Shown here piece by piece: positions 1 to 64,000 of a stretch of DNA of 64,000 nt. Location of the stretch: the NCBI GenBank assembly GCA_015071005.1, contig SVIG01000003.1, positions 62,001 through 126,000 of the forward strand. Reading direction: 5' to 3'. A program made the translations under genes and the position numbers. Source of the DNA: Clostridiales bacterium. Its GTDB lineage: Bacteria; Bacillota; Clostridia; Christensenellales; Borkfalkiaceae. Below the pieces are notes generated by a model. The model was not told the origin of the DNA. It saw nothing but the letters and a program-made list of their open reading frames with translations, and did no database searches. Numbering within the stretch: the first letter of the stretch is position 1; every line of letters starts with the position of its first letter.

Positions 1-326
1 TTGGTATGGGTAGACTTCCCCGTACCGCTACGCCCCAAAAAAGCATACGCCTTACCTTCGTATTCTAAAATGGACGAATGCATTAAAATACGTCCAAATA
101 AAGGCATTTGCATACAAATACTACGATAAAGACAAATATTTTCAATATATCCGTCCGAAAAATTGGGGGAAAGTTTTTTTTCTTCCTCAAATTCTTCTTT
201 CGTCACTTCTGCCGTAATATCTACGGGCGAAGCCTGATCGTCGGAAAGATACTTAAAACAAAATTTATCCGTGTATGCGTATTGATTTTTGATTAGAACA
301 CGAAGTCCTGCAAGCTCATATACCAT
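1..326 (-). CDS. HPr-kinase/PEPCK-like P-loop protein, N-terminal part, cut by the window edge
   Basis: The first 108 codons of a minus-strand gene that runs off the left edge. It starts with an ATG at 326, 15 bases after the lipoprotein stop. The visible part ends in a Walker A motif, GRSGTGKST (residues 98-106) followed by HT, preceded by a stretch containing HSSILEYEGKAYAFL. This matches the general pattern of clostridial proteins related to the C-terminal domain of HPr kinase and to PEP carboxykinase, where a strand runs into G-x-S-G-x-G-K-S-T-H-T. The substrate is unknown; relatives include kinases of small peptides and bacterial HPr kinase. The ribosome site is weak, so translation may be coupled to the upstream gene. 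Family assignment is fairly good, function is not. Confidence 0.65.
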   Translation of the reverse strand, partial: MVYELAGLRVLIKNQYAYTDKFCFKYLSDDQASPVDITAEVTKEEFEEEKKLSPNFSDGYIENICLYRSICMQMPLFGRILMHSSILEYEGKAYAFLGRSGTGKSTHT

Positions 327-341
327 AAAATTTTCTAAATT

Positions 342-515
342 TTAATAATTATCAGTCCAGCCTTCACTATCAGTCTCGCCTGGAACGTTAGGGCGAGTGG
401 GCTTTGCCGGTTCTTTGATGGTTTCCGTCACGCAATCCGAACACCCTGCAAATGCAAACGCGACGACAAAGGTTAACGCCATGCAAAGGGATAAAAGCGC
501 TCTTTTCAATTTCAT
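342..515 (-). CDS. small lipoprotein (57 aa)
   Basis: A 57-residue protein with a lipoprotein signal: MKLKR, a hydrophobic core of about 17 residues, then the lipobox FAGC with the lipidated Cys at residue 25. The mature part is only about 33 residues (CSDC near the start, then a Pro/Thr/Glu-rich tail ending EGWTDNY), so it cannot form a large domain. The start was chosen at 515 because AAGGAG lies a few bases upstream. It sits between purB (10 bases upstream) and the kinase-like gene (15 bases downstream), so it is probably cotranscribed with both. It could be a small surface anchor or a substrate of the neighbouring kinase-like protein; neither is shown by the sequence. Confidence 0.7.
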   Translation of the reverse strand: MKLKRALLSLCMALTFVVAFAFAGCSDCVTETIKEPAKPTRPNVPGETDSEGWTDNY

Positions 516-525
516 ATCTAGCTCC

Positions 526-1962
526 TTACACGCGCACGTCGCCCTTTTCCCCAAGGAGCGTAGCGTGTTTTTCTAAAATGGGATCGATTTCGTTGGCGAT
601 AAATTCAACCGTTTGCGAAGGCGCTCTGCCGATGAACTTACTCGCGTCCAAAATTTCGTCGATTTTATCCCATACGGGGCGGAACATTTCGTCCGCTTTG
701 ATTAAATCAATCAGATTATTTTCTTTCCCTTCCACTTTCACGTTTTTACCTGCTTCCATGGAAAGCTGACGGATTCTTTCGTGGAGTTCTTGTCTATCTC
801 CACCTGCTTTTACGCAACCCATCATAATATTTTCCGTCGCCATAAACGGCAATTCCGCGCGAATATGCTTTGCAATAACCTTTTCATACACAACAAGGTT
901 TTCCGCAACGTTCATATAAATATTCAAAATCGCGTCCACCGACAAAAACGCTTGCGCGTTTACGATGCGGCGATTTGCGGAATCATCCAACGTTCTTTCA
1001 AACCATTGCGTAGACGCGGTCAACGCGCTATTCATCGGCAAGGAAATTACGTATCTTGCCAATGCGCCGATACGTTCGGATCGCATAGGATTGCGTTTGT
1101 ACGCCATTGCGGACGAACCGATTTGGTTCTTTTCGAAGGGTTCTTCTATTTCCTTCATGTTTTGCAAAATACGGATATCGTTCGAGAACTTATATGCACT
1201 TTGCGCGATTTGCGAGAGTACGCAAAGAATATTGTAGTCAAGTTTACGAGGATACGTTTGACCGGTCACGCCGTATACTTTATCATAGCCAAGCTTGGAA
1301 ACAACTTTCTTTTCAAGCGCCTTAATCTTTTCTTCGTCGCCGTTGAAAAGCTCCATAAAGCTTGCTTGCGTACCCGTTGTACCCTTTACGCCGCGAAGCT
1401 TAATATTTTCCTTCGCGTTCATAAGGTTTACGTAGTCCATTTCCAAATCCTGCAACCAAAGAGTCGCGCGTTTGCCGACTGTCGTAAGCTGTGCAGGCTG
1501 CAAATGGGTAAAGCCGAGCGTGGGGACGTCTTTATATTTAAGAGCAAACTTTTTCAGCTTGTCCATAACGTTGACAAGTTTTTTCAAGATAATATCCAAG
1601 GCTTCGTCAAGCATAATTGCTTCGGCGTTGCAGTTTACAAAGCAGCTCGTTGCGCCAAGATGGATAATGGGTTTCCCCTTTTGCGCGTACTCGCCGTAAG
1701 CCTTTACGTGCGCCATAACGTCGTGACGGACTTCTCTTTCAAACTTCGCCGCCAATTCGTAATCAATCTCGTCGGCGTACTTTTTCAAATCGTCCACTTG
1801 TTCTTGCGTGACGTTCAAGCCAAGCTCCATTTCCGATTCCGCAAGCGCGATCCAAAGCTTTCTCCAAAGCTTAAAGCGCTTTTCATCGGAAAATGCGTGC
1901 TGCATATCCTTGCTTGCATAACGGGTAATAAGCGGATTCGTATAAATGCTGTTATCTACCAT
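526..1962 (-). CDS. purB: adenylosuccinate lyase
   Basis: A 478-residue cytoplasmic enzyme of the fumarase/aspartase superfamily that acts twice in purine synthesis, splitting SAICAR to AICAR and adenylosuccinate to AMP, each time releasing fumarate. The family signature loop is seen as GSSAMAYKRNP, containing the flexible catalytic serine; GATSCFV and TLGFTHLQPAQ match the other two conserved blocks. The ATG at 1962 is preferred over a TTG at 1974 because GGTGAG lies six bases before it and the shorter protein begins as the family does. It follows the cyclophilin gene by 15 bases in the five-gene operon. Confidence 0.95.
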   Translation of the reverse strand: MVDNSIYTNPLITRYASKDMQHAFSDEKRFKLWRKLWIALAESEMELGLNVTQEQVDDLKKYADEIDYELAAKFEREVRHDVMAHVKAYGEYAQKGKPIIHLGATSCFVNCNAEAIMLDEALDIILKKLVNVMDKLKKFALKYKDVPTLGFTHLQPAQLTTVGKRATLWLQDLEMDYVNLMNAKENIKLRGVKGTTGTQASFMELFNGDEEKIKALEKKVVSKLGYDKVYGVTGQTYPRKLDYNILCVLSQIAQSAYKFSNDIRILQNMKEIEEPFEKNQIGSSAMAYKRNPMRSERIGALARYVISLPMNSALTASTQWFERTLDDSANRRIVNAQAFLSVDAILNIYMNVAENLVVYEKVIAKHIRAELPFMATENIMMGCVKAGGDRQELHERIRQLSMEAGKNVKVEGKENNLIDLIKADEMFRPVWDKIDEILDASKFIGRAPSQTVEFIANEIDPILEKHATLLGEKGDVRV

Positions 1963-1977
1963 AATTCTCACCAATGA

Positions 1978-2499
1978 TTATACTTTTTCGGGCTCGGGAT
2001 ATTCAACGCCGAACGTTTCTACCGTGACAGATTTCATCTTTTGTTCTTCGTAAGGCTTATCATACCAATCGGTTTTGACCGAAGCGATTTCATCGACCGT
2101 TTCCATGCCTTCGATTACCTTACCAAACGCAGCGTATTGTCCGTCGAGATAATCCGCGTCGTCGTGCATAACAAAGAATTGCGAGCCCGCCGAATCGGGG
2201 TGCTGTGCTCTTGCCATTGAGAGTACGCCGCGCACGTGCTCGATATCGTTTTTCGTAAAACCGTTGCCTGCGAACTCCCCTTTAATGCGGTAGCCGGGGC
2301 CGCCCGTACCGCGCCCGTCAGGATCGCCGCCTTGAATCATAAAACCTGCGATTACACGGTGAAAAATAATGCCGTTGTAATAACCCTTCTTTACGAGAGA
2401 AATAAAGTTATTCACAGTATTCGGCGCTTTTTCGGGATAAAGCTCTGCCTTAAAGGTCTTTCCATTCGTCATTTCAAAAGTTATAATAGGATTGCTCAT
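1978..2499 (-). CDS. cyclophilin-type peptidyl-prolyl cis-trans isomerase
   Basis: A 173-residue single-domain cyclophilin that isomerises X-Pro bonds. The core motifs are visible: FHRVIAGFMIQGGDPDGRGTGGPGY (shown by FHRVI, the catalytic Arg, and GGDP), then SMARAQHPDSAGSQFFVM and FGKVIEGMETVD. There is no signal peptide, so it is cytoplasmic. It lies 13 bases after the dCMP deaminase gene and 15 before purB. A folding role for nascent proteins is usual for this type; no specific client is indicated. Confidence 0.93.
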   Translation of the reverse strand: MSNPIITFEMTNGKTFKAELYPEKAPNTVNNFISLVKKGYYNGIIFHRVIAGFMIQGGDPDGRGTGGPGYRIKGEFAGNGFTKNDIEHVRGVLSMARAQHPDSAGSQFFVMHDDADYLDGQYAAFGKVIEGMETVDEIASVKTDWYDKPYEEQKMKSVTVETFGVEYPEPEKV

Positions 2500-2512
2500 A
2501 ATTTCACTTCCT

Positions 2513-2968
2513 TTAATCTTCGTATTTTTCCACCACGACGTTTGCTTCCGTAAAGAGTTGCAAGGAAAAGTCGTCGGGATAACCGTTTTTATAAACTACG
2601 CGCGTGATACCTGCATTGATGATCATTTTCGCGCATATTACGCAGGGTTGGTGCGTACAATATAAGGTTGCGCCGTTGATATTGATACCGTATTTAGCGG
2701 CTTGGACAATCGCGTTTTGTTCCGCGTGTACGGCAAAGCAAAGCTCGTGCTTCGTACCGCTCTCGATATTGAGTACGCGGCGTAAGCATTCCCCTTTTTC
2801 TTCGCAGCTTTTAATGCCTGCCGGCGCACCGTTATAGCCCGTCGTCATAACGCGCTTATCTTTTACGATGACTGCCCCAACGTGGCGGTTTTGCTGATAG
2901 CAGCTCGACCAATTCGCCACCGTTTCCGTAAGCTCCATAAAGCGTTTGTCCCATTTGCCCATCGACAT
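2513..2968 (-). CDS. deoxycytidylate (dCMP) deaminase, ComEB type
   Basis: A 151-residue zinc cytidine-deaminase-fold enzyme that would convert dCMP to dUMP for thymidylate synthesis. The zinc and catalytic motifs are seen as HAEQNA (His ligand and catalytic Glu) and PCVICAKM (two Cys ligands). The RHVGAVIVKD and TGYNGAPAG segments are typical of dCMP deaminases rather than of tRNA or free-cytidine deaminases. AAGGAG nine bases before the ATG at 2968 supports the start. It is the first gene of the leftward operon, behind a clear promoter. Confidence 0.9.
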   Translation of the reverse strand: MSMGKWDKRFMELTETVANWSSCYQQNRHVGAVIVKDKRVMTTGYNGAPAGIKSCEEKGECLRRVLNIESGTKHELCFAVHAEQNAIVQAAKYGININGATLYCTHQPCVICAKMIINAGITRVVYKNGYPDDFSLQLFTEANVVVEKYED

Positions 2969-3008
2969 AAAAATTTGCTCCTTATATTATAAATAATATA
3001 ACAGCATA

Positions 3009-3037
3009 ATTATAGCACGATTTTTTGTAAAAATCAA
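3009..3037 (-). promoter_or_regulatory. promoter of the dCMP deaminase-purB operon
   Basis: On the minus strand TTGATT (3032-3037), a 17-base spacer and TATAAT (3009-3014) stand about 40 bases upstream of the dCMP deaminase start. This fits a housekeeping sigma-A promoter. It is back-to-back with the groES promoter. Confidence 0.75.
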
Positions 3038-3120
3038 TCCTTTATAAAATCTTTTCGAGCGCAAACGCAAGTTTTTCGAAAAAATTATAAGAAAATATTC
3101 CCTTTTTTGTTTTTTTCTGT

Positions 3121-3148
3121 TTGACAATGCGCACAAATCGTTTATAAT
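3121..3148 (+). promoter_or_regulatory. promoter of groES-groEL
   Basis: TTGACA (3121-3126), 16-base spacer, TATAAT (3143-3148). No CIRCE element (TTAGCACTC-N9-GAGTGCTAA) and no CtsR heptad repeats are present. The leader instead holds a short dyad, TGGAC-AAC-GTCCA (3167-3179), just before the ribosome site GGAGGA. Confidence 0.85.
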
Positions 3149-3194
3149 ATATACGTATAAAATTTATGGACAACGTCCAAAGCTGGAGGATATT

Positions 3195-3482
3195 ATGAAT
3201 ATTAAACCCTTATTCGACAAAGTCGTTGTAGAAAGTGTGACCGTTGAAGAAAAAACCAAGAGCGGTTTTTATCTTCCCTCTTCCGCCCAAGAAAAGCCCC
3301 AAACCTGCCTTGTAGTGGCAGTTGGCCCTGGCGGCATCATTGACGGAAAAGAAATCGTAATGCAAGTGAAAGTTGGCGACAAAGTGCTTTGTTCGAATTA
3401 TGCAGGCTCGAATTTCAAAGTTGACGGCAAAGAATTCACGATCTTAAAACAAAGCGACATTCTCGCGATTGTGGAAGACTAA
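3195..3482 (+). CDS. groES: co-chaperonin GroES (Hsp10)
   Basis: A 95-residue GroES of normal length that forms the heptameric lid of the GroEL folding chamber. The N-terminal IKPLFDKVVVE, the mobile loop region TKSGFYLPSSAQEKPQ and the conserved VGPGG are all recognisable. The ATG at 3195 is preceded by GGAGGA. GroEL starts 26 bases downstream, giving the usual two-gene operon. Confidence 0.97.
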   Translation: MNIKPLFDKVVVESVTVEEKTKSGFYLPSSAQEKPQTCLVVAVGPGGIIDGKEIVMQVKVGDKVLCSNYAGSNFKVDGKEFTILKQSDILAIVED

Positions 3483-3487
3483 TATAA

Positions 3488-5134
<1,647 letters not shown>

Positions 5135-5151
5135 TTCGATAATACAAAACG

Positions 5152-5186
5152 AAAAAAAGCGACTGCATTTTGCAGTCGCTTTTTTA
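5152..5186. terminator. bidirectional terminator between groEL and spo0A
   Basis: A nine-base stem, GCGACTGCA (5159-5167) with TGCAGTCGC (5171-5179), flanked by an A-run on the left and a T-run on the right. It can end transcription of groEL from the left and of spo0A from the right. Confidence 0.9.
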
Positions 5187-5196
5187 GTTTGCATTC

Positions 5197-5958
5197 TTAT
5201 ACCATATTTTCTAAAATCAATTTATCGGCGATTAAAGCGATAAACTCGCTATTTGTTGGCTTTTCTACGCCCAAATACACGCGCGTGCCGAAAATAGCGT
5301 TAATTGCGTCGATTCTACCGCGATTCCAAGCCACTTCGATAGCGTGACGAATCGCTCTTTCTACTTTGCTCGACGTGGTGGAAAATTTCTTTGCGATCGT
5401 AGGATACAATTCCTTCGTCACGCTGTTGATTACGTAAGGGCGCTCCACCGTCATTTTAATCCCTTCGCGTAAGTACCCATACCCCTTAATATGTGGCGGA
5501 ATTCCGATAGAAATAAAGATTTCGCTAATCTTTTCTTCCGTCGTTGCGGGTTTCTTTCTTGCAATCGCCACTTCTTTGTGCTCGCCTATCTTATCGCGCA
5601 TAAGCTCGCGTATACGCTCAAGCGCAGTAGCAATCGAAAAAGGTTTTACTAAATAATAGCAAGCACCTTCCGAAAGTGCCCTTTCAATCAATTCGTCGTT
5701 CGCAACGCCCATTGCAACAATCTTTGCGTCCGCCCACGTCTTTTTAATCGTGCGAATGACGCCGCAACCGTCCGTCCCCTTCAAAAACATACCCACGACA
5801 ACCAAGTCAGGCTTGAGTCTTAAAATTTCCTTCACTCCATTGTCGCCATCGTCTCCCGCATATAAAACGTTAAAATCCTTATTCTCGGAAAACGCATCCT
5901 GTAATTGCGCTAAAACCGCGCTGTTTGATTCCAAAATAATGACTGAATGTGCACGCAT
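5197..5958 (-). CDS. spo0A: Spo0A sporulation master regulator with a degenerate receiver domain
   Basis: A 253-residue response regulator. The C-terminal half is clearly Spo0A: SSKVERAIRHAIEVAWNRG (recognition-helix region) and KPTNSEFIALIADKL near the end. The N-terminal receiver keeps its fold and its conserved Lys (VKPF, K105), but the residues for phosphorylation are gone: E10-S11 replace the Asp pair, G56 sits where the phospho-acceptor Asp belongs (VVVGMFLKGTDG), and G84 replaces the Thr/Ser switch. This predicts a regulator that does not use an ordinary phosphorelay. The ATG at 5958 is chosen because GGAGGT lies seven bases upstream; an earlier ATG has no such site. Two 0A boxes lie far upstream of its promoter, suggesting autoregulation. 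Confidence 0.93.
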   Translation of the reverse strand: MRAHSVIILESNSAVLAQLQDAFSENKDFNVLYAGDDGDNGVKEILRLKPDLVVVGMFLKGTDGCGVIRTIKKTWADAKIVAMGVANDELIERALSEGACYYLVKPFSIATALERIRELMRDKIGEHKEVAIARKKPATTEEKISEIFISIGIPPHIKGYGYLREGIKMTVERPYVINSVTKELYPTIAKKFSTTSSKVERAIRHAIEVAWNRGRIDAINAIFGTRVYLGVEKPTNSEFIALIADKLILENMV

Positions 5959-6012
5959 TATTTTACCTCCTATCTCCATTTCTATTTTCGACTTTCTTTC
6001 AATCGTGCACCC

Positions 6013-6041
6013 ATTATACTACATATAATTCAAGATTGCAA
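6013..6041 (-). promoter_or_regulatory. promoter of spo0A
   Basis: On the minus strand TTGCAA (6036-6041), 17-base spacer, TATAAT (6013-6018). The start codon is about 50 bases downstream. It looks like a housekeeping promoter; I see no convincing sigma-H site. Confidence 0.7.
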
Positions 6042-6111
6042 GTATTATTTTACAAAATCCAAAAATATTTTTCAATAAATTTTGAATATTTTACAATATT
6101 GTTCAATAATC

Positions 6112-6130
6112 TATGTCGAATTTTGTCGAA
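6112..6130. promoter_or_regulatory. tandem 0A boxes upstream of spo0A
   Basis: TATGTCGAA (6112-6120) and TTTGTCGAA (6122-6130), in the same orientation and exactly 10 bp apart. The second is a perfect match to the Spo0A-box consensus TTTGTCRAA, the first has one mismatch. They lie about 75 bp upstream of the spo0A -35 and just after the ABC-F terminator. Confidence 0.65.
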
Positions 6131-6133
6131 AGT

Positions 6134-6175
6134 ATAAAAAAACGAGCCAAACCGCGAAAATGCGTTGACTCGTTT
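6134..6175 (-). terminator. terminator after the ABC-F gene
   Basis: Reading leftward, an imperfect stem with outer arms AAACGAG (6140-6146) and CTCGTTT (6169-6175) and an inner CGC/GCG pairing is followed by a run of seven T. It lies about 20 bases after the ABC-F stop. Confidence 0.75.
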
Positions 6176-6194
6176 CCTTATATTATTAAAGGGA

Positions 6195-7772
6195 TTATGC
6201 GTGCGTTTCGTCGATATATTCGTCGTAGGTTACCTGACGATCGTACGTCTTTGTTTCGTTGATTTCGATGATACGATTTGCGACGGTGTTCATCAATTCT
6301 TGGTCGTGCGAGGTCAAAAGCATACAGCCTTTATAGTTGCTTAAACCGTTGTTTAACGCCGTAATTGATTCCAAATCGAGGTGGTTAGTCGGTTCGTCGA
6401 AGATGAGGAAATTGCTCCCCTCTAACATCATTTTCGCGAGCATACAACGTACCTTTTCGCCCCCCGAAAGAACTTTTGCTTTTTTAAGCGCTTCTTCGCC
6501 CGAGAAAAGCATTCTGCCAAGCCAACCGCGAAGATATTCTTCGTAGTGGTCGTTCGAGAATTGAGAAAGCCATTCAACGAGGTTGAAATCGCAATTCATG
6601 AAATATTCGTTGTTATTTTGAGGGAAATAGGAAACGGAAATCGTTTTGCCCCAACGAATCGTACCTGCGTCGGGCTGTTCTTTTCCCATCAAAATATCGT
6701 AAAGCATCGTAATTGTGGTGCTCTTATCTGAAACGATACCGATTTTTTCATCGTGCTGTACGGTGAAGGAAAGATCCTTAAAGTACCCTTCTTTCGTCAA
6801 ACCTTCTACCATCAAAATGTCGTGCCCGATATCTTTTTCAAATTTGAAATCAATGTAGGGGTATTTACGAAGAGAAGGCTTGAAATCGTTGATCGTGAGT
6901 TTTTCAAGCTCTTTCTTTCTCGAAGTCGCTTGACGGGACTTGGAAGCGTTTGCCGCAAAGCGCGCGATGAATTCTTGCAATTCTTTGGCACGTTGCTCCG
7001 CTTTTTTGTTTTGTTCCTTTTGTTGACGGGCAAGCAGTTGACTTGTTTGATACCAGAAATCGTAGTTACCTACGTACATATTGATCTTACCGAAGTCAAC
7101 GTCGCAAATGTTCGTACATACTTTATTCAAGAAGTGACGGTTGTGCGATACGATAATAATGGTGTTTTCGAAATCCATCAAATAGTTTTCAAGCCATCTT
7201 ACCGTCTTAATATCCAAGTTGTTGGTAGGTTCGTCCAAGAGCAAAACGTCGGGATCGCCAAACAATGCCTGCGCCAAAAGCACGCGGACCTTTTGCTTTG
7301 CGTCAAGATCGGACATCAAGCAATAATGCAGGGATTCGTCGATATCAAGCGCGTTCAAAAGCTGTGCGGCTTGGAATTCCGCGTCGTAGCCGTTCATTTC
7401 CGCAAATTCACTTTCCAAATCCGCCGCTTTAACGCCGTCCTCTTCCGTGAAATCGGGTTTCATATACAAAGCGTCCTTTTCATCCATGACTTCAACCAAA
7501 CGCTTGTATCCGAGCATAACGGTACGCAATACCGTTTCTTCGTCGTACATATTTTGGTTTTGCTGTAAAACGGACATACGCTCGTTTTTATCTAATGCAA
7601 CGTACCCCTTTTGCGGCTCGATTTCACCCGAAAGGACTTTCAAAAAGGTAGACTTGCCCGCGCCGTTTGCGCCGATAATACCATAGCAGTTTCCTTTCGT
7701 AAATTTCAAATTAACGTCTTCAAAAAGTTTTTTGCTGCCATATTGCAGGGAAACACCCGTTACCTGTAACAT
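6195..7772 (-). CDS. ABC-F ATPase, YbiT/YkpA type, with one degenerate ATP site
   Basis: A 525-residue soluble protein with two ABC domains and no membrane segment, as in ABC-F proteins that act on the ribosome. NBD1 has Walker A GANGAGKST (34-42) and Walker B LLLDEPTNNLD; the linker RFAANASKSRQATSR is the family hallmark. NBD2 has the signature LSGGE (435-439) and FLIFDEPTNHLD. In contrast the NBD1 signature is LDAKQ (156-160), and the NBD2 Walker A position reads GIVSDKSTT (345-353) without the P-loop. The loss affects exactly one composite site, since each site pairs Walker A of one domain with the signature of the other. The start at 7772 (MLQVTG) follows GAGGTG. Family is certain, exact function is not. 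Confidence 0.9.
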   Translation of the reverse strand: MLQVTGVSLQYGSKKLFEDVNLKFTKGNCYGIIGANGAGKSTFLKVLSGEIEPQKGYVALDKNERMSVLQQNQNMYDEETVLRTVMLGYKRLVEVMDEKDALYMKPDFTEEDGVKAADLESEFAEMNGYDAEFQAAQLLNALDIDESLHYCLMSDLDAKQKVRVLLAQALFGDPDVLLLDEPTNNLDIKTVRWLENYLMDFENTIIIVSHNRHFLNKVCTNICDVDFGKINMYVGNYDFWYQTSQLLARQQKEQNKKAEQRAKELQEFIARFAANASKSRQATSRKKELEKLTINDFKPSLRKYPYIDFKFEKDIGHDILMVEGLTKEGYFKDLSFTVQHDEKIGIVSDKSTTITMLYDILMGKEQPDAGTIRWGKTISVSYFPQNNNEYFMNCDFNLVEWLSQFSNDHYEEYLRGWLGRMLFSGEEALKKAKVLSGGEKVRCMLAKMMLEGSNFLIFDEPTNHLDLESITALNNGLSNYKGCMLLTSHDQELMNTVANRIIEINETKTYDRQVTYDEYIDETHA

Positions 7773-7858
7773 TTTACACCTCAAAAATTATTCTATCTTG
7801 TAAATTATACCATATAAAAACGTTTTAGGCAATCGTTTAACCCCTAAAAACGCAAAAG

Positions 7859-7889
7859 AAAAGGTCTTCTCAAAAAATGAGAGACCTTT
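7859..7889 (-). terminator. terminator after acpP
   Basis: Reading leftward, arms AAAGGTCTCTCA and TGAGAAGACCTTT pair with a one-base bulge around an AT-rich loop, followed by TTCTTTT. It begins eight bases beyond the acpP stop. Confidence 0.85.
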
Positions 7890-7896
7890 CTATTCA

Positions 7897-8124
7897 TTAT
7901 TTAACGAGTTTTTCAAGCTGTTCCGCAACGTCAGCAACGGTGACAAGGTTTTCTACTTCGTCATCGGGAATGATGATACCGAATTCGTCTTCGAGTTGAC
8001 TCAAAAGTTCCACAACGTCCAAAGAATCCGCACCGAGATCGTCTACAATTTTCGCGTCAGCCGTTACCTTTTCAATGGGCAAATCCAATGCTTCAGCAAG
8101 CATCGATTGAATTTTTTCTAACAT
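7897..8124 (-). CDS. acpP: acyl carrier protein
   Basis: A 75-residue acidic four-helix protein that carries growing fatty-acyl chains on a phosphopantetheine arm. The attachment serine is in the canonical DLGADSLDVVELL motif. The start ATG at 8124 is preceded by GGAGGAAAT. It is a single-gene unit with its own promoter and terminator and no other fatty-acid genes beside it. The Sfp-type transferase near 47900 could be the enzyme that activates it. Confidence 0.97.
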   Translation of the reverse strand: MLEKIQSMLAEALDLPIEKVTADAKIVDDLGADSLDVVELLSQLEDEFGIIIPDDEVENLVTVADVAEQLEKLVK

Positions 8125-8160
8125 AATAATTTCCTCCGTGATTCAATAGTTATTATTCAT

Positions 8161-8189
8161 ATTGTAATACAAACGAGTGACAATGTCAA
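8161..8189 (-). promoter_or_regulatory. promoter of acpP
   Basis: On the minus strand TTGACA (8184-8189), 17-base spacer, TACAAT (8161-8166), about 35 bases before the acpP start. A strong housekeeping promoter. Confidence 0.85.
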
Positions 8190-8199
8190 CTATTTTGCA

Positions 8200-10374
8200 T
8201 TATTTGTTTTTCTTTTTCATCGTAAGTCCGATACGGTTTTTCTTCACGTCAACGTCTTTTACGTAAACGGTGACGACTTGCCCTACCTTCAAAACTTCCG
8301 ACGGATGGCGAATATAACGATCGGTAATTTCGGAAATATGTACCAAACCGTCTTGATGCACCCCGATATCTACGAACGCGCCGAAGTCTACTACGTTTCT
8401 TACCGTACCCGTCAATTCCATACCAACACGCAAGTCTTCAATGCCCATAATATCCTTACGAAGTACGGGCGCAGGCAAGCTATCGCGGATATCGCGTCCA
8501 GGCTTCATAAGCTCCGTAACAATATCCATAAGCGTCGCATTGTCAAGCTCCGTTTCCTGTGCGGCTTTCGCTGCGCCGTAAGCTTTGATCTTTTGCCCTA
8601 AATCAGCGATTCTACGCGCTTTTACGTCTTCGGTGGTATAAGAGAACAATGCGAGCAATTTTTCCGCTTTTGCATACGATTCAGGGTGTACCGCGGTGTT
8701 ATCCAAGATATTATCGCCGCTATCGATACGTAAGAAACCTGCGCATTGCGTATACGCCTTTTCACCGAGTTTAGGAACTTTCAAAAGCTGCTTTCTCGAT
8801 TTGAAACGACCGTTAGCCTCGCGGTAAGCTACGATATTTTTTGCAACGGACGAATTTAAGCCTGCAACGAATTTCAAAAGGGAAACGCTTGCCGTATTCA
8901 AGTCTACGCCGACGCTGTTTACGCAGTCTTCAAGTACCCCCGAAAGCGCGCCGTCCAAGCGTTTTTCGTTCATATCGTGCTGATATTGCCCAACGCCGAT
9001 AGATTTCGGGTCGATTTTGATAAGCTCTGCAAGCGGATCTTGCAAACGGCGGGCAATAGACACCGCACTTCTCGTCGTAACGTCGAAATCGGGGAATTCT
9101 TCCGCGCCGAGCGGGCTTGCCGAGTAAACGGACGCACCAGCTTCGTTGACGATAACGTAGCTCACTTCTCTACCCGTTTCCGCCTTGATTTCCTTAATCA
9201 AATCCGCGATAAAGATTTCACTTTCCTTGCTCGCCGTACCGTTTCCGCAAGAAATTACCTCAACCTTATGCTTTGCAATCATCGCTTTCAAAACGACTTT
9301 CGCATCCGCAATCCCCTTTGCCGAGCCAAGCGTGGGATGTACGACCGTATTATCCAAAACCTTACCCGTACCGTCTACCACGCAAATCTTACAACCGGTA
9401 CGATAGCCAGGGTCCCAACCCATCGTAATCTTATTTTTTACGGGCGGTTGCATCAAAAGCGGTTTTAAGTTCAATTCAAACATTTTAATCGCTTGTTCAC
9501 TCGCCTCGTCAAAGAGTTGCGCGCGCACTTCTCTTTCTACGGAAGGTGCTATCAGACGGTCGTAGCTATCCGCAGCGGCTTCTTTCACGAGCTTACTGCA
9601 TTCCCCACCGTCTTTTAAGAACCCTGCCGCCGTGATGCGTTTTGCGAATTCCGTATCAACGTTAATGGATACCTTCAAGAATTCTTCCTTTTCGCCGCGA
9701 TTTAATGCCAAAACGCGATGGCTCTTTACTGCGCTTACGGGCTCGGAATAATCCGCATACATATTGTATGTGCCAGCTTCATCCGCTTCTTTCTTTCCCT
9801 TTGCATAGCAAGAGGTGATTTCTCCGTGATTAAAGAAGAAATTACGAAGCTTTTTACGCGTTATAGCGTCATCGGAAATGATTTCCGCGATAATATCTTT
9901 CGCGCCGTCGATTGCCTCTGCACTTGTTTTTACTTCTTCCGTGATATATTTCACCGATTCTGCACCAACGTCCAAAGCTTTATCCTGTGACAAAATCGCA
10001 TCTGCCAAGCCTTGCAAGCCCTTTGCGATCGCAACGGACGCGCGCGTCTTTCTCTTTTGCTTATACGGACGGTAAATATCTTCTACTTCCGTCAACGTGA
10101 CAGCCTTTGCAAGCGCCGCCGTGATTTCATCAGACATTTTGCCTTGCTCGGTGATCGAATTTGCGACTTCTTCCTTTCTCTTTTCGAGATTGCGAAGATA
10201 GGTAAGTCTATCGAACAATTCACGAAGGACTTGGTCGTCGCAGCTACCCGTCATTTCTTTACGGTAACGCGCGATAAACGGAATCGTATTCCCTTCGTCG
10301 ATAAGGGAAACGATGTTTTTCGTGTGAGTGGGGTTCAAATTGAATTCTTGCGTAATCGTTTGTAAAATATCCAT
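8200..10374 (-). CDS. tex: Tex family transcription accessory / RNA-binding protein
   Basis: A 724-residue cytoplasmic protein of the Tex/YdcI family. The order fits: N-terminal helical region with IPFIARYRKEMTG, the YRPYKQKRKTRA segment, a YqgF-like RNase H fold (GWDPGYRTGCKICVVDG), helix-hairpin-helix motifs (LNTASVSLLKFVAGLNSSVAKNIV and the following KSRKQLLKVPKLG) and a C-terminal S1 domain (GTVRNVVDFGAFVDIGVHQDGLVHIS). Tex binds nucleic acids and affects transcription elongation; its precise role is unsettled. It is the last gene of the long leftward run, 17 bases after the AlkD-like gene. Confidence 0.95.
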   Translation of the reverse strand: MDILQTITQEFNLNPTHTKNIVSLIDEGNTIPFIARYRKEMTGSCDDQVLRELFDRLTYLRNLEKRKEEVANSITEQGKMSDEITAALAKAVTLTEVEDIYRPYKQKRKTRASVAIAKGLQGLADAILSQDKALDVGAESVKYITEEVKTSAEAIDGAKDIIAEIISDDAITRKKLRNFFFNHGEITSCYAKGKKEADEAGTYNMYADYSEPVSAVKSHRVLALNRGEKEEFLKVSINVDTEFAKRITAAGFLKDGGECSKLVKEAAADSYDRLIAPSVEREVRAQLFDEASEQAIKMFELNLKPLLMQPPVKNKITMGWDPGYRTGCKICVVDGTGKVLDNTVVHPTLGSAKGIADAKVVLKAMIAKHKVEVISCGNGTASKESEIFIADLIKEIKAETGREVSYVIVNEAGASVYSASPLGAEEFPDFDVTTRSAVSIARRLQDPLAELIKIDPKSIGVGQYQHDMNEKRLDGALSGVLEDCVNSVGVDLNTASVSLLKFVAGLNSSVAKNIVAYREANGRFKSRKQLLKVPKLGEKAYTQCAGFLRIDSGDNILDNTAVHPESYAKAEKLLALFSYTTEDVKARRIADLGQKIKAYGAAKAAQETELDNATLMDIVTELMKPGRDIRDSLPAPVLRKDIMGIEDLRVGMELTGTVRNVVDFGAFVDIGVHQDGLVHISEITDRYIRHPSEVLKVGQVVTVYVKDVDVKKNRIGLTMKKKNK

Positions 10375-10391
10375 AAAACTACCTTATAAAT

Positions 10392-11066
10392 TTATTTTTT
10401 TGATATTTTCAAGGAACGTAAATAGTCCTTTTGTTCTTGGGTTAAGCGATAACTTTCTATCGCCTTTTGAATGGCTTTATTGTGCGTTTTAGCGGTCAAA
10501 ATCCCCTTTTTAAGCACGTTTACGCCATATTCGTATTCTTTTATTAAAATTTCCGCTGTAAGCCATGCAACAGCCATATGTACGTAGTAAGTTGCCGTGT
10601 TGGCATGAAGTAAATAATTTTCAATAGTCGCTAAATAGGGTTTGTCCACATAATAATATAGCAAAGAAACTAACGCGTACCGCTCGTAATATTCGCCGCC
10701 GTGAGAAAACAGCCGTTCTATTTCCGCCAAAAAACGTGCTTTATTTTTGGGGACGCACTTTGCCTTAAAGCAATCGCAAAGCGCCCAATTATCCATCAAA
10801 GAAACGCAATATTCAAGCTCTTTTATAAACTCGTCGTAGGGTAAAGCCGAAACAATCGTCAATTTGATAAATATTACTTCGTAATATTCGTTAGGAAATG
10901 CTAAAATTTCGTCCTTAAACTGCTCATACTCCTTGGCGATTGCACGCATCGTCGGTGTGCGCACGCCTAAAATTTCGTATTTCGTTGGAATGAGTCGCTT
11001 TTGAAAATCAGCAAACGTAGGCTCGGCGTGGGATTTAAGAATATCAATAAATTTGGTATACGTCAT
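10392..11066 (-). CDS. AlkD-like DNA alkylation repair protein
   Basis: A 224-residue all-helical protein resembling the AlkD/AlkC HEAT-like DNA glycosylases, which remove bulky cationic bases such as N7-methylguanine without flipping them. GVRTPTMRAIAKE near residue 34, the DNWALCDCFKAK block and YVHMAVAWLTAE match the family pattern. The start at 11066 (MTYTKF) is chosen because GGAG lies upstream and the longer reading frame only adds sequence overlapping the neighbour. It overlaps the upstream glycosylase gene by 23 bases, so the two are translationally linked, both probably in base-excision repair. Confidence 0.85.
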   Translation of the reverse strand: MTYTKFIDILKSHAEPTFADFQKRLIPTKYEILGVRTPTMRAIAKEYEQFKDEILAFPNEYYEVIFIKLTIVSALPYDEFIKELEYCVSLMDNWALCDCFKAKCVPKNKARFLAEIERLFSHGGEYYERYALVSLLYYYVDKPYLATIENYLLHANTATYYVHMAVAWLTAEILIKEYEYGVNVLKKGILTAKTHNKAIQKAIESYRLTQEQKDYLRSLKISKK

Positions 11067-11535
11067 TGAGTTCTTTTCTCCATACTTCTTCACGGAATCG
11101 CGGATTAGCAGGGCTTGTAGACGGCATTTTGATATACGGAATAGTGCAATCGCTATACCGTGAACAAAACAATTCGTAGGCAAGCGTGCCGTTGAGCAAG
11201 ATTTTCTCTATTTTTGATAACTTAAAAATTTGCGATAAGTCCGCTATCTCTACGTTTTTCACCGACGAATCCGCAGAACCTTCGATTTCGCAAGAAATTG
11301 CCATATCCCAAAGCGCGATATTTCTACGCAGTAAAAATTCCCTTTTCTCTTGCGTAGTTTCGGGGATTTCTTCCCCAAAATATCCGCAAACGGTGCGCCA
11401 AAAGCGGTTTTGCTTGTTCCCGTAATAGAAGGCAATTTCTCGGCTTTTAACGGACGGAAAACTGCCCAAAATCAATATGCGGCTGTTCTTATCAAACACG
11501 GGCGGAAAGCCCATCTTTTGTGTTTGCGCATTCAT
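11044..11535 (-). CDS. Mug-like uracil/hypoxanthine-DNA glycosylase
   Basis: A 163-residue member of the uracil-DNA-glycosylase superfamily. The opening ILILGSFPSVKSREIAFYYG and the QNRFW segment match the group annotated as DNA-deoxyinosine (hypoxanthine) glycosylases; the late motif STSPANPRF stands where UDG-type enzymes have their H/SxSP loop. It would excise deaminated bases. Its start overlaps the M16 protease stop by four bases and its end overlaps the AlkD-like start. It is distinct from the classical Ung at 49148. Superfamily is firm; substrate is inferred. Confidence 0.82.
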   Translation of the reverse strand: MNAQTQKMGFPPVFDKNSRILILGSFPSVKSREIAFYYGNKQNRFWRTVCGYFGEEIPETTQEKREFLLRRNIALWDMAISCEIEGSADSSVKNVEIADLSQIFKLSKIEKILLNGTLAYELFCSRYSDCTIPYIKMPSTSPANPRFREEVWRKELNDVYQIY

Positions 11536-12773
11536 TCGTTCATAAAGGACGGTTTATTATTCCCAACCGTCGAAATCGCCATATAGCGCTCGTCGAACAT
11601 TTCCCTTGCCGCCTCTTGCGCCATTTCATAGGTCATCGAATTGATTTCGGAAAGTTTCTTTTCAAAATCAAATAAATCGTTATGATTCAGCATACGCACG
11701 CCGTAAAGCAGCATTTGCGAATTCGTACTTTCGTTGCCGAAGAATAAGGACGCTTTCATTTGTTCGCGACTGCGCAAAAATTCGTCCTTCGTAATCCCCT
11801 TTTCTTTTACGTTTTTCAATACGTCGAGGATCGCTTCATACGCTTGGTCTTGATTGGCAGGATTAACACCTGCGTAAATACCTTGCAACCCGCATTCCGG
11901 GTAGAAGGAAAGATAAGAATATACGGAATACGCCAAACCGCGCTGCTCGCGGACTTCTTGGAAAAGTCTGGAACTCATCGAGCCGCCGATAACGCTATTT
12001 ACCGCCTTAAATAAATCCATTCGCGAATCATTGCGAGAAATCGCGGGATAGGCAAGCGCGATATGCACTTGTTCAATCGGTTTAACACGTGCGACTTTTT
12101 GATGCTGAAGCTGTACGTTTGCCTTGCGAGCCTCAAAACAACCCTTTTCTAAATTGCCAAAATGGCTTTCAACAAGTGCTTGCGCCGTTGTGAAATCGAT
12201 TGCCCCTGCAAAGGAAATTACGATATTTTCAGGGCAATATCTCGCCTTTTTATAGCGGCGTACGTCATCGAGCGTAAAACCCTTTACGTTCGATGCTGGA
12301 CCTAAAATATTACGCCCATAGTTTTCTTTCCCAAAATACGCGTTTGCAAGCACGTCTAAGCACAAATCTTCGGGCGTATCTTCGTTCATGGAAATTTCTT
12401 CGCAAATAACTCCTTTTTCGCGCTCCATTTCATCTTCGGGATAGGTCGCGTTCAAGAAAAGATCCGCCAAAAGCTCAAAGCACGCCGCCGTGTGGTCCAT
12501 GGTACTCTTTGCATAATAGCAGGTATGTTCCTTGCCAGTAAACGCGTTTACCTGTGCGCCCAAGCGATCGAAAGCATCGGAAATTTCAAAAGAATTCCGT
12601 GTTTTCGTGCCCTTAAACTGCATGTGTTCAATAAAATGCGAAATACCGTCTTCCGCATCCGTTTCCGAAGCGCCGCCCGTGCCGACGAGTATCCCCATTG
12701 TCACAGACATAAGCCCTTGCATTTGTTTTACAACGAGCCGAAGCCCGTTTTCATAACGTTTTTCATTTACCAT
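11532..12773 (-). CDS. M16 family zinc metallopeptidase (MlpA/YmxG type)
   Basis: A 413-residue peptidase related to mitochondrial processing peptidase. The inverted zinc motif is HFIEH (HxxEH), with the downstream acidic ligand in EEISMNEDTPED. The second, inactive-type half contains RLFQEVREQRGLAYSV, the family arginine/tyrosine block. There is no signal peptide, as in B. subtilis MlpA. It follows the YlxY-like gene by 22 bases; the ylxY-mlpA pair is also adjacent in Bacillus, which supports the naming. Confidence 0.9.
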   Translation of the reverse strand: MVNEKRYENGLRLVVKQMQGLMSVTMGILVGTGGASETDAEDGISHFIEHMQFKGTKTRNSFEISDAFDRLGAQVNAFTGKEHTCYYAKSTMDHTAACFELLADLFLNATYPEDEMEREKGVICEEISMNEDTPEDLCLDVLANAYFGKENYGRNILGPASNVKGFTLDDVRRYKKARYCPENIVISFAGAIDFTTAQALVESHFGNLEKGCFEARKANVQLQHQKVARVKPIEQVHIALAYPAISRNDSRMDLFKAVNSVIGGSMSSRLFQEVREQRGLAYSVYSYLSFYPECGLQGIYAGVNPANQDQAYEAILDVLKNVKEKGITKDEFLRSREQMKASLFFGNESTNSQMLLYGVRMLNHNDLFDFEKKLSEINSMTYEMAQEAAREMFDERYMAISTVGNNKPSFMNE

Positions 12774-12795
12774 TCTCTCTATTTAATCCTTTTAT

Positions 12796-13545
12796 TTATC
12801 CTTGTAATTGTAAATTTTCCGTCACTGTCACAACGGAAAGATCCTTTGATTCGTAATATTTTAATATATCGTCTAACGCATTTGCCGTTTCTTGCATCGG
12901 ATGCATTAAAACAAAATCGCCTACCTTAATGTCTCTTGTCGCGCGTGTATAAATAATCGACGAATCCTTATCTCGCCAATCGATCGTGTCCTTCGACCAA
13001 AGTATCGTCTTCATATTCAACGCGGAAGCCGCCGTTAGCGTATCGTCGCAATACGCGCCTGACGGCGGGGCAAAAAGAGTCGGCTTCACGCCGATTGCAA
13101 GCTCGATAAAGCGGTTACATTCCACAATTTCCTTTTGGTTTTGCGATAAATTCATTTTGGACTGATCTTTGTGGAAATATCCGTGATTGCCAATTTCATG
13201 TCCGTCAGCATAAATCGCACGCAAACATTCTACGTTATCGTCCGCCCATGAACCGCCGATAAAAAAGGTCGCTTTCGCCTCGTGTTTTTTTAACGTTTCT
13301 AAAATGGAATACACTTCGTCCGTACCCCAATAAACGTTAAACATTAAGGACACCCCTACACCGTTTTCACCAGCGGAACGATAGATATTCGATTCTTTCC
13401 CCTGCGTTTTTATCCCTTTATCTATCGGCGCAAGACACAATGCACCAACGGATAAAACCAAAACGCCTAAAACGACGTTAGATGCAATTTTGAAACGCAA
13501 AGACTGGATGGAAAGTTTATTTTTCTTGATAGAATTCTTCGACAA
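12796..13545 (-). CDS. YlxY-like, sporulation-associated polysaccharide deacetylase-type protein
   Basis: A 249-residue protein with an N-terminal membrane segment (about residues 22-43) and an external NodB-type deacetylase domain. The block ATFFIGGSW, GHEIGNHGYFHKD (two His ligands) and FAPPSGAY are present. Where deacetylases have the catalytic Asp pair (TFDDG) this protein reads LMFNVYWG, like the altered motif I recall for Bacillus YlxY, so enzyme activity is doubtful. Placement directly before the M16 gene matches ylxY-mlpA. Translation seems to start at a TTG (13545); no ATG is available. A single TTCGACAAG (0A-box-like, 13538-13546) overlaps that start. Confidence 0.8.
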   Translation of the reverse strand: MSKNSIKKNKLSIQSLRFKIASNVVLGVLVLSVGALCLAPIDKGIKTQGKESNIYRSAGENGVGVSLMFNVYWGTDEVYSILETLKKHEAKATFFIGGSWADDNVECLRAIYADGHEIGNHGYFHKDQSKMNLSQNQKEIVECNRFIELAIGVKPTLFAPPSGAYCDDTLTAASALNMKTILWSKDTIDWRDKDSSIIYTRATRDIKVGDFVLMHPMQETANALDDILKYYESKDLSVVTVTENLQLQG

Positions 13546-13605
13546 GTCAACACCCCGAAAAAAAGTATTTATTCTATCCTATTTCACCTTTTTTCGAGAT
13601 ATTCC

Positions 13606-16005
13606 TTATTTGATTTTCAAAATCGTGACGCCTGTATCCCCTTCACCGTATTTGCCCAAGCGATATTCCGCAACGTTGGGATGGGTGCGCAAATATTCGT
13701 GGATACCTGCACGAAGCTTGCCCGTGCCCATACCGTGCACGATTCTAAGCTCTTCCAAATTGGAAATAACCGCCGCGTCCAAAAACGCCTCGATTTCCGG
13801 CAACGCTTCGTGTACCGTTAAACCGATTACGTTAATTTCCAACGTCGGAGCAGGTTTTGTTTGCAGTTTTTTCGTCACCTGCACGTTCTCATTTACACCC
13901 GATTTTTTCCATTTTTTGCTCGAAACTTTCGGCGGATTCGTACGCGTTTGTGGGATATACAGCTCGGAGAGCTTGCTGCGAATTCGCATATTGCCGCATT
14001 GTATTTCCGCCTCGCCCTTTTGCAAACGAATGCTTTGTACAAGCCCTTCTTGGGCAATATTTTTGACAAAAACCTTCATACCGACGCGCAATTCATTCGG
14101 ATTGATTGGCTCAAATTTCGGCGTAAAATCCTCTTCGTTTTCGCTTTCGTACGCCTTGTCTTGCAAGCGATTCTTCAAGGTGCGCGCCTTAATTAAATCC
14201 GCTTCCGAAAGCGATTCCTTTGCGAAAATTTCTTCAATTTCGTGAAGCAATTCTTCCGCGTCCGACGTCTTATCGTTAATAATACGGCGAGATTCCGCTT
14301 TTGCGGAAACGTAGAGCTTTTCTTTTTCCTTTTTCAGTCGCTCGCGCTCCGCTTCAACTTCCTGCAAGCGCGCTTGCCACTCCGCTTTTAATTTGTTCGT
14401 TTCCCGTAAGACTTCTTCCGCTTGGATGCGACTTTCTTCCGCGCTTCTTACGATATGCTCGAATTTTTGCGCCCCTTCGGAAAGGTTTGCACGCGCTTCT
14501 CGCAAGATTTTTTCAGGCAAACCCAATCTTTGTGAAATCGCAAGCGCATTACTTGATCCAGGCAAACCGATATGCATTGCATACAAGGGTTGCAAGGTAT
14601 TCGAATCAAATTCCATACACGCGTTTTCAATCCCCTTTGCCTCAAAAGCAAACTCTTTCAACGTCGTATAGTGGGTCGTGACAACACCCGACGCGCCGCT
14701 TTCTAAAAGATGGGATACAATTGCCTTTGCAAGCGCTTGACCTTCTTCTGGGTCCGTTCCACCGCCAAGCTCGTCGATCAACACCAAGCTCCGCGAATTC
14801 GCCTTATTGACAATATCGATAATGTTCGTGATATGCGAAGAAAAGGTGGAAAGACTTTCTTCAATGCTTTGCGCGTCGCCCACGTCGTAATATATCTCGT
14901 CAAACGTGGAAATAATCGCACGTTTTGCAGGTATAAACAAACCGCAAGCCGCCATTAAACAGAAAAGCCCTACCATCTTCAACGTGACCGTTTTACCGCC
15001 CGTATTCGGACCGCTAATCAATAAAAAGCGATATTCTTTTCCAAGTGCAACGCTGACGGGAACGACTTTTTTCCGATCGATCAAGGGATGTCTGCCCTGT
15101 TCAATCGAAATCACTCCGTCGCTATTGATTTGTGGCATTACACACGAAAGTTTGTAGCCGTACTCGGCGCGCGCGTAAGCAACGTCAATTTCTTCCAAAA
15201 TCTCAATATCCGTGAAAAGTTCCGTACCCATAAAGCCTGCGCGGCGGGACAATTCGCCTAAAATCCGCTCTACTTCTTCCCGTTCGTCGATGGCAAGAGA
15301 ACGAAGCTCGTTATTCATTTCCAAGACTTCTTCCGGTTCGATAAAGAAGGTCGCGCCGCTTGAAGAGCGATCGTGGATAAAGCCTTTGATATTCCGCTTA
15401 TATTCTGCGCGGACAGGCAATACGTAGCGATTATCGCGCATCGTAATAATGCCGTCTTGCAAATATTTCCCTTCGCTTCCAACCAAATACTCCTGCAAAC
15501 GCACACGAATTTTCTCGTTCAAAAGCCGAATCTCACGGCGCAAAGAGTAAAGCTTATCGCTTGCATAGTCGCTTACTTCCGTGTCGCTTAAAATCTTGTT
15601 GCGAATGTCTTCTTCCAATGTTTGATCAAAATACAAACGATTGGATAATTCTTTGATAAGTGAAATTTCTTCGTCCGTTACGCCTTGAATGCTCGTATAA
15701 GCAATTCGAACGCTACGGAGTAGGTTTTCAATCTTCAAAAGTTCGCCACAGGACAAAGCCGAGCCCTTTTGCGCGCGCTCGATTTCATCGGAAAAAGTCG
15801 GGAAGTATTCAATCTTGGAAATCCCGTGCATGAAAAGCAATTTAATGCTTTCTTCCGTCAGCTTTAACCTTTTCTTAACTTCGTTAAATTCGCTCGATGG
15901 CTGAGTTTCCAACAAACGAATTTTGCTTCCGTCTAATACTGCATAGTTTGCTGTCAACGAAAGAATTTTATTCAATTCGGATTTTTCAATAGCTTTCGCA
16001 TTCAT
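13606..16005 (-). CDS. mutS2: MutS2 (Smr-domain MutS paralogue)
   Basis: A 799-residue MutS2. It has the MutS-type ATPase with Walker A SGPNTGGKTVT (about residue 334) and LVLIDELGGGTDPEEG, a long coiled coil (about 510-620, rich in Glu/Lys/Arg), and a C-terminal Smr nuclease domain ending LRIVHGMGTGKLRAGIHEYLRTHP. It lacks the mismatch-recognition domain of MutS. MutS2 proteins suppress homologous recombination and, in Bacillus, help rescue collided ribosomes. It lies six bases after the U32 gene in the repair run. Confidence 0.96.
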   Translation of the reverse strand: MNAKAIEKSELNKILSLTANYAVLDGSKIRLLETQPSSEFNEVKKRLKLTEESIKLLFMHGISKIEYFPTFSDEIERAQKGSALSCGELLKIENLLRSVRIAYTSIQGVTDEEISLIKELSNRLYFDQTLEEDIRNKILSDTEVSDYASDKLYSLRREIRLLNEKIRVRLQEYLVGSEGKYLQDGIITMRDNRYVLPVRAEYKRNIKGFIHDRSSSGATFFIEPEEVLEMNNELRSLAIDEREEVERILGELSRRAGFMGTELFTDIEILEEIDVAYARAEYGYKLSCVMPQINSDGVISIEQGRHPLIDRKKVVPVSVALGKEYRFLLISGPNTGGKTVTLKMVGLFCLMAACGLFIPAKRAIISTFDEIYYDVGDAQSIEESLSTFSSHITNIIDIVNKANSRSLVLIDELGGGTDPEEGQALAKAIVSHLLESGASGVVTTHYTTLKEFAFEAKGIENACMEFDSNTLQPLYAMHIGLPGSSNALAISQRLGLPEKILREARANLSEGAQKFEHIVRSAEESRIQAEEVLRETNKLKAEWQARLQEVEAERERLKKEKEKLYVSAKAESRRIINDKTSDAEELLHEIEEIFAKESLSEADLIKARTLKNRLQDKAYESENEEDFTPKFEPINPNELRVGMKVFVKNIAQEGLVQSIRLQKGEAEIQCGNMRIRSKLSELYIPQTRTNPPKVSSKKWKKSGVNENVQVTKKLQTKPAPTLEINVIGLTVHEALPEIEAFLDAAVISNLEELRIVHGMGTGKLRAGIHEYLRTHPNVAEYRLGKYGEGDTGVTILKIK

Positions 16006-16011
16006 ACTTTT

Positions 16012-18219
16012 TTACAATACGCCTCGCTTAAAGTGTCCAGACGTGTAATTATGATACACTTTCTTTTGTGCTTCTTCACTTCTCACCGCTTTTGCCGCCG
16101 CGGATTTTTCTTTCGTCACCGTTAAATCTATCAATGAGCCTGCATTTTGTACGCCGACGCCGATTAAATCGGCGCAATTATAAACTTCAAATCGACAGCT
16201 TCCATTTGCCAAAAGGTTTCTCTTTACGGGGAATTCGCGGTTATTTTCGTCCGTCAACGTATAGACGTCGCGTTGATCGCAAATTTTACAACTCTTTCCA
16301 AACGGACAATAACACAAATCCATCAATTTGATATTCCCCGATGAAAGTACGAACGCTTTTTCACTTGTCAAAACCGTGCATTCGCCGTAATTTGCTTCCT
16401 TGGAAATTGCGTAATATGCAACGGACGGAATCGTCAAAAGTTCGGCGATGGTTTGACGATTGATAAGATTTAAGCCCGTACCAGCAAAGATTTTCAATCT
16501 ATGCGCGCGCGCAAACTCAATTCCCCCATAGTTTTCCGCATATACACCGTCAAAATTCGCTTGTGTGAATAAATTTTCTATTGCGGCAATATCCGCACTT
16601 GTTGCAAACGGCGGAAAATAGATGTATTTCTCAAATTTTCCGTTTTTGAAACTATTCGGCAACGCTACGCGCAAATCCGCTGCTTTATAAATTGCTACGT
16701 CCACCTCTATACCGTCAAAATCATTAGAAATTACGGCAATCTTATCGTTTTTACCCGTTAATATCGGTTTTTCAAATGGCGTATATTCATAAGCTTTTCG
16801 ATTACCCTTTGCCACAAACGAGCAAACCGTTTCGTAAAACTCTCGACGGAAAGCGTTTAATTCGGATTTGGGAATAAAAATATTCCCAACGATGTCTATC
16901 TTGTCAAAATCAATCTCAATAGGCAAACCGTCCGATTTTAAGAAACAGTCCTTTAATTCCTTTTCCGTCAACGGCCGATTTTGCGCGGACTGCAAATACG
17001 AGCGCCCCACTACGTAAACGTCGGAGGTTTTCGCAATCGGCAGTTCCCCTTCCTTAAAAAGGAGTTCAACGTGAAGCCTACCCTTCTTTTCCGCGCGCAA
17101 AACGCGCTCGTTCATGCGAGTGTCCGTCGTAATAAACACGCCGTCGCCATTCTTTAAGCGAAGCTTGGAAAATAAGGAAAACGCCTTACCCTCCGTTTTG
17201 CAAAAGGTCGCGCCGCCAAGCTCCTTCCCGTCGCGTAAAATCTTAAACGAATCCCCTTGACTTGGCTTAAACGCGCTTTCTACCAAGTATTTTCCGTTGA
17301 ATACTTTCACTACGCCGATTTTTTCGCCTAAATGCCCTTGAATCGCCGTAGAAAGCAAACGTTTGTCTTGCCCAAACGCAAGTCCTTTCGTGTAATTTCC
17401 GCGATTATAGGCGCGTTTTAGATCGGATAACGCTTGCTCGCTTTGCTCGTTAATGAAAAGGCTTCGATAATAACGAACGGCCGCCGCAACGTATTCCGCT
17501 CGGCGCATTCTACCTTCGATTTTGAAGGAAACCACGCCTGCTTCTATCAATTTATCAATCGATTCGCCTACGCATAAATCGGACAAGGATAAAGCATAAT
17601 TCTTTTCCGTGTTCCCGTTTCGATTATAGCTATAAAGCTTGCGGCAAGGCTGTTTGCAACGGCCTCGATTGCCGCTGTTTCCACCTGCAAAGGAGGAAAA
17701 ATAGCATTGTCCAGAAAACGCCGTACAAAGCGCGCCTTGAATAAAGACTTCCGTTTCAATAAATTGCGCAATTTCACGTATTTCTTCAAGCGGAGTTTCG
17801 CGTGCAAGAATCACGCGTGTAAAACCGCAATCTTGGGCAAATTTCGCGCTTTGGATATTGCAAACCCCTGCTTGCGTGCTCAAATGCAATATAATTTCGG
17901 GATATTTTTGATGAATCCGCTTTCCAAGCAACGCGTCCTGCATAATAATCGCATCCGCACCCTCGTTCCATGCAAAGAGCAAGGTTTCAATAAAAGCATC
18001 GAGTTCATCATCCTTAACAATCGTATTCATCGCCACGTACACTTTTACACCGCAAAAATGCGCCTTTTGCAAAAGCGCGCGAAAAGCGTCCGCGTCAAAA
18101 TTAGCCGCGCTTTGACGGGCGGAAAAGGCGTTTAGCCCTAAATATATAGCATCTGCGCCATTGTTAATTGCCGCTTCTGCACATTCCATATTGCCCGCAG
18201 GCGCTAAAATCTCTATCAT
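16012..18219 (-). CDS. U32 peptidase-family protein, RlhA-like (rRNA hydroxylation)
   Basis: A 735-residue U32 protein. The N-terminal half is typical: EILAPAGNMECAEAAINNGADAIYLG, then FIQGALCTAFSGQCYFSSF and GNRGRCKQPCRKLY, which supply cysteines for an iron-sulfur cluster. A middle domain and a C-terminal CYCPFGKSCKICDQRD segment complete the long form. Long U32 proteins of this type include E. coli RlhA (YdcP), which hydroxylates a 23S rRNA cytidine using prephenate; the shorter TrhP acts on tRNA. By length and layout RlhA is the better analogue. A protease role is unlikely. It is 18 bases after the HAD gene. Confidence 0.82.
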   Translation of the reverse strand: MIEILAPAGNMECAEAAINNGADAIYLGLNAFSARQSAANFDADAFRALLQKAHFCGVKVYVAMNTIVKDDELDAFIETLLFAWNEGADAIIMQDALLGKRIHQKYPEIILHLSTQAGVCNIQSAKFAQDCGFTRVILARETPLEEIREIAQFIETEVFIQGALCTAFSGQCYFSSFAGGNSGNRGRCKQPCRKLYSYNRNGNTEKNYALSLSDLCVGESIDKLIEAGVVSFKIEGRMRRAEYVAAAVRYYRSLFINEQSEQALSDLKRAYNRGNYTKGLAFGQDKRLLSTAIQGHLGEKIGVVKVFNGKYLVESAFKPSQGDSFKILRDGKELGGATFCKTEGKAFSLFSKLRLKNGDGVFITTDTRMNERVLRAEKKGRLHVELLFKEGELPIAKTSDVYVVGRSYLQSAQNRPLTEKELKDCFLKSDGLPIEIDFDKIDIVGNIFIPKSELNAFRREFYETVCSFVAKGNRKAYEYTPFEKPILTGKNDKIAVISNDFDGIEVDVAIYKAADLRVALPNSFKNGKFEKYIYFPPFATSADIAAIENLFTQANFDGVYAENYGGIEFARAHRLKIFAGTGLNLINRQTIAELLTIPSVAYYAISKEANYGECTVLTSEKAFVLSSGNIKLMDLCYCPFGKSCKICDQRDVYTLTDENNREFPVKRNLLANGSCRFEVYNCADLIGVGVQNAGSLIDLTVTKEKSAAAKAVRSEEAQKKVYHNYTSGHFKRGVL

Positions 18220-18237
18220 TCGTCTTCCTTTGCTTTC

Positions 18238-19065
18238 TTATTCGGTAAAACCGAATTTGTGGATAATTTCCGCTATCGCGTTTTCGTTAAAGGTTGCATC
18301 CGTTACGTAATTTGCAACCGCTTTTAATCTTTCGTCCGCATTTTGAACGGCAATTCCAAGCCCTGCCGTCTCGACCATCGGTATATCGTTTTGCTGATCG
18401 CCCACCGCAATCGTTTTATCGAGCGGTATTTTGTAATGCTCCGCGATAAACTTAACGGCTGTACCCTTGGAATATCGCTCGTTTACCACTTCCACAAGCG
18501 TTCTTGAACTGCGCGTTATCGTACAACCTGCAAAATGCTCTGCGGCAAGCGTTTGCGCAATTTTTTCGCCATCCTCTGGCTTGACCATTGTCAAAACTTT
18601 ATACGAACGAAAATCCCGTTCTTGCGCGAATTTTGAAATCGGTTTGTCCAACACCAAGTTCGCTTTCATTCCAACGCCACGTTCATAGGATTTCAAACCC
18701 TCGTCGTCCATGTTGGAATAATACTCCCAACTATCGTAGATTTGGATATGCAAGCCCATTTCTTCCATCTTTTTGCACGCGGCAACCGTGGATTCTACCG
18801 ATAAACGGCCCTCCATAATCGTTTCACCGCTCTCAATATCCACAATAATTGCTCCTTGACAGCAGGAAATCAAGCCTTTTAAGCCAAGTTCCCTTGCGCG
18901 GTGCAAAATCCCTGACGTCATACGGCCTGTGGATATGGCAAATTTTCCACCGCAAGCGATATATTCGTTAATTGCGTTGCGGTTTTCTTCGCTAATCGTA
19001 CCGTCTCTTTTTACAAGCGTACCGTCAAAATCGGACACAATCAGCGGATAATTTATCCTTCGCAT
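18238..19065 (-). CDS. Cof-type HAD phosphatase
   Basis: A 275-residue HAD hydrolase of the Cof/YidA (IIB cap) group. Motif I is VSDFDGTLV with the nucleophile Asp, motif II is FAISTGRM, and motifs III/IV are the Lys region near KGTAVKFIAEHYKI and VGDQQNDIPMVETAG. Such enzymes dephosphorylate sugar phosphates, FMN or pyridoxal phosphate; the substrate cannot be read from sequence. It abuts uvrC with no gap. Confidence 0.9.
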   Translation of the reverse strand: MRRINYPLIVSDFDGTLVKRDGTISEENRNAINEYIACGGKFAISTGRMTSGILHRARELGLKGLISCCQGAIIVDIESGETIMEGRLSVESTVAACKKMEEMGLHIQIYDSWEYYSNMDDEGLKSYERGVGMKANLVLDKPISKFAQERDFRSYKVLTMVKPEDGEKIAQTLAAEHFAGCTITRSSRTLVEVVNERYSKGTAVKFIAEHYKIPLDKTIAVGDQQNDIPMVETAGLGIAVQNADERLKAVANYVTDATFNENAIAEIIHKFGFTE

Positions 19066-20874
19066 TTATAATTCTTCCTTAAAATAGGTGTAAATCTTTT
19101 TCGCAAGCTCCGGCCCGATACCATCCACTTCGCCAAGCATTTTTTCATCGGCAGACATAATTTTGTCGATCGTACCGAATTTTTCCAAAAGCGCCATACG
19201 TTTCTTTTTGCCCACCCCGTCGATTTCTTCTAATACGGACGCTAAATTGCGTTTAGAGTGTAGACTTCTAAAATAAGTGATTGCGAATCTATGCGCCTCG
19301 TCACGAATACGTTGCAGCATTTTTAAGGCAAAATCCCGTTTATCAATGCGAATACTTTCGCAAGAATTCAGCGTAAAGACTTCTTCCTCTCTCTCCGCCA
19401 ACGAAATCAGCTCTATATCTTGCACGTTCGCTTCATCGAAAATCTCTTTTATGGCGGAAAGCTGCCCTTTACCGCCGTCAATAACCATCAAATCGGGTTT
19501 AGGAAAACGCTCCTCTTCCGCCGTACCAAGCTTTGCCAAGCGCCGGCGCATCATCTCTTGATGGGACGCGTAATCGTTTGCGCCTTCTACCGTTTTAATT
19601 TTGAAACGGCGATAACTGCTTCTATCCGCTTCCCCGTCAATAAATACGACCATTGAGCCGACTTTATCCACGCCGCTAATATTCGAAATATCATAGCATT
19701 CCATACGCTTGGGATATTTCTTCAAGCCGAGTATTTCTTTCAAACGTTGACAGGCATTTTTCGTCATATCGTCTTTGTGCTTGATCTTATCAATCGACTT
19801 CGACAAATATTCGCTCGCATTCTTTTCCGCCATATCGAGCAGTTGCTTTTTCACGCCCAACTTTGCCATCGTTATATCTACTTTTTTACCGAATTTTTCG
19901 CGGAAATACTTTTCAAGCAAGTCCTTTTCGCAAAAATCCTGCACGATAATCTCGTCGGGCAATTCGTGATTGCGGTAAAACTGCAAAATGAACGCGGTCA
20001 AGGCGTCCGCCTCACTAAACGAACCGTCCTCTAATGCAAAATTACTGCTCCCTTGCATAATACCGTTTCTCGTCACTAAAACGTTTGCGGCTGAATATAA
20101 ATAGTTCGTTTTAAGCGCGATAATATCCGCGTTTATAGAACGGTTTAACGCCGTTATACGCTTCAATTTTAGTTTGGAAAGCATTTCCAGCTTTTGACGG
20201 TACTCCATTGCCAGCTCAAACTCCTCGTTTTCAGCAAAGCGGAGCATTTTTTCTTTCAAAATCTTCTCGGCGGCCTCGTAATCACCGTCCAAAAAAGCAA
20301 TTACTTGCTTGATTTTTTGCGCGTAATCTTCTCGATTGCACAAATGTGCGCACGGCGCGTTGCATCTACCTAAATGATAGGCAAGACAAGGCTTTTTGGG
20401 TTTACTTGTAATTGCCGTATTGCAGGTTCTAACGTTATATACCGAGCCGATAATATCTAAAAGATCGCCGCAGCGAACACCGCCCATGAACGGACCGAAA
20501 TACTTGCCGTCCTTTTTGATTTTGCGAATGATCGATACGCGCGGAAATTCTTCCGACGTGTGGATTTTCAAATACGGATACGTCTTATCGTCTTTTAAGA
20601 GAATGTTATACTTGGGCTTGTACTTTTTAATAAGATTGTTTTCAAGCGCCAAAGCATCGATTTCCGTCTGCGTAATGACGTAATAAAAATCGTCGATATG
20701 CTCCACCATCGCCGCGACTTTTTCGGGCTTTGCCGACGAGTGAAAATATTGCCGAACACGGTTTTTCAAAACGCGCGCTTTGCCCACGTAAATCACGATT
20801 CCGTCCTTATCGAGCATAATGTATACGCCCGGGGACTCGGGAAGCAAATTCAGTTTTTCCTTCAAATTGCTCAT
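19066..20874 (-). CDS. uvrC: excinuclease ABC subunit C
   Basis: A 602-residue UvrC, the nuclease that makes both incisions in nucleotide excision repair. The GIY-YIG domain is seen as SPGVYIMLDKDGIVIYVGKA, a UvrB-binding UVR motif at about residue 200 (FAENEEFELAMEYRQKLEML), then the RNase H-like endonuclease domain (ECYDISNISG, MVIDGGKGQL) and a C-terminal helix-hairpin-helix (LLEKFGTIDKIMSADEKML). It heads the long leftward run and has its own promoter and a perfect palindrome in the leader. Confidence 0.97.
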   Translation of the reverse strand: MSNLKEKLNLLPESPGVYIMLDKDGIVIYVGKARVLKNRVRQYFHSSAKPEKVAAMVEHIDDFYYVITQTEIDALALENNLIKKYKPKYNILLKDDKTYPYLKIHTSEEFPRVSIIRKIKKDGKYFGPFMGGVRCGDLLDIIGSVYNVRTCNTAITSKPKKPCLAYHLGRCNAPCAHLCNREDYAQKIKQVIAFLDGDYEAAEKILKEKMLRFAENEEFELAMEYRQKLEMLSKLKLKRITALNRSINADIIALKTNYLYSAANVLVTRNGIMQGSSNFALEDGSFSEADALTAFILQFYRNHELPDEIIVQDFCEKDLLEKYFREKFGKKVDITMAKLGVKKQLLDMAEKNASEYLSKSIDKIKHKDDMTKNACQRLKEILGLKKYPKRMECYDISNISGVDKVGSMVVFIDGEADRSSYRRFKIKTVEGANDYASHQEMMRRRLAKLGTAEEERFPKPDLMVIDGGKGQLSAIKEIFDEANVQDIELISLAEREEEVFTLNSCESIRIDKRDFALKMLQRIRDEAHRFAITYFRSLHSKRNLASVLEEIDGVGKKKRMALLEKFGTIDKIMSADEKMLGEVDGIGPELAKKIYTYFKEEL

Positions 20875-20904
20875 CCTGTTCTCACAAATCGACTTTTTAC
20901 GTGA

Positions 20905-20924
20905 AATGTTCTTATAAGAACATT
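20905..20924. promoter_or_regulatory. perfect 20-bp palindrome in the uvrC leader
   Basis: AATGTTCTTATAAGAACATT is a perfect inverted repeat between the uvrC promoter and its start codon, beginning a few bases after the predicted transcription start. It contains GTTC-N6-GAAC, the inside-out version of the Firmicutes SOS box GAAC-N4-GTTC, so it is not a standard LexA site. It could be an operator for another repressor or a short RNA hairpin. Confidence 0.6.
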
Positions 20925-20938
20925 AACCCACGAATATC

Positions 20939-20967
20939 ATTATATACCAATTTTCGAAATTTTGCAA
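20939..20967 (-). promoter_or_regulatory. promoter of uvrC and the repair run
   Basis: On the minus strand TTGCAA (20962-20967), 17-base spacer, TATAAT (20939-20944), giving a leader of about 55 bases before uvrC. Confidence 0.75.
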
Positions 20968-20990
20968 GGGTATACGGCAAAAAACTTGCT

Positions 20991-21329
20991 TTAACAGCCT
21001 AAAAATTCGATTCCTTTCAAGATAACGTCGTTAATCGAGTCGTTTACAAGACTATAAAAGACTATTTTTCCTTGCCGAACGCATTTTACAATCCCAGCGC
21101 TACGCAAAAAACGAAGCTGATGAGAAACGGTCGTTTGATTGATATTAAGTATTCTGGAAAGGTCTGTCACGCAAAGCTCGCTAATTGCCAATGCAGACAA
21201 AATTTTTACACGCGTATAATCGGCAAAAACAGAGAAAAAGCACACAACGCCTTCGAGAATTTCCCCTTGCGGTACGTAATCCTCGATCAGGCTTTGTGTG
21301 CGTTTGTCTAAAAGTAACGTTTGTGACAT
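20991..21329 (-). CDS. ArsR/SmtB family metal-responsive repressor
   Basis: A 112-residue winged-helix repressor. The recognition helix region reads TTVSHQLRFLRSAGIV and the alpha-3 segment is ELCVTDLS, which resembles the ELCVCDL metal-binding motif of ArsR/CadC but has only one of the two cysteines; other Cys residues are near position 29 and at the very C-terminus. The ATG at 21329 is preferred to 21335 because AAGGAG is eight bases before it. It lies downstream of copA in the same direction and has its own promoter overlapped by a dyad, so it probably represses itself and perhaps copA. The sensed metal is not certain. Confidence 0.85.
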   Translation of the reverse strand: MSQTLLLDKRTQSLIEDYVPQGEILEGVVCFFSVFADYTRVKILSALAISELCVTDLSRILNINQTTVSHQLRFLRSAGIVKCVRQGKIVFYSLVNDSINDVILKGIEFLGC

Positions 21330-21350
21330 AATCATAGCTCCTTGTATGTT

Positions 21351-21379
21351 ATTATGGGAATATGATAACGTATGTCATA
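21351..21379 (-). promoter_or_regulatory. arsR promoter and overlapping operator dyad
   Basis: On the minus strand ATGACA (21373-21378), 16-base spacer, CATAAT (21351-21356). A dyad with arms TATGA (21361-21365) and TCATA (21375-21379) covers the -35 and spacer, as expected for an ArsR/SmtB operator that blocks RNA polymerase. Confidence 0.6.
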
Positions 21380-21430
21380 AAACGTTTTCTCGGTTATTTT
21401 GTTGTAAAAGGATTTATTTTGTCATTTTTC

Positions 21431-21640
21431 TCACGAAATCTTCTTTACTTCGTAGCCTGCATCCGTGATTGCAGCGGTCAAAACCTCGTCAGATACTTCA
21501 TTATCCAAAGCGACTACTGCCGTTTTCTTCTTCAAATTTACGTCCACTTCCGCTACGCCGTCAACACTTTGCAACGCTTTCGTCACGTGCGCAACGCAAC
21601 GCTGACACATCATTCCTTCTATCTTCAACGTCTTTTTCAT
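21431..21640 (-). CDS. possible separately translated CopZ-like copper chaperone inside copA
   Basis: In frame with copA, an ATG at 21640 is preceded by AAGGAG (21649-21654) at an eight-base spacing, better than many real starts here. Translation would give a free 69-residue heavy-metal domain beginning MKKTLKIEG with CQRC, the size and form of the CopZ chaperone. The same residues form the C-terminal domain of full-length CopA. Making a soluble chaperone from within the copA gene has a precedent in E. coli, where it occurs by frameshifting. The internal start here is inferred only from the ribosome site. Confidence 0.45.
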   Translation of the reverse strand: MKKTLKIEGMMCQRCVAHVTKALQSVDGVAEVDVNLKKKTAVVALDNEVSDEVLTAAITDAGYEVKKIS

Positions 21641-23860
21641 TTCCTTTTCTCCTTCCATTACAGTTTGATTTTCGTTCTTATTTTTTCCAAATTTTGTTAA
21701 TCGCAAAGCGTTTGTTACTACGAAAAGTGAACTTAAACTCATCGCCGCCGCGCCAATCATGGGATTAAGGGATAATCCTACGAACGCAAACGCGCCTGCC
21801 GCTATGGGAATGGCAACGCAGTTATAAAAGAAAGCCCAGAATAAATTTTGCTTAATATTTCGTACCGTTTTGCGGCTCAACTCGACCATGGTACTCACCA
21901 ATCGCAAATCATCGCGCGACAAAACAACGTCCGCGGCGTCGATTGCAATATCCGTTCCGTTCCCCATTGCAACCCCGATATCCGCTTCTTTTAATGCCGG
22001 AGAATCGTTGATTCCGTCACCGACCATTGCAACAATTCCGCCCACCGATTGCACTCTTTTTACTGCGTTTACCTTATCCTCGGGTAAAGCTTCGGCAAAA
22101 TAGTCGTCAATTCCTACTTCTTCCGCAATCGCTTTTGCAACGTTTTCGTTGTCACCAGTAAGCATACCGACGCGCATGCGTTGTTCTTTTAACGAAGTGA
22201 CCGCTTCCTTACTTTCCGACTTTAAGGTGTCGGCAATGGCAAAAATAGCAAGAATTTTTTTAGAATTTGCAAGGAAAACGACCGTTTTCCCTTGCATGGA
22301 ATATTCTTTTTCTAATTGCTCAGCTTTTTTCTCTTCGATTCTTTCAAGCAAACGGCGATTGCCTAAATAATAGGTTTCTCCGTCGAATTCCGCTTGCGCG
22401 CCGTGCCCTAACTTGTAGACGTAATTTTGTACGTCAATCCCTTTCGTTTCCCCTTCCGCATAAGCGCGAATACATTCGGCTATGGGGTGATTGGAATGTT
22501 TTTCAATACCGATGGCAAGCTGTAATAAGTTGTTGCGCTCGCCTGAGAAAATAATAAAATCGGTGACAGTAGGTTTACCGACGGTCAAAGTCGCTGTTTT
22601 ATCCAACAATACGCAGTTCAAATCCTTTGCTTTTTGCAGGGTTTCCGCATCTTTATACAAAATCCCAAGCGCCATACCGCGGCCGGTTGCCGCCATCACC
22701 GCTACGGGTGTTGCAAGTCCCAACGAACACGGGCAGGATATAACCAATACGCAAATTGCGTAATTTGCCGCGCGCGCGACGTCCTTCGTAAAGGACAACC
22801 AAATAAAGAATGTAATTACGGCAATCAGCGTGACAAACGGCACGAAAATGCCCGCAATTTTATCCGCGGTCTTTTGGATTGGCGCTTTACTCGCGCCAGC
22901 TTCCTTGACCATTTTAACGATTTGAGAAAGAGTTGTTTGCGCGCCTACCTTTTCGGCTAAAATTTTAATAAAACCGCTCTTTACAATGTCCGCACTTGTG
23001 ACCAAATCCCCTTCCATAAGCTCAACGGGCAAGCTTTCGCCCGTGATTGCCGCTCGATCGACAAATGCGTGTCCTTCAATGATTTTTCCGTCTACGGGTA
23101 CGTATTCACCTTGTTTTACAATCAATACGTCGCCGATTGCAATATCGGCAAAATTGACCTTCGTTTCTACGCCGTTTCGTTCGATTGACACGGTGTTGGG
23201 CATCAATTTGATGAGTTTTTCAATTTCATCACCCGTTTTGCGTTTGGATTTTTCTTCCAGCCATTTTCCTACTGTCACCAAACACAAAATCATTGCCGCT
23301 GATTCGTAGAAGAAATGGGTATGCGCGCCCACTTTATCCAAATACAAAAGTATCGAATAAACAAGGCTATACGCAAAGGAAACGCCCGAACCCATGGCAA
23401 CCAAGGTGTCCATATTCGGGACGCCCTTCAAAAGCGCTTTCGTACCGCTTGTAAAAAACTTATAATTGACGAGCATTACCGCAAACGACAACGCCATTTG
23501 TAAGCTTACGGAGACCTTCAAATGCGGCTGCGGTAAATCCAACATACCGCCCATTGAGAAATACATAAGCGGCAATAAAAACAATAAGGATAAAAAGAAT
23601 CGAATCTTGAACCGAGTAGGATTCGCCTTTTTTTCCAAAAACGCTTTCTCATCGTATTTCGCCGCGCCGTAGCCCAATTCTTGCACGGTTTGCATTATTT
23701 TTTCAGCGGTGACAAGGTTTTCCTCATATTCAACGGACATGCTCTCGTCCATCAAGGACACGTTCGCACTTTTTACGCCGCTTAAACGGCATACTGCGCG
23801 CTCAATCCCTAACGAACATGCCGAACACGTCATCCCCGTGACCGAAAATTTTTCTTTCAT
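21431..23860 (-). CDS. copA: copper-translocating P1B-type ATPase with C-terminal CopZ-like domain
   Basis: An 809-residue membrane ATPase. Order: N-terminal heavy-metal domain with GMTCSAC (Cys 12 and 15), about eight membrane helices, the actuator TGES, the transport motif CPC (376-378), the phosphorylation motif, the HP motif (SNHPIA), GDGINDSPALKEAD, and a second heavy-metal domain (741-809) with MMCQRC at the C-terminus. CPC with these metal domains points to Cu(I) export. The phosphorylation motif reads DKTATLT (D420) instead of the near-invariant DKTGTLT. A Shine-Dalgarno inside the gene could start the last domain as a separate protein. arsR follows 101 bases downstream. Confidence 0.94.
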   Translation of the reverse strand: MKEKFSVTGMTCSACSLGIERAVCRLSGVKSANVSLMDESMSVEYEENLVTAEKIMQTVQELGYGAAKYDEKAFLEKKANPTRFKIRFFLSLLFLLPLMYFSMGGMLDLPQPHLKVSVSLQMALSFAVMLVNYKFFTSGTKALLKGVPNMDTLVAMGSGVSFAYSLVYSILLYLDKVGAHTHFFYESAAMILCLVTVGKWLEEKSKRKTGDEIEKLIKLMPNTVSIERNGVETKVNFADIAIGDVLIVKQGEYVPVDGKIIEGHAFVDRAAITGESLPVELMEGDLVTSADIVKSGFIKILAEKVGAQTTLSQIVKMVKEAGASKAPIQKTADKIAGIFVPFVTLIAVITFFIWLSFTKDVARAANYAICVLVISCPCSLGLATPVAVMAATGRGMALGILYKDAETLQKAKDLNCVLLDKTATLTVGKPTVTDFIIFSGERNNLLQLAIGIEKHSNHPIAECIRAYAEGETKGIDVQNYVYKLGHGAQAEFDGETYYLGNRRLLERIEEKKAEQLEKEYSMQGKTVVFLANSKKILAIFAIADTLKSESKEAVTSLKEQRMRVGMLTGDNENVAKAIAEEVGIDDYFAEALPEDKVNAVKRVQSVGGIVAMVGDGINDSPALKEADIGVAMGNGTDIAIDAADVVLSRDDLRLVSTMVELSRKTVRNIKQNLFWAFFYNCVAIPIAAGAFAFVGLSLNPMIGAAAMSLSSLFVVTNALRLTKFGKNKNENQTVMEGEKEMKKTLKIEGMMCQRCVAHVTKALQSVDGVAEVDVNLKKKTAVVALDNEVSDEVLTAAITDAGYEVKKIS

Positions 23861-23870
23861 AAATGTACTC

Positions 23871-23890
23871 CTATAATATAAATATTATAG
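23871..23890. promoter_or_regulatory. 20-bp palindrome over the copA -10/start region
   Basis: CTATAATATAAATATTATAG is palindromic except for its central AA. It covers the -10 box (23884-23889) and the likely start site. It may be a repressor operator. It does not match the CopY box TACA-N2-TGTA. Confidence 0.5.
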
Positions 23891-23912
23891 CACCTTCAAA
23901 TATTTTTGTCAA
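23884..23912 (-). promoter_or_regulatory. promoter of copA
   Basis: On the minus strand TTGACA (23907-23912), 17-base spacer, TATAAT (23884-23889): an exact consensus promoter, which usually implies that a repressor keeps it off. Confidence 0.85.
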
Positions 23913-23961
23913 GCATAAAAATTAACCGTAGTTAAATTTCTTTTATTTTTTAGCGCAACGC

Positions 23962-23990
23962 AAAAAGACGGGCGCGTAAAGCAGCCCGCC
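23962..23990 (-). terminator. terminator after rpmF
   Basis: Reading leftward, GGCGGGC (23984-23990) pairs with GCCCGTC (23967-23973) and is followed by TTTTTG, 24 bases after the rpmF stop. Confidence 0.75.
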
Positions 23991-24014
23991 TAAAATTCCA
24001 ATTAGACGAAATAA

Positions 24015-24206
24015 TTAGTTGTTCTTTTCAGCCTTCGGAGCGATAACTTCTACGCCGTTGTAGTAACCGCATTTATCACATACTCTATGCGATTGCATAA
24101 ATTCGTGGCAATGAGGGCATTCAACGATCGTTGCTGCCGTTGCTTTGTAGTTTGCAAATCTCTTGTTCGTTCTGCTCTTGGATTGTTTACTCTTAGGTAC
24201 TGCCAT
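24015..24206 (-). CDS. rpmF: 50S ribosomal protein bL32
   Basis: A 63-residue ribosomal protein. The start MAVPKSKQSKSRTNKRFANYK and the two zinc Cys pairs, CPHC and CDKC, identify the zinc-binding (C+) form of bL32. It follows the yceD-type gene by 39 bases, a widely conserved pairing. Confidence 0.96.
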   Translation of the reverse strand: MAVPKSKQSKSRTNKRFANYKATAATIVECPHCHEFMQSHRVCDKCGYYNGVEVIAPKAEKNN

Positions 24207-24245
24207 TTTATAACACCTCTCGTTTTTTCTTCTAAATTAAATCGG

Positions 24246-24653
24246 TTAACCGAGATAAGAAATGCCCTCGCAATCTTCACCGCAGGAAACGGAAAAAGGC
24301 ATACTTGCCATAATCGCGTCCTCTACTGCTTTCGTAAGATTCAAAACACCGTTCGTGTATCCATAATCGCTGAAATCTTTTTTACATTCAAACAATGCGT
24401 CCAATTCCCCGACCACCTCTTGAGAGGCTGCTTTTAAGCAACGGGAGCATTGCCCTTCCAAGCGATAGGAAACCGTGCCACGTATTTCTACCGAATCGTC
24501 CTCAAAAATTTCATAATCAAAGGAAATTTTCACGGGCGCGGAGAATTTTACGTACGGAATTTCGATTAAAGTCTCGGGTGCGGAATATTCCAATTCCATA
24601 CTGCCGACGTACTTTTTTTGTGCGTTGAGTTTTCTTATATCGATAATCATCAT
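24246..24653 (-). CDS. YceD/DUF177 family protein
   Basis: A 135-residue protein of the DUF177 (YceD) family, which commonly precedes rpmF and is implicated in 23S rRNA accumulation or ribosome assembly. The family pattern is seen in VSYRLEGQCSRCLK and in the late AVEDAIMASMPFSVSCGEDCEG, where Cys residues may bind metal. The predicted transcript start is only about eight or nine bases before the first ATG and there is no clear Shine-Dalgarno, so initiation may be nearly leaderless. Confidence 0.85.
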   Translation of the reverse strand: MMIIDIRKLNAQKKYVGSMELEYSAPETLIEIPYVKFSAPVKISFDYEIFEDDSVEIRGTVSYRLEGQCSRCLKAASQEVVGELDALFECKKDFSDYGYTNGVLNLTKAVEDAIMASMPFSVSCGEDCEGISYLG

Positions 24654-24668
24654 AAAACCGACTGAATA

Positions 24669-24697
24669 AGTATAGTATATTTATTTGACTTTGTCAA
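24669..24697 (-). promoter_or_regulatory. promoter of yceD-rpmF
   Basis: On the minus strand TTGACA (24692-24697), 17-base spacer, TATACT (24669-24674). The -35 is part of a short dyad, TTGAC-TTT-GTCAA (24685-24697), of unknown meaning. Confidence 0.75.
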
Positions 24698-24725
24698 CTT
24701 TTTTTGTTGTATTTTTTGGATTTTT

Positions 24726-25919
24726 TTATAATAATTCAACGGTTTCTCTTGCGATTACCAATTCTTCGTTGGTAGGAATGATAAGAACCTTGACTTTCGA
24801 GTTCTTGCCCGTCACGTCGCGGATTTGTCCGTTGTTAGGCGCGCTGTTCTTTTCCTTATCGATTTCCAAACCTATATAGTCCATATCACCGCACACCGCC
24901 TCAATTACCGAAGGCGTATTTTCACCGACGCCAGCCGTGAAAACGATACAGTCTACGCCGTTCATTGCAGCAGTATATGCGCCAACGTATTTTTTGCAAG
25001 CATACGTAAACATATCGAGCGCAAGAGCCGCGCGCTTATTCCCCTGTGCCTTTGCCGCTCTCAAATCGCGGAAATCACTAGAAACACCCGAAATACCTGC
25101 TACGCCGCCCTTTTTATTCAAATAGGTGATCGCTTCCGCAAGCGTAAGCCCCTTCTTTTGCGCTAAATACTCCACAACAGCGGGATCAATATCCCCCGAG
25201 CGCGTACCCATAGGTACGCCCGCCAAAGGCGTAAAGCCCATCGTCGTATCAATGCTCTTACCGCCTTTAACCGCCGTAATCGACGAACCGTTACCAAGGT
25301 GACAGGTGATAATCTTCAAATCTTCGGGCTTTTTGCCAAGATATTTTGCCGCTTCTTGGGAAACGAACTTATGACTCGTGCCGTGGAAACCGTAGCGGCG
25401 AATGGAATATTTTTGATAATCTTCGTAATCGATTGCGTACATATACGCATATTCGGGCATCGTGAAATGGAAACTCGTATCGAATACGAACGCCATAGGC
25501 GTATTCGGCATTGCCGCACGGCAGGCTTTTACGCCAACGATTGCAGGCGGATTATGTAAAGGCGCGAGATCGGAAAGTTCTTCCATCTTCGCGATGGACT
25601 CGTCCGTAACCAAGGTGGGTGCTTTGAAAACTTCCCCCGAAGCAACGGCTCTATGCCCTACTGCATCAATTTCTTCCATCGACGCGATTACGCCGTATTC
25701 CGCGTCCGTCAACGCCTTCAAAACAAGCGAAACGGCTACCGTATGATCGGGCATAGCTTGCTGAATCACAATTTCCTTGCCCTTTGCTTTATGTTTAAGA
25801 TTCGAGCCTTCAATACCGATACGTTCGCAACCGCCCTTTGCGATTACGCTTTCCGTTTCCATATCGATAAGCTGATATTTAAGAGAGGAACTCCCCGAAT
25901 TGATAACTAGAACTTTCAT
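24726..25919 (-). CDS. ackA: acetate kinase
   Basis: A 397-residue enzyme of the ASKHA fold that converts acetyl phosphate and ADP to acetate and ATP. Conserved blocks: VLVINSGSSSLKYQLID at the N-terminus, RRYGFHGTSHKFVS, TCHLGNGSSITAV and a C-terminal TNEELVIARET. It follows pta by 14 bases, forming the standard fermentation pair that yields ATP from acetyl-CoA. Confidence 0.97.
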   Translation of the reverse strand: MKVLVINSGSSSLKYQLIDMETESVIAKGGCERIGIEGSNLKHKAKGKEIVIQQAMPDHTVAVSLVLKALTDAEYGVIASMEEIDAVGHRAVASGEVFKAPTLVTDESIAKMEELSDLAPLHNPPAIVGVKACRAAMPNTPMAFVFDTSFHFTMPEYAYMYAIDYEDYQKYSIRRYGFHGTSHKFVSQEAAKYLGKKPEDLKIITCHLGNGSSITAVKGGKSIDTTMGFTPLAGVPMGTRSGDIDPAVVEYLAQKKGLTLAEAITYLNKKGGVAGISGVSSDFRDLRAAKAQGNKRAALALDMFTYACKKYVGAYTAAMNGVDCIVFTAGVGENTPSVIEAVCGDMDYIGLEIDKEKNSAPNNGQIRDVTGKNSKVKVLIIPTNEELVIARETVELL

Positions 25920-25933
25920 TTTTCTTTACTCCA

Positions 25934-26932
25934 TCAAAGCTGCGTTTGTAAAGCGGTAATAGCAACCGCAGCAACGATATCTTCCGATTTGCAACCGCGC
26001 GACAAATCGTTCAAGGGTTTTGCAAAACCTTGGCAAATAGGACCTACCGCCATAAAGCCGCCCAATCTTTCCGCGATTTTATAACCGATGTTTCCTGCTT
26101 GCAAATCAGGGAAAATGAAGACGTTTGCTTGACCTGCGACGTTAGAATCGGGCGCTTTGAGCGCCGCAACGGAAGGTACGATTGCCGCGTCAAACTGCAA
26201 TTCGCCATCCAATTTCAAATCAGGCGCTTTTTCCTTCGCGATTCTTACCGCTTCCGCTACCATGGAAACGTTATCGTGCTTTGCACTCCCCTTCGTCGAG
26301 AAGGAGAGCATTGCAACCTTTGGATCAATCCCCGTAATCGCTTTTGCAGAGTTTGCCGTAGCGATTGCGCATTCCGCAAGCCCTTCGCTCGTATAGGTAG
26401 GATTCAAGCCGCAATCCGCAAAAAATACCATTCCATCGGGGCAATATTGATTGCCTTGAGGCGGACAAATCATGAGATTAAAGCTCGAAACAGACGAAAC
26501 TCCCTTTGCCGTTTTGATAATTTGCAAACCAGGGCGAAGGGTATTTGCTGTAGAATGGCAAGCGCCGGAAACAAGCCCGTCCACGTCGCCCATCTTCAAC
26601 ATCATAGCCCCAAAATACGTACCGTCTTGCAAAAGCTTCGCCGCTTGTTCACTTGTCATACCTTTGGAGGCACGGAGTTCGCAGAGTTTTGCGTTATATT
26701 CAGGCAATTTATCGCTCGTAAGCGGATTGACAATCGTAACACCCGTCAAATCCACGTCGGGATTCGCCGCCTTGATTGCAGTTTCATCGCCAAGCAACAC
26801 GATTTTGGCAACGCCTTCTTGGGTCGCGTCAGCAGCCGCTTTTACTACTCTCGAATCTTCGCCCTCACAAAGTACGATCGTTTTTTGGAGGGATTTTGCC
26901 TTCGCTTTAATTTCGTCAAGAATATTTCTCAT
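25934..26932 (-). CDS. pta: phosphate acetyltransferase
   Basis: A 332-residue short-form Pta without the N-terminal regulatory domains of the enterobacterial enzyme. It interconverts acetyl-CoA and acetyl phosphate. The active-site regions DVDGLVSGACHSTANTLRP and LQAGNIGYKIAERLGG are typical. AAGGAG stands seven bases before the ATG at 26932. It is the first gene of the pta-ackA operon. Confidence 0.97.
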   Translation of the reverse strand: MRNILDEIKAKAKSLQKTIVLCEGEDSRVVKAAADATQEGVAKIVLLGDETAIKAANPDVDLTGVTIVNPLTSDKLPEYNAKLCELRASKGMTSEQAAKLLQDGTYFGAMMLKMGDVDGLVSGACHSTANTLRPGLQIIKTAKGVSSVSSFNLMICPPQGNQYCPDGMVFFADCGLNPTYTSEGLAECAIATANSAKAITGIDPKVAMLSFSTKGSAKHDNVSMVAEAVRIAKEKAPDLKLDGELQFDAAIVPSVAALKAPDSNVAGQANVFIFPDLQAGNIGYKIAERLGGFMAVGPICQGFAKPLNDLSRGCKSEDIVAAVAITALQTQL

Positions 26933-26960
26933 AATTTATCTCCTTGAAAACGCTAAACGC

Positions 26961-26989
26961 TTTATTTATTTTTTCTTTTCGTGTATAAT
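26961..26989 (+). promoter_or_regulatory. probable promoter of tmcAL
   Basis: TATAAT (26984-26989) with a weak TTTATT -35 (26961-26966) at 17 bases. It lies about 83 bases before the tmcAL start and crosses the leader of the divergent pta gene. Confidence 0.5.
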
Positions 26990-27023
26990 ATGGATTAGAA
27001 AGATTTTTTTATCCATTATTTCT

Positions 27024-27052
27024 ATTATAACATAGAAATTCTTGATTGTAAA
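27024..27052 (-). promoter_or_regulatory. promoter of pta-ackA
   Basis: On the minus strand TTTACA (27047-27052), 17-base spacer, TATAAT (27024-27029). The pta leader is about 85 bases long. Confidence 0.75.
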
Positions 27053-27071
27053 GGGAATGAAAAGAATTAAA

Positions 27072-28214
27072 ATGAAAATTTGTGCGATTATTTGTGAATA
27101 CAACCCCTTCCACAACGGGCATTTATATCAGCTCAAACAAGCTAAAGCCTTGTCCAACGCCGACTTCTTGCTTTGCATTATGAGCGGAAACTTTGTGCAA
27201 CGCGGCGAAGCCGCGATTATGGAAAAGCACATGCGCGCAAAACACGCCGTTATGGCAGGCGCGGACGCCGTAATCGAGCTTCCTACCCCTTTTGCAACCT
27301 CTAATGCAGAGCTTTTTGCAAAAGGCGCTATTCATATCCTTTCTTCTATTCCCAACGTAAGTACCCTTTGTTTCGGTGCTGAAAAAGCGGATAAACTCGC
27401 CTTTATTTCCGCCGCAAGATACTTAAACGACGAACCAAAAGAAGTATCCGAAACCATCAAACGGCTTATGTCCGAAGGTGTCAGCTACGCAAAAGCGCGA
27501 GCACAAGCCTACGCGGGCTTCATTCCTATAGATTTACTTGCTTCTCCCAATAACATTTTAGGCTTAGAATACACAAGAGCAATTCTTTCTAAAAATGCCA
27601 ATATAGATATTTTGCCCATTCAACGCGTTGGTGGAAATTACAACGACGAAAATTTGCATACGGACTTTTCTTCCGCTACCGCAATTCGCGCAGGAATTAC
27701 GAAACAAGAAAACATTTCCGCGCAACTCCCGACTTACGTTGCAGCTGATTTACCCAACCAATTAGAAAACAAGCTCGATAGCTTAGAAAAATATGCGCTG
27801 CTTTCTAAATCCACGCGAGAAATCGCACTCGTTGCGGATTGTACGGAAGGCTTAGAAAACGCTTTCAAAAAAGCGGCTGAAAATCCTGAATCGCTCGTTC
27901 AATCGCTCACGTCGGCGAGATACACCGCTTCCAGAATTCGTAGAATCGCTTTGCAATGCCTCTTAAACATAGAAGAAAGCTTAATCCGAAAAAGCCTACA
28001 AGCTCCTTTGTATTTGCGCGTTTTAGCGGCAAAGAAAGACAATTCCGCGATATTATCCGCGCTCTCGGAAAGCAATTTCCCCATTATTGCGCGTGCGCAC
28101 GATGAAGCTTCTTTGTTAGATACGGCAAAAGAATGCTATTCAATTGATACGTTTGCGGAAAAGCTTTACCGTTTACTCTATCAAACGACTGAAAATAAAA
28201 ATATTTTTATATAA
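27072..28214 (+). CDS. tmcAL: tRNA(Met) cytidine acetate ligase
   Basis: A 380-residue nucleotidyltransferase-fold enzyme that activates acetate with ATP and makes N4-acetylcytidine at the wobble base of elongator tRNA-Met. The N-terminus reads ICEYNPFHNGHLYQL, containing the HxGH adenylylation motif, and FVQRGEAAIMEKHMRA follows. The start at 27072 aligns with the family N-terminus; two upstream ATGs in frame would only add ten residues, and no start has a strong ribosome site. Using acetate links it loosely to the neighbouring pta-ackA pair. Confidence 0.92.
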   Translation: MKICAIICEYNPFHNGHLYQLKQAKALSNADFLLCIMSGNFVQRGEAAIMEKHMRAKHAVMAGADAVIELPTPFATSNAELFAKGAIHILSSIPNVSTLCFGAEKADKLAFISAARYLNDEPKEVSETIKRLMSEGVSYAKARAQAYAGFIPIDLLASPNNILGLEYTRAILSKNANIDILPIQRVGGNYNDENLHTDFSSATAIRAGITKQENISAQLPTYVAADLPNQLENKLDSLEKYALLSKSTREIALVADCTEGLENAFKKAAENPESLVQSLTSARYTASRIRRIALQCLLNIEESLIRKSLQAPLYLRVLAAKKDNSAILSALSESNFPIIARAHDEASLLDTAKECYSIDTFAEKLYRLLYQTTENKNIFI

Positions 28215-28249
28215 ACGCGATTTTTTTTCAAAAAACACCAACAAAACGC

Positions 28250-28278
28250 TTGCATTTTTCTTTTTTATTAAGTATAAT
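28250..28278 (+). promoter_or_regulatory. promoter of tRNA-Thr
   Basis: TTGCAT (28250-28255), 17-base spacer, TATAAT (28273-28278), 24 bases before the tRNA 5' end. Confidence 0.75.
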
Positions 28279-28301
28279 GATTAAGCTGTTCGTTGGCGAA
28301 T

Positions 28302-28377
28302 GCTACTGTGGCTCAGTCGGTAGAGCAGCTGATTCGTAATCAGCAGGTCGCCGGTTCAAGTCCGGCCAGTAGCTCCA
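28302..28377 (+). tRNA. tRNA-Thr (anticodon CGT), CCA encoded
   Basis: A complete cloverleaf: acceptor GCTACTG/CAGTAGC, D arm GCTC/GAGC, anticodon arm GCTGA/TCAGC with loop TTCGTAA (anticodon CGT, reads ACG), five-base variable loop, T arm GCCGG/CCGGC with TTCAAGT, discriminator T, and an encoded CCA at 28375-28377. Confidence 0.97.
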
Positions 28378-28433
28378 AAAAATACAGGCAACTAGATGTT
28401 GCCTGTGTTTTTCTTTTTCCGTAATCCTGGACG
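28357..28433 (+). repeat. direct repeat copy A: tRNA-Thr 3' end plus terminator
   Basis: From the T loop of the tRNA through the CCA, the terminator hairpin and the flank ending CCTGGACG. The same 77-78 bp recur at 28559-28636 with one base inserted and one base changed, giving a 202-bp period. Confidence 0.9.
28384..28415 (+). terminator. terminator after tRNA-Thr
   Basis: ACAGGCAAC (28384-28392), loop TAGAT, GTTGCCTGT (28398-28406), followed by GTTTTTCTTTTT. Confidence 0.9.
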
Positions 28434-28558
28434 GACTTGAGGGTTGGAGTCGTTTTGCGAGAGCAAAACGGTTTGCCCTACGTATATTCCCAAAAGAAAA
28501 AAATACTTGGCAAACTGGGCAATTGATAATTGCCCAACGGGGCGCGCCGCTAAAGGCG
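28434..28558. other. 125-bp hairpin-rich insert between the tRNA-tail repeats
   Basis: Four local inverted repeats: CGTTTTGC-GAGA-GCAAAACG (GNRA loop), GTTTGCC...GGCAAAC around an inner GTAT/ATAC, GGGCAATT-GAT-AATTGCCC, and GCGCC-GCTAAA-GGCGC. No credible protein is encoded. It may be a structured RNA or the remains of an element that entered at the tRNA 3' end. Confidence 0.55.
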
Positions 28559-28636
28559 CAAGTCCGGCCAGTAGCTCCAAAAAAATACAGGCAACTAGAT
28601 GTTGCCTGTATTTTTCTTTTTCCGTAATCCTGGACG
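28559..28636 (+). repeat. direct repeat copy B: tRNA-Thr 3' end plus terminator
   Basis: Repeats the tRNA tail and terminator of 28357-28433 almost exactly. The hairpin here (28587-28609) has T-runs in both directions, so it can also end transcription of the minus-strand gene that finishes at 28645. Confidence 0.9.
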
Positions 28637-28644
28637 AATCCACC

Positions 28645-29319
28645 CTATTTTATCTTAAAAGCAGCGGCTAAATTCATATATTCGTCCACCGTTTCGCAAA
28701 GTAAATATCTTACGTCTTGTACATAAAGAACGCTATTTAATAGGCGTTCAATTTTTTTAGCTGTACGTTTACAGGTTTGGGAAAAGGCTTTATATTTATC
28801 TTCATATCTTTCGCCTTGGAATTCCATTTGATTTTGCAACGTTTTTAATATTTCTTTACATCTTTCTTGCGTTTCCCCTTTTTCTAACAAATTCCCACAG
28901 CCTTCAAGTAATCCGATATCCCCTTGCAGGCATTTGAATGCCGAAAGATAAATCTCCGATTTCCGCTTGTCTTCCTGCTTCAAAAAATAAAGTTTTTCTA
29001 TGGCAATTTCTTTTAGAAGGGTAGGTTTCCCTTGTCCGCATAAATGCTCGTAGACTTGCTCACAATCCGTTTTGTTTGTGTAAACGTTTAAGGCAACGTA
29101 ATCGCGACCGTTATACTCGAATAAATAACCAGCTCCTCCTTCTAATTTCACAAATTCCGCACTTGCCTCTATTCGTAAATCGTCGGCAACTAAATAGTAA
29201 AACGAAGTTTGAACAGAATAGACTTTTACATTGGATAGTTTCCAAGTATAAATTCCGCAAAAACAAAAGAAAAAGGTCAATGCGAAAATTCCTATTCGTT
29301 TCAAAAAGCTCGCCGTCAT
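28645..29319 (-). CDS. unknown membrane-anchored protein
   Basis: I do not recognise this 224-residue protein. It has one N-terminal membrane segment (about residues 8-26, rich in Phe) and an external remainder: a segment with VYSVQTSFYYLVADDLRIEA and GGAGYLFEYNGRDYVALNVY that could be a small SPOR-like or similar mixed fold, then a helical C-terminal half with many Glu/Lys and several Cys. The ATG at 29319 lies within the terminator hairpin of nrdDG, so either read-through supplies the message or translation begins a little further in; no separate promoter is evident. Confidence 0.6.
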   Translation of the reverse strand: MTASFLKRIGIFALTFFFCFCGIYTWKLSNVKVYSVQTSFYYLVADDLRIEASAEFVKLEGGAGYLFEYNGRDYVALNVYTNKTDCEQVYEHLCGQGKPTLLKEIAIEKLYFLKQEDKRKSEIYLSAFKCLQGDIGLLEGCGNLLEKGETQERCKEILKTLQNQMEFQGERYEDKYKAFSQTCKRTAKKIERLLNSVLYVQDVRYLLCETVDEYMNLAAAFKIK

Positions 29320-29341
29320 AACCTATCGTATGACGGCGAGC
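29308..29341 (-). terminator. nrdDG terminator that contains the next gene's start codon
   Basis: A perfect 13-bp stem: GCTCGCCGTCATA (29308-29320) and TATGACGGCGAGC (29329-29341) with an eight-base loop, followed leftward by TTTTTG. The ATG of the unknown membrane protein is in its second arm and the AGG before it is in the loop. Confidence 0.85.
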
Positions 29342-29347
29342 CGCTAT

Positions 29348-29875
29348 TTATTCAAGATATAAAACGATTTCACCCGTTTGCAAAGTCTTTTGCACGTCGA
29401 TAACACGCTGATTGGACGAGCCTCGGAACTTCAAACGAATGTCCTTTTTCGCATCCAAATAAGGTCCGTCGACGAGTACGTCAAAAAGAGAAATCAAGTC
29501 TTTCGTAAAAGGCAAATTTTTCCTCTTTTCCTTTAAGTCGCCCGTGTTCTCATCGAAGATAAAACCGGTATAGCACCAAATCGTTTTGTCGGGGAAAAGC
29601 GCTTTCACCTTTTTGATAAAAGGATACAAGGCTTGCTGATTTTCAGGCTCAAGCGGTTCGCCGCCAAGCAAGGAAAGCCCTGCAATATAGCCCGAATCCA
29701 ATTCCTTAAGAATCTGCGCCTCTACCGCTTCGTTAAAAGGTTCACCGTAAGAAAAATCCCACGCGACTTGATTAAAACAGTTTTCACAATGGTGGGTACA
29801 GCCCGAAACGAACAGGGAAATACGCACCCCCTCTCCGTTGGCAATATCCGTCCATTTAATCGTTGCGTAATTCAT
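29348..29875 (-). CDS. nrdG: anaerobic ribonucleotide reductase activating protein
   Basis: A 175-residue radical SAM activase that installs the glycyl radical on NrdD. The cluster motif is CTHHCENC (Cys 26, 30, 33), preceded by the family segment TDIANGEGVRISLFVSG; LLGGEPLEPEN contains the GGE motif that binds SAM. It overlaps the nrdD stop by one base, so the two are cotranslated. Confidence 0.96.
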   Translation of the reverse strand: MNYATIKWTDIANGEGVRISLFVSGCTHHCENCFNQVAWDFSYGEPFNEAVEAQILKELDSGYIAGLSLLGGEPLEPENQQALYPFIKKVKALFPDKTIWCYTGFIFDENTGDLKEKRKNLPFTKDLISLFDVLVDGPYLDAKKDIRLKFRGSSNQRVIDVQKTLQTGEIVLYLE

Positions 29876-32058
29876 TAAAGGTGGAGCACGCGATCCTTAA
29901 TTTCTTGCGTTCTACCCTGATTCCAATACTGCGTACCAATGTAGCCGCAGGTGCGTCTTGCGACGTTCATTTTCGCTTGGTCACGGTTTTTGCAGTGCGG
30001 GCATTCCCAAACGAGCTTGCCGCCTTCGTCGGTGATGATTTGCATTTCTCCATCATAGCCGCATACTTGGCAATAGTCACTCTTGGTATTCAATTCTGCG
30101 TACATAATATTATCGTAAATAAATTGCATTACCGAAAGAACCGCGGGAATATTATCTTGCATATTCGGTACTTCTACGTACGAAATTGCGCCGCCAGGCG
30201 AAAGCTGCTGGAATTCACTTTCAAACTTAAGCTTCGTAAAGGCGTCGATTTCTTCCGTGACGTGAATATGATAGCTGTTGGTGATATAGCTCTTATCCGT
30301 AACGCCAGGGATAATACCAAAACGTTTTTGCAAGCATTTCGAGAACTTATACGTCGTACTTTCAAGCGGCGTACCATAAAGGGAGAAATCAATATTTTCC
30401 TTCGCTTTCCATTCCTTACACTTATCGTTCATCTTCTTCATAACGGCAAGTGCGAACGGTTTTGCTTCGTCGGAAGTATGCGATTTGCCCGTCATATGTT
30501 TTACGCATTCGTACAAGCCTGCATAGCCAAGCGAAATCGTCGAATAACCGCCGAAAAGCAATTTATCGATAGGCTCGCCCTTTTCCAAGCGCGCCAACGC
30601 GCCGTACTGCCACAAAATAGGCGCAGCGTCCGAAAGCGTACCTTTCAAACGGTTGTGTCTTTGCATCAACGCGCGATAGCAAAGCTCCAATCTCTCTTCA
30701 AAGATTTCCCAGAATTTCTCTTCCGATCTACCAGAAGAAAGCGCAACGTCAACAAGATTGATCGTTACAACCCCTTGATTGAAACGGCCGTAATATTTCG
30801 GCTTACCGTTCTCATCTACGTAAGGCGTAAGGAAGCTTCTGCAGCCCATACAGGTATAGCAATGCCCTTCTCCGTTTTTGTCCACCTTAAATTCGAGCAT
30901 TTTCTTTTCCGAAATATAGTCGGGAACCATACGTTTTGCCGTACATCTTGCCGCCAATTCCGTCAAGTACCAATACGGCTGATCTTCCGTAATATTATCC
31001 GGCTCAAGCACGTAAATAAGCTTGGGGAACGCAGGCGTAATCCAAACACCCGATTCATTCTTAACCCCTTGAATACGCTGCTTTAACGTTTCTTCAATGA
31101 TCATCGCCAAGTCCGCTTTTTCTTGTTCGCTACGCGCTTCGTTCAAGTACATAAATACCGTGACGAAAGGCGCTTGACCATTGGTCGTCAAAAGGGTGAC
31201 AACTTGATATTGAATCGTTTGAATACCGCGTTTAATTTCATCGCGCAAACGCTTTTCCGCAACTTTATGGATATATTCTTCGTCCGTAAGCCCCATTTCA
31301 GCAAACTCTACCGCCACTTCCCTACGGATTTTTTGACGGCTGATTTCTACGAACGGAGCAAGGTGCGTCAAGGAAATACTTTGCCCACCGTACTGATTCG
31401 ACGCAACCTGCGCGATAATTTGCGTAGCGATATTGCACGCCGTCGAAAAGCTATGCGGCTTTTCAATCAACGTACCCGAAATAACCGTGCCGTTTTGGAG
31501 CATATCTTCCAAATTGACAAGGTCGCAGTTATGCATATGTTGCGCAAAATAATCCGCGTCGTGGAAATGAATAAGCCCTTGATCGTGCGCCGTGACAATT
31601 TCTTCAGGCAACAAAATACGGCGGGTGAGATCTTTGGAAACTTCCCCTGCCATATAGTCGCGTTGTACGCTGTTAACCGTAGGATTCTTATTCGAATTTT
31701 CCTGCTTTGCTTCTTCGTTGTTACATTCGATCAACGTCAAAATTTGCGCGTCCGTCGTGTTTGCAGTACGCACGAGCGCACGAGTATAACGATAGGTAAT
31801 ATATTTCCGCGCCAAAACAAAGGACATGGACGCCATCAAACGGTTTTCTACCATATCCTGGATTTCCTCGACGTGGGGAGAACGCCCTAAATTCGCACAT
31901 TCTTCCGTGACCGCGTCGACTATATTTTGAATTGCGCCTTCCGAAATACGGTCGCGCTCGTCGATTTCTCTATTAGCCTTGCGAATAGCGCCAATAATCT
32001 TATCCTTATTAAAAACAACCTCTTGACCGCTACGCTTGATAATCTTCATTTCCTTCAT
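29875..32058 (-). CDS. nrdD: anaerobic (class III) ribonucleoside-triphosphate reductase
   Basis: A 727-residue oxygen-sensitive enzyme that reduces NTPs to dNTPs using a glycyl radical. An N-terminal ATP-cone (KRSGQEVVFNKDKIIGAIRKA) gives allosteric control. Near the C-terminus a zinc site is formed by CQVCGYDG and CPHC, and the radical site is RTCGYIG with the Gly at about residue 705. It is the first gene of the nrdD-nrdG operon behind four NrdR-type boxes. Its presence indicates an anaerobic life style. Confidence 0.98.
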   Translation of the reverse strand: MKEMKIIKRSGQEVVFNKDKIIGAIRKANREIDERDRISEGAIQNIVDAVTEECANLGRSPHVEEIQDMVENRLMASMSFVLARKYITYRYTRALVRTANTTDAQILTLIECNNEEAKQENSNKNPTVNSVQRDYMAGEVSKDLTRRILLPEEIVTAHDQGLIHFHDADYFAQHMHNCDLVNLEDMLQNGTVISGTLIEKPHSFSTACNIATQIIAQVASNQYGGQSISLTHLAPFVEISRQKIRREVAVEFAEMGLTDEEYIHKVAEKRLRDEIKRGIQTIQYQVVTLLTTNGQAPFVTVFMYLNEARSEQEKADLAMIIEETLKQRIQGVKNESGVWITPAFPKLIYVLEPDNITEDQPYWYLTELAARCTAKRMVPDYISEKKMLEFKVDKNGEGHCYTCMGCRSFLTPYVDENGKPKYYGRFNQGVVTINLVDVALSSGRSEEKFWEIFEERLELCYRALMQRHNRLKGTLSDAAPILWQYGALARLEKGEPIDKLLFGGYSTISLGYAGLYECVKHMTGKSHTSDEAKPFALAVMKKMNDKCKEWKAKENIDFSLYGTPLESTTYKFSKCLQKRFGIIPGVTDKSYITNSYHIHVTEEIDAFTKLKFESEFQQLSPGGAISYVEVPNMQDNIPAVLSVMQFIYDNIMYAELNTKSDYCQVCGYDGEMQIITDEGGKLVWECPHCKNRDQAKMNVARRTCGYIGTQYWNQGRTQEIKDRVLHL

Positions 32059-32095
32059 CTGATTGTACCATTTCCCTATTTTTTCACTTATCTCG

Positions 32096-32220
32096 AAACA
32101 ATATCTTGTGCAATTCTTCCCATTTTTAACACAATATATTGTGTGTTCGTGTTTTTTCGTGCCTTACTATTATACCATATCTTGTGGTTAAGTCAAGCGT
32201 ACGAGCACAAAATATGGTAT
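32096..32220 (-). promoter_or_regulatory. four NrdR-type boxes around the nrdDG promoter
   Basis: Boxes at 32096-32111, 32129-32144 (ACACAATATATTGTGT, a perfect palindrome), 32172-32187 and 32205-32220 match the NrdR consensus acaCwAtATaTwGtgt. Spacing is 33 bp within the first pair and 33 bp within the second, about three helical turns, as known for NrdR pairs. The third box covers the -10. NrdR would repress when dATP/ATP ratios are high. nrdR itself is not in the window. Confidence 0.85.
32169..32196 (-). promoter_or_regulatory. promoter of nrdD-nrdG
   Basis: On the minus strand TTGACT (32191-32196), 16-base spacer, TATAAT (32169-32174), about 105 bases before the nrdD start. Confidence 0.75.
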
Positions 32221-32372
32221 AGAAAAAACTTATGCCCTATTTTTCAAAAAATTGCTTTTTTCGTTGATTTTCCGTTGGTCAACTGAGTAATTTTGAAGAT
32301 ACAGGTATCAAAAAATAATATACCTGCAAATTTTATACAATAATTTTACAATAAAAAGTGATTTTTGCACAA

Positions 32373-32400
32373 AAAAAGACGGCAATTTTACCGTCTTTTT
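32373..32400. terminator. terminator after rho
   Basis: AAAAAGACGG (32373-32382) and CCGTCTTTTT (32391-32400) pair around CAATTTTA, 14 bases after the rho stop. A- and T-runs on both sides make it usable in both directions. Confidence 0.88.
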
Positions 32401-32413
32401 TCTCACGTTTCTC

Positions 32414-33898
32414 TTATTTTATTTTTTCAACAAATTCCTCTATCGTAGTTGATTCTTGAACTGCGTTTAAGAGTTTTTCGGCGCTGTAAGAAGTTAAAAA
32501 TTTCGATGCAAGTAGTTGTATTTCACGCCCCGCGCCCACGTTGGCATTCGTGCGAATTTCTCGCATATCAAGAGCTGGATAAACGCGTGATAAGGCAAGC
32601 GTTTCGCTTAATGAGAGCTGATAATTGGCAAGCTCACAAAGCTCCGCACTAATCAACTGATCGGCAGGATTGCCCGTGTCCTTGGAAACAAGCCCGATAA
32701 TCGTCAAAGAGCCCCCTTTCTCGAAGGCACGCGCCGAACCTAAATACTTTGTCAAATATTGCAAAGTTTTACGTTCTAATCCCCCTGCAAGCGTTTTACC
32801 GCCCGTAGATTCGTCCGTATCATTGTAGGCCCTTGCAAGCGTTGTAAAGGAATCCACTACCAAAAGCACATTCTCGCCGCTTTCCGCCAAACGTTTTGCG
32901 CGGTTTAAGATAAAATTCGCGATAAAGACTTGTCGTTCGGGTTCGTCTTCATAGGTGGTATAGACAAAATCATCCATTCGGAAAAGCTTATGGAATACGC
33001 CGACGTTTTCAGGCGGTTGACCGACCAAAACGCCAAGAGTCATAATGGAATCGTCTACGTTTTTAACGGCTTTAATCAGCTGCGCCAAAAAGGTTGTTTT
33101 ACCGATTTTTGGAGCGGAAACAACGACGCCACGCTGCCCTAAACAAATAGGCGCAAGCCAATCCAAATATTTTGCCGTCGTCGTGTTTTCTTTCCCAATC
33201 GCAAAGGTGGCAAGCTTTTGATCGGGAATACGCACGGACAGCTCTTCAAAGCGTTTTCTTGCGCATTTTTTTGGATCGAATATAGCTTCGTTTAACGTCG
33301 CTATTTGTACGGCGATTAAATGTCCGCTTTGTTTTTTTGCATAGCAGGAAATCACGTCCCCTTCACGCAAATCGTACTCACGAATCAAATCAATCGGCAC
33401 GATTACCTTTTCTTCGGAGTCCGTACCGTCTAATTTAATAAGCAAAGGTATATTCGCCATCGTTGTAAGCTGACCGCGATAGATAGGTCTTCTTCCACCG
33501 TGTTCTTCAATTTCCTTCGCGTCGGGATCAGCCAAAGGCAAAGAGAAAATATTATTGCGGATCATTTCTTGATATTCTTTGGCGAAATCAAATTCCCCTT
33601 TATTTTTAGCATCTCCATAGTCACCGCCTAAATAATGGGCGCGAATAGCTTCGACTCCAAGCTGAATCTTGGGGTTTGCGTCCTTATTCAACACCGGCGC
33701 GCCACGTTTGCTTCTTCCTTCAGGCGTCAACGTACCGACAAGAATTCCCACGATCAACTCAATCAAATCGCCTTTTTTGGCAACTGTCGGAGATTTCATA
33801 TCCAAAGTTCTTCCGTAGGTACGTAAATCGTACAACGAAAAATTGGATAAAAAGTTTTTAAGTTCGGCTTTCATTGCGTTCAAATCTTTGTTCGTCAT
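32414..33898 (-). CDS. rho: Rho-type transcription termination factor, divergent active site
   Basis: A 494-residue Rho homologue. An N-terminal Rho-N-like helical region, an RNA-binding OB-fold region (about 140-200) and the RecA-like motor are present: GQRGVVVSAPKIGKTTF (Walker A, about 254-270), VDSFTTLARAYN (Walker B) and KGGSLTIIG. However the block that is DERPEEV in typical Rho, with the catalytic Glu and the neighbouring Arg, reads GQPPENV (293-299); the Q-loop EEFKGTGN is replaced by AELCELAN, and LSRKIAE by LSETLAL. It may be an altered or weak motor. It is the last gene of the DUF1934-MBL-rho operon, overlapping the MBL gene by four bases. Confidence 0.85.
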   Translation of the reverse strand: MTNKDLNAMKAELKNFLSNFSLYDLRTYGRTLDMKSPTVAKKGDLIELIVGILVGTLTPEGRSKRGAPVLNKDANPKIQLGVEAIRAHYLGGDYGDAKNKGEFDFAKEYQEMIRNNIFSLPLADPDAKEIEEHGGRRPIYRGQLTTMANIPLLIKLDGTDSEEKVIVPIDLIREYDLREGDVISCYAKKQSGHLIAVQIATLNEAIFDPKKCARKRFEELSVRIPDQKLATFAIGKENTTTAKYLDWLAPICLGQRGVVVSAPKIGKTTFLAQLIKAVKNVDDSIMTLGVLVGQPPENVGVFHKLFRMDDFVYTTYEDEPERQVFIANFILNRAKRLAESGENVLLVVDSFTTLARAYNDTDESTGGKTLAGGLERKTLQYLTKYLGSARAFEKGGSLTIIGLVSKDTGNPADQLISAELCELANYQLSLSETLALSRVYPALDMREIRTNANVGAGREIQLLASKFLTSYSAEKLLNAVQESTTIEEFVEKIK

Positions 33899-34542
33899 TT
33901 TCTTACACGCTCCATATATAATATAAGCGTTTCTTCCGTGAAATTCTCCAAAGAAAGCTCTACCGCACCGTTTACAATGCGTTTGATTTGTTTTTCATCG
34001 TAAAAAGATAAAAATTCGTCCGCAGAAGTAATATCCAACGCGCCGTCTTGCGGCTTGTAGTGCATAGGAATTACCACTTTCGGCGCAATCTTTTGCGCAT
34101 ACTCATAGGCTTGCGTAGCGTCGATGGTATACGTACCCCCGACAGGAATCAATAATACGTCCACTTTGCCGATTTTTTCGAGCAATTCCGCGCTACACGG
34201 CTCACCCAAATCCCCTAAATGGCAAACGGTTATACCGTCAATATCCAACTTAAAAATAATATTTTTTCCGCGCAGGCCGCCCATTAAGGGATCATGGAAG
34301 GAGTCAATCCCTATCATTTGAATTCCAAAACGTTCCGTTTCGCCCAATTCTTTTACAATACAATCGGTAGAAACTGCCTGCACGTAATTATGATCGAAAT
34401 GCCCATGACTTGTCAATACGATATCCGCTTGAAGTCCGCGCGGCAATTCATACCCAACCTTTGTATACGGATCCGTAAGCACGGATACCCCTGCGCTTGA
34501 TTCCAAGTAAAAGCAGGAATGCCCTAAATATTGAATTTTCAT
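33895..34542 (-). CDS. metallo-beta-lactamase-fold hydrolase (UPF0173/YtkL type)
   Basis: A 215-residue single-domain MBL-fold protein. Metal motifs are TSHGHFDHN (HxHxDH), then HLGD and the late MHYKPQDG. The opening IQYLGHSCFYLE is typical of the UPF0173 group, whose substrate is unknown. It sits 14 bases after the DUF1934 gene and overlaps the rho start. Confidence 0.88.
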   Translation of the reverse strand: MKIQYLGHSCFYLESSAGVSVLTDPYTKVGYELPRGLQADIVLTSHGHFDHNYVQAVSTDCIVKELGETERFGIQMIGIDSFHDPLMGGLRGKNIIFKLDIDGITVCHLGDLGEPCSAELLEKIGKVDVLLIPVGGTYTIDATQAYEYAQKIAPKVVIPMHYKPQDGALDITSADEFLSFYDEKQIKRIVNGAVELSLENFTEETLILYMERVRK

Positions 34543-34556
34543 AAGTACACCCCCTT

Positions 34557-34943
34557 TTATTCTATGAATTTTGCGCGTAAATTTAAGCGCATTTTTTGCC
34601 GTTGCCCTGCAATTAACAAATCATAATGCAAAATGGCATGCAAACTATCTTCCGTCACCGAATATAAAATTCTATCGGTGAACGTACCGATACTCCCCGA
34701 AACGCCGTTGATGCCAATTTCCCCTTGCCCTGCCTTTCCGTTTTCCAAGGCAAGCTTCAAAGAATAATCGCCGCTGCGCTCCATTCTAGCCGTATTTCCT
34801 TTCAATTCCATACAAATTAAGGCGTTTTCTTCACAATACGTGAGTTTTACAAGCGATTCAGATAACGACATTTTCCCTTCGCGCGTTATAGTATTTTCCG
34901 CTCCGTCCGCCGTTGTAGTGATGTTTACGACACATTTTTGCAT
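34557..34943 (-). CDS. DUF1934 (YwiB-like) beta-barrel protein
   Basis: A 128-residue protein that resembles the DUF1934/YwiB family of small calycin-like barrels: alternating short strands with LVKLTYCEENALICMELKGN and TDRILYSVTEDSLHAILHYDL, and no signal peptide. The function of the family is not known. The ATG at 34943 is chosen over a TTG at 34967; it has a modest GAG site. It is the first gene of the operon and its promoter is overlapped by two 0A boxes. Confidence 0.72.
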   Translation of the reverse strand: MQKCVVNITTTADGAENTITREGKMSLSESLVKLTYCEENALICMELKGNTARMERSGDYSLKLALENGKAGQGEIGINGVSGSIGTFTDRILYSVTEDSLHAILHYDLLIAGQRQKMRLNLRAKFIE

Positions 34944-34959
34944 AGAATTCTCGACCTTT

Positions 34960-34978
34960 TTCGACAAGTTTCGACAAT
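34960..34978 (-). promoter_or_regulatory. tandem 0A boxes at the start site of the DUF1934-rho operon
   Basis: On the minus strand ATTGTCGAA (34970-34978) and CTTGTCGAA (34960-34968), 10 bp apart, each one mismatch from TTTGTCRAA. They begin directly after the -10 and cover the transcription start, a position that suggests repression. Confidence 0.6.
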
Positions 34979-35007
34979 ATTATAACAAATTTTGTACAAA
35001 AAGTAAA
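34979..35007 (-). promoter_or_regulatory. promoter of the DUF1934-MBL-rho operon
   Basis: On the minus strand TTTACT (35002-35007), 17-base spacer, TATAAT (34979-34984), with a leader of about 29 bases. Confidence 0.78.
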
Positions 35008-35036
35008 TAGTTTTTGAAAAATATTCAAAAAAATAA

Positions 35037-35861
35037 TCAATCCTTACGAAGCTTAATATTTTGACGGATCTCTTTACCTTCCTTTAAGGCGTTAGAAAGT
35101 GCAGCAGAATCCCCTTTTTCGAGGGCGTCACGATAGACGGATAAATGGTTGATAAGCCCGTCCAATTCGCCCAATACACACTCGCGATTGCACATATAAA
35201 GCTCCGTCCAAATTCGCTCGTCTACGCCTGCGATTCTCGTCATATCTTGGAAACTGCCGCCCGTAAAGCCGTCGCATTTTTTGACTTCGGGGCTCTTTAC
35301 GTAGGCATTGGATACGATATGCGCAAGCTGGGAAGTGAGCGCAATCTTTCTATCGTGTTCTTCCGCGCTACATTCTACGATTTTCCCAAAGCGCATAGCT
35401 TTGGCGTATTCTTTGACTTCCGCAACGGCGTTCTCGTCTGTTTTTTCACCCCAAACAATAATCAAATTTGCCATATTGAAAAGCTCGGACGATGCGGACG
35501 AAATGCCCGACGTTTCTTTACCTGCCATCGGGTGTATACCAACGTAACGATAATTTCGATCCTTGCCATAAACGGCGTTTTCAACAACCGATTTCACACC
35601 GCAAATATCGGAAACAAGCGCACCGTCCTTGAATTTTTCATTTTCCAAAACGGAAATCGTCGCCATAGGCGGAATCGCAATAAATACGACGTCATAAAGA
35701 GCAATATCCGTCGCAACGGCTTGTATATACCCCTTTTTGAGGGCATATTTTACAGCCGATTCCTCTTTATCCGTACCGTCAACGCATATTCCTGCTTTTG
35801 TAAGCGAGGCACAAATCGAACCGCCGATAATACCAAGCCCAATAACCGCTACTTTTTTCAT
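35037..35861 (-). CDS. tyrA: prephenate dehydrogenase
   Basis: A 274-residue enzyme of tyrosine synthesis that oxidatively decarboxylates prephenate to hydroxyphenylpyruvate. The NAD-binding glycine motif is VIGLGIIGGS at the start; SDICGVKS and YVGIHPMAGKETSG are conserved catalytic-pocket blocks, and the helical C-terminal half includes FTGGSFQDMTRIAG. There is no ACT domain. The start at 35861 (MKKVAV) follows TAGGAG. No other aromatic-pathway gene is nearby. Confidence 0.92.
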   Translation of the reverse strand: MKKVAVIGLGIIGGSICASLTKAGICVDGTDKEESAVKYALKKGYIQAVATDIALYDVVFIAIPPMATISVLENEKFKDGALVSDICGVKSVVENAVYGKDRNYRYVGIHPMAGKETSGISSASSELFNMANLIIVWGEKTDENAVAEVKEYAKAMRFGKIVECSAEEHDRKIALTSQLAHIVSNAYVKSPEVKKCDGFTGGSFQDMTRIAGVDERIWTELYMCNRECVLGELDGLINHLSVYRDALEKGDSAALSNALKEGKEIRQNIKLRKD

Positions 35862-35891
35862 AAAAGCACTCCTAACTTTCATCTTTTCCTT

Positions 35892-35920
35892 ATTTTATCA
35901 CACTCGATTGAAAAATTCAA
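35892..35920 (-). promoter_or_regulatory. promoter of tyrA
   Basis: On the minus strand TTGAAT (35915-35920), 17-base spacer, TAAAAT (35892-35897), about 30 bases before the start codon. Confidence 0.65.
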
Positions 35921-35930
35921 GTGTTCAAAT

Positions 35931-35973
35931 AAAAAAATAGAGGAAAGGAACACACTCCTTCCTCTATTTTTTG
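35931..35973 (-). terminator. terminator after spoIIID
   Basis: Reading leftward, AAATAGAGGAAGGA-type arms pair with one bulge around GTGTGT, followed by a T-run; it begins right after the spoIIID stop. Confidence 0.85.
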
Positions 35974-35974
35974 C

Positions 35975-36241
35975 TTAATCTTTCTTTACTAAACGTTTGC
36001 TCTCGTATTTTTCCTTCGTTGCATTACCGCCGCGAATATGCCGTTCGCTTAAATTTAGATTCAAAATCTCGCGCACTTGCTCAAATAAATCAATATCGAT
36101 ATATTGCAAACGCTCAGAAACGTCTTTATGTACCGTAGATTTACTAATGGAAAAATGCGCGGAGCACGCCCGTACGGTACAACCCGTTTCGACAATATAT
36201 TCCGCGCATTTTAATACTCGTTGTTCAATATAATCCCACAA
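35975..36241 (-). CDS. spoIIID: SpoIIID sporulation transcription regulator
   Basis: An 88-residue mother-cell regulator. YIEQRVLKCAEYIVETGCTVR, the helix-turn-helix SKSTVHKDVSERL and the basic IRGGNATKEKYESKR tail match SpoIIID closely. Translation starts at a TTG with a full GGAGGT eight bases upstream. A sigma-E-like promoter precedes it. With Spo0A it indicates that this lineage keeps a sporulation programme. Confidence 0.95.
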   Translation of the reverse strand: MWDYIEQRVLKCAEYIVETGCTVRACSAHFSISKSTVHKDVSERLQYIDIDLFEQVREILNLNLSERHIRGGNATKEKYESKRLVKKD

Positions 36242-36271
36242 AATCCCGACCTCCGTAATTGGTTACGAAAT

Positions 36272-36301
36272 ATATTATGTCGGTTTTTCGGAGTTTATAA
36301 C
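36272..36301 (-). promoter_or_regulatory. possible sigma-E promoter of spoIIID
   Basis: On the minus strand GTTATAAA (36294-36301), 14-base spacer, CATAATAT (36272-36279). This resembles sigma-E sites (ATA-type -35, CATA-type -10), and spoIIID is sigma-E dependent in Bacillus. The match is partial. Confidence 0.4.
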
Positions 36302-36323
36302 TAATTTTACCTTAGTCCTTCCA

Positions 36324-38795
36324 CTAATCCGCCTTTTTATACGGCATAGGGATAACCGCTTTCACGGAATCTTCCGCATAACGCAAAACCCTCTTTGCTC
36401 GTGCACTTTGCACCGAAATGAAGATGTCTTCGCTCGAAAGCTCGGAGACGGCGTTATTCTTTTCTACAACCGCAAGCATATATGGTACGGTGACGTACGA
36501 AGCGCAAATTACGCTTGCGCCTTCGCGTAAGCTTACGACCATCGAGCCCTTGCGATAACGCTTCGACGGCTCGACTTGCGAAGAAATAACCCTCTTGAAT
36601 TTCCCTTCGTCCGTTGCAATAATGATCTCGCCTTCACCGTTGACTTGCGTCATCAGCACGACTTCGTCCGTTTCACGAAGCTGGATACCGCGTACGCCCG
36701 TAGCGATTCTGCCTTGGACGGGAATATCGTCTTTTAAGGCGTTCAAGCCGATACCCTCTTTCGTGACGATCATAATGGTGTCTTCTTCGTCCGTTTCCGC
36801 TTCCACGTTCAAAAGCTCGTCGCCTTCGTTTAATTTCACCGCTTGGAAGGAATCTTTGCGTTGTTCATATTCCAACCAATCGGTCTTTTTAATCATACCT
36901 TTCTTCGTGAAGAACAGCAAGTTACCATACGGCATACGTTCGCCGATTTCAAAGAGTGCAACCACTTTTTCACCCGTTTCCGCATCCTTGGAAAGATCGC
37001 GCAAGGAAAGCCCTTCGTCCGAAAGCTTGCAATCGAGTTTCGGATCGGAAATATCGAGTTTATGACAGTTCCCGTAGTTTGTGAATGCAAAAATGCGTTT
37101 ATCGGTCACCGTTTTCAAAAGCTGACGCGCTACAAGAGACGGCTTAAAGCGACTGTTGTCAATCGGTTTTTCCAACCCCTCTACCTGTTTACCCGTCAAG
37201 ACCTTGAATTTCTCGTCCTCGGTGTAAACCAACGTACACTTCACACCCGCTTTCTTTTCCGTAGCGGTAGCAAGCATACCGTCTGCTTCTTCTCTCGTAT
37301 AGACGAGCTTCGATCTTCTCGGCGAGGGATAGCTGTTTTTGATTTCCGTGATTTCTTCTTTGACAACTTGCAACTGCAAATCTCCGTTTTTAGAAATCGC
37401 AGAAAGTTTTTTAATCGTCTTTTTGAGTTCCTTTAACTCGTTTTCAAGCTTGTAAATTTCAAGCTTGGTCAAGCGAGCAAGTCTCAAATCCAAAATCGCT
37501 TGCGCTTGCGCTTCGCTAATGGAGAATCTTTCCATAAGTTTCGCTCTCGCGTCAGAGGTACTTTCGGATTTTTTGATAATTGCAATGACTTCGTCGATAT
37601 TTTGAACGGCGATAATCATACCTTCCAAGATATGACAACGCTGCTCTGCTTGGCGTAAATCAAACAGCGTGCGGCGTTTTACGACCTGCTGCTGATATTT
37701 TACGTAATGACGGATAATTTCCATCAAACCAAGCTGTTGGGGTTTACCATCGGCAATCACGACCATGTTTATACCGAACGTAACTTCCAAATCGGTGTAT
37801 TTATACAAGCATTTCAAAATACCGTTAATATCCGCGTCCTTCTTAACGCGAATAACTGCGCGCATGCCGCTTCTATCCGATTCATCGGCAACGTGGTCAA
37901 TCCCTGCAAGCTCGTCTTCCTTTTCATCGCAAAGCTCTACAACCTTTTTCAAAAGTTGCGCCTTGTTGACCTGATAAGGCAATTCCGTAATTACAAGATT
38001 CGTTTTGCCATTATCCGTCTTTTCAAGGATAATTTTAGCACGGAGCGTGATTTTACCGCGCCCCGTTTTATACGCTTGAATGAGCTCGTTTGCGATAATC
38101 AAGCCCCCCGTAGGGAAATCAGGCGACGGAATGTATTCCATCATTTCTTCGAGCGAAATTGCGGGATTATCAATGTATGCGACGACGCCATTGATAACTT
38201 CTTCTAAGTTATGCGTGGGAATATTCGTCGCAAGCCCTACCGCGATACCCGACGCACCGTTTACAAGCAAGTTCGGAAATCGCCCGGGCAAAATATCCGG
38301 CTCTTTCAAGCTGTCGTCGAAGTTGAAGGAAAAGGAAACCGTTTCCTTATCAATATCACGCAAAAGCTCCAAAGCCAAAGGCTCCATTCTCGCTTCGGTA
38401 TAACGCATTGCAGCAGCAGGATCGCCGTCGACCGAACCGAAGTTTCCGTGACCGTTGACAAGCGTTTTGCCCATGTTAAAACTCTGCGCCATACGCACCA
38501 TTGCATCGTATACGGAACTATCGCCGTGCGGATGGAATTTACCCATACAGTCACCGACGATACGCGCACACTTCTTGTGCGGTTTGTCGGGCGTCAAACC
38601 CATTTCGTTCATCGTATAAAGAATACGTCTTTGTACGGGCTTCAAACCGTCTTCTACACGTGGCAGCGCACGGTCGAGAATAACGTATTCCGCATACGGA
38701 AGCATGGACGAATGAAGTACGTTTTCAAGAGGTTCTACGAATAATTGACCGGTAGGCTCGATTTTTTCGGGCTCTTGTTTTTTATTTCTCGCCAT
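36324..38795 (-). CDS. parC: type IIA topoisomerase subunit A, topoisomerase IV (ParC)-like
   Basis: An 823-residue subunit that cuts and rejoins DNA. The N-terminal breakage domain has [36 protein letters not shown] and the catalytic Tyr in [11 protein letters not shown]; a coiled-coil gate ([21 protein letters not shown]) and a six-bladed C-terminal domain follow. The GyrA box QRRGGKG needed for negative supercoiling is absent; its place reads [14 protein letters not shown], so a decatenating topoisomerase IV is more likely than gyrase. It overlaps the B-subunit gene by 14 bases. Confidence 0.85.
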
Positions 38796-40989
38796 CTTCG
38801 TCCCCCTTCTTCGTCGTTTTTTCTATCTTGTCGATAAAGGTATCGCGTTTATTGAAATTAGCATATTTTGCAAGGAATTCCTTTCTGCCTTCTACCTTAT
38901 CGCCCATAAGCGTCGTAATCATACGTTCCGCCTTCGCCGCGTCTTCTACCGTAACTTGAATCAAGTTTCTCGTGGCAGGATTGAGCGTCGTTTCCCAAAG
39001 CTGCTCCATACTCATTTCACCAAGACCTTTATAACGCTGCAACTGATATCCCTTGCCGATTTTTTCAATCTTCTCGTCAAGCTCTTTGTCGTCGTATGCG
39101 TACTCGACTTTATCGCCCTTATAAACTTTGTACAAAGGCGGCATACCGATATATACGTAGCCTGCGTTTACCAAATCGCGCATATAACGGAAGAAGAACG
39201 TAAGCAAAATACAACGAATATGCATACCGTCTTGGTCGGCATCGGAAAGAATAATAACTTTGTGATAATTGCTCTTTTCGAGCTTAAAATCGGGATCGAT
39301 ACCCGCACCGATTGCGCTGATCATCGTACGGATTTCTTCGTTTTCAAGGATTTGCGAAAGCTTTTTCTTTTCAACGTTCAACGGTTTACCGCGAAGGGGC
39401 AAAATCGACTGATAATGTCTATCTCTGCCCTGCTTTGCCGTACCGCCTGCCGAGTCCCCTTCTACGATGAAAAGCTCGTTATTTTCGGGTTTCTTGCCCG
39501 AACAGCCCGCAAGCTTCCCAATCAACGTCAAACCGTTGATTTTGTTCGTCTTACGGATATTGTCTTTCGCTTCTTTCGCTGCAATACGCGATTTTGCCGC
39601 GCCTTGCGCTTTTTTGATGATTTCTTCCATGGTCTTTTTATAACCACGGACGTTTCTAAACGCGTTAAAACCTTCGACTACCGCACTTTCTACCGCAGGA
39701 CGAGCTTCGGTATTGCCGAGCTTCGTCTTCGTTTGACCTTCAAATTGCACCACCGCCAATTTTACGGAAAGTACGACCGACAAGCCTTCGCCAAAGTCGT
39801 CGCCTTGGAAATTCGGGTCTTTGTCCTTCAAGAAACCGTTGTTTCTTGCAAACTCGTTCAAAACTCTCGTCAACCCCGAATGGAAACCCATTTCGTGATA
39901 ACCGCCCTCAGGGGTAGGAATATTATTGACGAAGGAGAACATTTTTTCTCTGTACCCATGATAATGCTGAATCGCAAATTCCACATGGATATCGTTCTTT
40001 ACCGTCGAATAGTAAATCGGTTGAGAATAAAGCTTTTTCTCGCTGTCGTTCAAGCTCTTTACGTAATCGGAAATACCGCCGTCGAATTTGAACGTCACAC
40101 GGTAGGGCTCGCTTTCCAAAGCAAGCTCGTCCACTTCGCCAAAGAGAGAAAGCTGACCGTCTTGCGCCACGTCGAATAAATCCTGCGCTTCCGCGCTTTC
40201 TACTGCGTTTTCCGTAGCGGTTTCTTCCCCGTTTTCCCCTTCAGCGGCATTTTCTTCACTTTCGCCTAAAAACATTTTCGTGCGCTTTGCTTCCGCCATC
40301 GTAATGCGTTCGTCGATAAAGGTAATTTCCACTCCTTTATTCAAGAATGCGAGCTGACGAAGACGTTCTTCTACCGTATCTAAATCGAATTCCGTTTCGG
40401 AAAAGACGGTCGCGTCCGGCTTAAAGCGGACAAACGAGCCTTGTCTATTCGTGCGCACGCCCGTATCTTCCAAAGGGCCGTCGGGAATCCCCGATTCCAC
40501 CTTTTTCTTACGTGCGTTATATTTAGAATGGAAGCTCATTTTATAAACGCGCTTATTTCTATATACTTCTACGTTTAACCATTCGGACAACGCGTTCGTA
40601 ACGGACGCACCTACGCCGTGCAAACCACCCGAATATTCATAGTTTCCCTGTCCGAATTTACCGCCGGCGTGCAACTTTGTGAAAACAAGCTGAACACCCG
40701 AAACCTTTTCTTTCGGGTGAATATCGGTGGGAATACCGCGCCCGTTATCTTCTACCGACGCACTCCCGTCTTTATGCAACGTCACTTTAACCTTGTTCGC
40801 AAAACCGTTTGCCGCTTCGTCAATCGCATTATCCACGATTTCCCAAAGAATGTGATGCAAGCCCTTAATACCAGTCGAACCGATATACATACCGGGGCGC
40901 ATACGTACGGCGTCAAGACCTTCCAAAACTTCCAAGTTTTTCGCGCTATAATTGTTGTTTTGGGTACCTTCTTCCTTTTTTACTGCCAT
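38782..40989 (-). CDS. parE: type IIA topoisomerase subunit B (ParE-like) with an acidic clamp-motif insertion
   Basis: A 735-residue ATPase subunit. GHKL motifs: [17 protein letters not shown], and [14 protein letters not shown]; the Toprim domain has [18 protein letters not shown] and [12 protein letters not shown]. Between the ATPase and transducer strands (about residues 234-295) is an insertion of some 55 residues, rich in Glu and Ala, that ordinary GyrB/ParE lack. It contains GQLSLFGE, with QLSLF at 279-283, the classic beta-clamp-binding pentapeptide. The start at 40989 (MAVKKE) is set by AGAGGA; an upstream extension has no support. It forms an operon with parC. Confidence 0.9.
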
Positions 40990-41067
40990 TTTTTCCTCTA
41001 ATTTCGTAATTTCACTAAAATACCAAATTTTTAGGCAAAATATGCCCATAATATGCCATTTTAGTTT

Positions 41068-41096
41068 ATTATAACATCTTTTTACAATTTTTTCAA
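41068..41096 (-). promoter_or_regulatory. promoter of parE-parC
   Basis: On the minus strand TTGAAA (41091-41096), 17-base spacer, TATAAT (41068-41073). A 14-bp perfect palindrome, TTCAAACGTTTGAA (41092-41105), covers the -35 and could be an operator. Confidence 0.7.
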
Positions 41097-41116
41097 ACGT
41101 TTGAACTGAAAATTTT

Positions 41117-41818
41117 TTAGTTATCCACACTTATTTTTTGCAAAATTTCAATAATTTGTGCAAAATTTCGCACGTCATAAGTGGGTTTTATCTCTCCATT
41201 GCAAGGTTTTCCGTGCGGATTATACCAAATACTCTCAATATTCGCGTCGTTTGCCGCTTTGATATCCGCGCTTAAACTATCCCCGATCCAAACCACGCGG
41301 GCGCTGTCAAAATTTACGATACGTTCGATTACGTAATCGGTATAGCGTTTATCGGGTTTATCCGCACCTGCCGTTTGCGAAATGAAAATCCCGTCGCAAT
41401 AATCGGCGAGTTTTGCTATCGAAAAACGGGATTTTTGGATATATTCCGTGCCGTTTGTGACAATATATACTCTACCCTGCGACTGCAAATACCGCAAAAA
41501 CTCCTGCGCACCGTCAAAATACTTTGGATGGGTGGAAAGATATTCGATATAACGACGATTAAATTCTTCGCCGTCCGCGTCCACTTGGATATGCGCAAGG
41601 AAACGAGTAAAACGAGTGTCCATCAGCTCGTCACGCGTAATTTCTTTGCGTTCTAACGCTTCCCAAAGCTTTGCGTTAAAGTCTTTATAGATTTGATCGT
41701 ATTCCGTTTTCCATTCCAAATTCAAGGCTTCAAACGCGCCTTGGATCGCTTGCATTGCCGAACCGTGAAAATCCAAAACCGTATCGTCCGCATCTACGAG
41801 AAAAATGTCTTTTTTCAT
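41117..41818 (-). CDS. HAD nucleotidase, YjjG type
   Basis: A 233-residue HAD-superfamily phosphatase. Motif I is FLVDADDTVLDF; motif II is IVTNGTEYIQKSR; motif IV is VWIGDSLSADIKAANDANI. The layout fits YjjG-like nucleotidases, which remove phosphate from non-canonical pyrimidine nucleotides, though the substrate is an inference. It starts three bases after the helD stop. Confidence 0.85.
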   Translation of the reverse strand: MKKDIFLVDADDTVLDFHGSAMQAIQGAFEALNLEWKTEYDQIYKDFNAKLWEALERKEITRDELMDTRFTRFLAHIQVDADGEEFNRRYIEYLSTHPKYFDGAQEFLRYLQSQGRVYIVTNGTEYIQKSRFSIAKLADYCDGIFISQTAGADKPDKRYTDYVIERIVNFDSARVVWIGDSLSADIKAANDANIESIWYNPHGKPCNGEIKPTYDVRNFAQIIEILQKISVDN

Positions 41819-41821
41819 CTC

Positions 41822-44209
41822 TTACTCCTTCACCACTGCAAGCTCGTTCAATGCGCGCGTATAGGCAATATATTTTTCACTTGCCGACATGCCTTCTTCC
41901 GCAACGACGACGGAAGTAAATTCCAAGCCCTTACTCTCATACACCGACATAACGTTGATTTTTGAGCGAGAAAGCTTCCCTTTTACGCCAATATCGTTAT
42001 AGGTTTTGCGCGCATACTTTTCTTTCATATTTTCCGCACAAATCAAGGCTTTCAAACCCTTCTTTTCTTTGAAGAACTGACTAATACCCCTAACGGCAAT
42101 CGTCGAAACCCGCGGTCCGTCATAACCGATAGACTGCATATCCAAACCCAAGCTTGAAGAAACAAAATCGACGATTTGATTGGTATTTCGATAATTTTGA
42201 TTAAGCGTAAACAAGTTAAAATCAGGGAAAACGCTATCCCATTTTGCCACTCCACGCCAAGGCGTAACGTTTTGCGCCACGTCGCCGAAAATATTAAACG
42301 CCGCCTTTTTATTGATCTTACGAATCAACTCGTATTCGCAAGCGGAAATATCCTGTCCTTCGTCCACGAAAACATAGGAATACGCAGGCGAAAGCCGACT
42401 GCTAATCCCTGCGCAAATCACGCAAAGCGCATAAGCGTCCGATGAATACATCTTTTTAGACGTCATGCCATACTTCGTCTTATACTTCTTCACCGTTTCG
42501 CGGTAGAAATAGCGCACAATATCGATAAAATTCGCACTCGAACCGATTTCATAGAAAGTCTTTTCCCCGCGCAAATATCCATAAAATTCGGCAAATGCGA
42601 CGTTAGACTCCCCGATAGAACGGACTTTTTCTTCCACTTCGGAAATTTCTTTCAAAATTTCCTTTCTACGCGCGATTCTATCCGCGTAAAGATATACGTC
42701 AATATCCCCGATTCGTTGCTTAAAACGCATTAAATCAGACGTTTCCTTTTCAATCACAACGCGCAATTCCGCAAGCGAGTCAACCGCTTCTTCCACGACT
42801 CGCTCCGTTTGCCTTACGACGAAAAACGCGCTTTTATAAAAGGAAAGCATTTGGCGATAGAAATATTCAGGTTCTTTCGCTTTTTCACTCTTTAACGTAC
42901 CGTTAAAGAAATCTTGCACGTCTAAAATGTAATTCATAAGCTCACGGAAAGGTTTGGTATAATACAATCCCCCTTCCTTGCGCTCTTTGATTTCACCGAG
43001 CACGGCGCGACGAACGCGCATAGACGAATTTTTAATTCCTTCGTAAGCGCTAATTTGCGCAGTACACTCTCTTATAATATCCGAAATAAAGTCTTTGCAT
43101 TCTTCGCCCGTGAAAAGCCCGTACAAGTTATCGAAAACTTTATCCTGCTTCTTTTTCACGTCCGCAACAAACTGCGGCGAATAGACGTATTCTAAATATT
43201 TCGCATCTTCCTTTTGCGTGGGATCGATTTTGTCCGTTAAATCAATCTTTTCGTTCTTCAAAACCTGCAAGAAGTATTCGTATGCCGTACTTGTTTTTAC
43301 ACGTTCCAAATCCAAAACCGCCGCGAGTTCGTCAATAAACGAATTGAAGGAATTGCTCGGCGTGATAATCAATACGTCGCGCGGACGTATATTTTCATTA
43401 TTATACATAAGATAGCTCAAACGATGCAACATAACCATCGTTTTTCCGCTGCCTGCACAGCCCTGCAAAACAAAATTACTATCTTCCGGCTGCGTAATGA
43501 TTTCGTACTGCTTTTCTTGAATGGTTTCGATAATATCCTTGACCGCAGTTTCTTCCTTACGGTTTTTAATGATTTCCCGAAGGAATGGATCGAGTACGTT
43601 TTCTTCGTCGCGATCGGCAATTTCTTCGGCGGAAAGATAGTCCTTTAAGGATAAATATTCGTTCTTAAAATCTAATACTTGACCGCTTTTTGCGCGAATT
43701 GCGCGGCGTAAAATCGTTTTATATTCATACTCGCCAAAAGTAAACGTCGAGCAGCTCTTTTGATAATACCGACGGGCAACGGGCGTGCGCCAATCAAGGA
43801 TTTCCAACCGAATATCCCCTTTTTTGCCGATATAATAGCTATTATACCCTTCCTTATCGTCAATAAGATCCATACGCGCAAAATACGGTTCGTCGAAAAA
43901 CGGTCGGTACGCTTCCATTTTCTCTTTCTCGCGCGCAATCTCGGCGTTAAGCTGCAAAATTTCGCGATAGTTTTCCGCAGTATTTTTCTCTTTTTCCAAT
44001 TCTTGAATACGGTTTTGCGCCTCGCGAATGGCTTTTTTATGCGGACGAATACGGGCAATGCGCAACATTTGCATTACTCCACCTAAATGCTCGTCTTCAT
44101 ATCTCTTTTGATATTCGTCGTCTAAAAGCGAGAGAAACCACTCGTGATTTCCGCTCTTTTTCGGATTGAGCAATTCGATTAAGTTTTCGTAAGGAATTTT
44201 TTCCGCCAT
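41822..44209 (-). CDS. helD: HelD, RNA polymerase recycling helicase-like ATPase
   Basis: A 795-residue UvrD-related ATPase. Before the motor it has a coiled-coil arm (about 55-110, IREAQNRIQELEKEKN) and the segment YIGKKGDIRLEILDWRTPVARRYY, both typical of HelD, which pulls stalled RNA polymerase off DNA. The motor shows Walker A GCAGSGKT, DEGQDIS and the C-terminal VYESKGLEF. HelD, not PcrA/UvrD, is favoured by this N-terminus. Confidence 0.88.
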   Translation of the reverse strand: MAEKIPYENLIELLNPKKSGNHEWFLSLLDDEYQKRYEDEHLGGVMQMLRIARIRPHKKAIREAQNRIQELEKEKNTAENYREILQLNAEIAREKEKMEAYRPFFDEPYFARMDLIDDKEGYNSYYIGKKGDIRLEILDWRTPVARRYYQKSCSTFTFGEYEYKTILRRAIRAKSGQVLDFKNEYLSLKDYLSAEEIADRDEENVLDPFLREIIKNRKEETAVKDIIETIQEKQYEIITQPEDSNFVLQGCAGSGKTMVMLHRLSYLMYNNENIRPRDVLIITPSNSFNSFIDELAAVLDLERVKTSTAYEYFLQVLKNEKIDLTDKIDPTQKEDAKYLEYVYSPQFVADVKKKQDKVFDNLYGLFTGEECKDFISDIIRECTAQISAYEGIKNSSMRVRRAVLGEIKERKEGGLYYTKPFRELMNYILDVQDFFNGTLKSEKAKEPEYFYRQMLSFYKSAFFVVRQTERVVEEAVDSLAELRVVIEKETSDLMRFKQRIGDIDVYLYADRIARRKEILKEISEVEEKVRSIGESNVAFAEFYGYLRGEKTFYEIGSSANFIDIVRYFYRETVKKYKTKYGMTSKKMYSSDAYALCVICAGISSRLSPAYSYVFVDEGQDISACEYELIRKINKKAAFNIFGDVAQNVTPWRGVAKWDSVFPDFNLFTLNQNYRNTNQIVDFVSSSLGLDMQSIGYDGPRVSTIAVRGISQFFKEKKGLKALICAENMKEKYARKTYNDIGVKGKLSRSKINVMSVYESKGLEFTSVVVAEEGMSASEKYIAYTRALNELAVVKE

Positions 44210-44314
44210 ATACCACTCCTAATCGTCACTTATTTTTAATAATACCATATTAAAAAGAAAAAAGAAAGGGTTTGAACAAAAATTTTTTCAAAGAATTTTC
44301 GCATTTTTCAACAA

Positions 44315-44347
44315 AAAACGCCTTGCTTAGCTAAAGCAAGGCGTTTT
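44315..44347 (-). terminator. terminator after argS
   Basis: A 14-bp stem, AAAACGCCTTGCTT (44315-44328) and AAGCAAGGCGTTTT (44334-44347), loop AGCTA, followed leftward by TTTTTTG, 15 bases past the argS stop. Confidence 0.9.
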
Positions 44348-44361
44348 AAGCGTTTTTTTGA

Positions 44362-46065
44362 TTACATTTTATCGGGGATACCGATACCCAACAAGGTGAA
44401 GGCATTTTTCAACGCTTGCAGGGTCGCATTCGTCAAAGCAAGACGGAAATTCTTTGTTTTTTCGTCTTCCGCCGCAAGAATTTTGCAGTTAAAATAGAAT
44501 TTATTAAACTTTTGCGCCACGTCAACTGCAAAACGGGAAATGCACGACGGCTCGTATTTTTCCGCTGCCATCGCAACCGTTTCGGGGAATGTCGCGATTC
44601 CTTTTACAAGCTCGATTTCTTCAAGAGAAAGCTCGGGAACTTCATATTCCTTGACAATACCACCCTTTTGCAGCACCGAATTCGCCCTCGCGCAAGTGTA
44701 TTGTACGTAAACGCTCGTTTCACCGTCAAAATTAAGGACTTTGTCGTAAGAGAAGACGATATCTTTAATCTTGTTGTTGTAAAGCGCGCCGAAGATGACC
44801 GCACCAACGCCGACCTTTTGCGCTACGTCGCGTTTATTTTCCAAATCGGGGTTCTTTTCGTCGATAATCGTATAGGCTTTTTCAATACATTTATTGATAA
44901 CGTCTTCCAAGAAAATTACGTTGCCCTTTCTCGTAGACATCGTACCTTCTTCTAAGGAAACCATACCGTATGCAACGTGCACGAGATCTTTCGCCCATTC
45001 TTTGCCCATCAATTCCAAAACCTTGAAAAATTGTTTGAAATGCAAGTTCTGCTGATAAGCAACCACGTATAAGCACTTATGGAAATCATAAGTATCTTTT
45101 CTATACTGCGCCGCTGCCATATCACGCGTTGCATAAAGGGACGTGCCGTCCGATTTCAAAATCATACACGGTGCCATACCGTATTCTTCCAAATCTACGA
45201 CTTGCGCGCCGCGGCTTTCTACCAACAAGCCCTTTTCCTTCAATTCGTCTACGACCGGCTGCATTTTATCCGCAAAAAAGCTTTCGCCTGCATACGAATC
45301 GAAACGAATATCAAGCATATCGTAAATGCGTTGTACGTCTTTCAGCGTCAATTCCTTAAACCAATGGAAGAGCGCCTGACATTCCTCGTCGCCCTGCTCG
45401 ATTTTTTTGAAATATGCGCGTGCTTCGTCGTCGTATTCGGGATGAATTTCCGCTTCTTGGTGGAATTTCACGTACAATTCGTTCAAAGCGCGAATACCGC
45501 CCTTTTCGATTGTATCTTTGTCCCCCCAACGTTTGTACGCTGAAATGAGTTTACCAAACTGCGTACCGTAGTCGCCCAAATGGTTGATCCCGACCGTTTT
45601 ATAGCCAAGGAAATTAAAGATACGATAGAGTGCGCCGCCAAGCACCGTCGTAGACAAATGCCCGATATGGAAAGGTTTTGCGATATTGATGGAAGAATAG
45701 TCCAAGCAAATCGTTTTGCCAACGCCTTCCGTTGCCGAGCCGTATTGATCCCCTTCCTTAAAAATGCGGTCTAACGTCGAACGAACGAAATCCCCTTTAT
45801 TGATTTTGAAGTTCAGATACCCATTTACCGCCGAAACTTCAGAAAGTACTTTTTCGGATACGACCGATTCGTCCGCAAGAATACTGTTTTTCAAGTCTTC
45901 CGCAATCATTACGGGGCTTTTGCGCATCAGTTTTGCAAGCTTAAAGCAAGGCAACGCATAATCTCCCATTTCCGTATTCGGGGGCAAAGCGATTAAATCG
46001 TATAATTCGTCTTTGGACAAGCCTTCGACGTTTAATTTTTCCGCAATATATTTCTTGTAATCCAT
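44362..46065 (-). CDS. argS: arginyl-tRNA synthetase
   Basis: A 567-residue class I synthetase that charges tRNA-Arg. The class I HIGH motif is HIGHLSTT (with SINIAKPFHIGHL before it), the KMSKS region is replaced by STRKGN as usual in many ArgRS, and the DALR anticodon-binding domain is at the C-terminus (YVQYTCARANSVL and later). No T-box leader is seen upstream. It has its own promoter and terminator. Confidence 0.97.
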   Translation of the reverse strand: MDYKKYIAEKLNVEGLSKDELYDLIALPPNTEMGDYALPCFKLAKLMRKSPVMIAEDLKNSILADESVVSEKVLSEVSAVNGYLNFKINKGDFVRSTLDRIFKEGDQYGSATEGVGKTICLDYSSINIAKPFHIGHLSTTVLGGALYRIFNFLGYKTVGINHLGDYGTQFGKLISAYKRWGDKDTIEKGGIRALNELYVKFHQEAEIHPEYDDEARAYFKKIEQGDEECQALFHWFKELTLKDVQRIYDMLDIRFDSYAGESFFADKMQPVVDELKEKGLLVESRGAQVVDLEEYGMAPCMILKSDGTSLYATRDMAAAQYRKDTYDFHKCLYVVAYQQNLHFKQFFKVLELMGKEWAKDLVHVAYGMVSLEEGTMSTRKGNVIFLEDVINKCIEKAYTIIDEKNPDLENKRDVAQKVGVGAVIFGALYNNKIKDIVFSYDKVLNFDGETSVYVQYTCARANSVLQKGGIVKEYEVPELSLEEIELVKGIATFPETVAMAAEKYEPSCISRFAVDVAQKFNKFYFNCKILAAEDEKTKNFRLALTNATLQALKNAFTLLGIGIPDKM

Positions 46066-46096
46066 AAATCTACCTACGTTTCGTTATTACCATATT

Positions 46097-46125
46097 AATA
46101 TAGCATATTTTTTTAATTTGAGCAA
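46097..46125 (-). promoter_or_regulatory. promoter of argS
   Basis: On the minus strand TTGCTC (46120-46125), 17-base spacer, TATATT (46097-46102), about 25 bases before the start codon. Confidence 0.65.
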
Positions 46126-46153
46126 GTATTTTTTCAAATTAGGTGCGTTTAAT

Positions 46154-46182
46154 TTGCCAAAATTTAATTTTTGTATTATAAT
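46154..46182 (+). promoter_or_regulatory. promoter of ychF
   Basis: TTGCCA (46154-46159), 17-base spacer, TATAAT (46177-46182). Confidence 0.75.
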
Positions 46183-46217
46183 AGAGCGGAAAAAAGCTAA
46201 AAAGGAACGAAATTTCT

Positions 46218-47327
46218 ATGAAACTTGGTGTTGTAGGTCTTCCCAACGTAGGGAAATCCACTCTTTTCAATGCAATCACGCACGCAGGCGCGGAATGTGC
46301 AAACTACCCTTTCTGTACGATTGAGCCGAACGTAGGCGTCGTAGCCGTACCCGACGAGCGTTTGGATAAGCTCGCGGCTTTGTATGATAGTAAAAAGGTC
46401 ACCCCTGCCGTTATCGAATTCGTGGATATCGCAGGTCTTGTTAAAGGCGCGTCGCGCGGCGAAGGCTTGGGCAATAAATTCCTTTCCCATATCCGTGAAG
46501 TAGACGCAATCGTGCACGTTGTACGCTGCTTTGAAGACGCGAATATTACCCACGTCGACGATAGAATCGACCCTGTTTCCGATATTGAAACAATCAATTT
46601 AGAGCTCGTAATGTCGGATATGGAAGCCGTACAAAATCGTATGAACAAGGTAAAAGTGCAAGCTCGTGGCGGTCAGGATAAGAAAGCTGTTGAAGAGTAT
46701 GCGTTCTTGGAAAGACTTTACGCGCATTTGGAAAGCGAAAAGCCCGCGCGCAACTTCCCCTTCTCCGACGGTGAAGACGAGTTTATGAAAAACTGTTTCC
46801 TTTTGACGATGAAGCCCGTGATTTACGCGGCAAACATTAAGGAAGCGGATATGGGCAAAGACGAAGACTCCCTCCCCTTCGTTGTCAAAGTAAAGGAATT
46901 TGCGGCAACGGAAGGCGCGGAAGTGCTTGTTATTTGTGCAAAAACGGAAGAAGAACTTTCGCAAATGGACGATGAAGATAAAGCGTTGTTTATGGAAGAA
47001 TTCGGGCTTGGTGAAAGCGGTCTTGATAGATTGATTAAAAAATCTTATGCGTTGCTTGGGCTTATTTCCTATCTTACGGCGGGCGAAAAGGAAACGCGCG
47101 CTTGGACGATTACAAAAGGCACGAAAGCGCCGCAAGCAGCGGGCAAAATCCATACCGATTTTGAAAAAGGCTTTATCCGCGCAGACGTTGTAAACTGGGA
47201 AATCCTTGTCACGCTCGGCTCTATCCCTGCGGCAAAAGCGGAAGGTAAAGTTCGTTCCGAAGGCAAGGAATACGTCATGCAAGACGGCGACGTTGTAGAA
47301 TACTATTTCAACGTTTCCAAAAGATAA
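46218..47327 (+). CDS. ychF: YchF/OLA1 family ribosome-associated P-loop ATPase
   Basis: A 369-residue Obg-family protein that prefers ATP to GTP. The P-loop is GLPNVGKSTLF, switch II is DIAGLVKGASRGEGLGNKF, and the C-terminal TGS-like domain ends in YVMQDGDVVEYYFNV. YchF binds ribosomes and takes part in stress responses and translation quality control. Single gene with its own promoter and terminator. Confidence 0.97.
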   Translation: MKLGVVGLPNVGKSTLFNAITHAGAECANYPFCTIEPNVGVVAVPDERLDKLAALYDSKKVTPAVIEFVDIAGLVKGASRGEGLGNKFLSHIREVDAIVHVVRCFEDANITHVDDRIDPVSDIETINLELVMSDMEAVQNRMNKVKVQARGGQDKKAVEEYAFLERLYAHLESEKPARNFPFSDGEDEFMKNCFLLTMKPVIYAANIKEADMGKDEDSLPFVVKVKEFAATEGAEVLVICAKTEEELSQMDDEDKALFMEEFGLGESGLDRLIKKSYALLGLISYLTAGEKETRAWTITKGTKAPQAAGKIHTDFEKGFIRADVVNWEILVTLGSIPAAKAEGKVRSEGKEYVMQDGDVVEYYFNVSKR

Positions 47328-47341
47328 TTTGTTAACAATTA

Positions 47342-47377
47342 AAAATAGGCGCGAGCAGGTTTGCTCGCGCCTATTTT
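47342..47377. terminator. bidirectional terminator between ychF and the C_GCAxxG gene
   Basis: A 16-bp stem: AAAATAGGCGCGAGCA (47342-47357) and TGCTCGCGCCTATTTT (47362-47377), loop GGTT. It serves the convergent genes on both sides. Confidence 0.92.
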
Positions 47378-47393
47378 ATTATCTTCGATATTC

Positions 47394-47852
47394 TTATAAT
47401 ATGCCCTTTTCTTGCAAATATTCCTCCAAGATTTTCGCCGCAAAAGCTACCATATCCGCGCAAGAACGTTTTTTATAATATTCCGTTGTCCGCGCTTCCG
47501 CTTCGCCGCCAATTTGCACGGGTACTTTCATCCCTTTTAGTAAGTCGCCGCAAATCAAGCTACCGTATTCCGCTTGGAATTTTCCGCAAAGCTCTTGCAC
47601 AATCGCGTACGTTTGCTTTTTATTTTCGGGCGTATTTTCCGCTTTTGACATCGTCAAACCAATTACAGCCGCCATACCGCTCACCGCACCGCAAGTCAAA
47701 CGCAATCTACCCAAGCCACCGCCAAACGGGAGCATGATTTTGACGATTTCCCCTTCGTCCATTCCACACACGTCTAAAAACGCGAGCGCCACCGCTTGCG
47801 AACAGGCATATCCTTGAAGAAAATATTCTTTTGCTTTTTCTGCTCTTGACAT
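47394..47852 (-). CDS. C_GCAxxG_C_C family redox-type protein
   Basis: A 152-residue protein with spaced cysteines: YACSQAVALAFLDVCG, the motif TCGAVSGM near residue 56, then ELCGKF, ICGDLL and RSCADMV. This is the pattern of the C_GCAxxG_C_C family, whose members probably bind an iron-sulfur or other metal cofactor; their function is not settled. The ATG at 47852 follows AAGGAG by seven bases. It is divergent from the phosphopantetheinyl transferase gene, whose -35 touches its start codon. Confidence 0.8.
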   Translation of the reverse strand: MSRAEKAKEYFLQGYACSQAVALAFLDVCGMDEGEIVKIMLPFGGGLGRLRLTCGAVSGMAAVIGLTMSKAENTPENKKQTYAIVQELCGKFQAEYGSLICGDLLKGMKVPVQIGGEAEARTTEYYKKRSCADMVAFAAKILEEYLQEKGIL

Positions 47853-47875
47853 TTGTTTGCTCCTTATGCTATAAT
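47846..47875 (+). promoter_or_regulatory. promoter giving a leaderless phosphopantetheinyl transferase message
   Basis: TTGACA (47846-47851), 18-base spacer, TATAAT (47870-47875). The ATG of the next gene begins at 47883, seven bases after the -10, where transcription should start. There is no Shine-Dalgarno. Confidence 0.7.
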
Positions 47876-47882
47876 CATTGTT

Positions 47883-48449
47883 ATGATAGACAAACTCTTT
47901 TACGCGGAAAAACACGCCTTTGCAAATTCAAAATCCGCAATCGAAAAAATATTAACCGAGTTTTACGGAATAGAATCTCCCGTCCTTTCCTATACTGAAA
48001 ACGGGAAACCTATCCTTAAAAACGGTAAAATCCACTTTTCAATCACGCATACGGATAAACTGCTTTTTCTTGCTTTTTCCGATACGGAAATTGGTATAGA
48101 TGCGGAAATGCTCACACGAGAAGTTAACTACTTGCCCATTTTGAAAAAGCTACACCCAAGTCTTTGCGAAAAAATCCATTCCAACAAAGATTTTTTGCGA
48201 ATTTGGACGGTTTTGGAAAGTGCCGTAAAATATTTAGGCGGTAAAATTGCATGCGATTTGAAAGAGTTTTCCATGCAAAACGATACGTTATATTATCAAA
48301 ATCAGCCTTTTCGTGCTACGTTTTTTACGCAAACGTTTGAAAATCACTTCCTAACCGTATGCGGAGAAAATTTTGATAACGTACCTTTTCTAAAATTATC
48401 ATACCACAATCAAGATAAAAAATCAAGAAAATATAGAGTTTTTACATAG
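47883..48449 (+). CDS. Sfp-type 4'-phosphopantetheinyl transferase
   Basis: A 188-residue transferase that moves phosphopantetheine from CoA to carrier-protein serines. Both Mg/CoA motifs are visible: IGIDAE (with FSITHT before it) and WTVLESAVKYLG, which corresponds to WxxKEAxxK. It may serve the acyl carrier protein at 7897; no polyketide or peptide synthetase is in the window. The start is the ATG at 47883; an upstream extension would enter the promoter. It heads a plus-strand run with mtnN, ung and a HIT gene. Confidence 0.88.
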   Translation: MIDKLFYAEKHAFANSKSAIEKILTEFYGIESPVLSYTENGKPILKNGKIHFSITHTDKLLFLAFSDTEIGIDAEMLTREVNYLPILKKLHPSLCEKIHSNKDFLRIWTVLESAVKYLGGKIACDLKEFSMQNDTLYYQNQPFRATFFTQTFENHFLTVCGENFDNVPFLKLSYHNQDKKSRKYRVFT

Positions 48450-48462
48450 GAGAAATGAAAAT

Positions 48463-49119
48463 ATGATCGGTGCAGTCATCGCAATGCAAAGCGAAGCGGA
48501 TATACTTTTAAGCGAAATGCAAATCCAAAGCACACTGAATATCAGCGGTAAAACGGTACACGTCGGTACGGCGTATGGAAAGGAAATTGCGCTTTGCGTA
48601 TGCGGCGTCGGTAAAGTAAACGCGGCGCTCGGCACGCAGCTACTCGTTAGCAAATTCCATGCGGAAAAAATCCTCAATTTCGGCGTAGCAGGCGGTCTCA
48701 ATCCTTGCACCGAGCTTTGCCAAGTCTATCGCATTTCCCACGCGGTACAATTCGATTTCGATTTGGTCGAGCTTAACGGCACGAAAATGGGGACTTTGAA
48801 CGAATACGACGAACCTTACCTGCCCCTTAATACTCTCAATATCCCCTTTCCCGAACGCAAGCTCGGGACGGCGGATCGTTTCAACGATTCCAAAGCGGAT
48901 TTTAAGCTTTTGACCCAAGAATTGCAAGCGGATATTCGTGATATGGAAGGCGGCGCAATCGTACAAGCCGCGCTTTGCGCGCAGCTCCCAGTGTACGCGG
49001 TGAAAGCGATTTCCGACGTTGCAGGAAGCGGTAGCACGACCGAACAGTTTTTACAAAACCGCGATAAAGCACTTAAAAACTTGCAGGCGGTACTTCCCAC
49101 AATCTTCGACGCATTATAA
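48463..49119 (+). CDS. mtnN: 5'-methylthioadenosine/S-adenosylhomocysteine nucleosidase
   Basis: A 218-residue nucleoside-phosphorylase-fold enzyme that hydrolyses MTA and SAH to adenine and the thioribose. Landmarks: IGAVIAMQSEADIL, FGVAGGL and DMEGGAIVQAAL with the substrate-binding Met-Glu, then KAISDVAG with the catalytic Asp. AGGAG precedes the ATG. It clears by-products of SAM enzymes such as MiaB and NrdG. Confidence 0.95.
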   Translation: MIGAVIAMQSEADILLSEMQIQSTLNISGKTVHVGTAYGKEIALCVCGVGKVNAALGTQLLVSKFHAEKILNFGVAGGLNPCTELCQVYRISHAVQFDFDLVELNGTKMGTLNEYDEPYLPLNTLNIPFPERKLGTADRFNDSKADFKLLTQELQADIRDMEGGAIVQAALCAQLPVYAVKAISDVAGSGSTTEQFLQNRDKALKNLQAVLPTIFDAL

Positions 49120-49147
49120 ACGAAAGAAAACTTTTTAGAGGTGGATT

Positions 49148-49816
49148 ATGGTCGATTTAGGCGACTGGAACGAACGACTCGCCCCACTTTTTACGGACGA
49201 GCGATACTTAAAAATCCGTAAATTTTTAATAGACGAATATCGAAATCATACCGTCTATCCCGATATGTACGATTTATATAACTGCTTTAAGTATACGCAG
49301 TTTGCGAACTTGAAAGTCGTACTCTTGGGGCAAGATCCCTATCACAACGTCGGGCAAGCGCACGGTTTATGTTTTTCGGTGCAGGACGGCGTACCCAATC
49401 CCCCGTCTCTTGAAAATATTTTCAAAGAATTGCAAGCGGATATCGGTTGTCCTCGCCCCAAAAACGGCACTTTGACGAAATGGGCGAAAGAAGGCGTACT
49501 TCTTATGAACACCTCTTTGAGCGTACGCGAGCATCAGGCAAACTCCCATTCCAAATGCGGCTGGGCGTGGTTTACGGACAGCGTTATCAAGCTCATTTCC
49601 GAACAAAAAGAACACGTTGTATTCATTCTTTGGGGTGGAAACGCAAGGAGCAAGAAACCGCTTATCAATATGTCCAAACATTTGATTTTGGAATGTGCAC
49701 ACCCTTCCCCCTTATCGGCATACGCGGGATTTTTCGGCTGTAAACATTTCTCAAAAACGAATGCTTGGCTTGAAAAACAAGGTTTACCCACTATCGATTG
49801 GGATTTAACGAAATAA
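49148..49816 (+). CDS. ung: uracil-DNA glycosylase (family 1)
   Basis: A 222-residue Ung that removes uracil from DNA. The catalytic water-activating motif is GQDPYHNVGQAHGLCFSV, LLMNTSLSV binds the base, and the DNA-intercalating HPSPLSAYAGF loop is intact. GAGGTG lies just before the ATG. It adds to the unusually dense set of repair genes in this window. Confidence 0.97.
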   Translation: MVDLGDWNERLAPLFTDERYLKIRKFLIDEYRNHTVYPDMYDLYNCFKYTQFANLKVVLLGQDPYHNVGQAHGLCFSVQDGVPNPPSLENIFKELQADIGCPRPKNGTLTKWAKEGVLLMNTSLSVREHQANSHSKCGWAWFTDSVIKLISEQKEHVVFILWGGNARSKKPLINMSKHLILECAHPSPLSAYAGFFGCKHFSKTNAWLEKQGLPTIDWDLTK

Positions 49817-49845
49817 AACGAATAAAAAATTTAGGAAAATTCAAA

Positions 49846-50247
49846 ATGGATTGTGTATTTTGTAAGATTGTAAATGGGGATATTCCAAGCTTAAAAGTCT
49901 ATGAAGACGAGCATACATTGGTTTTTATGGATATCGCAAGGGACGTTGACGGTCATATGATTGCAATTCCAAAAAGACATGTTAAAAATATTTTAGATTG
50001 CGATGAAGCCACACTTATTCATTTAATAACTACAGTAAAATTGGTCGCAAACTATTGCGTTGAGAAATGTGGATATGAAGGAGTAAATTTGCTAAATGCA
50101 AGCGATGAAAGTGCTGGGCAGTCCGTCCCCCACTTTCATATACATATAATTCCAAGAACAAAAAACGATCAAGTAGATGCGTGGCCTAAATTTGACGGTG
50201 CGCTCAATAAAATTGAAGAAATCTATGAAAAGATAAAAATTAAATAG
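49846..50247 (+). CDS. HIT family nucleotide hydrolase/transferase
   Basis: A 133-residue histidine-triad protein, probably an Hint-like purine nucleoside phosphoramidase. CVFCKIVNGDIPS opens the domain and the triad is HFHIHIIP. The start at 49846 (MDCVFC) matches the family; AGGA lies upstream. The gene is visibly more A+T-rich than its neighbours and prefers A/T-ending codons, which may mark recent transfer. Confidence 0.93.
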   Translation: MDCVFCKIVNGDIPSLKVYEDEHTLVFMDIARDVDGHMIAIPKRHVKNILDCDEATLIHLITTVKLVANYCVEKCGYEGVNLLNASDESAGQSVPHFHIHIIPRTKNDQVDAWPKFDGALNKIEEIYEKIKIK

Positions 50248-50285
50248 ATTTTATTTTAGAAAATGATCATATACAACTCATATAA

Positions 50286-50322
50286 AAGAACGACTAACGA
50301 AGACATTTCGTTAGTCGTTCTT
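50286..50322 (+). terminator. hairpin after the HIT gene
   Basis: A 16-bp stem: AAGAACGACTAACGAA (50286-50301) and TTCGTTAGTCGTTCTT (50307-50322). The following tract is AATTTATTTTA, so it is a long hairpin with a poor T-run. Confidence 0.7.
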
Positions 50323-50402
50323 AATTTATTTTAGAAAATACAGCAGTCTCTTAAATTGAAGTTTATCATTTATAATACCCCAAAAGATTAGCGACGGCTT
50401 TT

Positions 50403-51629
50403 TTACATCAATTTTTCTAAAATCTTTTTAAGGGCGTATTTGCAATGCTCATAGGTCAGTCCGCCTTGAAAATACGCGGTATACGGAGGTTTGACGGGCG
50501 CGTCCGCGGAAAGCTCAATGCTCGCCCCTTCCACAAAACAGCCAGCCGCCATAATTACTTTGCTATCATACCCCGGCATATCCCATGCTTCAAGAGTGAC
50601 AAAACTATCAATAGGCGACGCTTCTTGTACCGATTGAATAAAGGCACAAAGCTGCTCCGCCGTGTCAAAACGGATTGCACGAGTAATATCCGAAGGCGTT
50701 TTATCAAGCTTGGGAAAATTCTCATAGCCGAGATTTTCCATACATTTCCCTATCAAAAAACTACCCTTAATCGCTTGATTTACGGTATGCGGCGCCATAA
50801 ACAATCCTTGATAGAACAATCGCCAACCATACGCATAAGAACCAACTTCATTCCCAATCGAGGGTGCAGTCAATCTTCTACCAATTAAATCGACGTACTT
50901 TTCCGTACCGACGATATAGCCGCCTGTAGGCGCAAGTCCACCGCCGGGATTTTTTATAAGCGAACCGACCGCCACGTCTGCACCAACGTCGCAGGGCTCT
51001 TGCTTTTCAACGAACTCGCCGTAGCAGTTGTCGACGAAAATACAGCCTGTAAAGCCAAGTCCGCGCACAAATTCGCACATTTCAGCAATTTCCGCGACCG
51101 TGAATGCGTCACGAAGCTCATAACCACGCGAACGTTGAATATAAATCATCTTCAATTTATCGCCAATACGTGCCATATCCGCCTTAACCGCCGAAAAATC
51201 GAACTTTCCGTCCGCCGTCAATTCCGTACAGTCAAAGGAAATCCCAAAATCTTTGAGCGAACCGTTCCCATCGCCGTAAATTACGCCGCGAATGGTATCG
51301 TAAGGCATACCTGAAACACTCAAAACGCCATCGCCCGTGCGCAATACGCCGAATAAACCAACCGTCAACGCGTGCGTGCCGCTTAAAAGCGCGGGCGAAA
51401 CGATCCCTGCTTCCGCGCCAAGCGCGTCCGCAAACACGTCGCCAAGCACGAAACGGCCTTCATCACCGTACCCATACCCCGTCGTCGAATTGAAATGCCG
51501 TAAGGCAATCGAACGCTTATTAAAGGCTTTCAATACCTTTTCTTGATTATATTCGCTAATTTCGTCCGCTATCGCAAACTGCGCTTTTAACTGCCCCTCG
51601 CTGCTTTTAATAAGTTCTTCTACCGTCAT
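50403..51629 (-). CDS. methionine gamma-lyase-like PLP enzyme (YnbB / aluminium-resistance type)
   Basis: A 408-residue fold-type I PLP enzyme. The PLP lysine is in AVGSLIKNPGGGLAPTGGYI and FVDNCYGEFVE holds the cofactor Asp. It belongs to the group annotated as aluminium resistance or YnbB, with unproven substrate. It follows miaA by 70 bases; in many Firmicutes hfq stands between the two, but not here. Confidence 0.9.
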   Translation of the reverse strand: MTVEELIKSSEGQLKAQFAIADEISEYNQEKVLKAFNKRSIALRHFNSTTGYGYGDEGRFVLGDVFADALGAEAGIVSPALLSGTHALTVGLFGVLRTGDGVLSVSGMPYDTIRGVIYGDGNGSLKDFGISFDCTELTADGKFDFSAVKADMARIGDKLKMIYIQRSRGYELRDAFTVAEIAEMCEFVRGLGFTGCIFVDNCYGEFVEKQEPCDVGADVAVGSLIKNPGGGLAPTGGYIVGTEKYVDLIGRRLTAPSIGNEVGSYAYGWRLFYQGLFMAPHTVNQAIKGSFLIGKCMENLGYENFPKLDKTPSDITRAIRFDTAEQLCAFIQSVQEASPIDSFVTLEAWDMPGYDSKVIMAAGCFVEGASIELSADAPVKPPYTAYFQGGLTYEHCKYALKKILEKLM

Positions 51630-51653
51630 ACTTTCTCTCTTTTAATTTTATTT

Positions 51654-51695
51654 GGTATTATGTCAGACATAGGTATTATGCGTGACATAATACCT
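51654..51695. promoter_or_regulatory. overlapping dyads between miaA and the YnbB-type gene
   Basis: GGTATTATGTC (51654-51664), AGGTATTATG (51671-51680) and the inverted CATAATACCT (51686-51695) allow two alternative pairings, and TATGTC-A-GACATA (51659-51671) is a further dyad. It may be an operator or a switchable RNA hairpin in the leader of the YnbB-type gene. Confidence 0.5.
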
Positions 51696-51699
51696 TGAT

Positions 51700-52599
51700 T
51701 TATAAATACTTTTTCACTTCTTCAATATTGGCGCTTTCAGGGGGAAGATATACGTGATTTTCCATACGTTTGAAGAAGGTTTGCTGGCGTTTGGCATAGT
51801 TTCGAGTGTTTTTCTTAATCAATTCCTTGATTTCTTCTTCGCTTGCGCCAATGCGAAGCCCCTCCGCTACTTCTTTATAACCAATCCCTTGCATGCATTG
51901 CATTTCTTCGTCTACGCCATTATCTAAAAGCGCTTGCACTTCCAAAACCAAGCCCTGCTCGAACATAATATCAACCCTTTGATTGATACGTTCGTAAAGG
52001 GTTTCCCTTGGATATTCAATGGAAAACGCGACAAAGTCAAAACGCGGAATAGGTTTATCCTGTTGCTCGGACTTTGCTTTCCCCGTCACGTCGTAAATTT
52101 CTAATGCACGAATAACGCGCTTTAAGTCGTTATAATGCAGTTTTTCTGCACTCTCGGGGTCTTTCTCTTTCAATATCGCGTGTACGTATTCCTTGCCCAT
52201 TTCTTCGGCAATTTTCTCGTATTTTGCGCGCACCGCTTCGTCCGCGCCTACGTTCCCAAATTGGCTCTTATATAATAAGGAATTGATATAAAAACCCGTA
52301 CCGCCGCAAATAATCGGCGTTTTCCCTTCATTAAGGAGTCGTTCGACAATAGGAAGCGCCATATTTTCATAGTCGCTTACCGAAAAGGCTTCCGTTGGAT
52401 TAACAACGTCGATTAAATGATGCGGAATTCCGTCCATTTCCTCTTGGCTAGGCTTTGCCGTGCCGATATTCAGCCCTTTGTACACTAGCATAGAATCTGC
52501 GGAAATAATTTCACCGTTTAAGGCTTTTGCAAGAGAAACGGAAAGTGCAGTTTTTCCCGACGCCGTCGCGCCGCAAATGACAATTACTTTCGGCATCAC
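51700..52599 (-). CDS. miaA: tRNA dimethylallyltransferase
   Basis: A 299-residue enzyme that adds a dimethylallyl group to A37 of tRNAs reading UNN codons. P-loop GATASGKTALS, then ISADSMLVYKGLNIGTAKP, HHLIDVV and CGGTGFYI are diagnostic. It overlaps mutL by four bases. MiaB, further up the same operon, completes the modification. Confidence 0.97.
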   Translation of the reverse strand: MMPKVIVICGATASGKTALSVSLAKALNGEIISADSMLVYKGLNIGTAKPSQEEMDGIPHHLIDVVNPTEAFSVSDYENMALPIVERLLNEGKTPIICGGTGFYINSLLYKSQFGNVGADEAVRAKYEKIAEEMGKEYVHAILKEKDPESAEKLHYNDLKRVIRALEIYDVTGKAKSEQQDKPIPRFDFVAFSIEYPRETLYERINQRVDIMFEQGLVLEVQALLDNGVDEEMQCMQGIGYKEVAEGLRIGASEEEIKELIKKNTRNYAKRQQTFFKRMENHVYLPPESANIEEVKKYL

Positions 52600-54662
52600 A
52601 CAATCCTTTTGAACATCTTTTCAAGCTCCGTTTTTGTCATTTTAACGACAACGGGACGGCCGTGAGGACATTTCAAACCCAAATTCCCGTCCATAAGCTT
52701 GAAAAGCGCGTCGATTTCGTCTTTGGTCAAATCATCGCCACCCTTTACCGCCGCTTTACAAGCCGCGCTTGCAAGCTTATCCTTTAAGATGTCGACGAGT
52801 TTGATTGCGCGATAACCGCTGATATCGGAAAGAATTTCATTGAAGAATTTTTCCAAATTGATATTTTGTAAATCATACGGCAAGGCGCTTACTTGGAAGG
52901 TGTTAGCGTCGCTTTCCTCAATATCAAAACCCATCTCGCGGATATCGTCAAGATGCTCGCTGATAAAGCCGCTTTCAAAGGCGTTTAATTGCAATAAATA
53001 CGGAACGAGCATGGGTTGCTGCACAACCGTGCGATCTTGCATTTGTGCTTTCAAACGGTTAAAAATTAAGCGTTCGTGCGCCGCGTGCTGATCGATAATA
53101 TAAAATTCGTCGCCGCGTTCATATAAAAGATAGGTATTGAAAAGCTTACCTGCGTACGTGCAGGTGGAAATATCAATGCGGTTTTGTTTGTTTTTCGTTT
53201 CTAATTCTTCTAAAAAGCGCTTATTTTCCGCAAAGAAGTCCTCCGCGTTTTTGCGCTGCGAATCTTCAAGCGGAAGCTCTACCTTTTGGAAATGCAAGCC
53301 AGGGAATTTTTTGAGCAATTCTTCCGCATCGTTCGGCCCTTTCTTTAATATCTTTTTGCTTTTTGAAGTTTTTTCAGGCGGAACGTATTCCCCAATTTGC
53401 GAAACGGGAATAAAACCTTTGTCCGGTTCTTTTTCTACAATTTTCGAAACGTCTTCAAAGGGCAACGTAATTCCCTGTTTTTTTGCAAGGAATTCAGGTG
53501 CAGCCGTTTGCATTTCCTTTTTCGCTTCTTCATAGCTCATGCTAAACCCAAAGGAATCGCCCGATTTCGGCGTTTCAGACGCAATCGACTTGGTTTCTTT
53601 CGATACGCTTTCATTTATCGCCGCGTTAAATACATGGCTTGCGGTATTGTTATCGGGAACAATATATTCAAGCGCTTTCGTTTGTCCGTCCAAAATAGCG
53701 GAAATAATTCTATAAATACAACCGTATATAATTTGATTATCCGCAAAACGAACGTCCGTTTTTTGCGGATGCACGTTTACGTCCACGACTTCCGTAGGAA
53801 CGTCGATATGCAAAACGTAAAACGGGTATTGCCGTTTCATCAAATAACTCGAATAGGCGTTTGTAATTGCCGCCGAAATGGTCGCATTAACGATATATCT
53901 ACCGTTCAAAAATACGCTTTGATAGCTTTTATTCGACTTGAAAAAGTTTTGGTTACCGATATAACCGTGAACGCGTACGCCGTGTCTTTCCGCGTCAATC
54001 TTAAAGCATTCGCGCAAAACTGCCGCGCCGTACACGCTGACCATCGCTTCTTCATCGCCACCGCCAAACGATTGCAAAACCTTCTTGCCGTTTACGTAAT
54101 ACGTAAACGCAATATCCGAGCGGTTTAATATAAAACGAGAAATAAAGTTCGTAATATCCGTTTCCTCGCCCTTATCCGCTTTCAAAAATTTCAAGCGCAC
54201 GGGCGCATTATAAAAAAGCATTTCAACGGATATATCCGTCCCGTTTTCTCCAGCCGCTTCCACGATTTGCCCAATTTCGCCGCCGTCAGAGGTAAGCGAA
54301 TAGCATTTCCCGCCTGCCACTTTACTCGTAATCGTCATTTTGGAAACCGAAGCAATCGAGGCAACGGCTTCCCCTCTAAAACCAAGAGTAACGATATTAT
54401 CAAGATCTTCCGCTTGCGCGATCTTACTCGTAGCATGCGGCAAAAAGGCAGAATGCAAGTCCTCACGCGCGATACCGCAGCCATTGTCTACGACGCGAAT
54501 AAGCTGTTTGCCGCCGTTTTCGATATAGACTTCAATTTCCGTAGCTCCTGCGTCAATCGAGTTTTCTATCAATTCTTTCACGACTGAATACGGCCGCTCA
54601 ACCACCTCGCCAGCCGCGATTCGATTATATACTTTTGCAGGTAAAATATTGATTTTTGCCAT
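52596..54662 (-). CDS. mutL: DNA mismatch repair protein MutL
   Basis: A 688-residue MutL. The GHKL ATPase shows ELIENSIDAGA, DNGCGI and TLGFRGEA. The C-terminal endonuclease has DQHAAHE (metal-binding; the later Glu of the extended motif is Asn here) and CPHGRP. QPMLVP resembles the clamp-binding QxxLxP segment of Bacillus MutL. The middle linker (about 340-480) is long and low in complexity. It lies 11 bases after mutS. Confidence 0.97.
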   Translation of the reverse strand: MAKINILPAKVYNRIAAGEVVERPYSVVKELIENSIDAGATEIEVYIENGGKQLIRVVDNGCGIAREDLHSAFLPHATSKIAQAEDLDNIVTLGFRGEAVASIASVSKMTITSKVAGGKCYSLTSDGGEIGQIVEAAGENGTDISVEMLFYNAPVRLKFLKADKGEETDITNFISRFILNRSDIAFTYYVNGKKVLQSFGGGDEEAMVSVYGAAVLRECFKIDAERHGVRVHGYIGNQNFFKSNKSYQSVFLNGRYIVNATISAAITNAYSSYLMKRQYPFYVLHIDVPTEVVDVNVHPQKTDVRFADNQIIYGCIYRIISAILDGQTKALEYIVPDNNTASHVFNAAINESVSKETKSIASETPKSGDSFGFSMSYEEAKKEMQTAAPEFLAKKQGITLPFEDVSKIVEKEPDKGFIPVSQIGEYVPPEKTSKSKKILKKGPNDAEELLKKFPGLHFQKVELPLEDSQRKNAEDFFAENKRFLEELETKNKQNRIDISTCTYAGKLFNTYLLYERGDEFYIIDQHAAHERLIFNRLKAQMQDRTVVQQPMLVPYLLQLNAFESGFISEHLDDIREMGFDIEESDANTFQVSALPYDLQNINLEKFFNEILSDISGYRAIKLVDILKDKLASAACKAAVKGGDDLTKDEIDALFKLMDGNLGLKCPHGRPVVVKMTKTELEKMFKRIV

Positions 54663-54673
54663 ACTTTTCTCCG

Positions 54674-57265
54674 TTAATTATCAAGCTTGTCCTTCAAGTC
54701 GCTCAAAAGCAAGAATGCCTGCATAGGCGAAAGTGTATTGATATCGATTTCGGAAATAATCCTCTCAACTTCCGTCAAAGTCTTTTCCTCCGCTTCCTCT
54801 TCCACGACAAACTCCGTTTGAATTCTGCCGCGCGCAATATCATTCTTTTCAAGCGCCTTCAAAATTCCTTTTGCTCGCGCCGTTACTTCCTTAGGTACGC
54901 CTGCAAGCCCAGCAACTTCAATACCAAAACTACGATTTGCACCGCCTCTTGCAATTTTACGCAAGAAAACGACAGCTCCGTTCAATTCTTTGACGGTAAC
55001 TTTATAATTCTTTACGCCGTCGAGCTTGGTTTCAAGTTCGGTCAACTCGTGATAATGGGTCGAAAATAACGTTTTAGCGCGGATTTTTTCCGTCAAAAAC
55101 TCGATAACCGACCAAGCAATCGACAAGCCGTCGTAGGTGCTCGTACCCCTCCCTACTTCGTCTAAAATAAGCAAACTATCTTTCGTTGCATGCAATAAAA
55201 TCGTTGCGACTTCCGTCATTTCGACCATGAAGGTACTTTGATCGAAAATCAAATTATCGCTTGCGCCGACACGCGTAAAAATACGGTCGATTAAAGGGAT
55301 CTGTGCCGCTTTTGCAGGAACAAACGAACCGATATGCGCCATGATTGCGATCAAACCGATTTGACGCATATACGTACTCTTACCCGCCATATTCGGACCC
55401 GTAATAATCGCGCAACGATTATCCGCGTTATCTAAAAGCGCGTCGTTGGGCACAAAACGTTCTTTGGAAATCGCCTCGACGACGGGATGTCTACCGTCGC
55501 TAATGCGAAGCTCTTGACCTGCCTCACACATTTGCGGACGCACGTAGCGGCGTTCTTTGGCAACCGTAGCAAGCGAAGTCAAACAGTCCAAAAGCGCGAG
55601 CGAAGATGCGAGCGTTTTGAAATCTTCCATTTTCTCCAAAAGTACGGATATGATTTGTTGATATAAATGGTTTTCGATCAAAATCGCCTTTTCGCCGCTC
55701 GTTAAAATCTTCTCTTCCAAGATTTTCAATTCTTCCGTGATATATCTCTCGCCCGTCGTCAACGTTTGCTTTCGAATATATTCGGGAGGAACTTGGTCTT
55801 TGAAAGAATTGCTAACTTCGATATAATAACCGAACACTTTATTGAAACGGATTTTCAACGTACGAATGCCTGTGCGTTCTTTTTCCGCCGCTTCCATTTG
55901 TTCAAGAATACCTTTTGCGTTAATGGAAATTGCACGAAGCTCGTCAAGCTCTTGATTGAAACCGTCTGCAATAAATCCCCCGTCCTTCATAAGCGCAGGC
56001 GCTTCGGGGTTAATTGCCGCCGAAAGCAAATCGCAAATATCCCGCATTTCTAAAAGTCCGTTATTGATATCATTGATAACGGCGGAATTAAAACCTGCAA
56101 GTTGGAATTTAATAGACGGAATCGCACGCAACGAAGCCGCCATCGCAAGCGCGTCTTTCGGCGTAAAGTTCCCATTGGAAATTTTCCCTGCAAGACGTTC
56201 TACGTCTTTAACTTCACGAAGCATTTCACTTACGCCAACGCGAACAACGGAAGAATTCACAAACTCTTCCACGCCGTTTTGGCGGTATTCAATTTCCGCA
56301 ATATCACGTAAGGGCGAAAGCAACATTCTATTGAGAAGTCTTGCCCCCATGCCCGTTTTGGTCTTATCAAGCACCCACAAAAGCGAGCCGTATTTCTTAT
56401 TTTCGGCGTTGTTGCGCACAAGCTCTAAATTACGCACGGCGTTGCTGTCCAAGACCATAAATTTATCTTTATTGATAAGCTTAATGCCGCTGATAACGGA
56501 CACCGCACGTTTTTGCGTTTCTCTAAGATATTCTATCAACGCGCCCGCCGCTGCAATCACATCCTCTTTTGCCGCAATCCCATACGCGGCAAGCGACGTT
56601 GCTCCAAGCTGTTCTAAAAGGTTCTTTTCCGCATGCTTGACGTTAAACGCCCAAGGCACGTATACGGAAAACGACGGCAAAATACCATGACGGATTTCCT
56701 TTTCGTTCTTGCAAGCAAGCATCATATCTTCGTTGCAAATTACTTCCGCAACCGAAAGAGTAACAAGCCTACCCAGCACTTCTTCTACCGCTCCCTCGCC
56801 AATAAATTCTTCCGCAAAAAACTCGCCCGTGGTAATATCAACCCAAGCCGCCGCAATCGAATCTCCATTTTTGAAAACGCAGGAAAGATAGTTATTTTTT
56901 CCTTCCTCGAGCATGGTTTCTTCCGTAACCGTACCCGCGGAAATAATACGCACGACGTCGCGTTCAACAAGTCCGCGACCCGCCGCTTTGGGATCAGAAA
57001 GCTGATCGCAAATAGCGACCTTTTCACCAAGCGCAACAAGCTTTGCAATATAAACGTCTGCCGCGTGATATGGAATACCGCACATCGGCGCGCGCTCCGC
57101 AAGTCCGCAATCCCTACCCGTAAGGGTCAATTCCAGCATGCCCGATACTTTTACTGCATCTTCAAAAAACATCTCGTAAAAGTCGCCGAGACGATAAAAT
57201 ACGATACAATCCTTGTATTTTTCCTTAACGGAAACGTAATGCTGCATCATTTGTGAAAGTGCCAT
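54674..57265 (-). CDS. mutS: DNA mismatch repair protein MutS
   Basis: An 863-residue MutS that finds mismatches. The N-terminal Phe-x-Glu reader is FYEMF in VFYRLGDFYEMFFEDA; the ATPase has GPNMAGKSTYMRQ, LILDEVGRGTSTYDG and STHYHELTELE. The start at 57265 (MALSQM) follows TAGGTGG and fits the family N-terminus; the longer frame has no ribosome site. It lies 16 bases after miaB. Confidence 0.97.
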   Translation of the reverse strand: MALSQMMQHYVSVKEKYKDCIVFYRLGDFYEMFFEDAVKVSGMLELTLTGRDCGLAERAPMCGIPYHAADVYIAKLVALGEKVAICDQLSDPKAAGRGLVERDVVRIISAGTVTEETMLEEGKNNYLSCVFKNGDSIAAAWVDITTGEFFAEEFIGEGAVEEVLGRLVTLSVAEVICNEDMMLACKNEKEIRHGILPSFSVYVPWAFNVKHAEKNLLEQLGATSLAAYGIAAKEDVIAAAGALIEYLRETQKRAVSVISGIKLINKDKFMVLDSNAVRNLELVRNNAENKKYGSLLWVLDKTKTGMGARLLNRMLLSPLRDIAEIEYRQNGVEEFVNSSVVRVGVSEMLREVKDVERLAGKISNGNFTPKDALAMAASLRAIPSIKFQLAGFNSAVINDINNGLLEMRDICDLLSAAINPEAPALMKDGGFIADGFNQELDELRAISINAKGILEQMEAAEKERTGIRTLKIRFNKVFGYYIEVSNSFKDQVPPEYIRKQTLTTGERYITEELKILEEKILTSGEKAILIENHLYQQIISVLLEKMEDFKTLASSLALLDCLTSLATVAKERRYVRPQMCEAGQELRISDGRHPVVEAISKERFVPNDALLDNADNRCAIITGPNMAGKSTYMRQIGLIAIMAHIGSFVPAKAAQIPLIDRIFTRVGASDNLIFDQSTFMVEMTEVATILLHATKDSLLILDEVGRGTSTYDGLSIAWSVIEFLTEKIRAKTLFSTHYHELTELETKLDGVKNYKVTVKELNGAVVFLRKIARGGANRSFGIEVAGLAGVPKEVTARAKGILKALEKNDIARGRIQTEFVVEEEAEEKTLTEVERIISEIDINTLSPMQAFLLLSDLKDKLDN

Positions 57266-57281
57266 ATCTATACCACCTATT

Positions 57282-58601
57282 TTACTGATCGATTTCGCCA
57301 AACAGCGAAATTCCGTTAGCTTTCGTCACTTTTAACTGTACGAATTCCCCGATTTTATTTTCCATCGAGGCAAAGTATCCCATTCTTCCAAACTCGTCAC
57401 GTCCCAAATACAAACCTTTCTTCTCGTCGTAGTCTTCGCAAAGAATTTCCACCGTTTTTCCCACGTATTTCTCCGATTTCTTTCTCGTGAGCGAGTTGAC
57501 AAGCGCGACAAGGCGCATAATGCGATCCTTTTGCACCTCTTCGGGAATTTGATTTTCCATTTCCGCGGCTTTCGTGCCCTGTCGCTTGGAATAAACAAAC
57601 GTAAACGCCGAAGCAAAATCCACTTCCTTGACAAGCGCTTCCGTTTGCAAATAATCCTCTTCCGTCTCGCCAGGGAAACCGACGATAATATCCGTCGTCA
57701 CTTCCGCTTCGGGAAAATAAGAACGAAGCATTTTGATTTCATCCAAATATTTTTCTCGCGTATAACGTCGATTCATTGCCTTCAAAACGGGATTCGAACC
57801 CGATTGTACGGGCAAATGCACAAGCTTGCAAATTTTTTCATGCTTTGCCATAACGCGTACGACGTCCTCGTTAAAATCCTTGGGATGGCTCGTCATAAAG
57901 CGCACCCGAAACTTACCTTCAATTGAAGCGACTTTATCTAGCAGTTGGGCAAAGGTCATACCCGTCGAGCCGTCCGCGCCGTAGGAATTGACGTTTTGAC
58001 CGAGCAACGTGATTTCTTTATACCCTTCTTTTACGAGTTTTTCAACTTCCGCCAAAATGTATTCAGGTTTTCTCGAACGTTCTCTACCGCGAACGTACGG
58101 CACGATGCAATAGGAACAAAAATTATTGCATCCATAAGTAATATTTACCCAAGCATTGGGATAGCTCGTGCGATAAGCGTCCTCAAACTCAATGATTTCG
58201 CCTTCCTTTTCACGGATTTCAATTACCTTTTTCTTTTGCGATTTTTTGCGTTTGATTAAGGATTCTAATTCTTCCAAATTCAACGTACCGAACATAATGT
58301 CGATAAACGGGAATTTCTTTCTTAAAATTTCCGTCTTACCCTTTTCCTGCGTCATACAACCGCCAACCGCAATTAGCGTCTCAGGCTTTTGCTTTTTTAA
58401 TTTTTTGAGCGCGCCGATATTCCCAAACGCATGATTTTCCGCGTTTTCACGGATACAGCAGGTATTAAAAACGATGATATCTGCGTTTTCAAGCTTATCA
58501 GACTCCACGTAATCCATACGGCGAAGAATGCCCGCAATCTTTTCCGATTCGTGCACGTTCATTTGACAGCCATAAGTAACGATAAAATATTTTTGCGACA
58601 T
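57282..58601 (-). CDS. miaB: tRNA-2-methylthio-N6-dimethylallyladenosine synthase
   Basis: A 439-residue radical SAM methylthiotransferase acting on the tRNA base first modified by MiaA. The N-terminal domain holds the auxiliary cluster cysteines (YGCQMN, NTCCIRENA, GGCMTQ), the radical SAM motif is CNNFCSYCIVPYVRG, and a TRAM domain ends the protein. It is the first gene of the miaB-mutS-mutL-miaA operon. Confidence 0.97.
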   Translation of the reverse strand: MSQKYFIVTYGCQMNVHESEKIAGILRRMDYVESDKLENADIIVFNTCCIRENAENHAFGNIGALKKLKKQKPETLIAVGGCMTQEKGKTEILRKKFPFIDIMFGTLNLEELESLIKRKKSQKKKVIEIREKEGEIIEFEDAYRTSYPNAWVNITYGCNNFCSYCIVPYVRGRERSRKPEYILAEVEKLVKEGYKEITLLGQNVNSYGADGSTGMTFAQLLDKVASIEGKFRVRFMTSHPKDFNEDVVRVMAKHEKICKLVHLPVQSGSNPVLKAMNRRYTREKYLDEIKMLRSYFPEAEVTTDIIVGFPGETEEDYLQTEALVKEVDFASAFTFVYSKRQGTKAAEMENQIPEEVQKDRIMRLVALVNSLTRKKSEKYVGKTVEILCEDYDEKKGLYLGRDEFGRMGYFASMENKIGEFVQLKVTKANGISLFGEIDQ

Positions 58602-58610
58602 AGTAAACTC

Positions 58611-58633
58611 TTAAAGAAAATTATTTTCTTTAA
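58611..58633. promoter_or_regulatory. 23-bp palindrome at the miaB transcription start
   Basis: TTAAAGAAAAT (58611-58621), one central base and ATTTTCTTTAA (58623-58633): perfect 11-bp arms between the -10 and the start codon. Because transcription should begin inside it, a DNA operator is more likely than an RNA hairpin. Confidence 0.5.
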
Positions 58634-58661
58634 TTATACACTTTTTTTTTGCGTTTATCAA
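58633..58661 (-). promoter_or_regulatory. promoter of miaB-mutS-mutL-miaA
   Basis: On the minus strand TTGATA (58656-58661), 17-base spacer, TATAAT (58633-58638). Confidence 0.78.
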
Positions 58662-58737
58662 GTCTTTATGGGCTTTTCACGTTCATAAAAAAGCATTTTT
58701 TGCTATAAAAATTCCCTTTTCGCAAATACTAACGTCG

Positions 58738-60969
58738 ATGAAACTTATTAAAAAGATATTCGTAATTTTATTTCTTGCGCTCATTTCCCTCGGCTTGATA
58801 CTTTTCGGCTGTTATCTTGCAGTGACGAAAAACGTTTCTCTTGCCCCCGAAAAGCTTTTGCTAAACGAAAAAAGCATTGTTCTATACGATGAAAATCTTA
58901 ACCCCGTGCAACACGTTGCTTCTCACTTAAAACAAACGGTCAAGCTCACGGAATTACCCGAATACACAAAGCAAGCGTTTATCAGCATTGAGGATAAACG
59001 CTTTTATAAGCATAACGGTTTTGATTTTAAGGGAATTGTACGTGCAACCTTGCACAATCTTAAAGCAGGAAGTTTCAAAGAAGGCGCGTCCACCATTTCG
59101 CAACAACTTATAAAAAACACCCATTTAACACAAGAAAAAACGCTCAAACGCAAGCTACGCGAATGGAAACTCACCAAACAGCTTGAAAAACATTATACGA
59201 AAGACGAAATTTTGGAAAAATACCTAAATACCATTTATTTTGGGCACAACTGCTTTGGTATCACCTCGGCGGCTGATTTTTACTTTGGAAAAAAGCCGTC
59301 CGAACTTTCTCTTGCTGATTCTGCCATTTTAGCAGGTCTTGTCAAATCCCCGAACAATTATTCCCCCTTCAAAAATCCTAATCGCTGCCAAGCGCGAAAA
59401 GCCGTTGTTTTGAACGTAATGCAAAAAAATAGAAAAATCAATCAAAACGAGCTCAAAAACGCACTCAACACGCCCCTGCCTACGCCCAATCAAACGACGA
59501 GCAGCGGGCAATATGCCCATTTCGTCTTTAACGAGCTCACACAAATAGCTGATTCAAACGGCATTAAAATCGGCGGAAATATCGAAATTTATACCGACTA
59601 TAATCCTACATTACAAGCGGAATTAGAAAAGTTTTCCAAGGATTACGCTAAATATGACCAAGCGATTTTCATTCTTGACAATATAACCCACGGCTACAAA
59701 GCTTGTTTTTCTACGATAGGAAACGCGCCGCGTTTGCCAGGCTCATTATTAAAACCGCTTGCCGTTTACGCTCCTGCCCTTGAAGAAAACATTATTTCCC
59801 CTGCAACGCCCATTCTCGATGAAAAGATGAATTACGGAGGTTATGCGCCTGAAAACTACGACGGAGAGTTCCACGGCTACGTCAGCGCGCGAGAAAGCGT
59901 AGAAAAAAGCTTAAATATCCCCGCCGTAAAAACCTTGCAAACGCTTGGCGCAAGCAAAGCCGCTGCTTATTTGCAAAAGCTTGGTCTACCCATTGATAAG
60001 GAAGACGAAACGCTTGCGCTTGCATTGGGCGGTATTAAAAACGGCTTTCCCTTGCAAGACTTGACGGAAGCCTATTCCACTTTCGCAAACAACGGAAATA
60101 AATATCCCTGCACTTTCATTAAAGAATTGAAAATCAACGGGAAAACGGTATATACTCGCCCAAATAAGAGCACAAAAATCTTTCATGAAGACACCGCTTA
60201 TCTTATGACGGATATTCTTAAAAGCACCGCACAGAAAGGCACGGCAAAAAAATTACGGAATCTTTCCTTCGACATAGCCGCAAAAACGGGCACCGTCGGC
60301 ACAAAAAAGGGAAATACCGACGCTTACGCGCTCTCCTATACTGCTAAAGATACGATTGGCGTTTGGTTCGGAAATGCCGATAATACTTTCATCGACACCA
60401 CGGGCGGTGGCTTGCCTTGCAATCTATTGTTCTCTTTGAACGAGTTTTTGGAGCAAGAATACGCTAAAACGCAAGCAAAAATTCCTAGCTTCTCTATCCC
60501 AAAAAACGTGCAAAAAATTGCACTTGACAAAACTGCGTATTATGACACGCATACTATCCTATTAGCAGACGATTATTCCCCTGCCGAATATCAACTTTTC
60601 GAACTTTTCAAAACAAGCGCAATCCCTTTGAATAAAAGCACTTCCTTCTCTAAACCGCAAATTATTGCACCTAGAATTTCCTTAACCGAAAAGGGCGTAA
60701 AAATCGACTTTGATAGTAGAGCACCAAGGTATTATCAGTACCGAATTGAACGGTATGATTATGCGACGCATACTACCCTTTACAACGGAAAATTTATTGA
60801 AACTTTTTTAGATGATACGATTGAAGATAATAAGCGCTATGAATATATTGTCACCCCTATTTATAAGGAACGTAACGGCGTTTCAATGAAACTGCCGATT
60901 ATCTCAACTGGAAATAAAAATAAACTTGACAAAGATAAAATCATCGACGAAGATTGGTGGGAATATTAA
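58738..60969 (+). CDS. class A penicillin-binding protein (PBP1a type)
   Basis: A 743-residue bifunctional cell-wall synthase: an N-terminal membrane anchor (about 5-27), a glycosyltransferase domain (FISIEDKRFYKHNGFD with the catalytic Glu, EGASTISQQLIKN, and EKYLNTIYFG) and a transpeptidase with PGSLLKP (Ser nucleophile), SLN and KTGT. After about 600 residues there is a C-terminal beta-rich tail of about 110 residues resembling a fibronectin-type fold. No Shine-Dalgarno is visible before the ATG, though the membrane anchor fixes the start. A TGCTATAAA element (58701-58709) may be its extended -10. Confidence 0.95.
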   Translation: MKLIKKIFVILFLALISLGLILFGCYLAVTKNVSLAPEKLLLNEKSIVLYDENLNPVQHVASHLKQTVKLTELPEYTKQAFISIEDKRFYKHNGFDFKGIVRATLHNLKAGSFKEGASTISQQLIKNTHLTQEKTLKRKLREWKLTKQLEKHYTKDEILEKYLNTIYFGHNCFGITSAADFYFGKKPSELSLADSAILAGLVKSPNNYSPFKNPNRCQARKAVVLNVMQKNRKINQNELKNALNTPLPTPNQTTSSGQYAHFVFNELTQIADSNGIKIGGNIEIYTDYNPTLQAELEKFSKDYAKYDQAIFILDNITHGYKACFSTIGNAPRLPGSLLKPLAVYAPALEENIISPATPILDEKMNYGGYAPENYDGEFHGYVSARESVEKSLNIPAVKTLQTLGASKAAAYLQKLGLPIDKEDETLALALGGIKNGFPLQDLTEAYSTFANNGNKYPCTFIKELKINGKTVYTRPNKSTKIFHEDTAYLMTDILKSTAQKGTAKKLRNLSFDIAAKTGTVGTKKGNTDAYALSYTAKDTIGVWFGNADNTFIDTTGGGLPCNLLFSLNEFLEQEYAKTQAKIPSFSIPKNVQKIALDKTAYYDTHTILLADDYSPAEYQLFELFKTSAIPLNKSTSFSKPQIIAPRISLTEKGVKIDFDSRAPRYYQYRIERYDYATHTTLYNGKFIETFLDDTIEDNKRYEYIVTPIYKERNGVSMKLPIISTGNKNKLDKDKIIDEDWWEY

Positions 60970-60997
60970 AACGCCGTCCGCATTCGCGGACGGCGTT
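60970..60997. terminator. hairpin between the PBP gene and thiI
   Basis: A 12-bp GC-rich stem: AACGCCGTCCGC (60970-60981) and GCGGACGGCGTT (60986-60997) just after the PBP stop, shared by convergent genes. The T-run is poor. Confidence 0.75.
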
Positions 60998-61012
60998 CAT
61001 CTATCTCAGCCG

Positions 61013-62170
61013 TTAAATTTCAATTTTCTCAATCGACGCAAAAGCCTCTTCTATTAAGGCTTCTACATCAAGCTTGCCTTCTTCAAAGAGAATGTCTTTC
61101 ATTTTCGGTCTTGTCGCAGGGAAATCAGGCAAGAACACGGTGCAGCAATCCTCAAAGGGCAAAATTGACGTTTCATACGCCCCCATCTTTACCGAGCGAT
61201 CGATAATTTCATTTTTATCAAATCCGATCAAAGGACGAAGTACGGGCAATTTTTCTACAACCGAATTGGACGAAGTCACGCCTTCAATCGTTTGGCTGGC
61301 TACCTGTCCAAGGCTTTCACCCGTAATAATACATTGTGCGCCGATGTGCAAGGAATGTCTTTCCGCGATTCGGTACATAAAACGGCGCAAAAGCGTAATC
61401 ATAAGCTCAGGCTTGCATTTCTCGTGGATTGCTTCTTGGATATGCGTCACGCTTACCGTATAAAGGGTCGTACCTACCGTGTATTCAGATAAAATCTTCG
61501 CCAAATCCACCACTTTTTCTTTGGCTTGCATATTTGTATACGGATAGCTATGGAAATGCAAACATTCGACAATCATGCCGCGCTTTGCCATCATATGCCC
61601 TGCTACGGGACTATCGATACCGCCCGAAAGCAAAAGCAAACCCTTGCCAGCCGTACCAACGGGCATACCGTTCGCCCCTTCGATAAACTCGCCGAATACA
61701 AGCGCTTTTCCGTTTTCACGGATATCTACGCGGATTGAAAAGGACGGATTATGCACGTCAACGGATAAACTGCCCTTGCTGTAATCCAAAATCATACCGC
61801 CGATTTTACGGCTAATCTCGGGGGAAGTAAGCGGATAACGCTTGTCGCCGCGGTGGGATTCCACCTTGAACGTACCGCTCGGTTTTAATAAAAGCTTTGC
61901 CGCTTCAAAAATCGATTCCAAATCAGACGAAGTCTCGTAAGCCACGCTCAACGTATGCAAACCGAATACCTTTTTCAATTTTTCAACGATAAATTCCGTT
62001 TCCTCTTCCGCAAAATTTTCAATCAAATAGCGGCCGCTTTGTTTCACAAACTTATGCGCCACGTCTTTGAGTGCATTTTGCAAATTTGCTTCAAATTTCC
62101 CTTCGAAAAAGCCCCTATTTTTACCTTTCAAAAACAATTCGCCGTAGCGAATAATAATTACTCTTTTCAT
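61013..62170 (-). CDS. thiI: tRNA 4-thiouridine synthetase ThiI
   Basis: A 385-residue enzyme that places sulfur at U8 of tRNA. It has an N-terminal ferredoxin-like/THUMP region and the PP-loop LLLSGGIDSPVAG. It lacks the C-terminal rhodanese domain of the E. coli enzyme, as in Bacillus, so sulfur must come directly from a cysteine desulfurase, which is encoded ten bases upstream. Confidence 0.96.
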   Translation of the reverse strand: MKRVIIIRYGELFLKGKNRGFFEGKFEANLQNALKDVAHKFVKQSGRYLIENFAEEETEFIVEKLKKVFGLHTLSVAYETSSDLESIFEAAKLLLKPSGTFKVESHRGDKRYPLTSPEISRKIGGMILDYSKGSLSVDVHNPSFSIRVDIRENGKALVFGEFIEGANGMPVGTAGKGLLLLSGGIDSPVAGHMMAKRGMIVECLHFHSYPYTNMQAKEKVVDLAKILSEYTVGTTLYTVSVTHIQEAIHEKCKPELMITLLRRFMYRIAERHSLHIGAQCIITGESLGQVASQTIEGVTSSNSVVEKLPVLRPLIGFDKNEIIDRSVKMGAYETSILPFEDCCTVFLPDFPATRPKMKDILFEEGKLDVEALIEEAFASIEKIEI

Positions 62171-62180
62171 ATCTAATTCC

Positions 62181-63311
62181 TTATTTCATACGCTTTTTGA
62201 GATCGAACGCAACCCCATTCAAAATCTCAATCGCTTTCAAAATTTCTTCCTTTTGCGTAGCCTGTGAAAAGCTGATACGAAGCACTCCGTCCGCCGTTTT
62301 TTCATCATAACCGCAGGCAAGCGCAATCTTGCTATAACGTGATTTTGCATTTGACGAGCATGCCGAGCCCGTACCGATAATCAAACCTGCGTCGTTTGCC
62401 ATATGCAGCAAAATTTCACCGCGAAGTCCTACAGCCGACACCGTCAATATGTACGGTGTACCGTCTTGCGTCGATATCCTTGTAAAAATCGATTGATCCA
62501 ATCCATTCCAAAGAGTTTCGCGATATTCTATCAAGCGTTCATAATCCGCTTTTAAGGTCTGGAATTTGTTTTCCGCCGCAAAAGCGAATTGCATAATTCC
62601 AAAAGTATTTTCCGTGCCGCTTCGTCTACCCGATTCTTGCCCACCGCCAATCATATAGGCAGGCAAAACGAGCGATTTGCGTTTGATCAAAGCGCCAACC
62701 CCTTTCAACCCGCCGATTTTATGCGCGCTGACCGAATATAAATCCACTTCCTTTGCAAGCCTAAATGGGATTTTTCCGTATGCTTGTACGCCGTCGCTAT
62801 GAAAAATTACGCGCGGATTTTTTTGCTTTACGAGCTTAGCGATTTGATTGATATCGTTTATTGCGCCCATTTCGTTATTGACGTGCATTACCGAAACAAA
62901 ACTTGTTTTTTCATCGATTAAATCGAGTAATTTTTGAACGTTTACGCGTCCGTCTTTTTCAAGCGGCGCAATTCTCGGCTCGCAAATACCCCTATTTTTC
63001 AGCTCCGCAAAAGGCGCGGACACCGCGGAATGTTCGCCCGCTGTCGTTACCGCGTTACCACGCTTTGCGAAGGAAAAAATCGCTTGGTTATCCGATTCCG
63101 TACCGCAAGAGGTAAAAATCAACTCAAACGCCGATTCATCCGCTATTTTAGAAAGCAAAACGGAGCGCGCTTTTTTCAGCTCGCTCTGCATTGCAAACCC
63201 TTCCTTGTACATTGCCGAAGGATTATAAAATTTTTCCGTTACATACTCTTTTGCGCGTTCAAACGCCAAAGCACAGGGCTTCGTCGTTGCCGCATTATCC
63301 AAATAAATCAT
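62181..63311 (-). CDS. cysteine desulfurase (NifS/NifZ type) partner of ThiI
   Basis: A 376-residue PLP enzyme that takes sulfur from cysteine. YLDNAATTKP opens it, the PLP lysine is in SVSAHKIGGLKG, and the persulfide Cys is in GTGSACSSNAKSRY. Its tight position before thiI resembles the nifZ-thiI pair of Bacillus, suggesting that it feeds tRNA thiolation in particular rather than general iron-sulfur assembly. Confidence 0.94.
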   Translation of the reverse strand: MIYLDNAATTKPCALAFERAKEYVTEKFYNPSAMYKEGFAMQSELKKARSVLLSKIADESAFELIFTSCGTESDNQAIFSFAKRGNAVTTAGEHSAVSAPFAELKNRGICEPRIAPLEKDGRVNVQKLLDLIDEKTSFVSVMHVNNEMGAINDINQIAKLVKQKNPRVIFHSDGVQAYGKIPFRLAKEVDLYSVSAHKIGGLKGVGALIKRKSLVLPAYMIGGGQESGRRSGTENTFGIMQFAFAAENKFQTLKADYERLIEYRETLWNGLDQSIFTRISTQDGTPYILTVSAVGLRGEILLHMANDAGLIIGTGSACSSNAKSRYSKIALACGYDEKTADGVLRISFSQATQKEEILKAIEILNGVAFDLKKRMK

Positions 63312-63314
63312 AGG

Positions 63315-63899
63315 TTATACGTTTTTTTGTTTCTTTTCTTGCATAACGTAGTCGCTTTCCAAAACGCCGCGTTTTGCAAATTTTAAGATATTGACAAGCA
63401 ATTCTTCTCTACATTCCAAAACGTACAGCTTTCTGCCGTCGTTATTTGCAAGAATATACATAAAAAATTTGCCTTCAGCTGGCTCAAAATTTGACGTACA
63501 AAGCACTACTTTTACCGTAGGATCTGCCGCAAAACGATCGTAAGAAGGATTATCAACGTCGCCCACCTGGATAATTTCTTCACAATCAAAACGAGTTAAG
63601 AGCTTTCTCTTATTTATGTTAAATACTTTTGCAATACGCAATTCCCCCGACACGAAAGCATAATCGTAGCTTAAGTTATAGCGCATTTTCCACTTGCGGA
63701 AAAGAAACCAAAAGCCAAAAAACATAACCGATTGCAAGATACCCAAAACCAAAAAGGCTATGTCGATACTCAACAGCATTATTATCGAAAATACACCCAA
63801 TACCAAGAAAATAATCGAGAGTATGTTCAATATCATATACTTTTTCGTACCTTTTGTAATATCACTCGAGATTGAACTTTCTTCGTAAAAAACATCCAT
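63315..63899 (-). CDS. unknown two-helix membrane protein
   Basis: A 194-residue protein with a short N-terminal stretch (MDVFYEE), two adjacent membrane helices (about 22-48 and 50-68) and a cytoplasmic mixed domain of about 125 residues with several beta strands, ending in KKQKNV. It resembles small clostridial membrane proteins of unknown function (possibly the DUF6106 group; not certain). Three bases separate it from the cysteine desulfurase gene, so they are cotranscribed. Confidence 0.7.
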   Translation of the reverse strand: MDVFYEESSISSDITKGTKKYMILNILSIIFLVLGVFSIIMLLSIDIAFLVLGILQSVMFFGFWFLFRKWKMRYNLSYDYAFVSGELRIAKVFNINKRKLLTRFDCEEIIQVGDVDNPSYDRFAADPTVKVVLCTSNFEPAEGKFFMYILANNDGRKLYVLECREELLVNILKFAKRGVLESDYVMQEKKQKNV

Positions 63900-63918
63900 T
63901 TATTATTTCTTCCTATTC

Positions 63919-64000
63919 TTAAATTTCAAATGCGCCTTCGTAAACGGTCTTTACGCTACCCATCAATTCAATTTCACCGTTAGCGTGATAGTTTACCGTC
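63919..64000 (-). CDS. dapF: C-terminal end of a diaminopimelate epimerase
   Basis: Only the last 26 codons are inside the window, ending at the TAA at 63919-63921. The tail, with VNYHANGEIELMGSVKTVYEG, matches the ending of DapF, where a Gly-x-Ile/Val strand, a GxA/S pair and a V-x-x-G turn close the second domain. DapF makes meso-diaminopimelate for lysine and cell wall. The rest lies to the right of the window, so the call is tentative. Confidence 0.55.
   Translation of the reverse strand, partial: TVNYHANGEIELMGSVKTVYEGAFEI

Follow-up and report, generated by a model that had tools for sequence, protein, structure and literature searches.

The topoisomerase subunit ParE encoded in the window, the whole 64,000-nucleotide stretch of contig SVIG01000003.1 of a Clostridiales bacterium analysed here, carries the pentapeptide QLSLF, which is of the beta-clamp-binding type. 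This peptide is real, conserved, clade-specific and clamp-like, and it is located at the end of an insertion that is predicted to be disordered. A topoisomerase IV tethered to the sliding clamp is the best explanation of these features and, judged from the sequences, a probable one. With somewhat less assurance, it is likely on balance that this clade of gut Clostridia wired its decatenase to the clamp via a polymerase-grade peptide, and that precatenanes would be removed as they are formed. The relevant features are listed below, with the ATG at 40989 giving ParE residue 1.

36324-38795, minus strand: parC, predicted topoisomerase IV subunit A; it shares 14 bases with the end of parE, and a search for a GyrA box in it gave no hit.
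38782-40989, minus strand: parE, predicted topoisomerase IV subunit B of 735 aa, with the ATG at 40989; named from its Pfam domains and the closest solved chain, 4juo.
40156-40281, minus strand: acidic variable linker, ParE residues 237-278, supported by charge-hydropathy, pLDDT and column entropy.
40141-40155, minus strand: QLSLF, clamp-binding-type pentapeptide, ParE residues 279-283, characterized by conservation, pN/pS and identity with the peptide of the organism's own DnaE.
40174-40185, minus strand: QDLF, ParE residues 269-272, a possible degenerate second clamp-like peptide seen in the translation.
40099-40140, minus strand: conserved block of 14 residues after the peptide, ParE residues 284-297, recognized by conservation in the genus; helix 281-293 and strand 295-300 are predicted here.

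A 407-codon open frame running antisense within parE (38956-40179, plus strand) is mechanical, and there is no evidence that it is a gene.

The GHKL ATPase, transducer, Toprim and C-terminal domains are all present in ParE (Pfam HATPase_c, DNA_gyraseB, Toprim and DNA_gyraseB_C), and the nearest solved chains, 4juo and 4i3h, are both topoisomerase IV subunit B. The NCBIfam equivalog cut-offs are missed by ParE (parE_Gpos, 754 of 900 bits) and by ParC (parC_Gpos, 702 of 813 bits), the gyrB equivalog also stays below its cut-off for ParE (803 of 882 bits), as does the gyrA equivalog for ParC, and only broader subfamily models pass. Gyrase subunit A is separated from topoisomerase IV subunit A by the GyrA box. 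None was found in the ParC of the window; it is present as QGRGGKG in a separate GyrA of the same genome, which forms a second pair with a GyrB over the gyrB cut-off (G000:C2). The name topoisomerase IV is thus based on the absence of the GyrA box and on the pairing, not on the NCBIfam equivalog models. From the genes alone, the window enzyme is a predicted topoisomerase IV (ParC2ParE2), for which decatenation and relaxation without supercoiling are expected. ParC and GyrB were rejected as further carriers of the motif: the ParC of the window harbors merely QRRIL, far from the consensus, and neither insertion nor clamp motif was seen in the GyrB frame of the 9 same-genus genomes read.

ParE was compared across 57 genomes of the same genus, and the linker region was readable in 39 of them; the other 18 were left out at the linker, having no ParE match among the matches listed or only a C-terminal part (G041). 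No ParE match was among those listed for 17 of the 57 genomes, and 14 of these 17 also had no ParC-like match. That some members of the genus have lost topoisomerase IV was considered and rejected, since all 17 genomes are 58-82% complete and missing contigs suffice to explain the absence; for the 14 genomes with neither match, missing contigs are probably the cause and loss is possible.

Between the ATPase and transducer domains of ParE, about 50 acidic residues are inserted. The alignment to 4juo and 4i3h ends at residue 229 and resumes at residue 298, and those chains show a short turn at this place. An earlier note on this DNA had described such an acidic insertion where relatives have a short turn; its nature and location hold, and its length is refined from about 55 to about 50 residues. 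Measured from a DER motif to the peptide, the linkers of the 39 same-genus sequences span 28-56 residues (50 in the window), with a mean Asp+Glu content of 37%, and a charge-hydropathy analysis calls the linker unfolded in all 39. They are highly variable: the 24 alignment columns numbered -25 to -2 relative to the peptide have entropies of 2.2-3.7 bits, and linker pN/pS is 0.78 (Nei-Gojobori counting, all 39).

The peptide itself behaves differently from the linker that precedes it. QLSLF is found at ParE residues 279-283, where the earlier note had placed it, and the check suggested there, a conserved peptide within a variable linker, has come out in its favour, with QxxLF in 33 of the 39 sequences and a peptide pN/pS of 0.21 against 0.78 for the linker (Nei-Gojobori, all 39). 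The stricter pattern Qx[SD]LF occurs in 30/39. QQSLF is the dominant form (24/39), followed by QASLF (2/39), and QLSLF (the window species alone), QSSLF, QQTLF, QGDLF, QESLF, QENLF and QGNLF occur once each; the six sequences departing from QxxLF read PRDLF, PHDLF, PQDLF, PQSMF, ALSMF and QEFLL. Column entropies of 0.65, 1.72, 1.09, 0.29 and 0.17 bits at positions 1 to 5 indicate that positions 1, 4 and 5 are the most fixed, that position 2 is free, and that position 3 is S, D, T or N in all but one of the 39 sequences. Correspondingly, position 1 has a pN/pS of 0.09 and position 5 one of 0.01 (all 39), and the peptide as a whole is under purifying selection. For the peptide of the 33 QxxLF sequences pN/pS falls to 0.15, with no change at positions 1 and 5 while the codons vary; this figure is partly given by construction, as the pattern itself served to select these sequences. 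The block that follows the peptide is held just as tightly (pN/pS 0.21, all 39). In the six-frame stop-to-stop stretches of at least 100 aa of the window (34,198 residues), no other Q-x-[SDTN]-[LM]-F was found besides the ParE peptide. Clamp-binding motifs follow the consensus QL[S/D]LF or QxxLF, of which the first, fourth and fifth positions are named as essential in PMC12309361. The ParE peptide meets this consensus, and its fixed positions 1, 4 and 5 are the ones named there.

Some linkers hold more than one such peptide. Upstream of the main peptide, a second copy of the form Qx[SDT][LM][FL] is present in 10 of the 39 linkers, e.g. QMDLF (G008), QLDMF (G014) and QLDLF (G053); when each linker was shuffled 2000 times, which ignores relatedness, second copies turned up in 0.07 sequences on average and never in more than 1. 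The QDLF of the window linker (residues 269-272) is not among these 10 fuller copies. Looser patterns match more linkers ([SDT][LM]F in 17/39, [LM]F in 26/39), and the strict pattern alone was used because the looser ones also pick up the conserved MLF/TLF with which the region begins.

The origin of the motif was traced on a ParE tree built without the linker, in which 36 of the 39 same-genus sequences were placed together with 11 others (the fragments G056, G018 and G015 were left out). The base of the genus is occupied by the sequences with PQDLF, ALSMF and QEFLL, then by those with PRDLF and PHDLF, and the remaining 31 genus rows, all QxxLF, form one clade (support 97/87). Because this clade lies above basal rows of non-QxxLF type, parsimony on the ParE tree suggests a single origin of the canonical motif within the genus, followed by retention in the rows read. 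Since the five non-QxxLF sequences in the tree are basal, the LF pair may have preceded the glutamine. The motif is a clade-level innovation. In the sister genus g9, the ParE linker is shorter, and Q[LI][DG][LI] is found at the site in all 30 genomes read (L173-L178, L189-L208, L210-L213), followed by A in 12, M in 6, L in 5, E in 3, and V, I, T and D in one each, never by F; where parsed, DnaE of this genus has QxSLF. The g9 peptide may be a weak clamp motif or a remnant, or else a structural strand that gave rise to the motif. In a further sister genus, g4 (4 genomes, L169-L172), a fast-changing peptide is seen at the same site: QISLE (within EQISLEN), QPDLI in two genomes, and MPDLF. No such ParE peptide was found in ten genomes from seven other genera of the family. 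In the order and phylum samples, 47 of 52 loci could be parsed (5 were unparsed), stemming from other families plus one sister-genus locus of the same family (L216); these show the short turn and no Q..[LM]F at the site. Alignment A1 includes 53 of 80 named loci, all 80 of which were kept out of the counts because many are from the same species as same-genus genomes already counted.

As an internal control for clamp motifs, PolC was rejected, as none reaches the curated cut-off in the 57 genus genomes, and DnaE was taken instead for this reason. Replication in the genus seems to rest on DnaE1 alone, and Clostridia with DnaE1 alone have been described (PMC3919608). A DnaE-type polymerase is present in the organism's own genome (G000:C10:159969-160268 and upstream), and this DnaE (L262) carries QLSLFG, the same hexapeptide as the ParE of the window. 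Q[IL]SLF forms the DnaE clamp site in 35 of the 36 same-genus loci read (a count that includes L164): in 30 of 30 (26 plus 4) that stem from the 30 best DnaE matches among 53 matching genus genomes, and in five (G055, G016, G054, G053, G003) of six further ones, the sole exception being QLSFF (G007, L163). In a check of 28 genomes of the family (24 from sister genera, 4 from the genus), Q-x-[SN]-[LF]-F was found in 24; the script required the motif itself, and the 4 unparsed genomes may lack it. DnaN is present in the organism's own genome, over its cut-off. It shares L155, G174, R176, P363, M364 and R365 with E. coli DnaN and differs by T172 to L, H175 to V and L177 to M; positions 155, 172, 174-177 and 363-365 line the clamp peptide pocket. 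Pol IV (DinB) of the same genome was rejected as a motif control, as no clamp motif was matched in it by the pattern used.

An AlphaFold2 model of ParE from 54 sequences reached a mean pLDDT of 76.7 and a pTM of 0.57. Residues 243-280 have pLDDT values below 50. A low-confidence helix covers residues 281-293 (mean pLDDT 56 for the block 281-290), and a strand is formed by residues 295-300 (mean pLDDT 88 for the block 291-300). In this model, the peptide would sit where the disordered tether joins ParE, with S281-F283 predicted to be either free or the first turn of the helix. Since the modelled helix begins at residue 281, ParE itself might provide the surface against which L282 and F283 pack.

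This last point leads to the alternative that the peptide is a structural element, in which L282 and F283, at the beginning of helix 281-293, would be packed against the ATPase or the transducer domain, Q would act as a cap, and the likeness to clamp motifs would be coincidental. This is considered unlikely. The modelled helix, the equal conservation of the block after the peptide, the retention of [LM]F or LL in basal species lacking the canonical Q, and the conserved Q[LI][DG][LI] of g9, followed by a residue that varies, all agree with a structural role, but such a role predicts neither the choice of S/D/T/N at position 3 with a free position 2, nor the match with the organism's own DnaE, nor second Qx[SDT][LM][FL] copies in the disordered part, and the helix start is modelled at low confidence (block mean 56). 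It is quite improbable that the insertion is an acidic regulatory loop (one that mimics DNA close to the N-gate, for instance, or serves for docking) whose peptide binds a partner other than the clamp: no result obtained here points to a competing partner and the peptide fits a named motif carried by the own polymerase, even though the Asp+Glu content of the linkers (mean 37%, 39 sequences) and an acidic insertion at the same site of the GyrB chains 8s7k and 6gau, free of a clamp motif in the aligned stretch, are what such a loop would lead one to expect. Chance is very improbable indeed. An accidental QLSLF-like peptide is to be expected somewhere in a proteome, a five-residue pattern alone is weak, and the exact QLSLF occurs in 1 of 39 sequences; against this stand the conservation of amino acids while codons vary and the single origin with retention in 31 rows.

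The clamp-tethered topoisomerase IV is favoured because the peptide is conserved in a variable, acidic and predicted-disordered linker; because its positions 1, 4 and 5 are the most conserved, with position 3 mostly S/D/T/N and position 2 free; because the own replicative polymerase DnaE has the identical hexapeptide; because some linkers hold extra clamp-like peptides and DnaN is encoded in the genome; and because of the single origin and retention in 31 rows, with same-genus GyrB (9 genomes) having neither insertion nor motif. It is weakened because conservation is no lower in the following block than in the peptide (pN/pS 0.21 for both, 39 sequences), because g9 never has F at position 5 (30 genomes), because the own DnaN departs from that of E. 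coli at pocket positions 172, 175 and 177, and because the pattern used matches no motif in DinB. Of the clamp-binding reading put forward in the earlier note, the sequence-level predictions were thus mostly borne out, apart from the 6 of 39 sequences that depart from QxxLF and the low-confidence helix that starts inside the peptide.

As proposed, the flexible acidic tether of ParE would end in a beta-clamp-binding motif, and the peptide would dock in the hydrophobic pocket of DnaN, presumably the same pocket that DnaE uses. ParC2ParE2 would offer two peptides, or more where second copies exist, and the clamp dimer has two pockets; topoisomerase IV could therefore be held on clamp-marked new DNA behind the fork, where sister strands wind into precatenanes. 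Binding to DnaN would then serve decatenation behind the fork, where topoisomerase IV is described to relieve precatenanes (PMC13220808). If true, replication and the unlinking of sisters would be connected directly and in a testable way, and nature would have supplied a design with which to ask if tethering to the clamp suffices. The interaction would moreover have been assembled step by step inside a single genus, with the insertion, the LF core, the glutamine and the second copies as steps still readable in living species.

Among known systems, the mycobacterial GyrB chains 8s7k and 6gau resemble the window ParE in that acidic residues are inserted between ATPase and transducer, at the corresponding place of the fold; they differ in that the insertion is shorter, belongs to a gyrase, and contains no clamp motif in the aligned stretch. 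Beta-clamp-binding motifs are also carried by Pol IV and MutL. The bacterial clamp-binding proteins DnaE, PolC and RecB follow the same consensus QL[S/D]LF or QxxLF, and the window ParE peptide is that of its own DnaE; B. subtilis PolC uses QLSLF, with a KD of 3.8 uM for DnaN (PMC12309361). Unlike these known bacterial carriers, the carrier here is a type IIA topoisomerase, and if the reading is true, a topoisomerase joins the bacterial clamp interactome. In the literature covered by the search, seen in part and with preprints and most subscription papers outside its scope, no report was found in which a type II topoisomerase of bacteria carries a clamp-binding motif.

How topoisomerase IV finds precatenanes is only partly understood, and a route described in PMC5061553 is that of E. 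coli, in which the enzyme is placed by MukB through ParC. There, as proposed here, a decatenase is placed by a partner protein, but the partner is an SMC complex and the contact lies on ParC instead of on a linear ParE peptide. The nearest system in principle is eukaryotic topoisomerase II alpha with PCNA, in which a type IIA topoisomerase is likewise linked to a sliding clamp. The PCNA-binding peptide of topoisomerase II alpha belongs to a class different from that of the bacterial clamp peptide. In the portion of PMC9690074 available, topo II alpha is given among the PCNA partners in a table, and the sole occurrences of the words topoisomerase and gyrase are one sentence of the introduction and, among the PCNA partners, an entry on topoisomerase 1 (the abbreviation 'topo' was outside the scope of that count). 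The eukaryotic pair differs from ParE in its clamp and in its independent origin. If true, the arrangement proposed here would be the bacterial counterpart of the link between eukaryotic topoisomerase II and PCNA, and would have arisen independently of it and recently.
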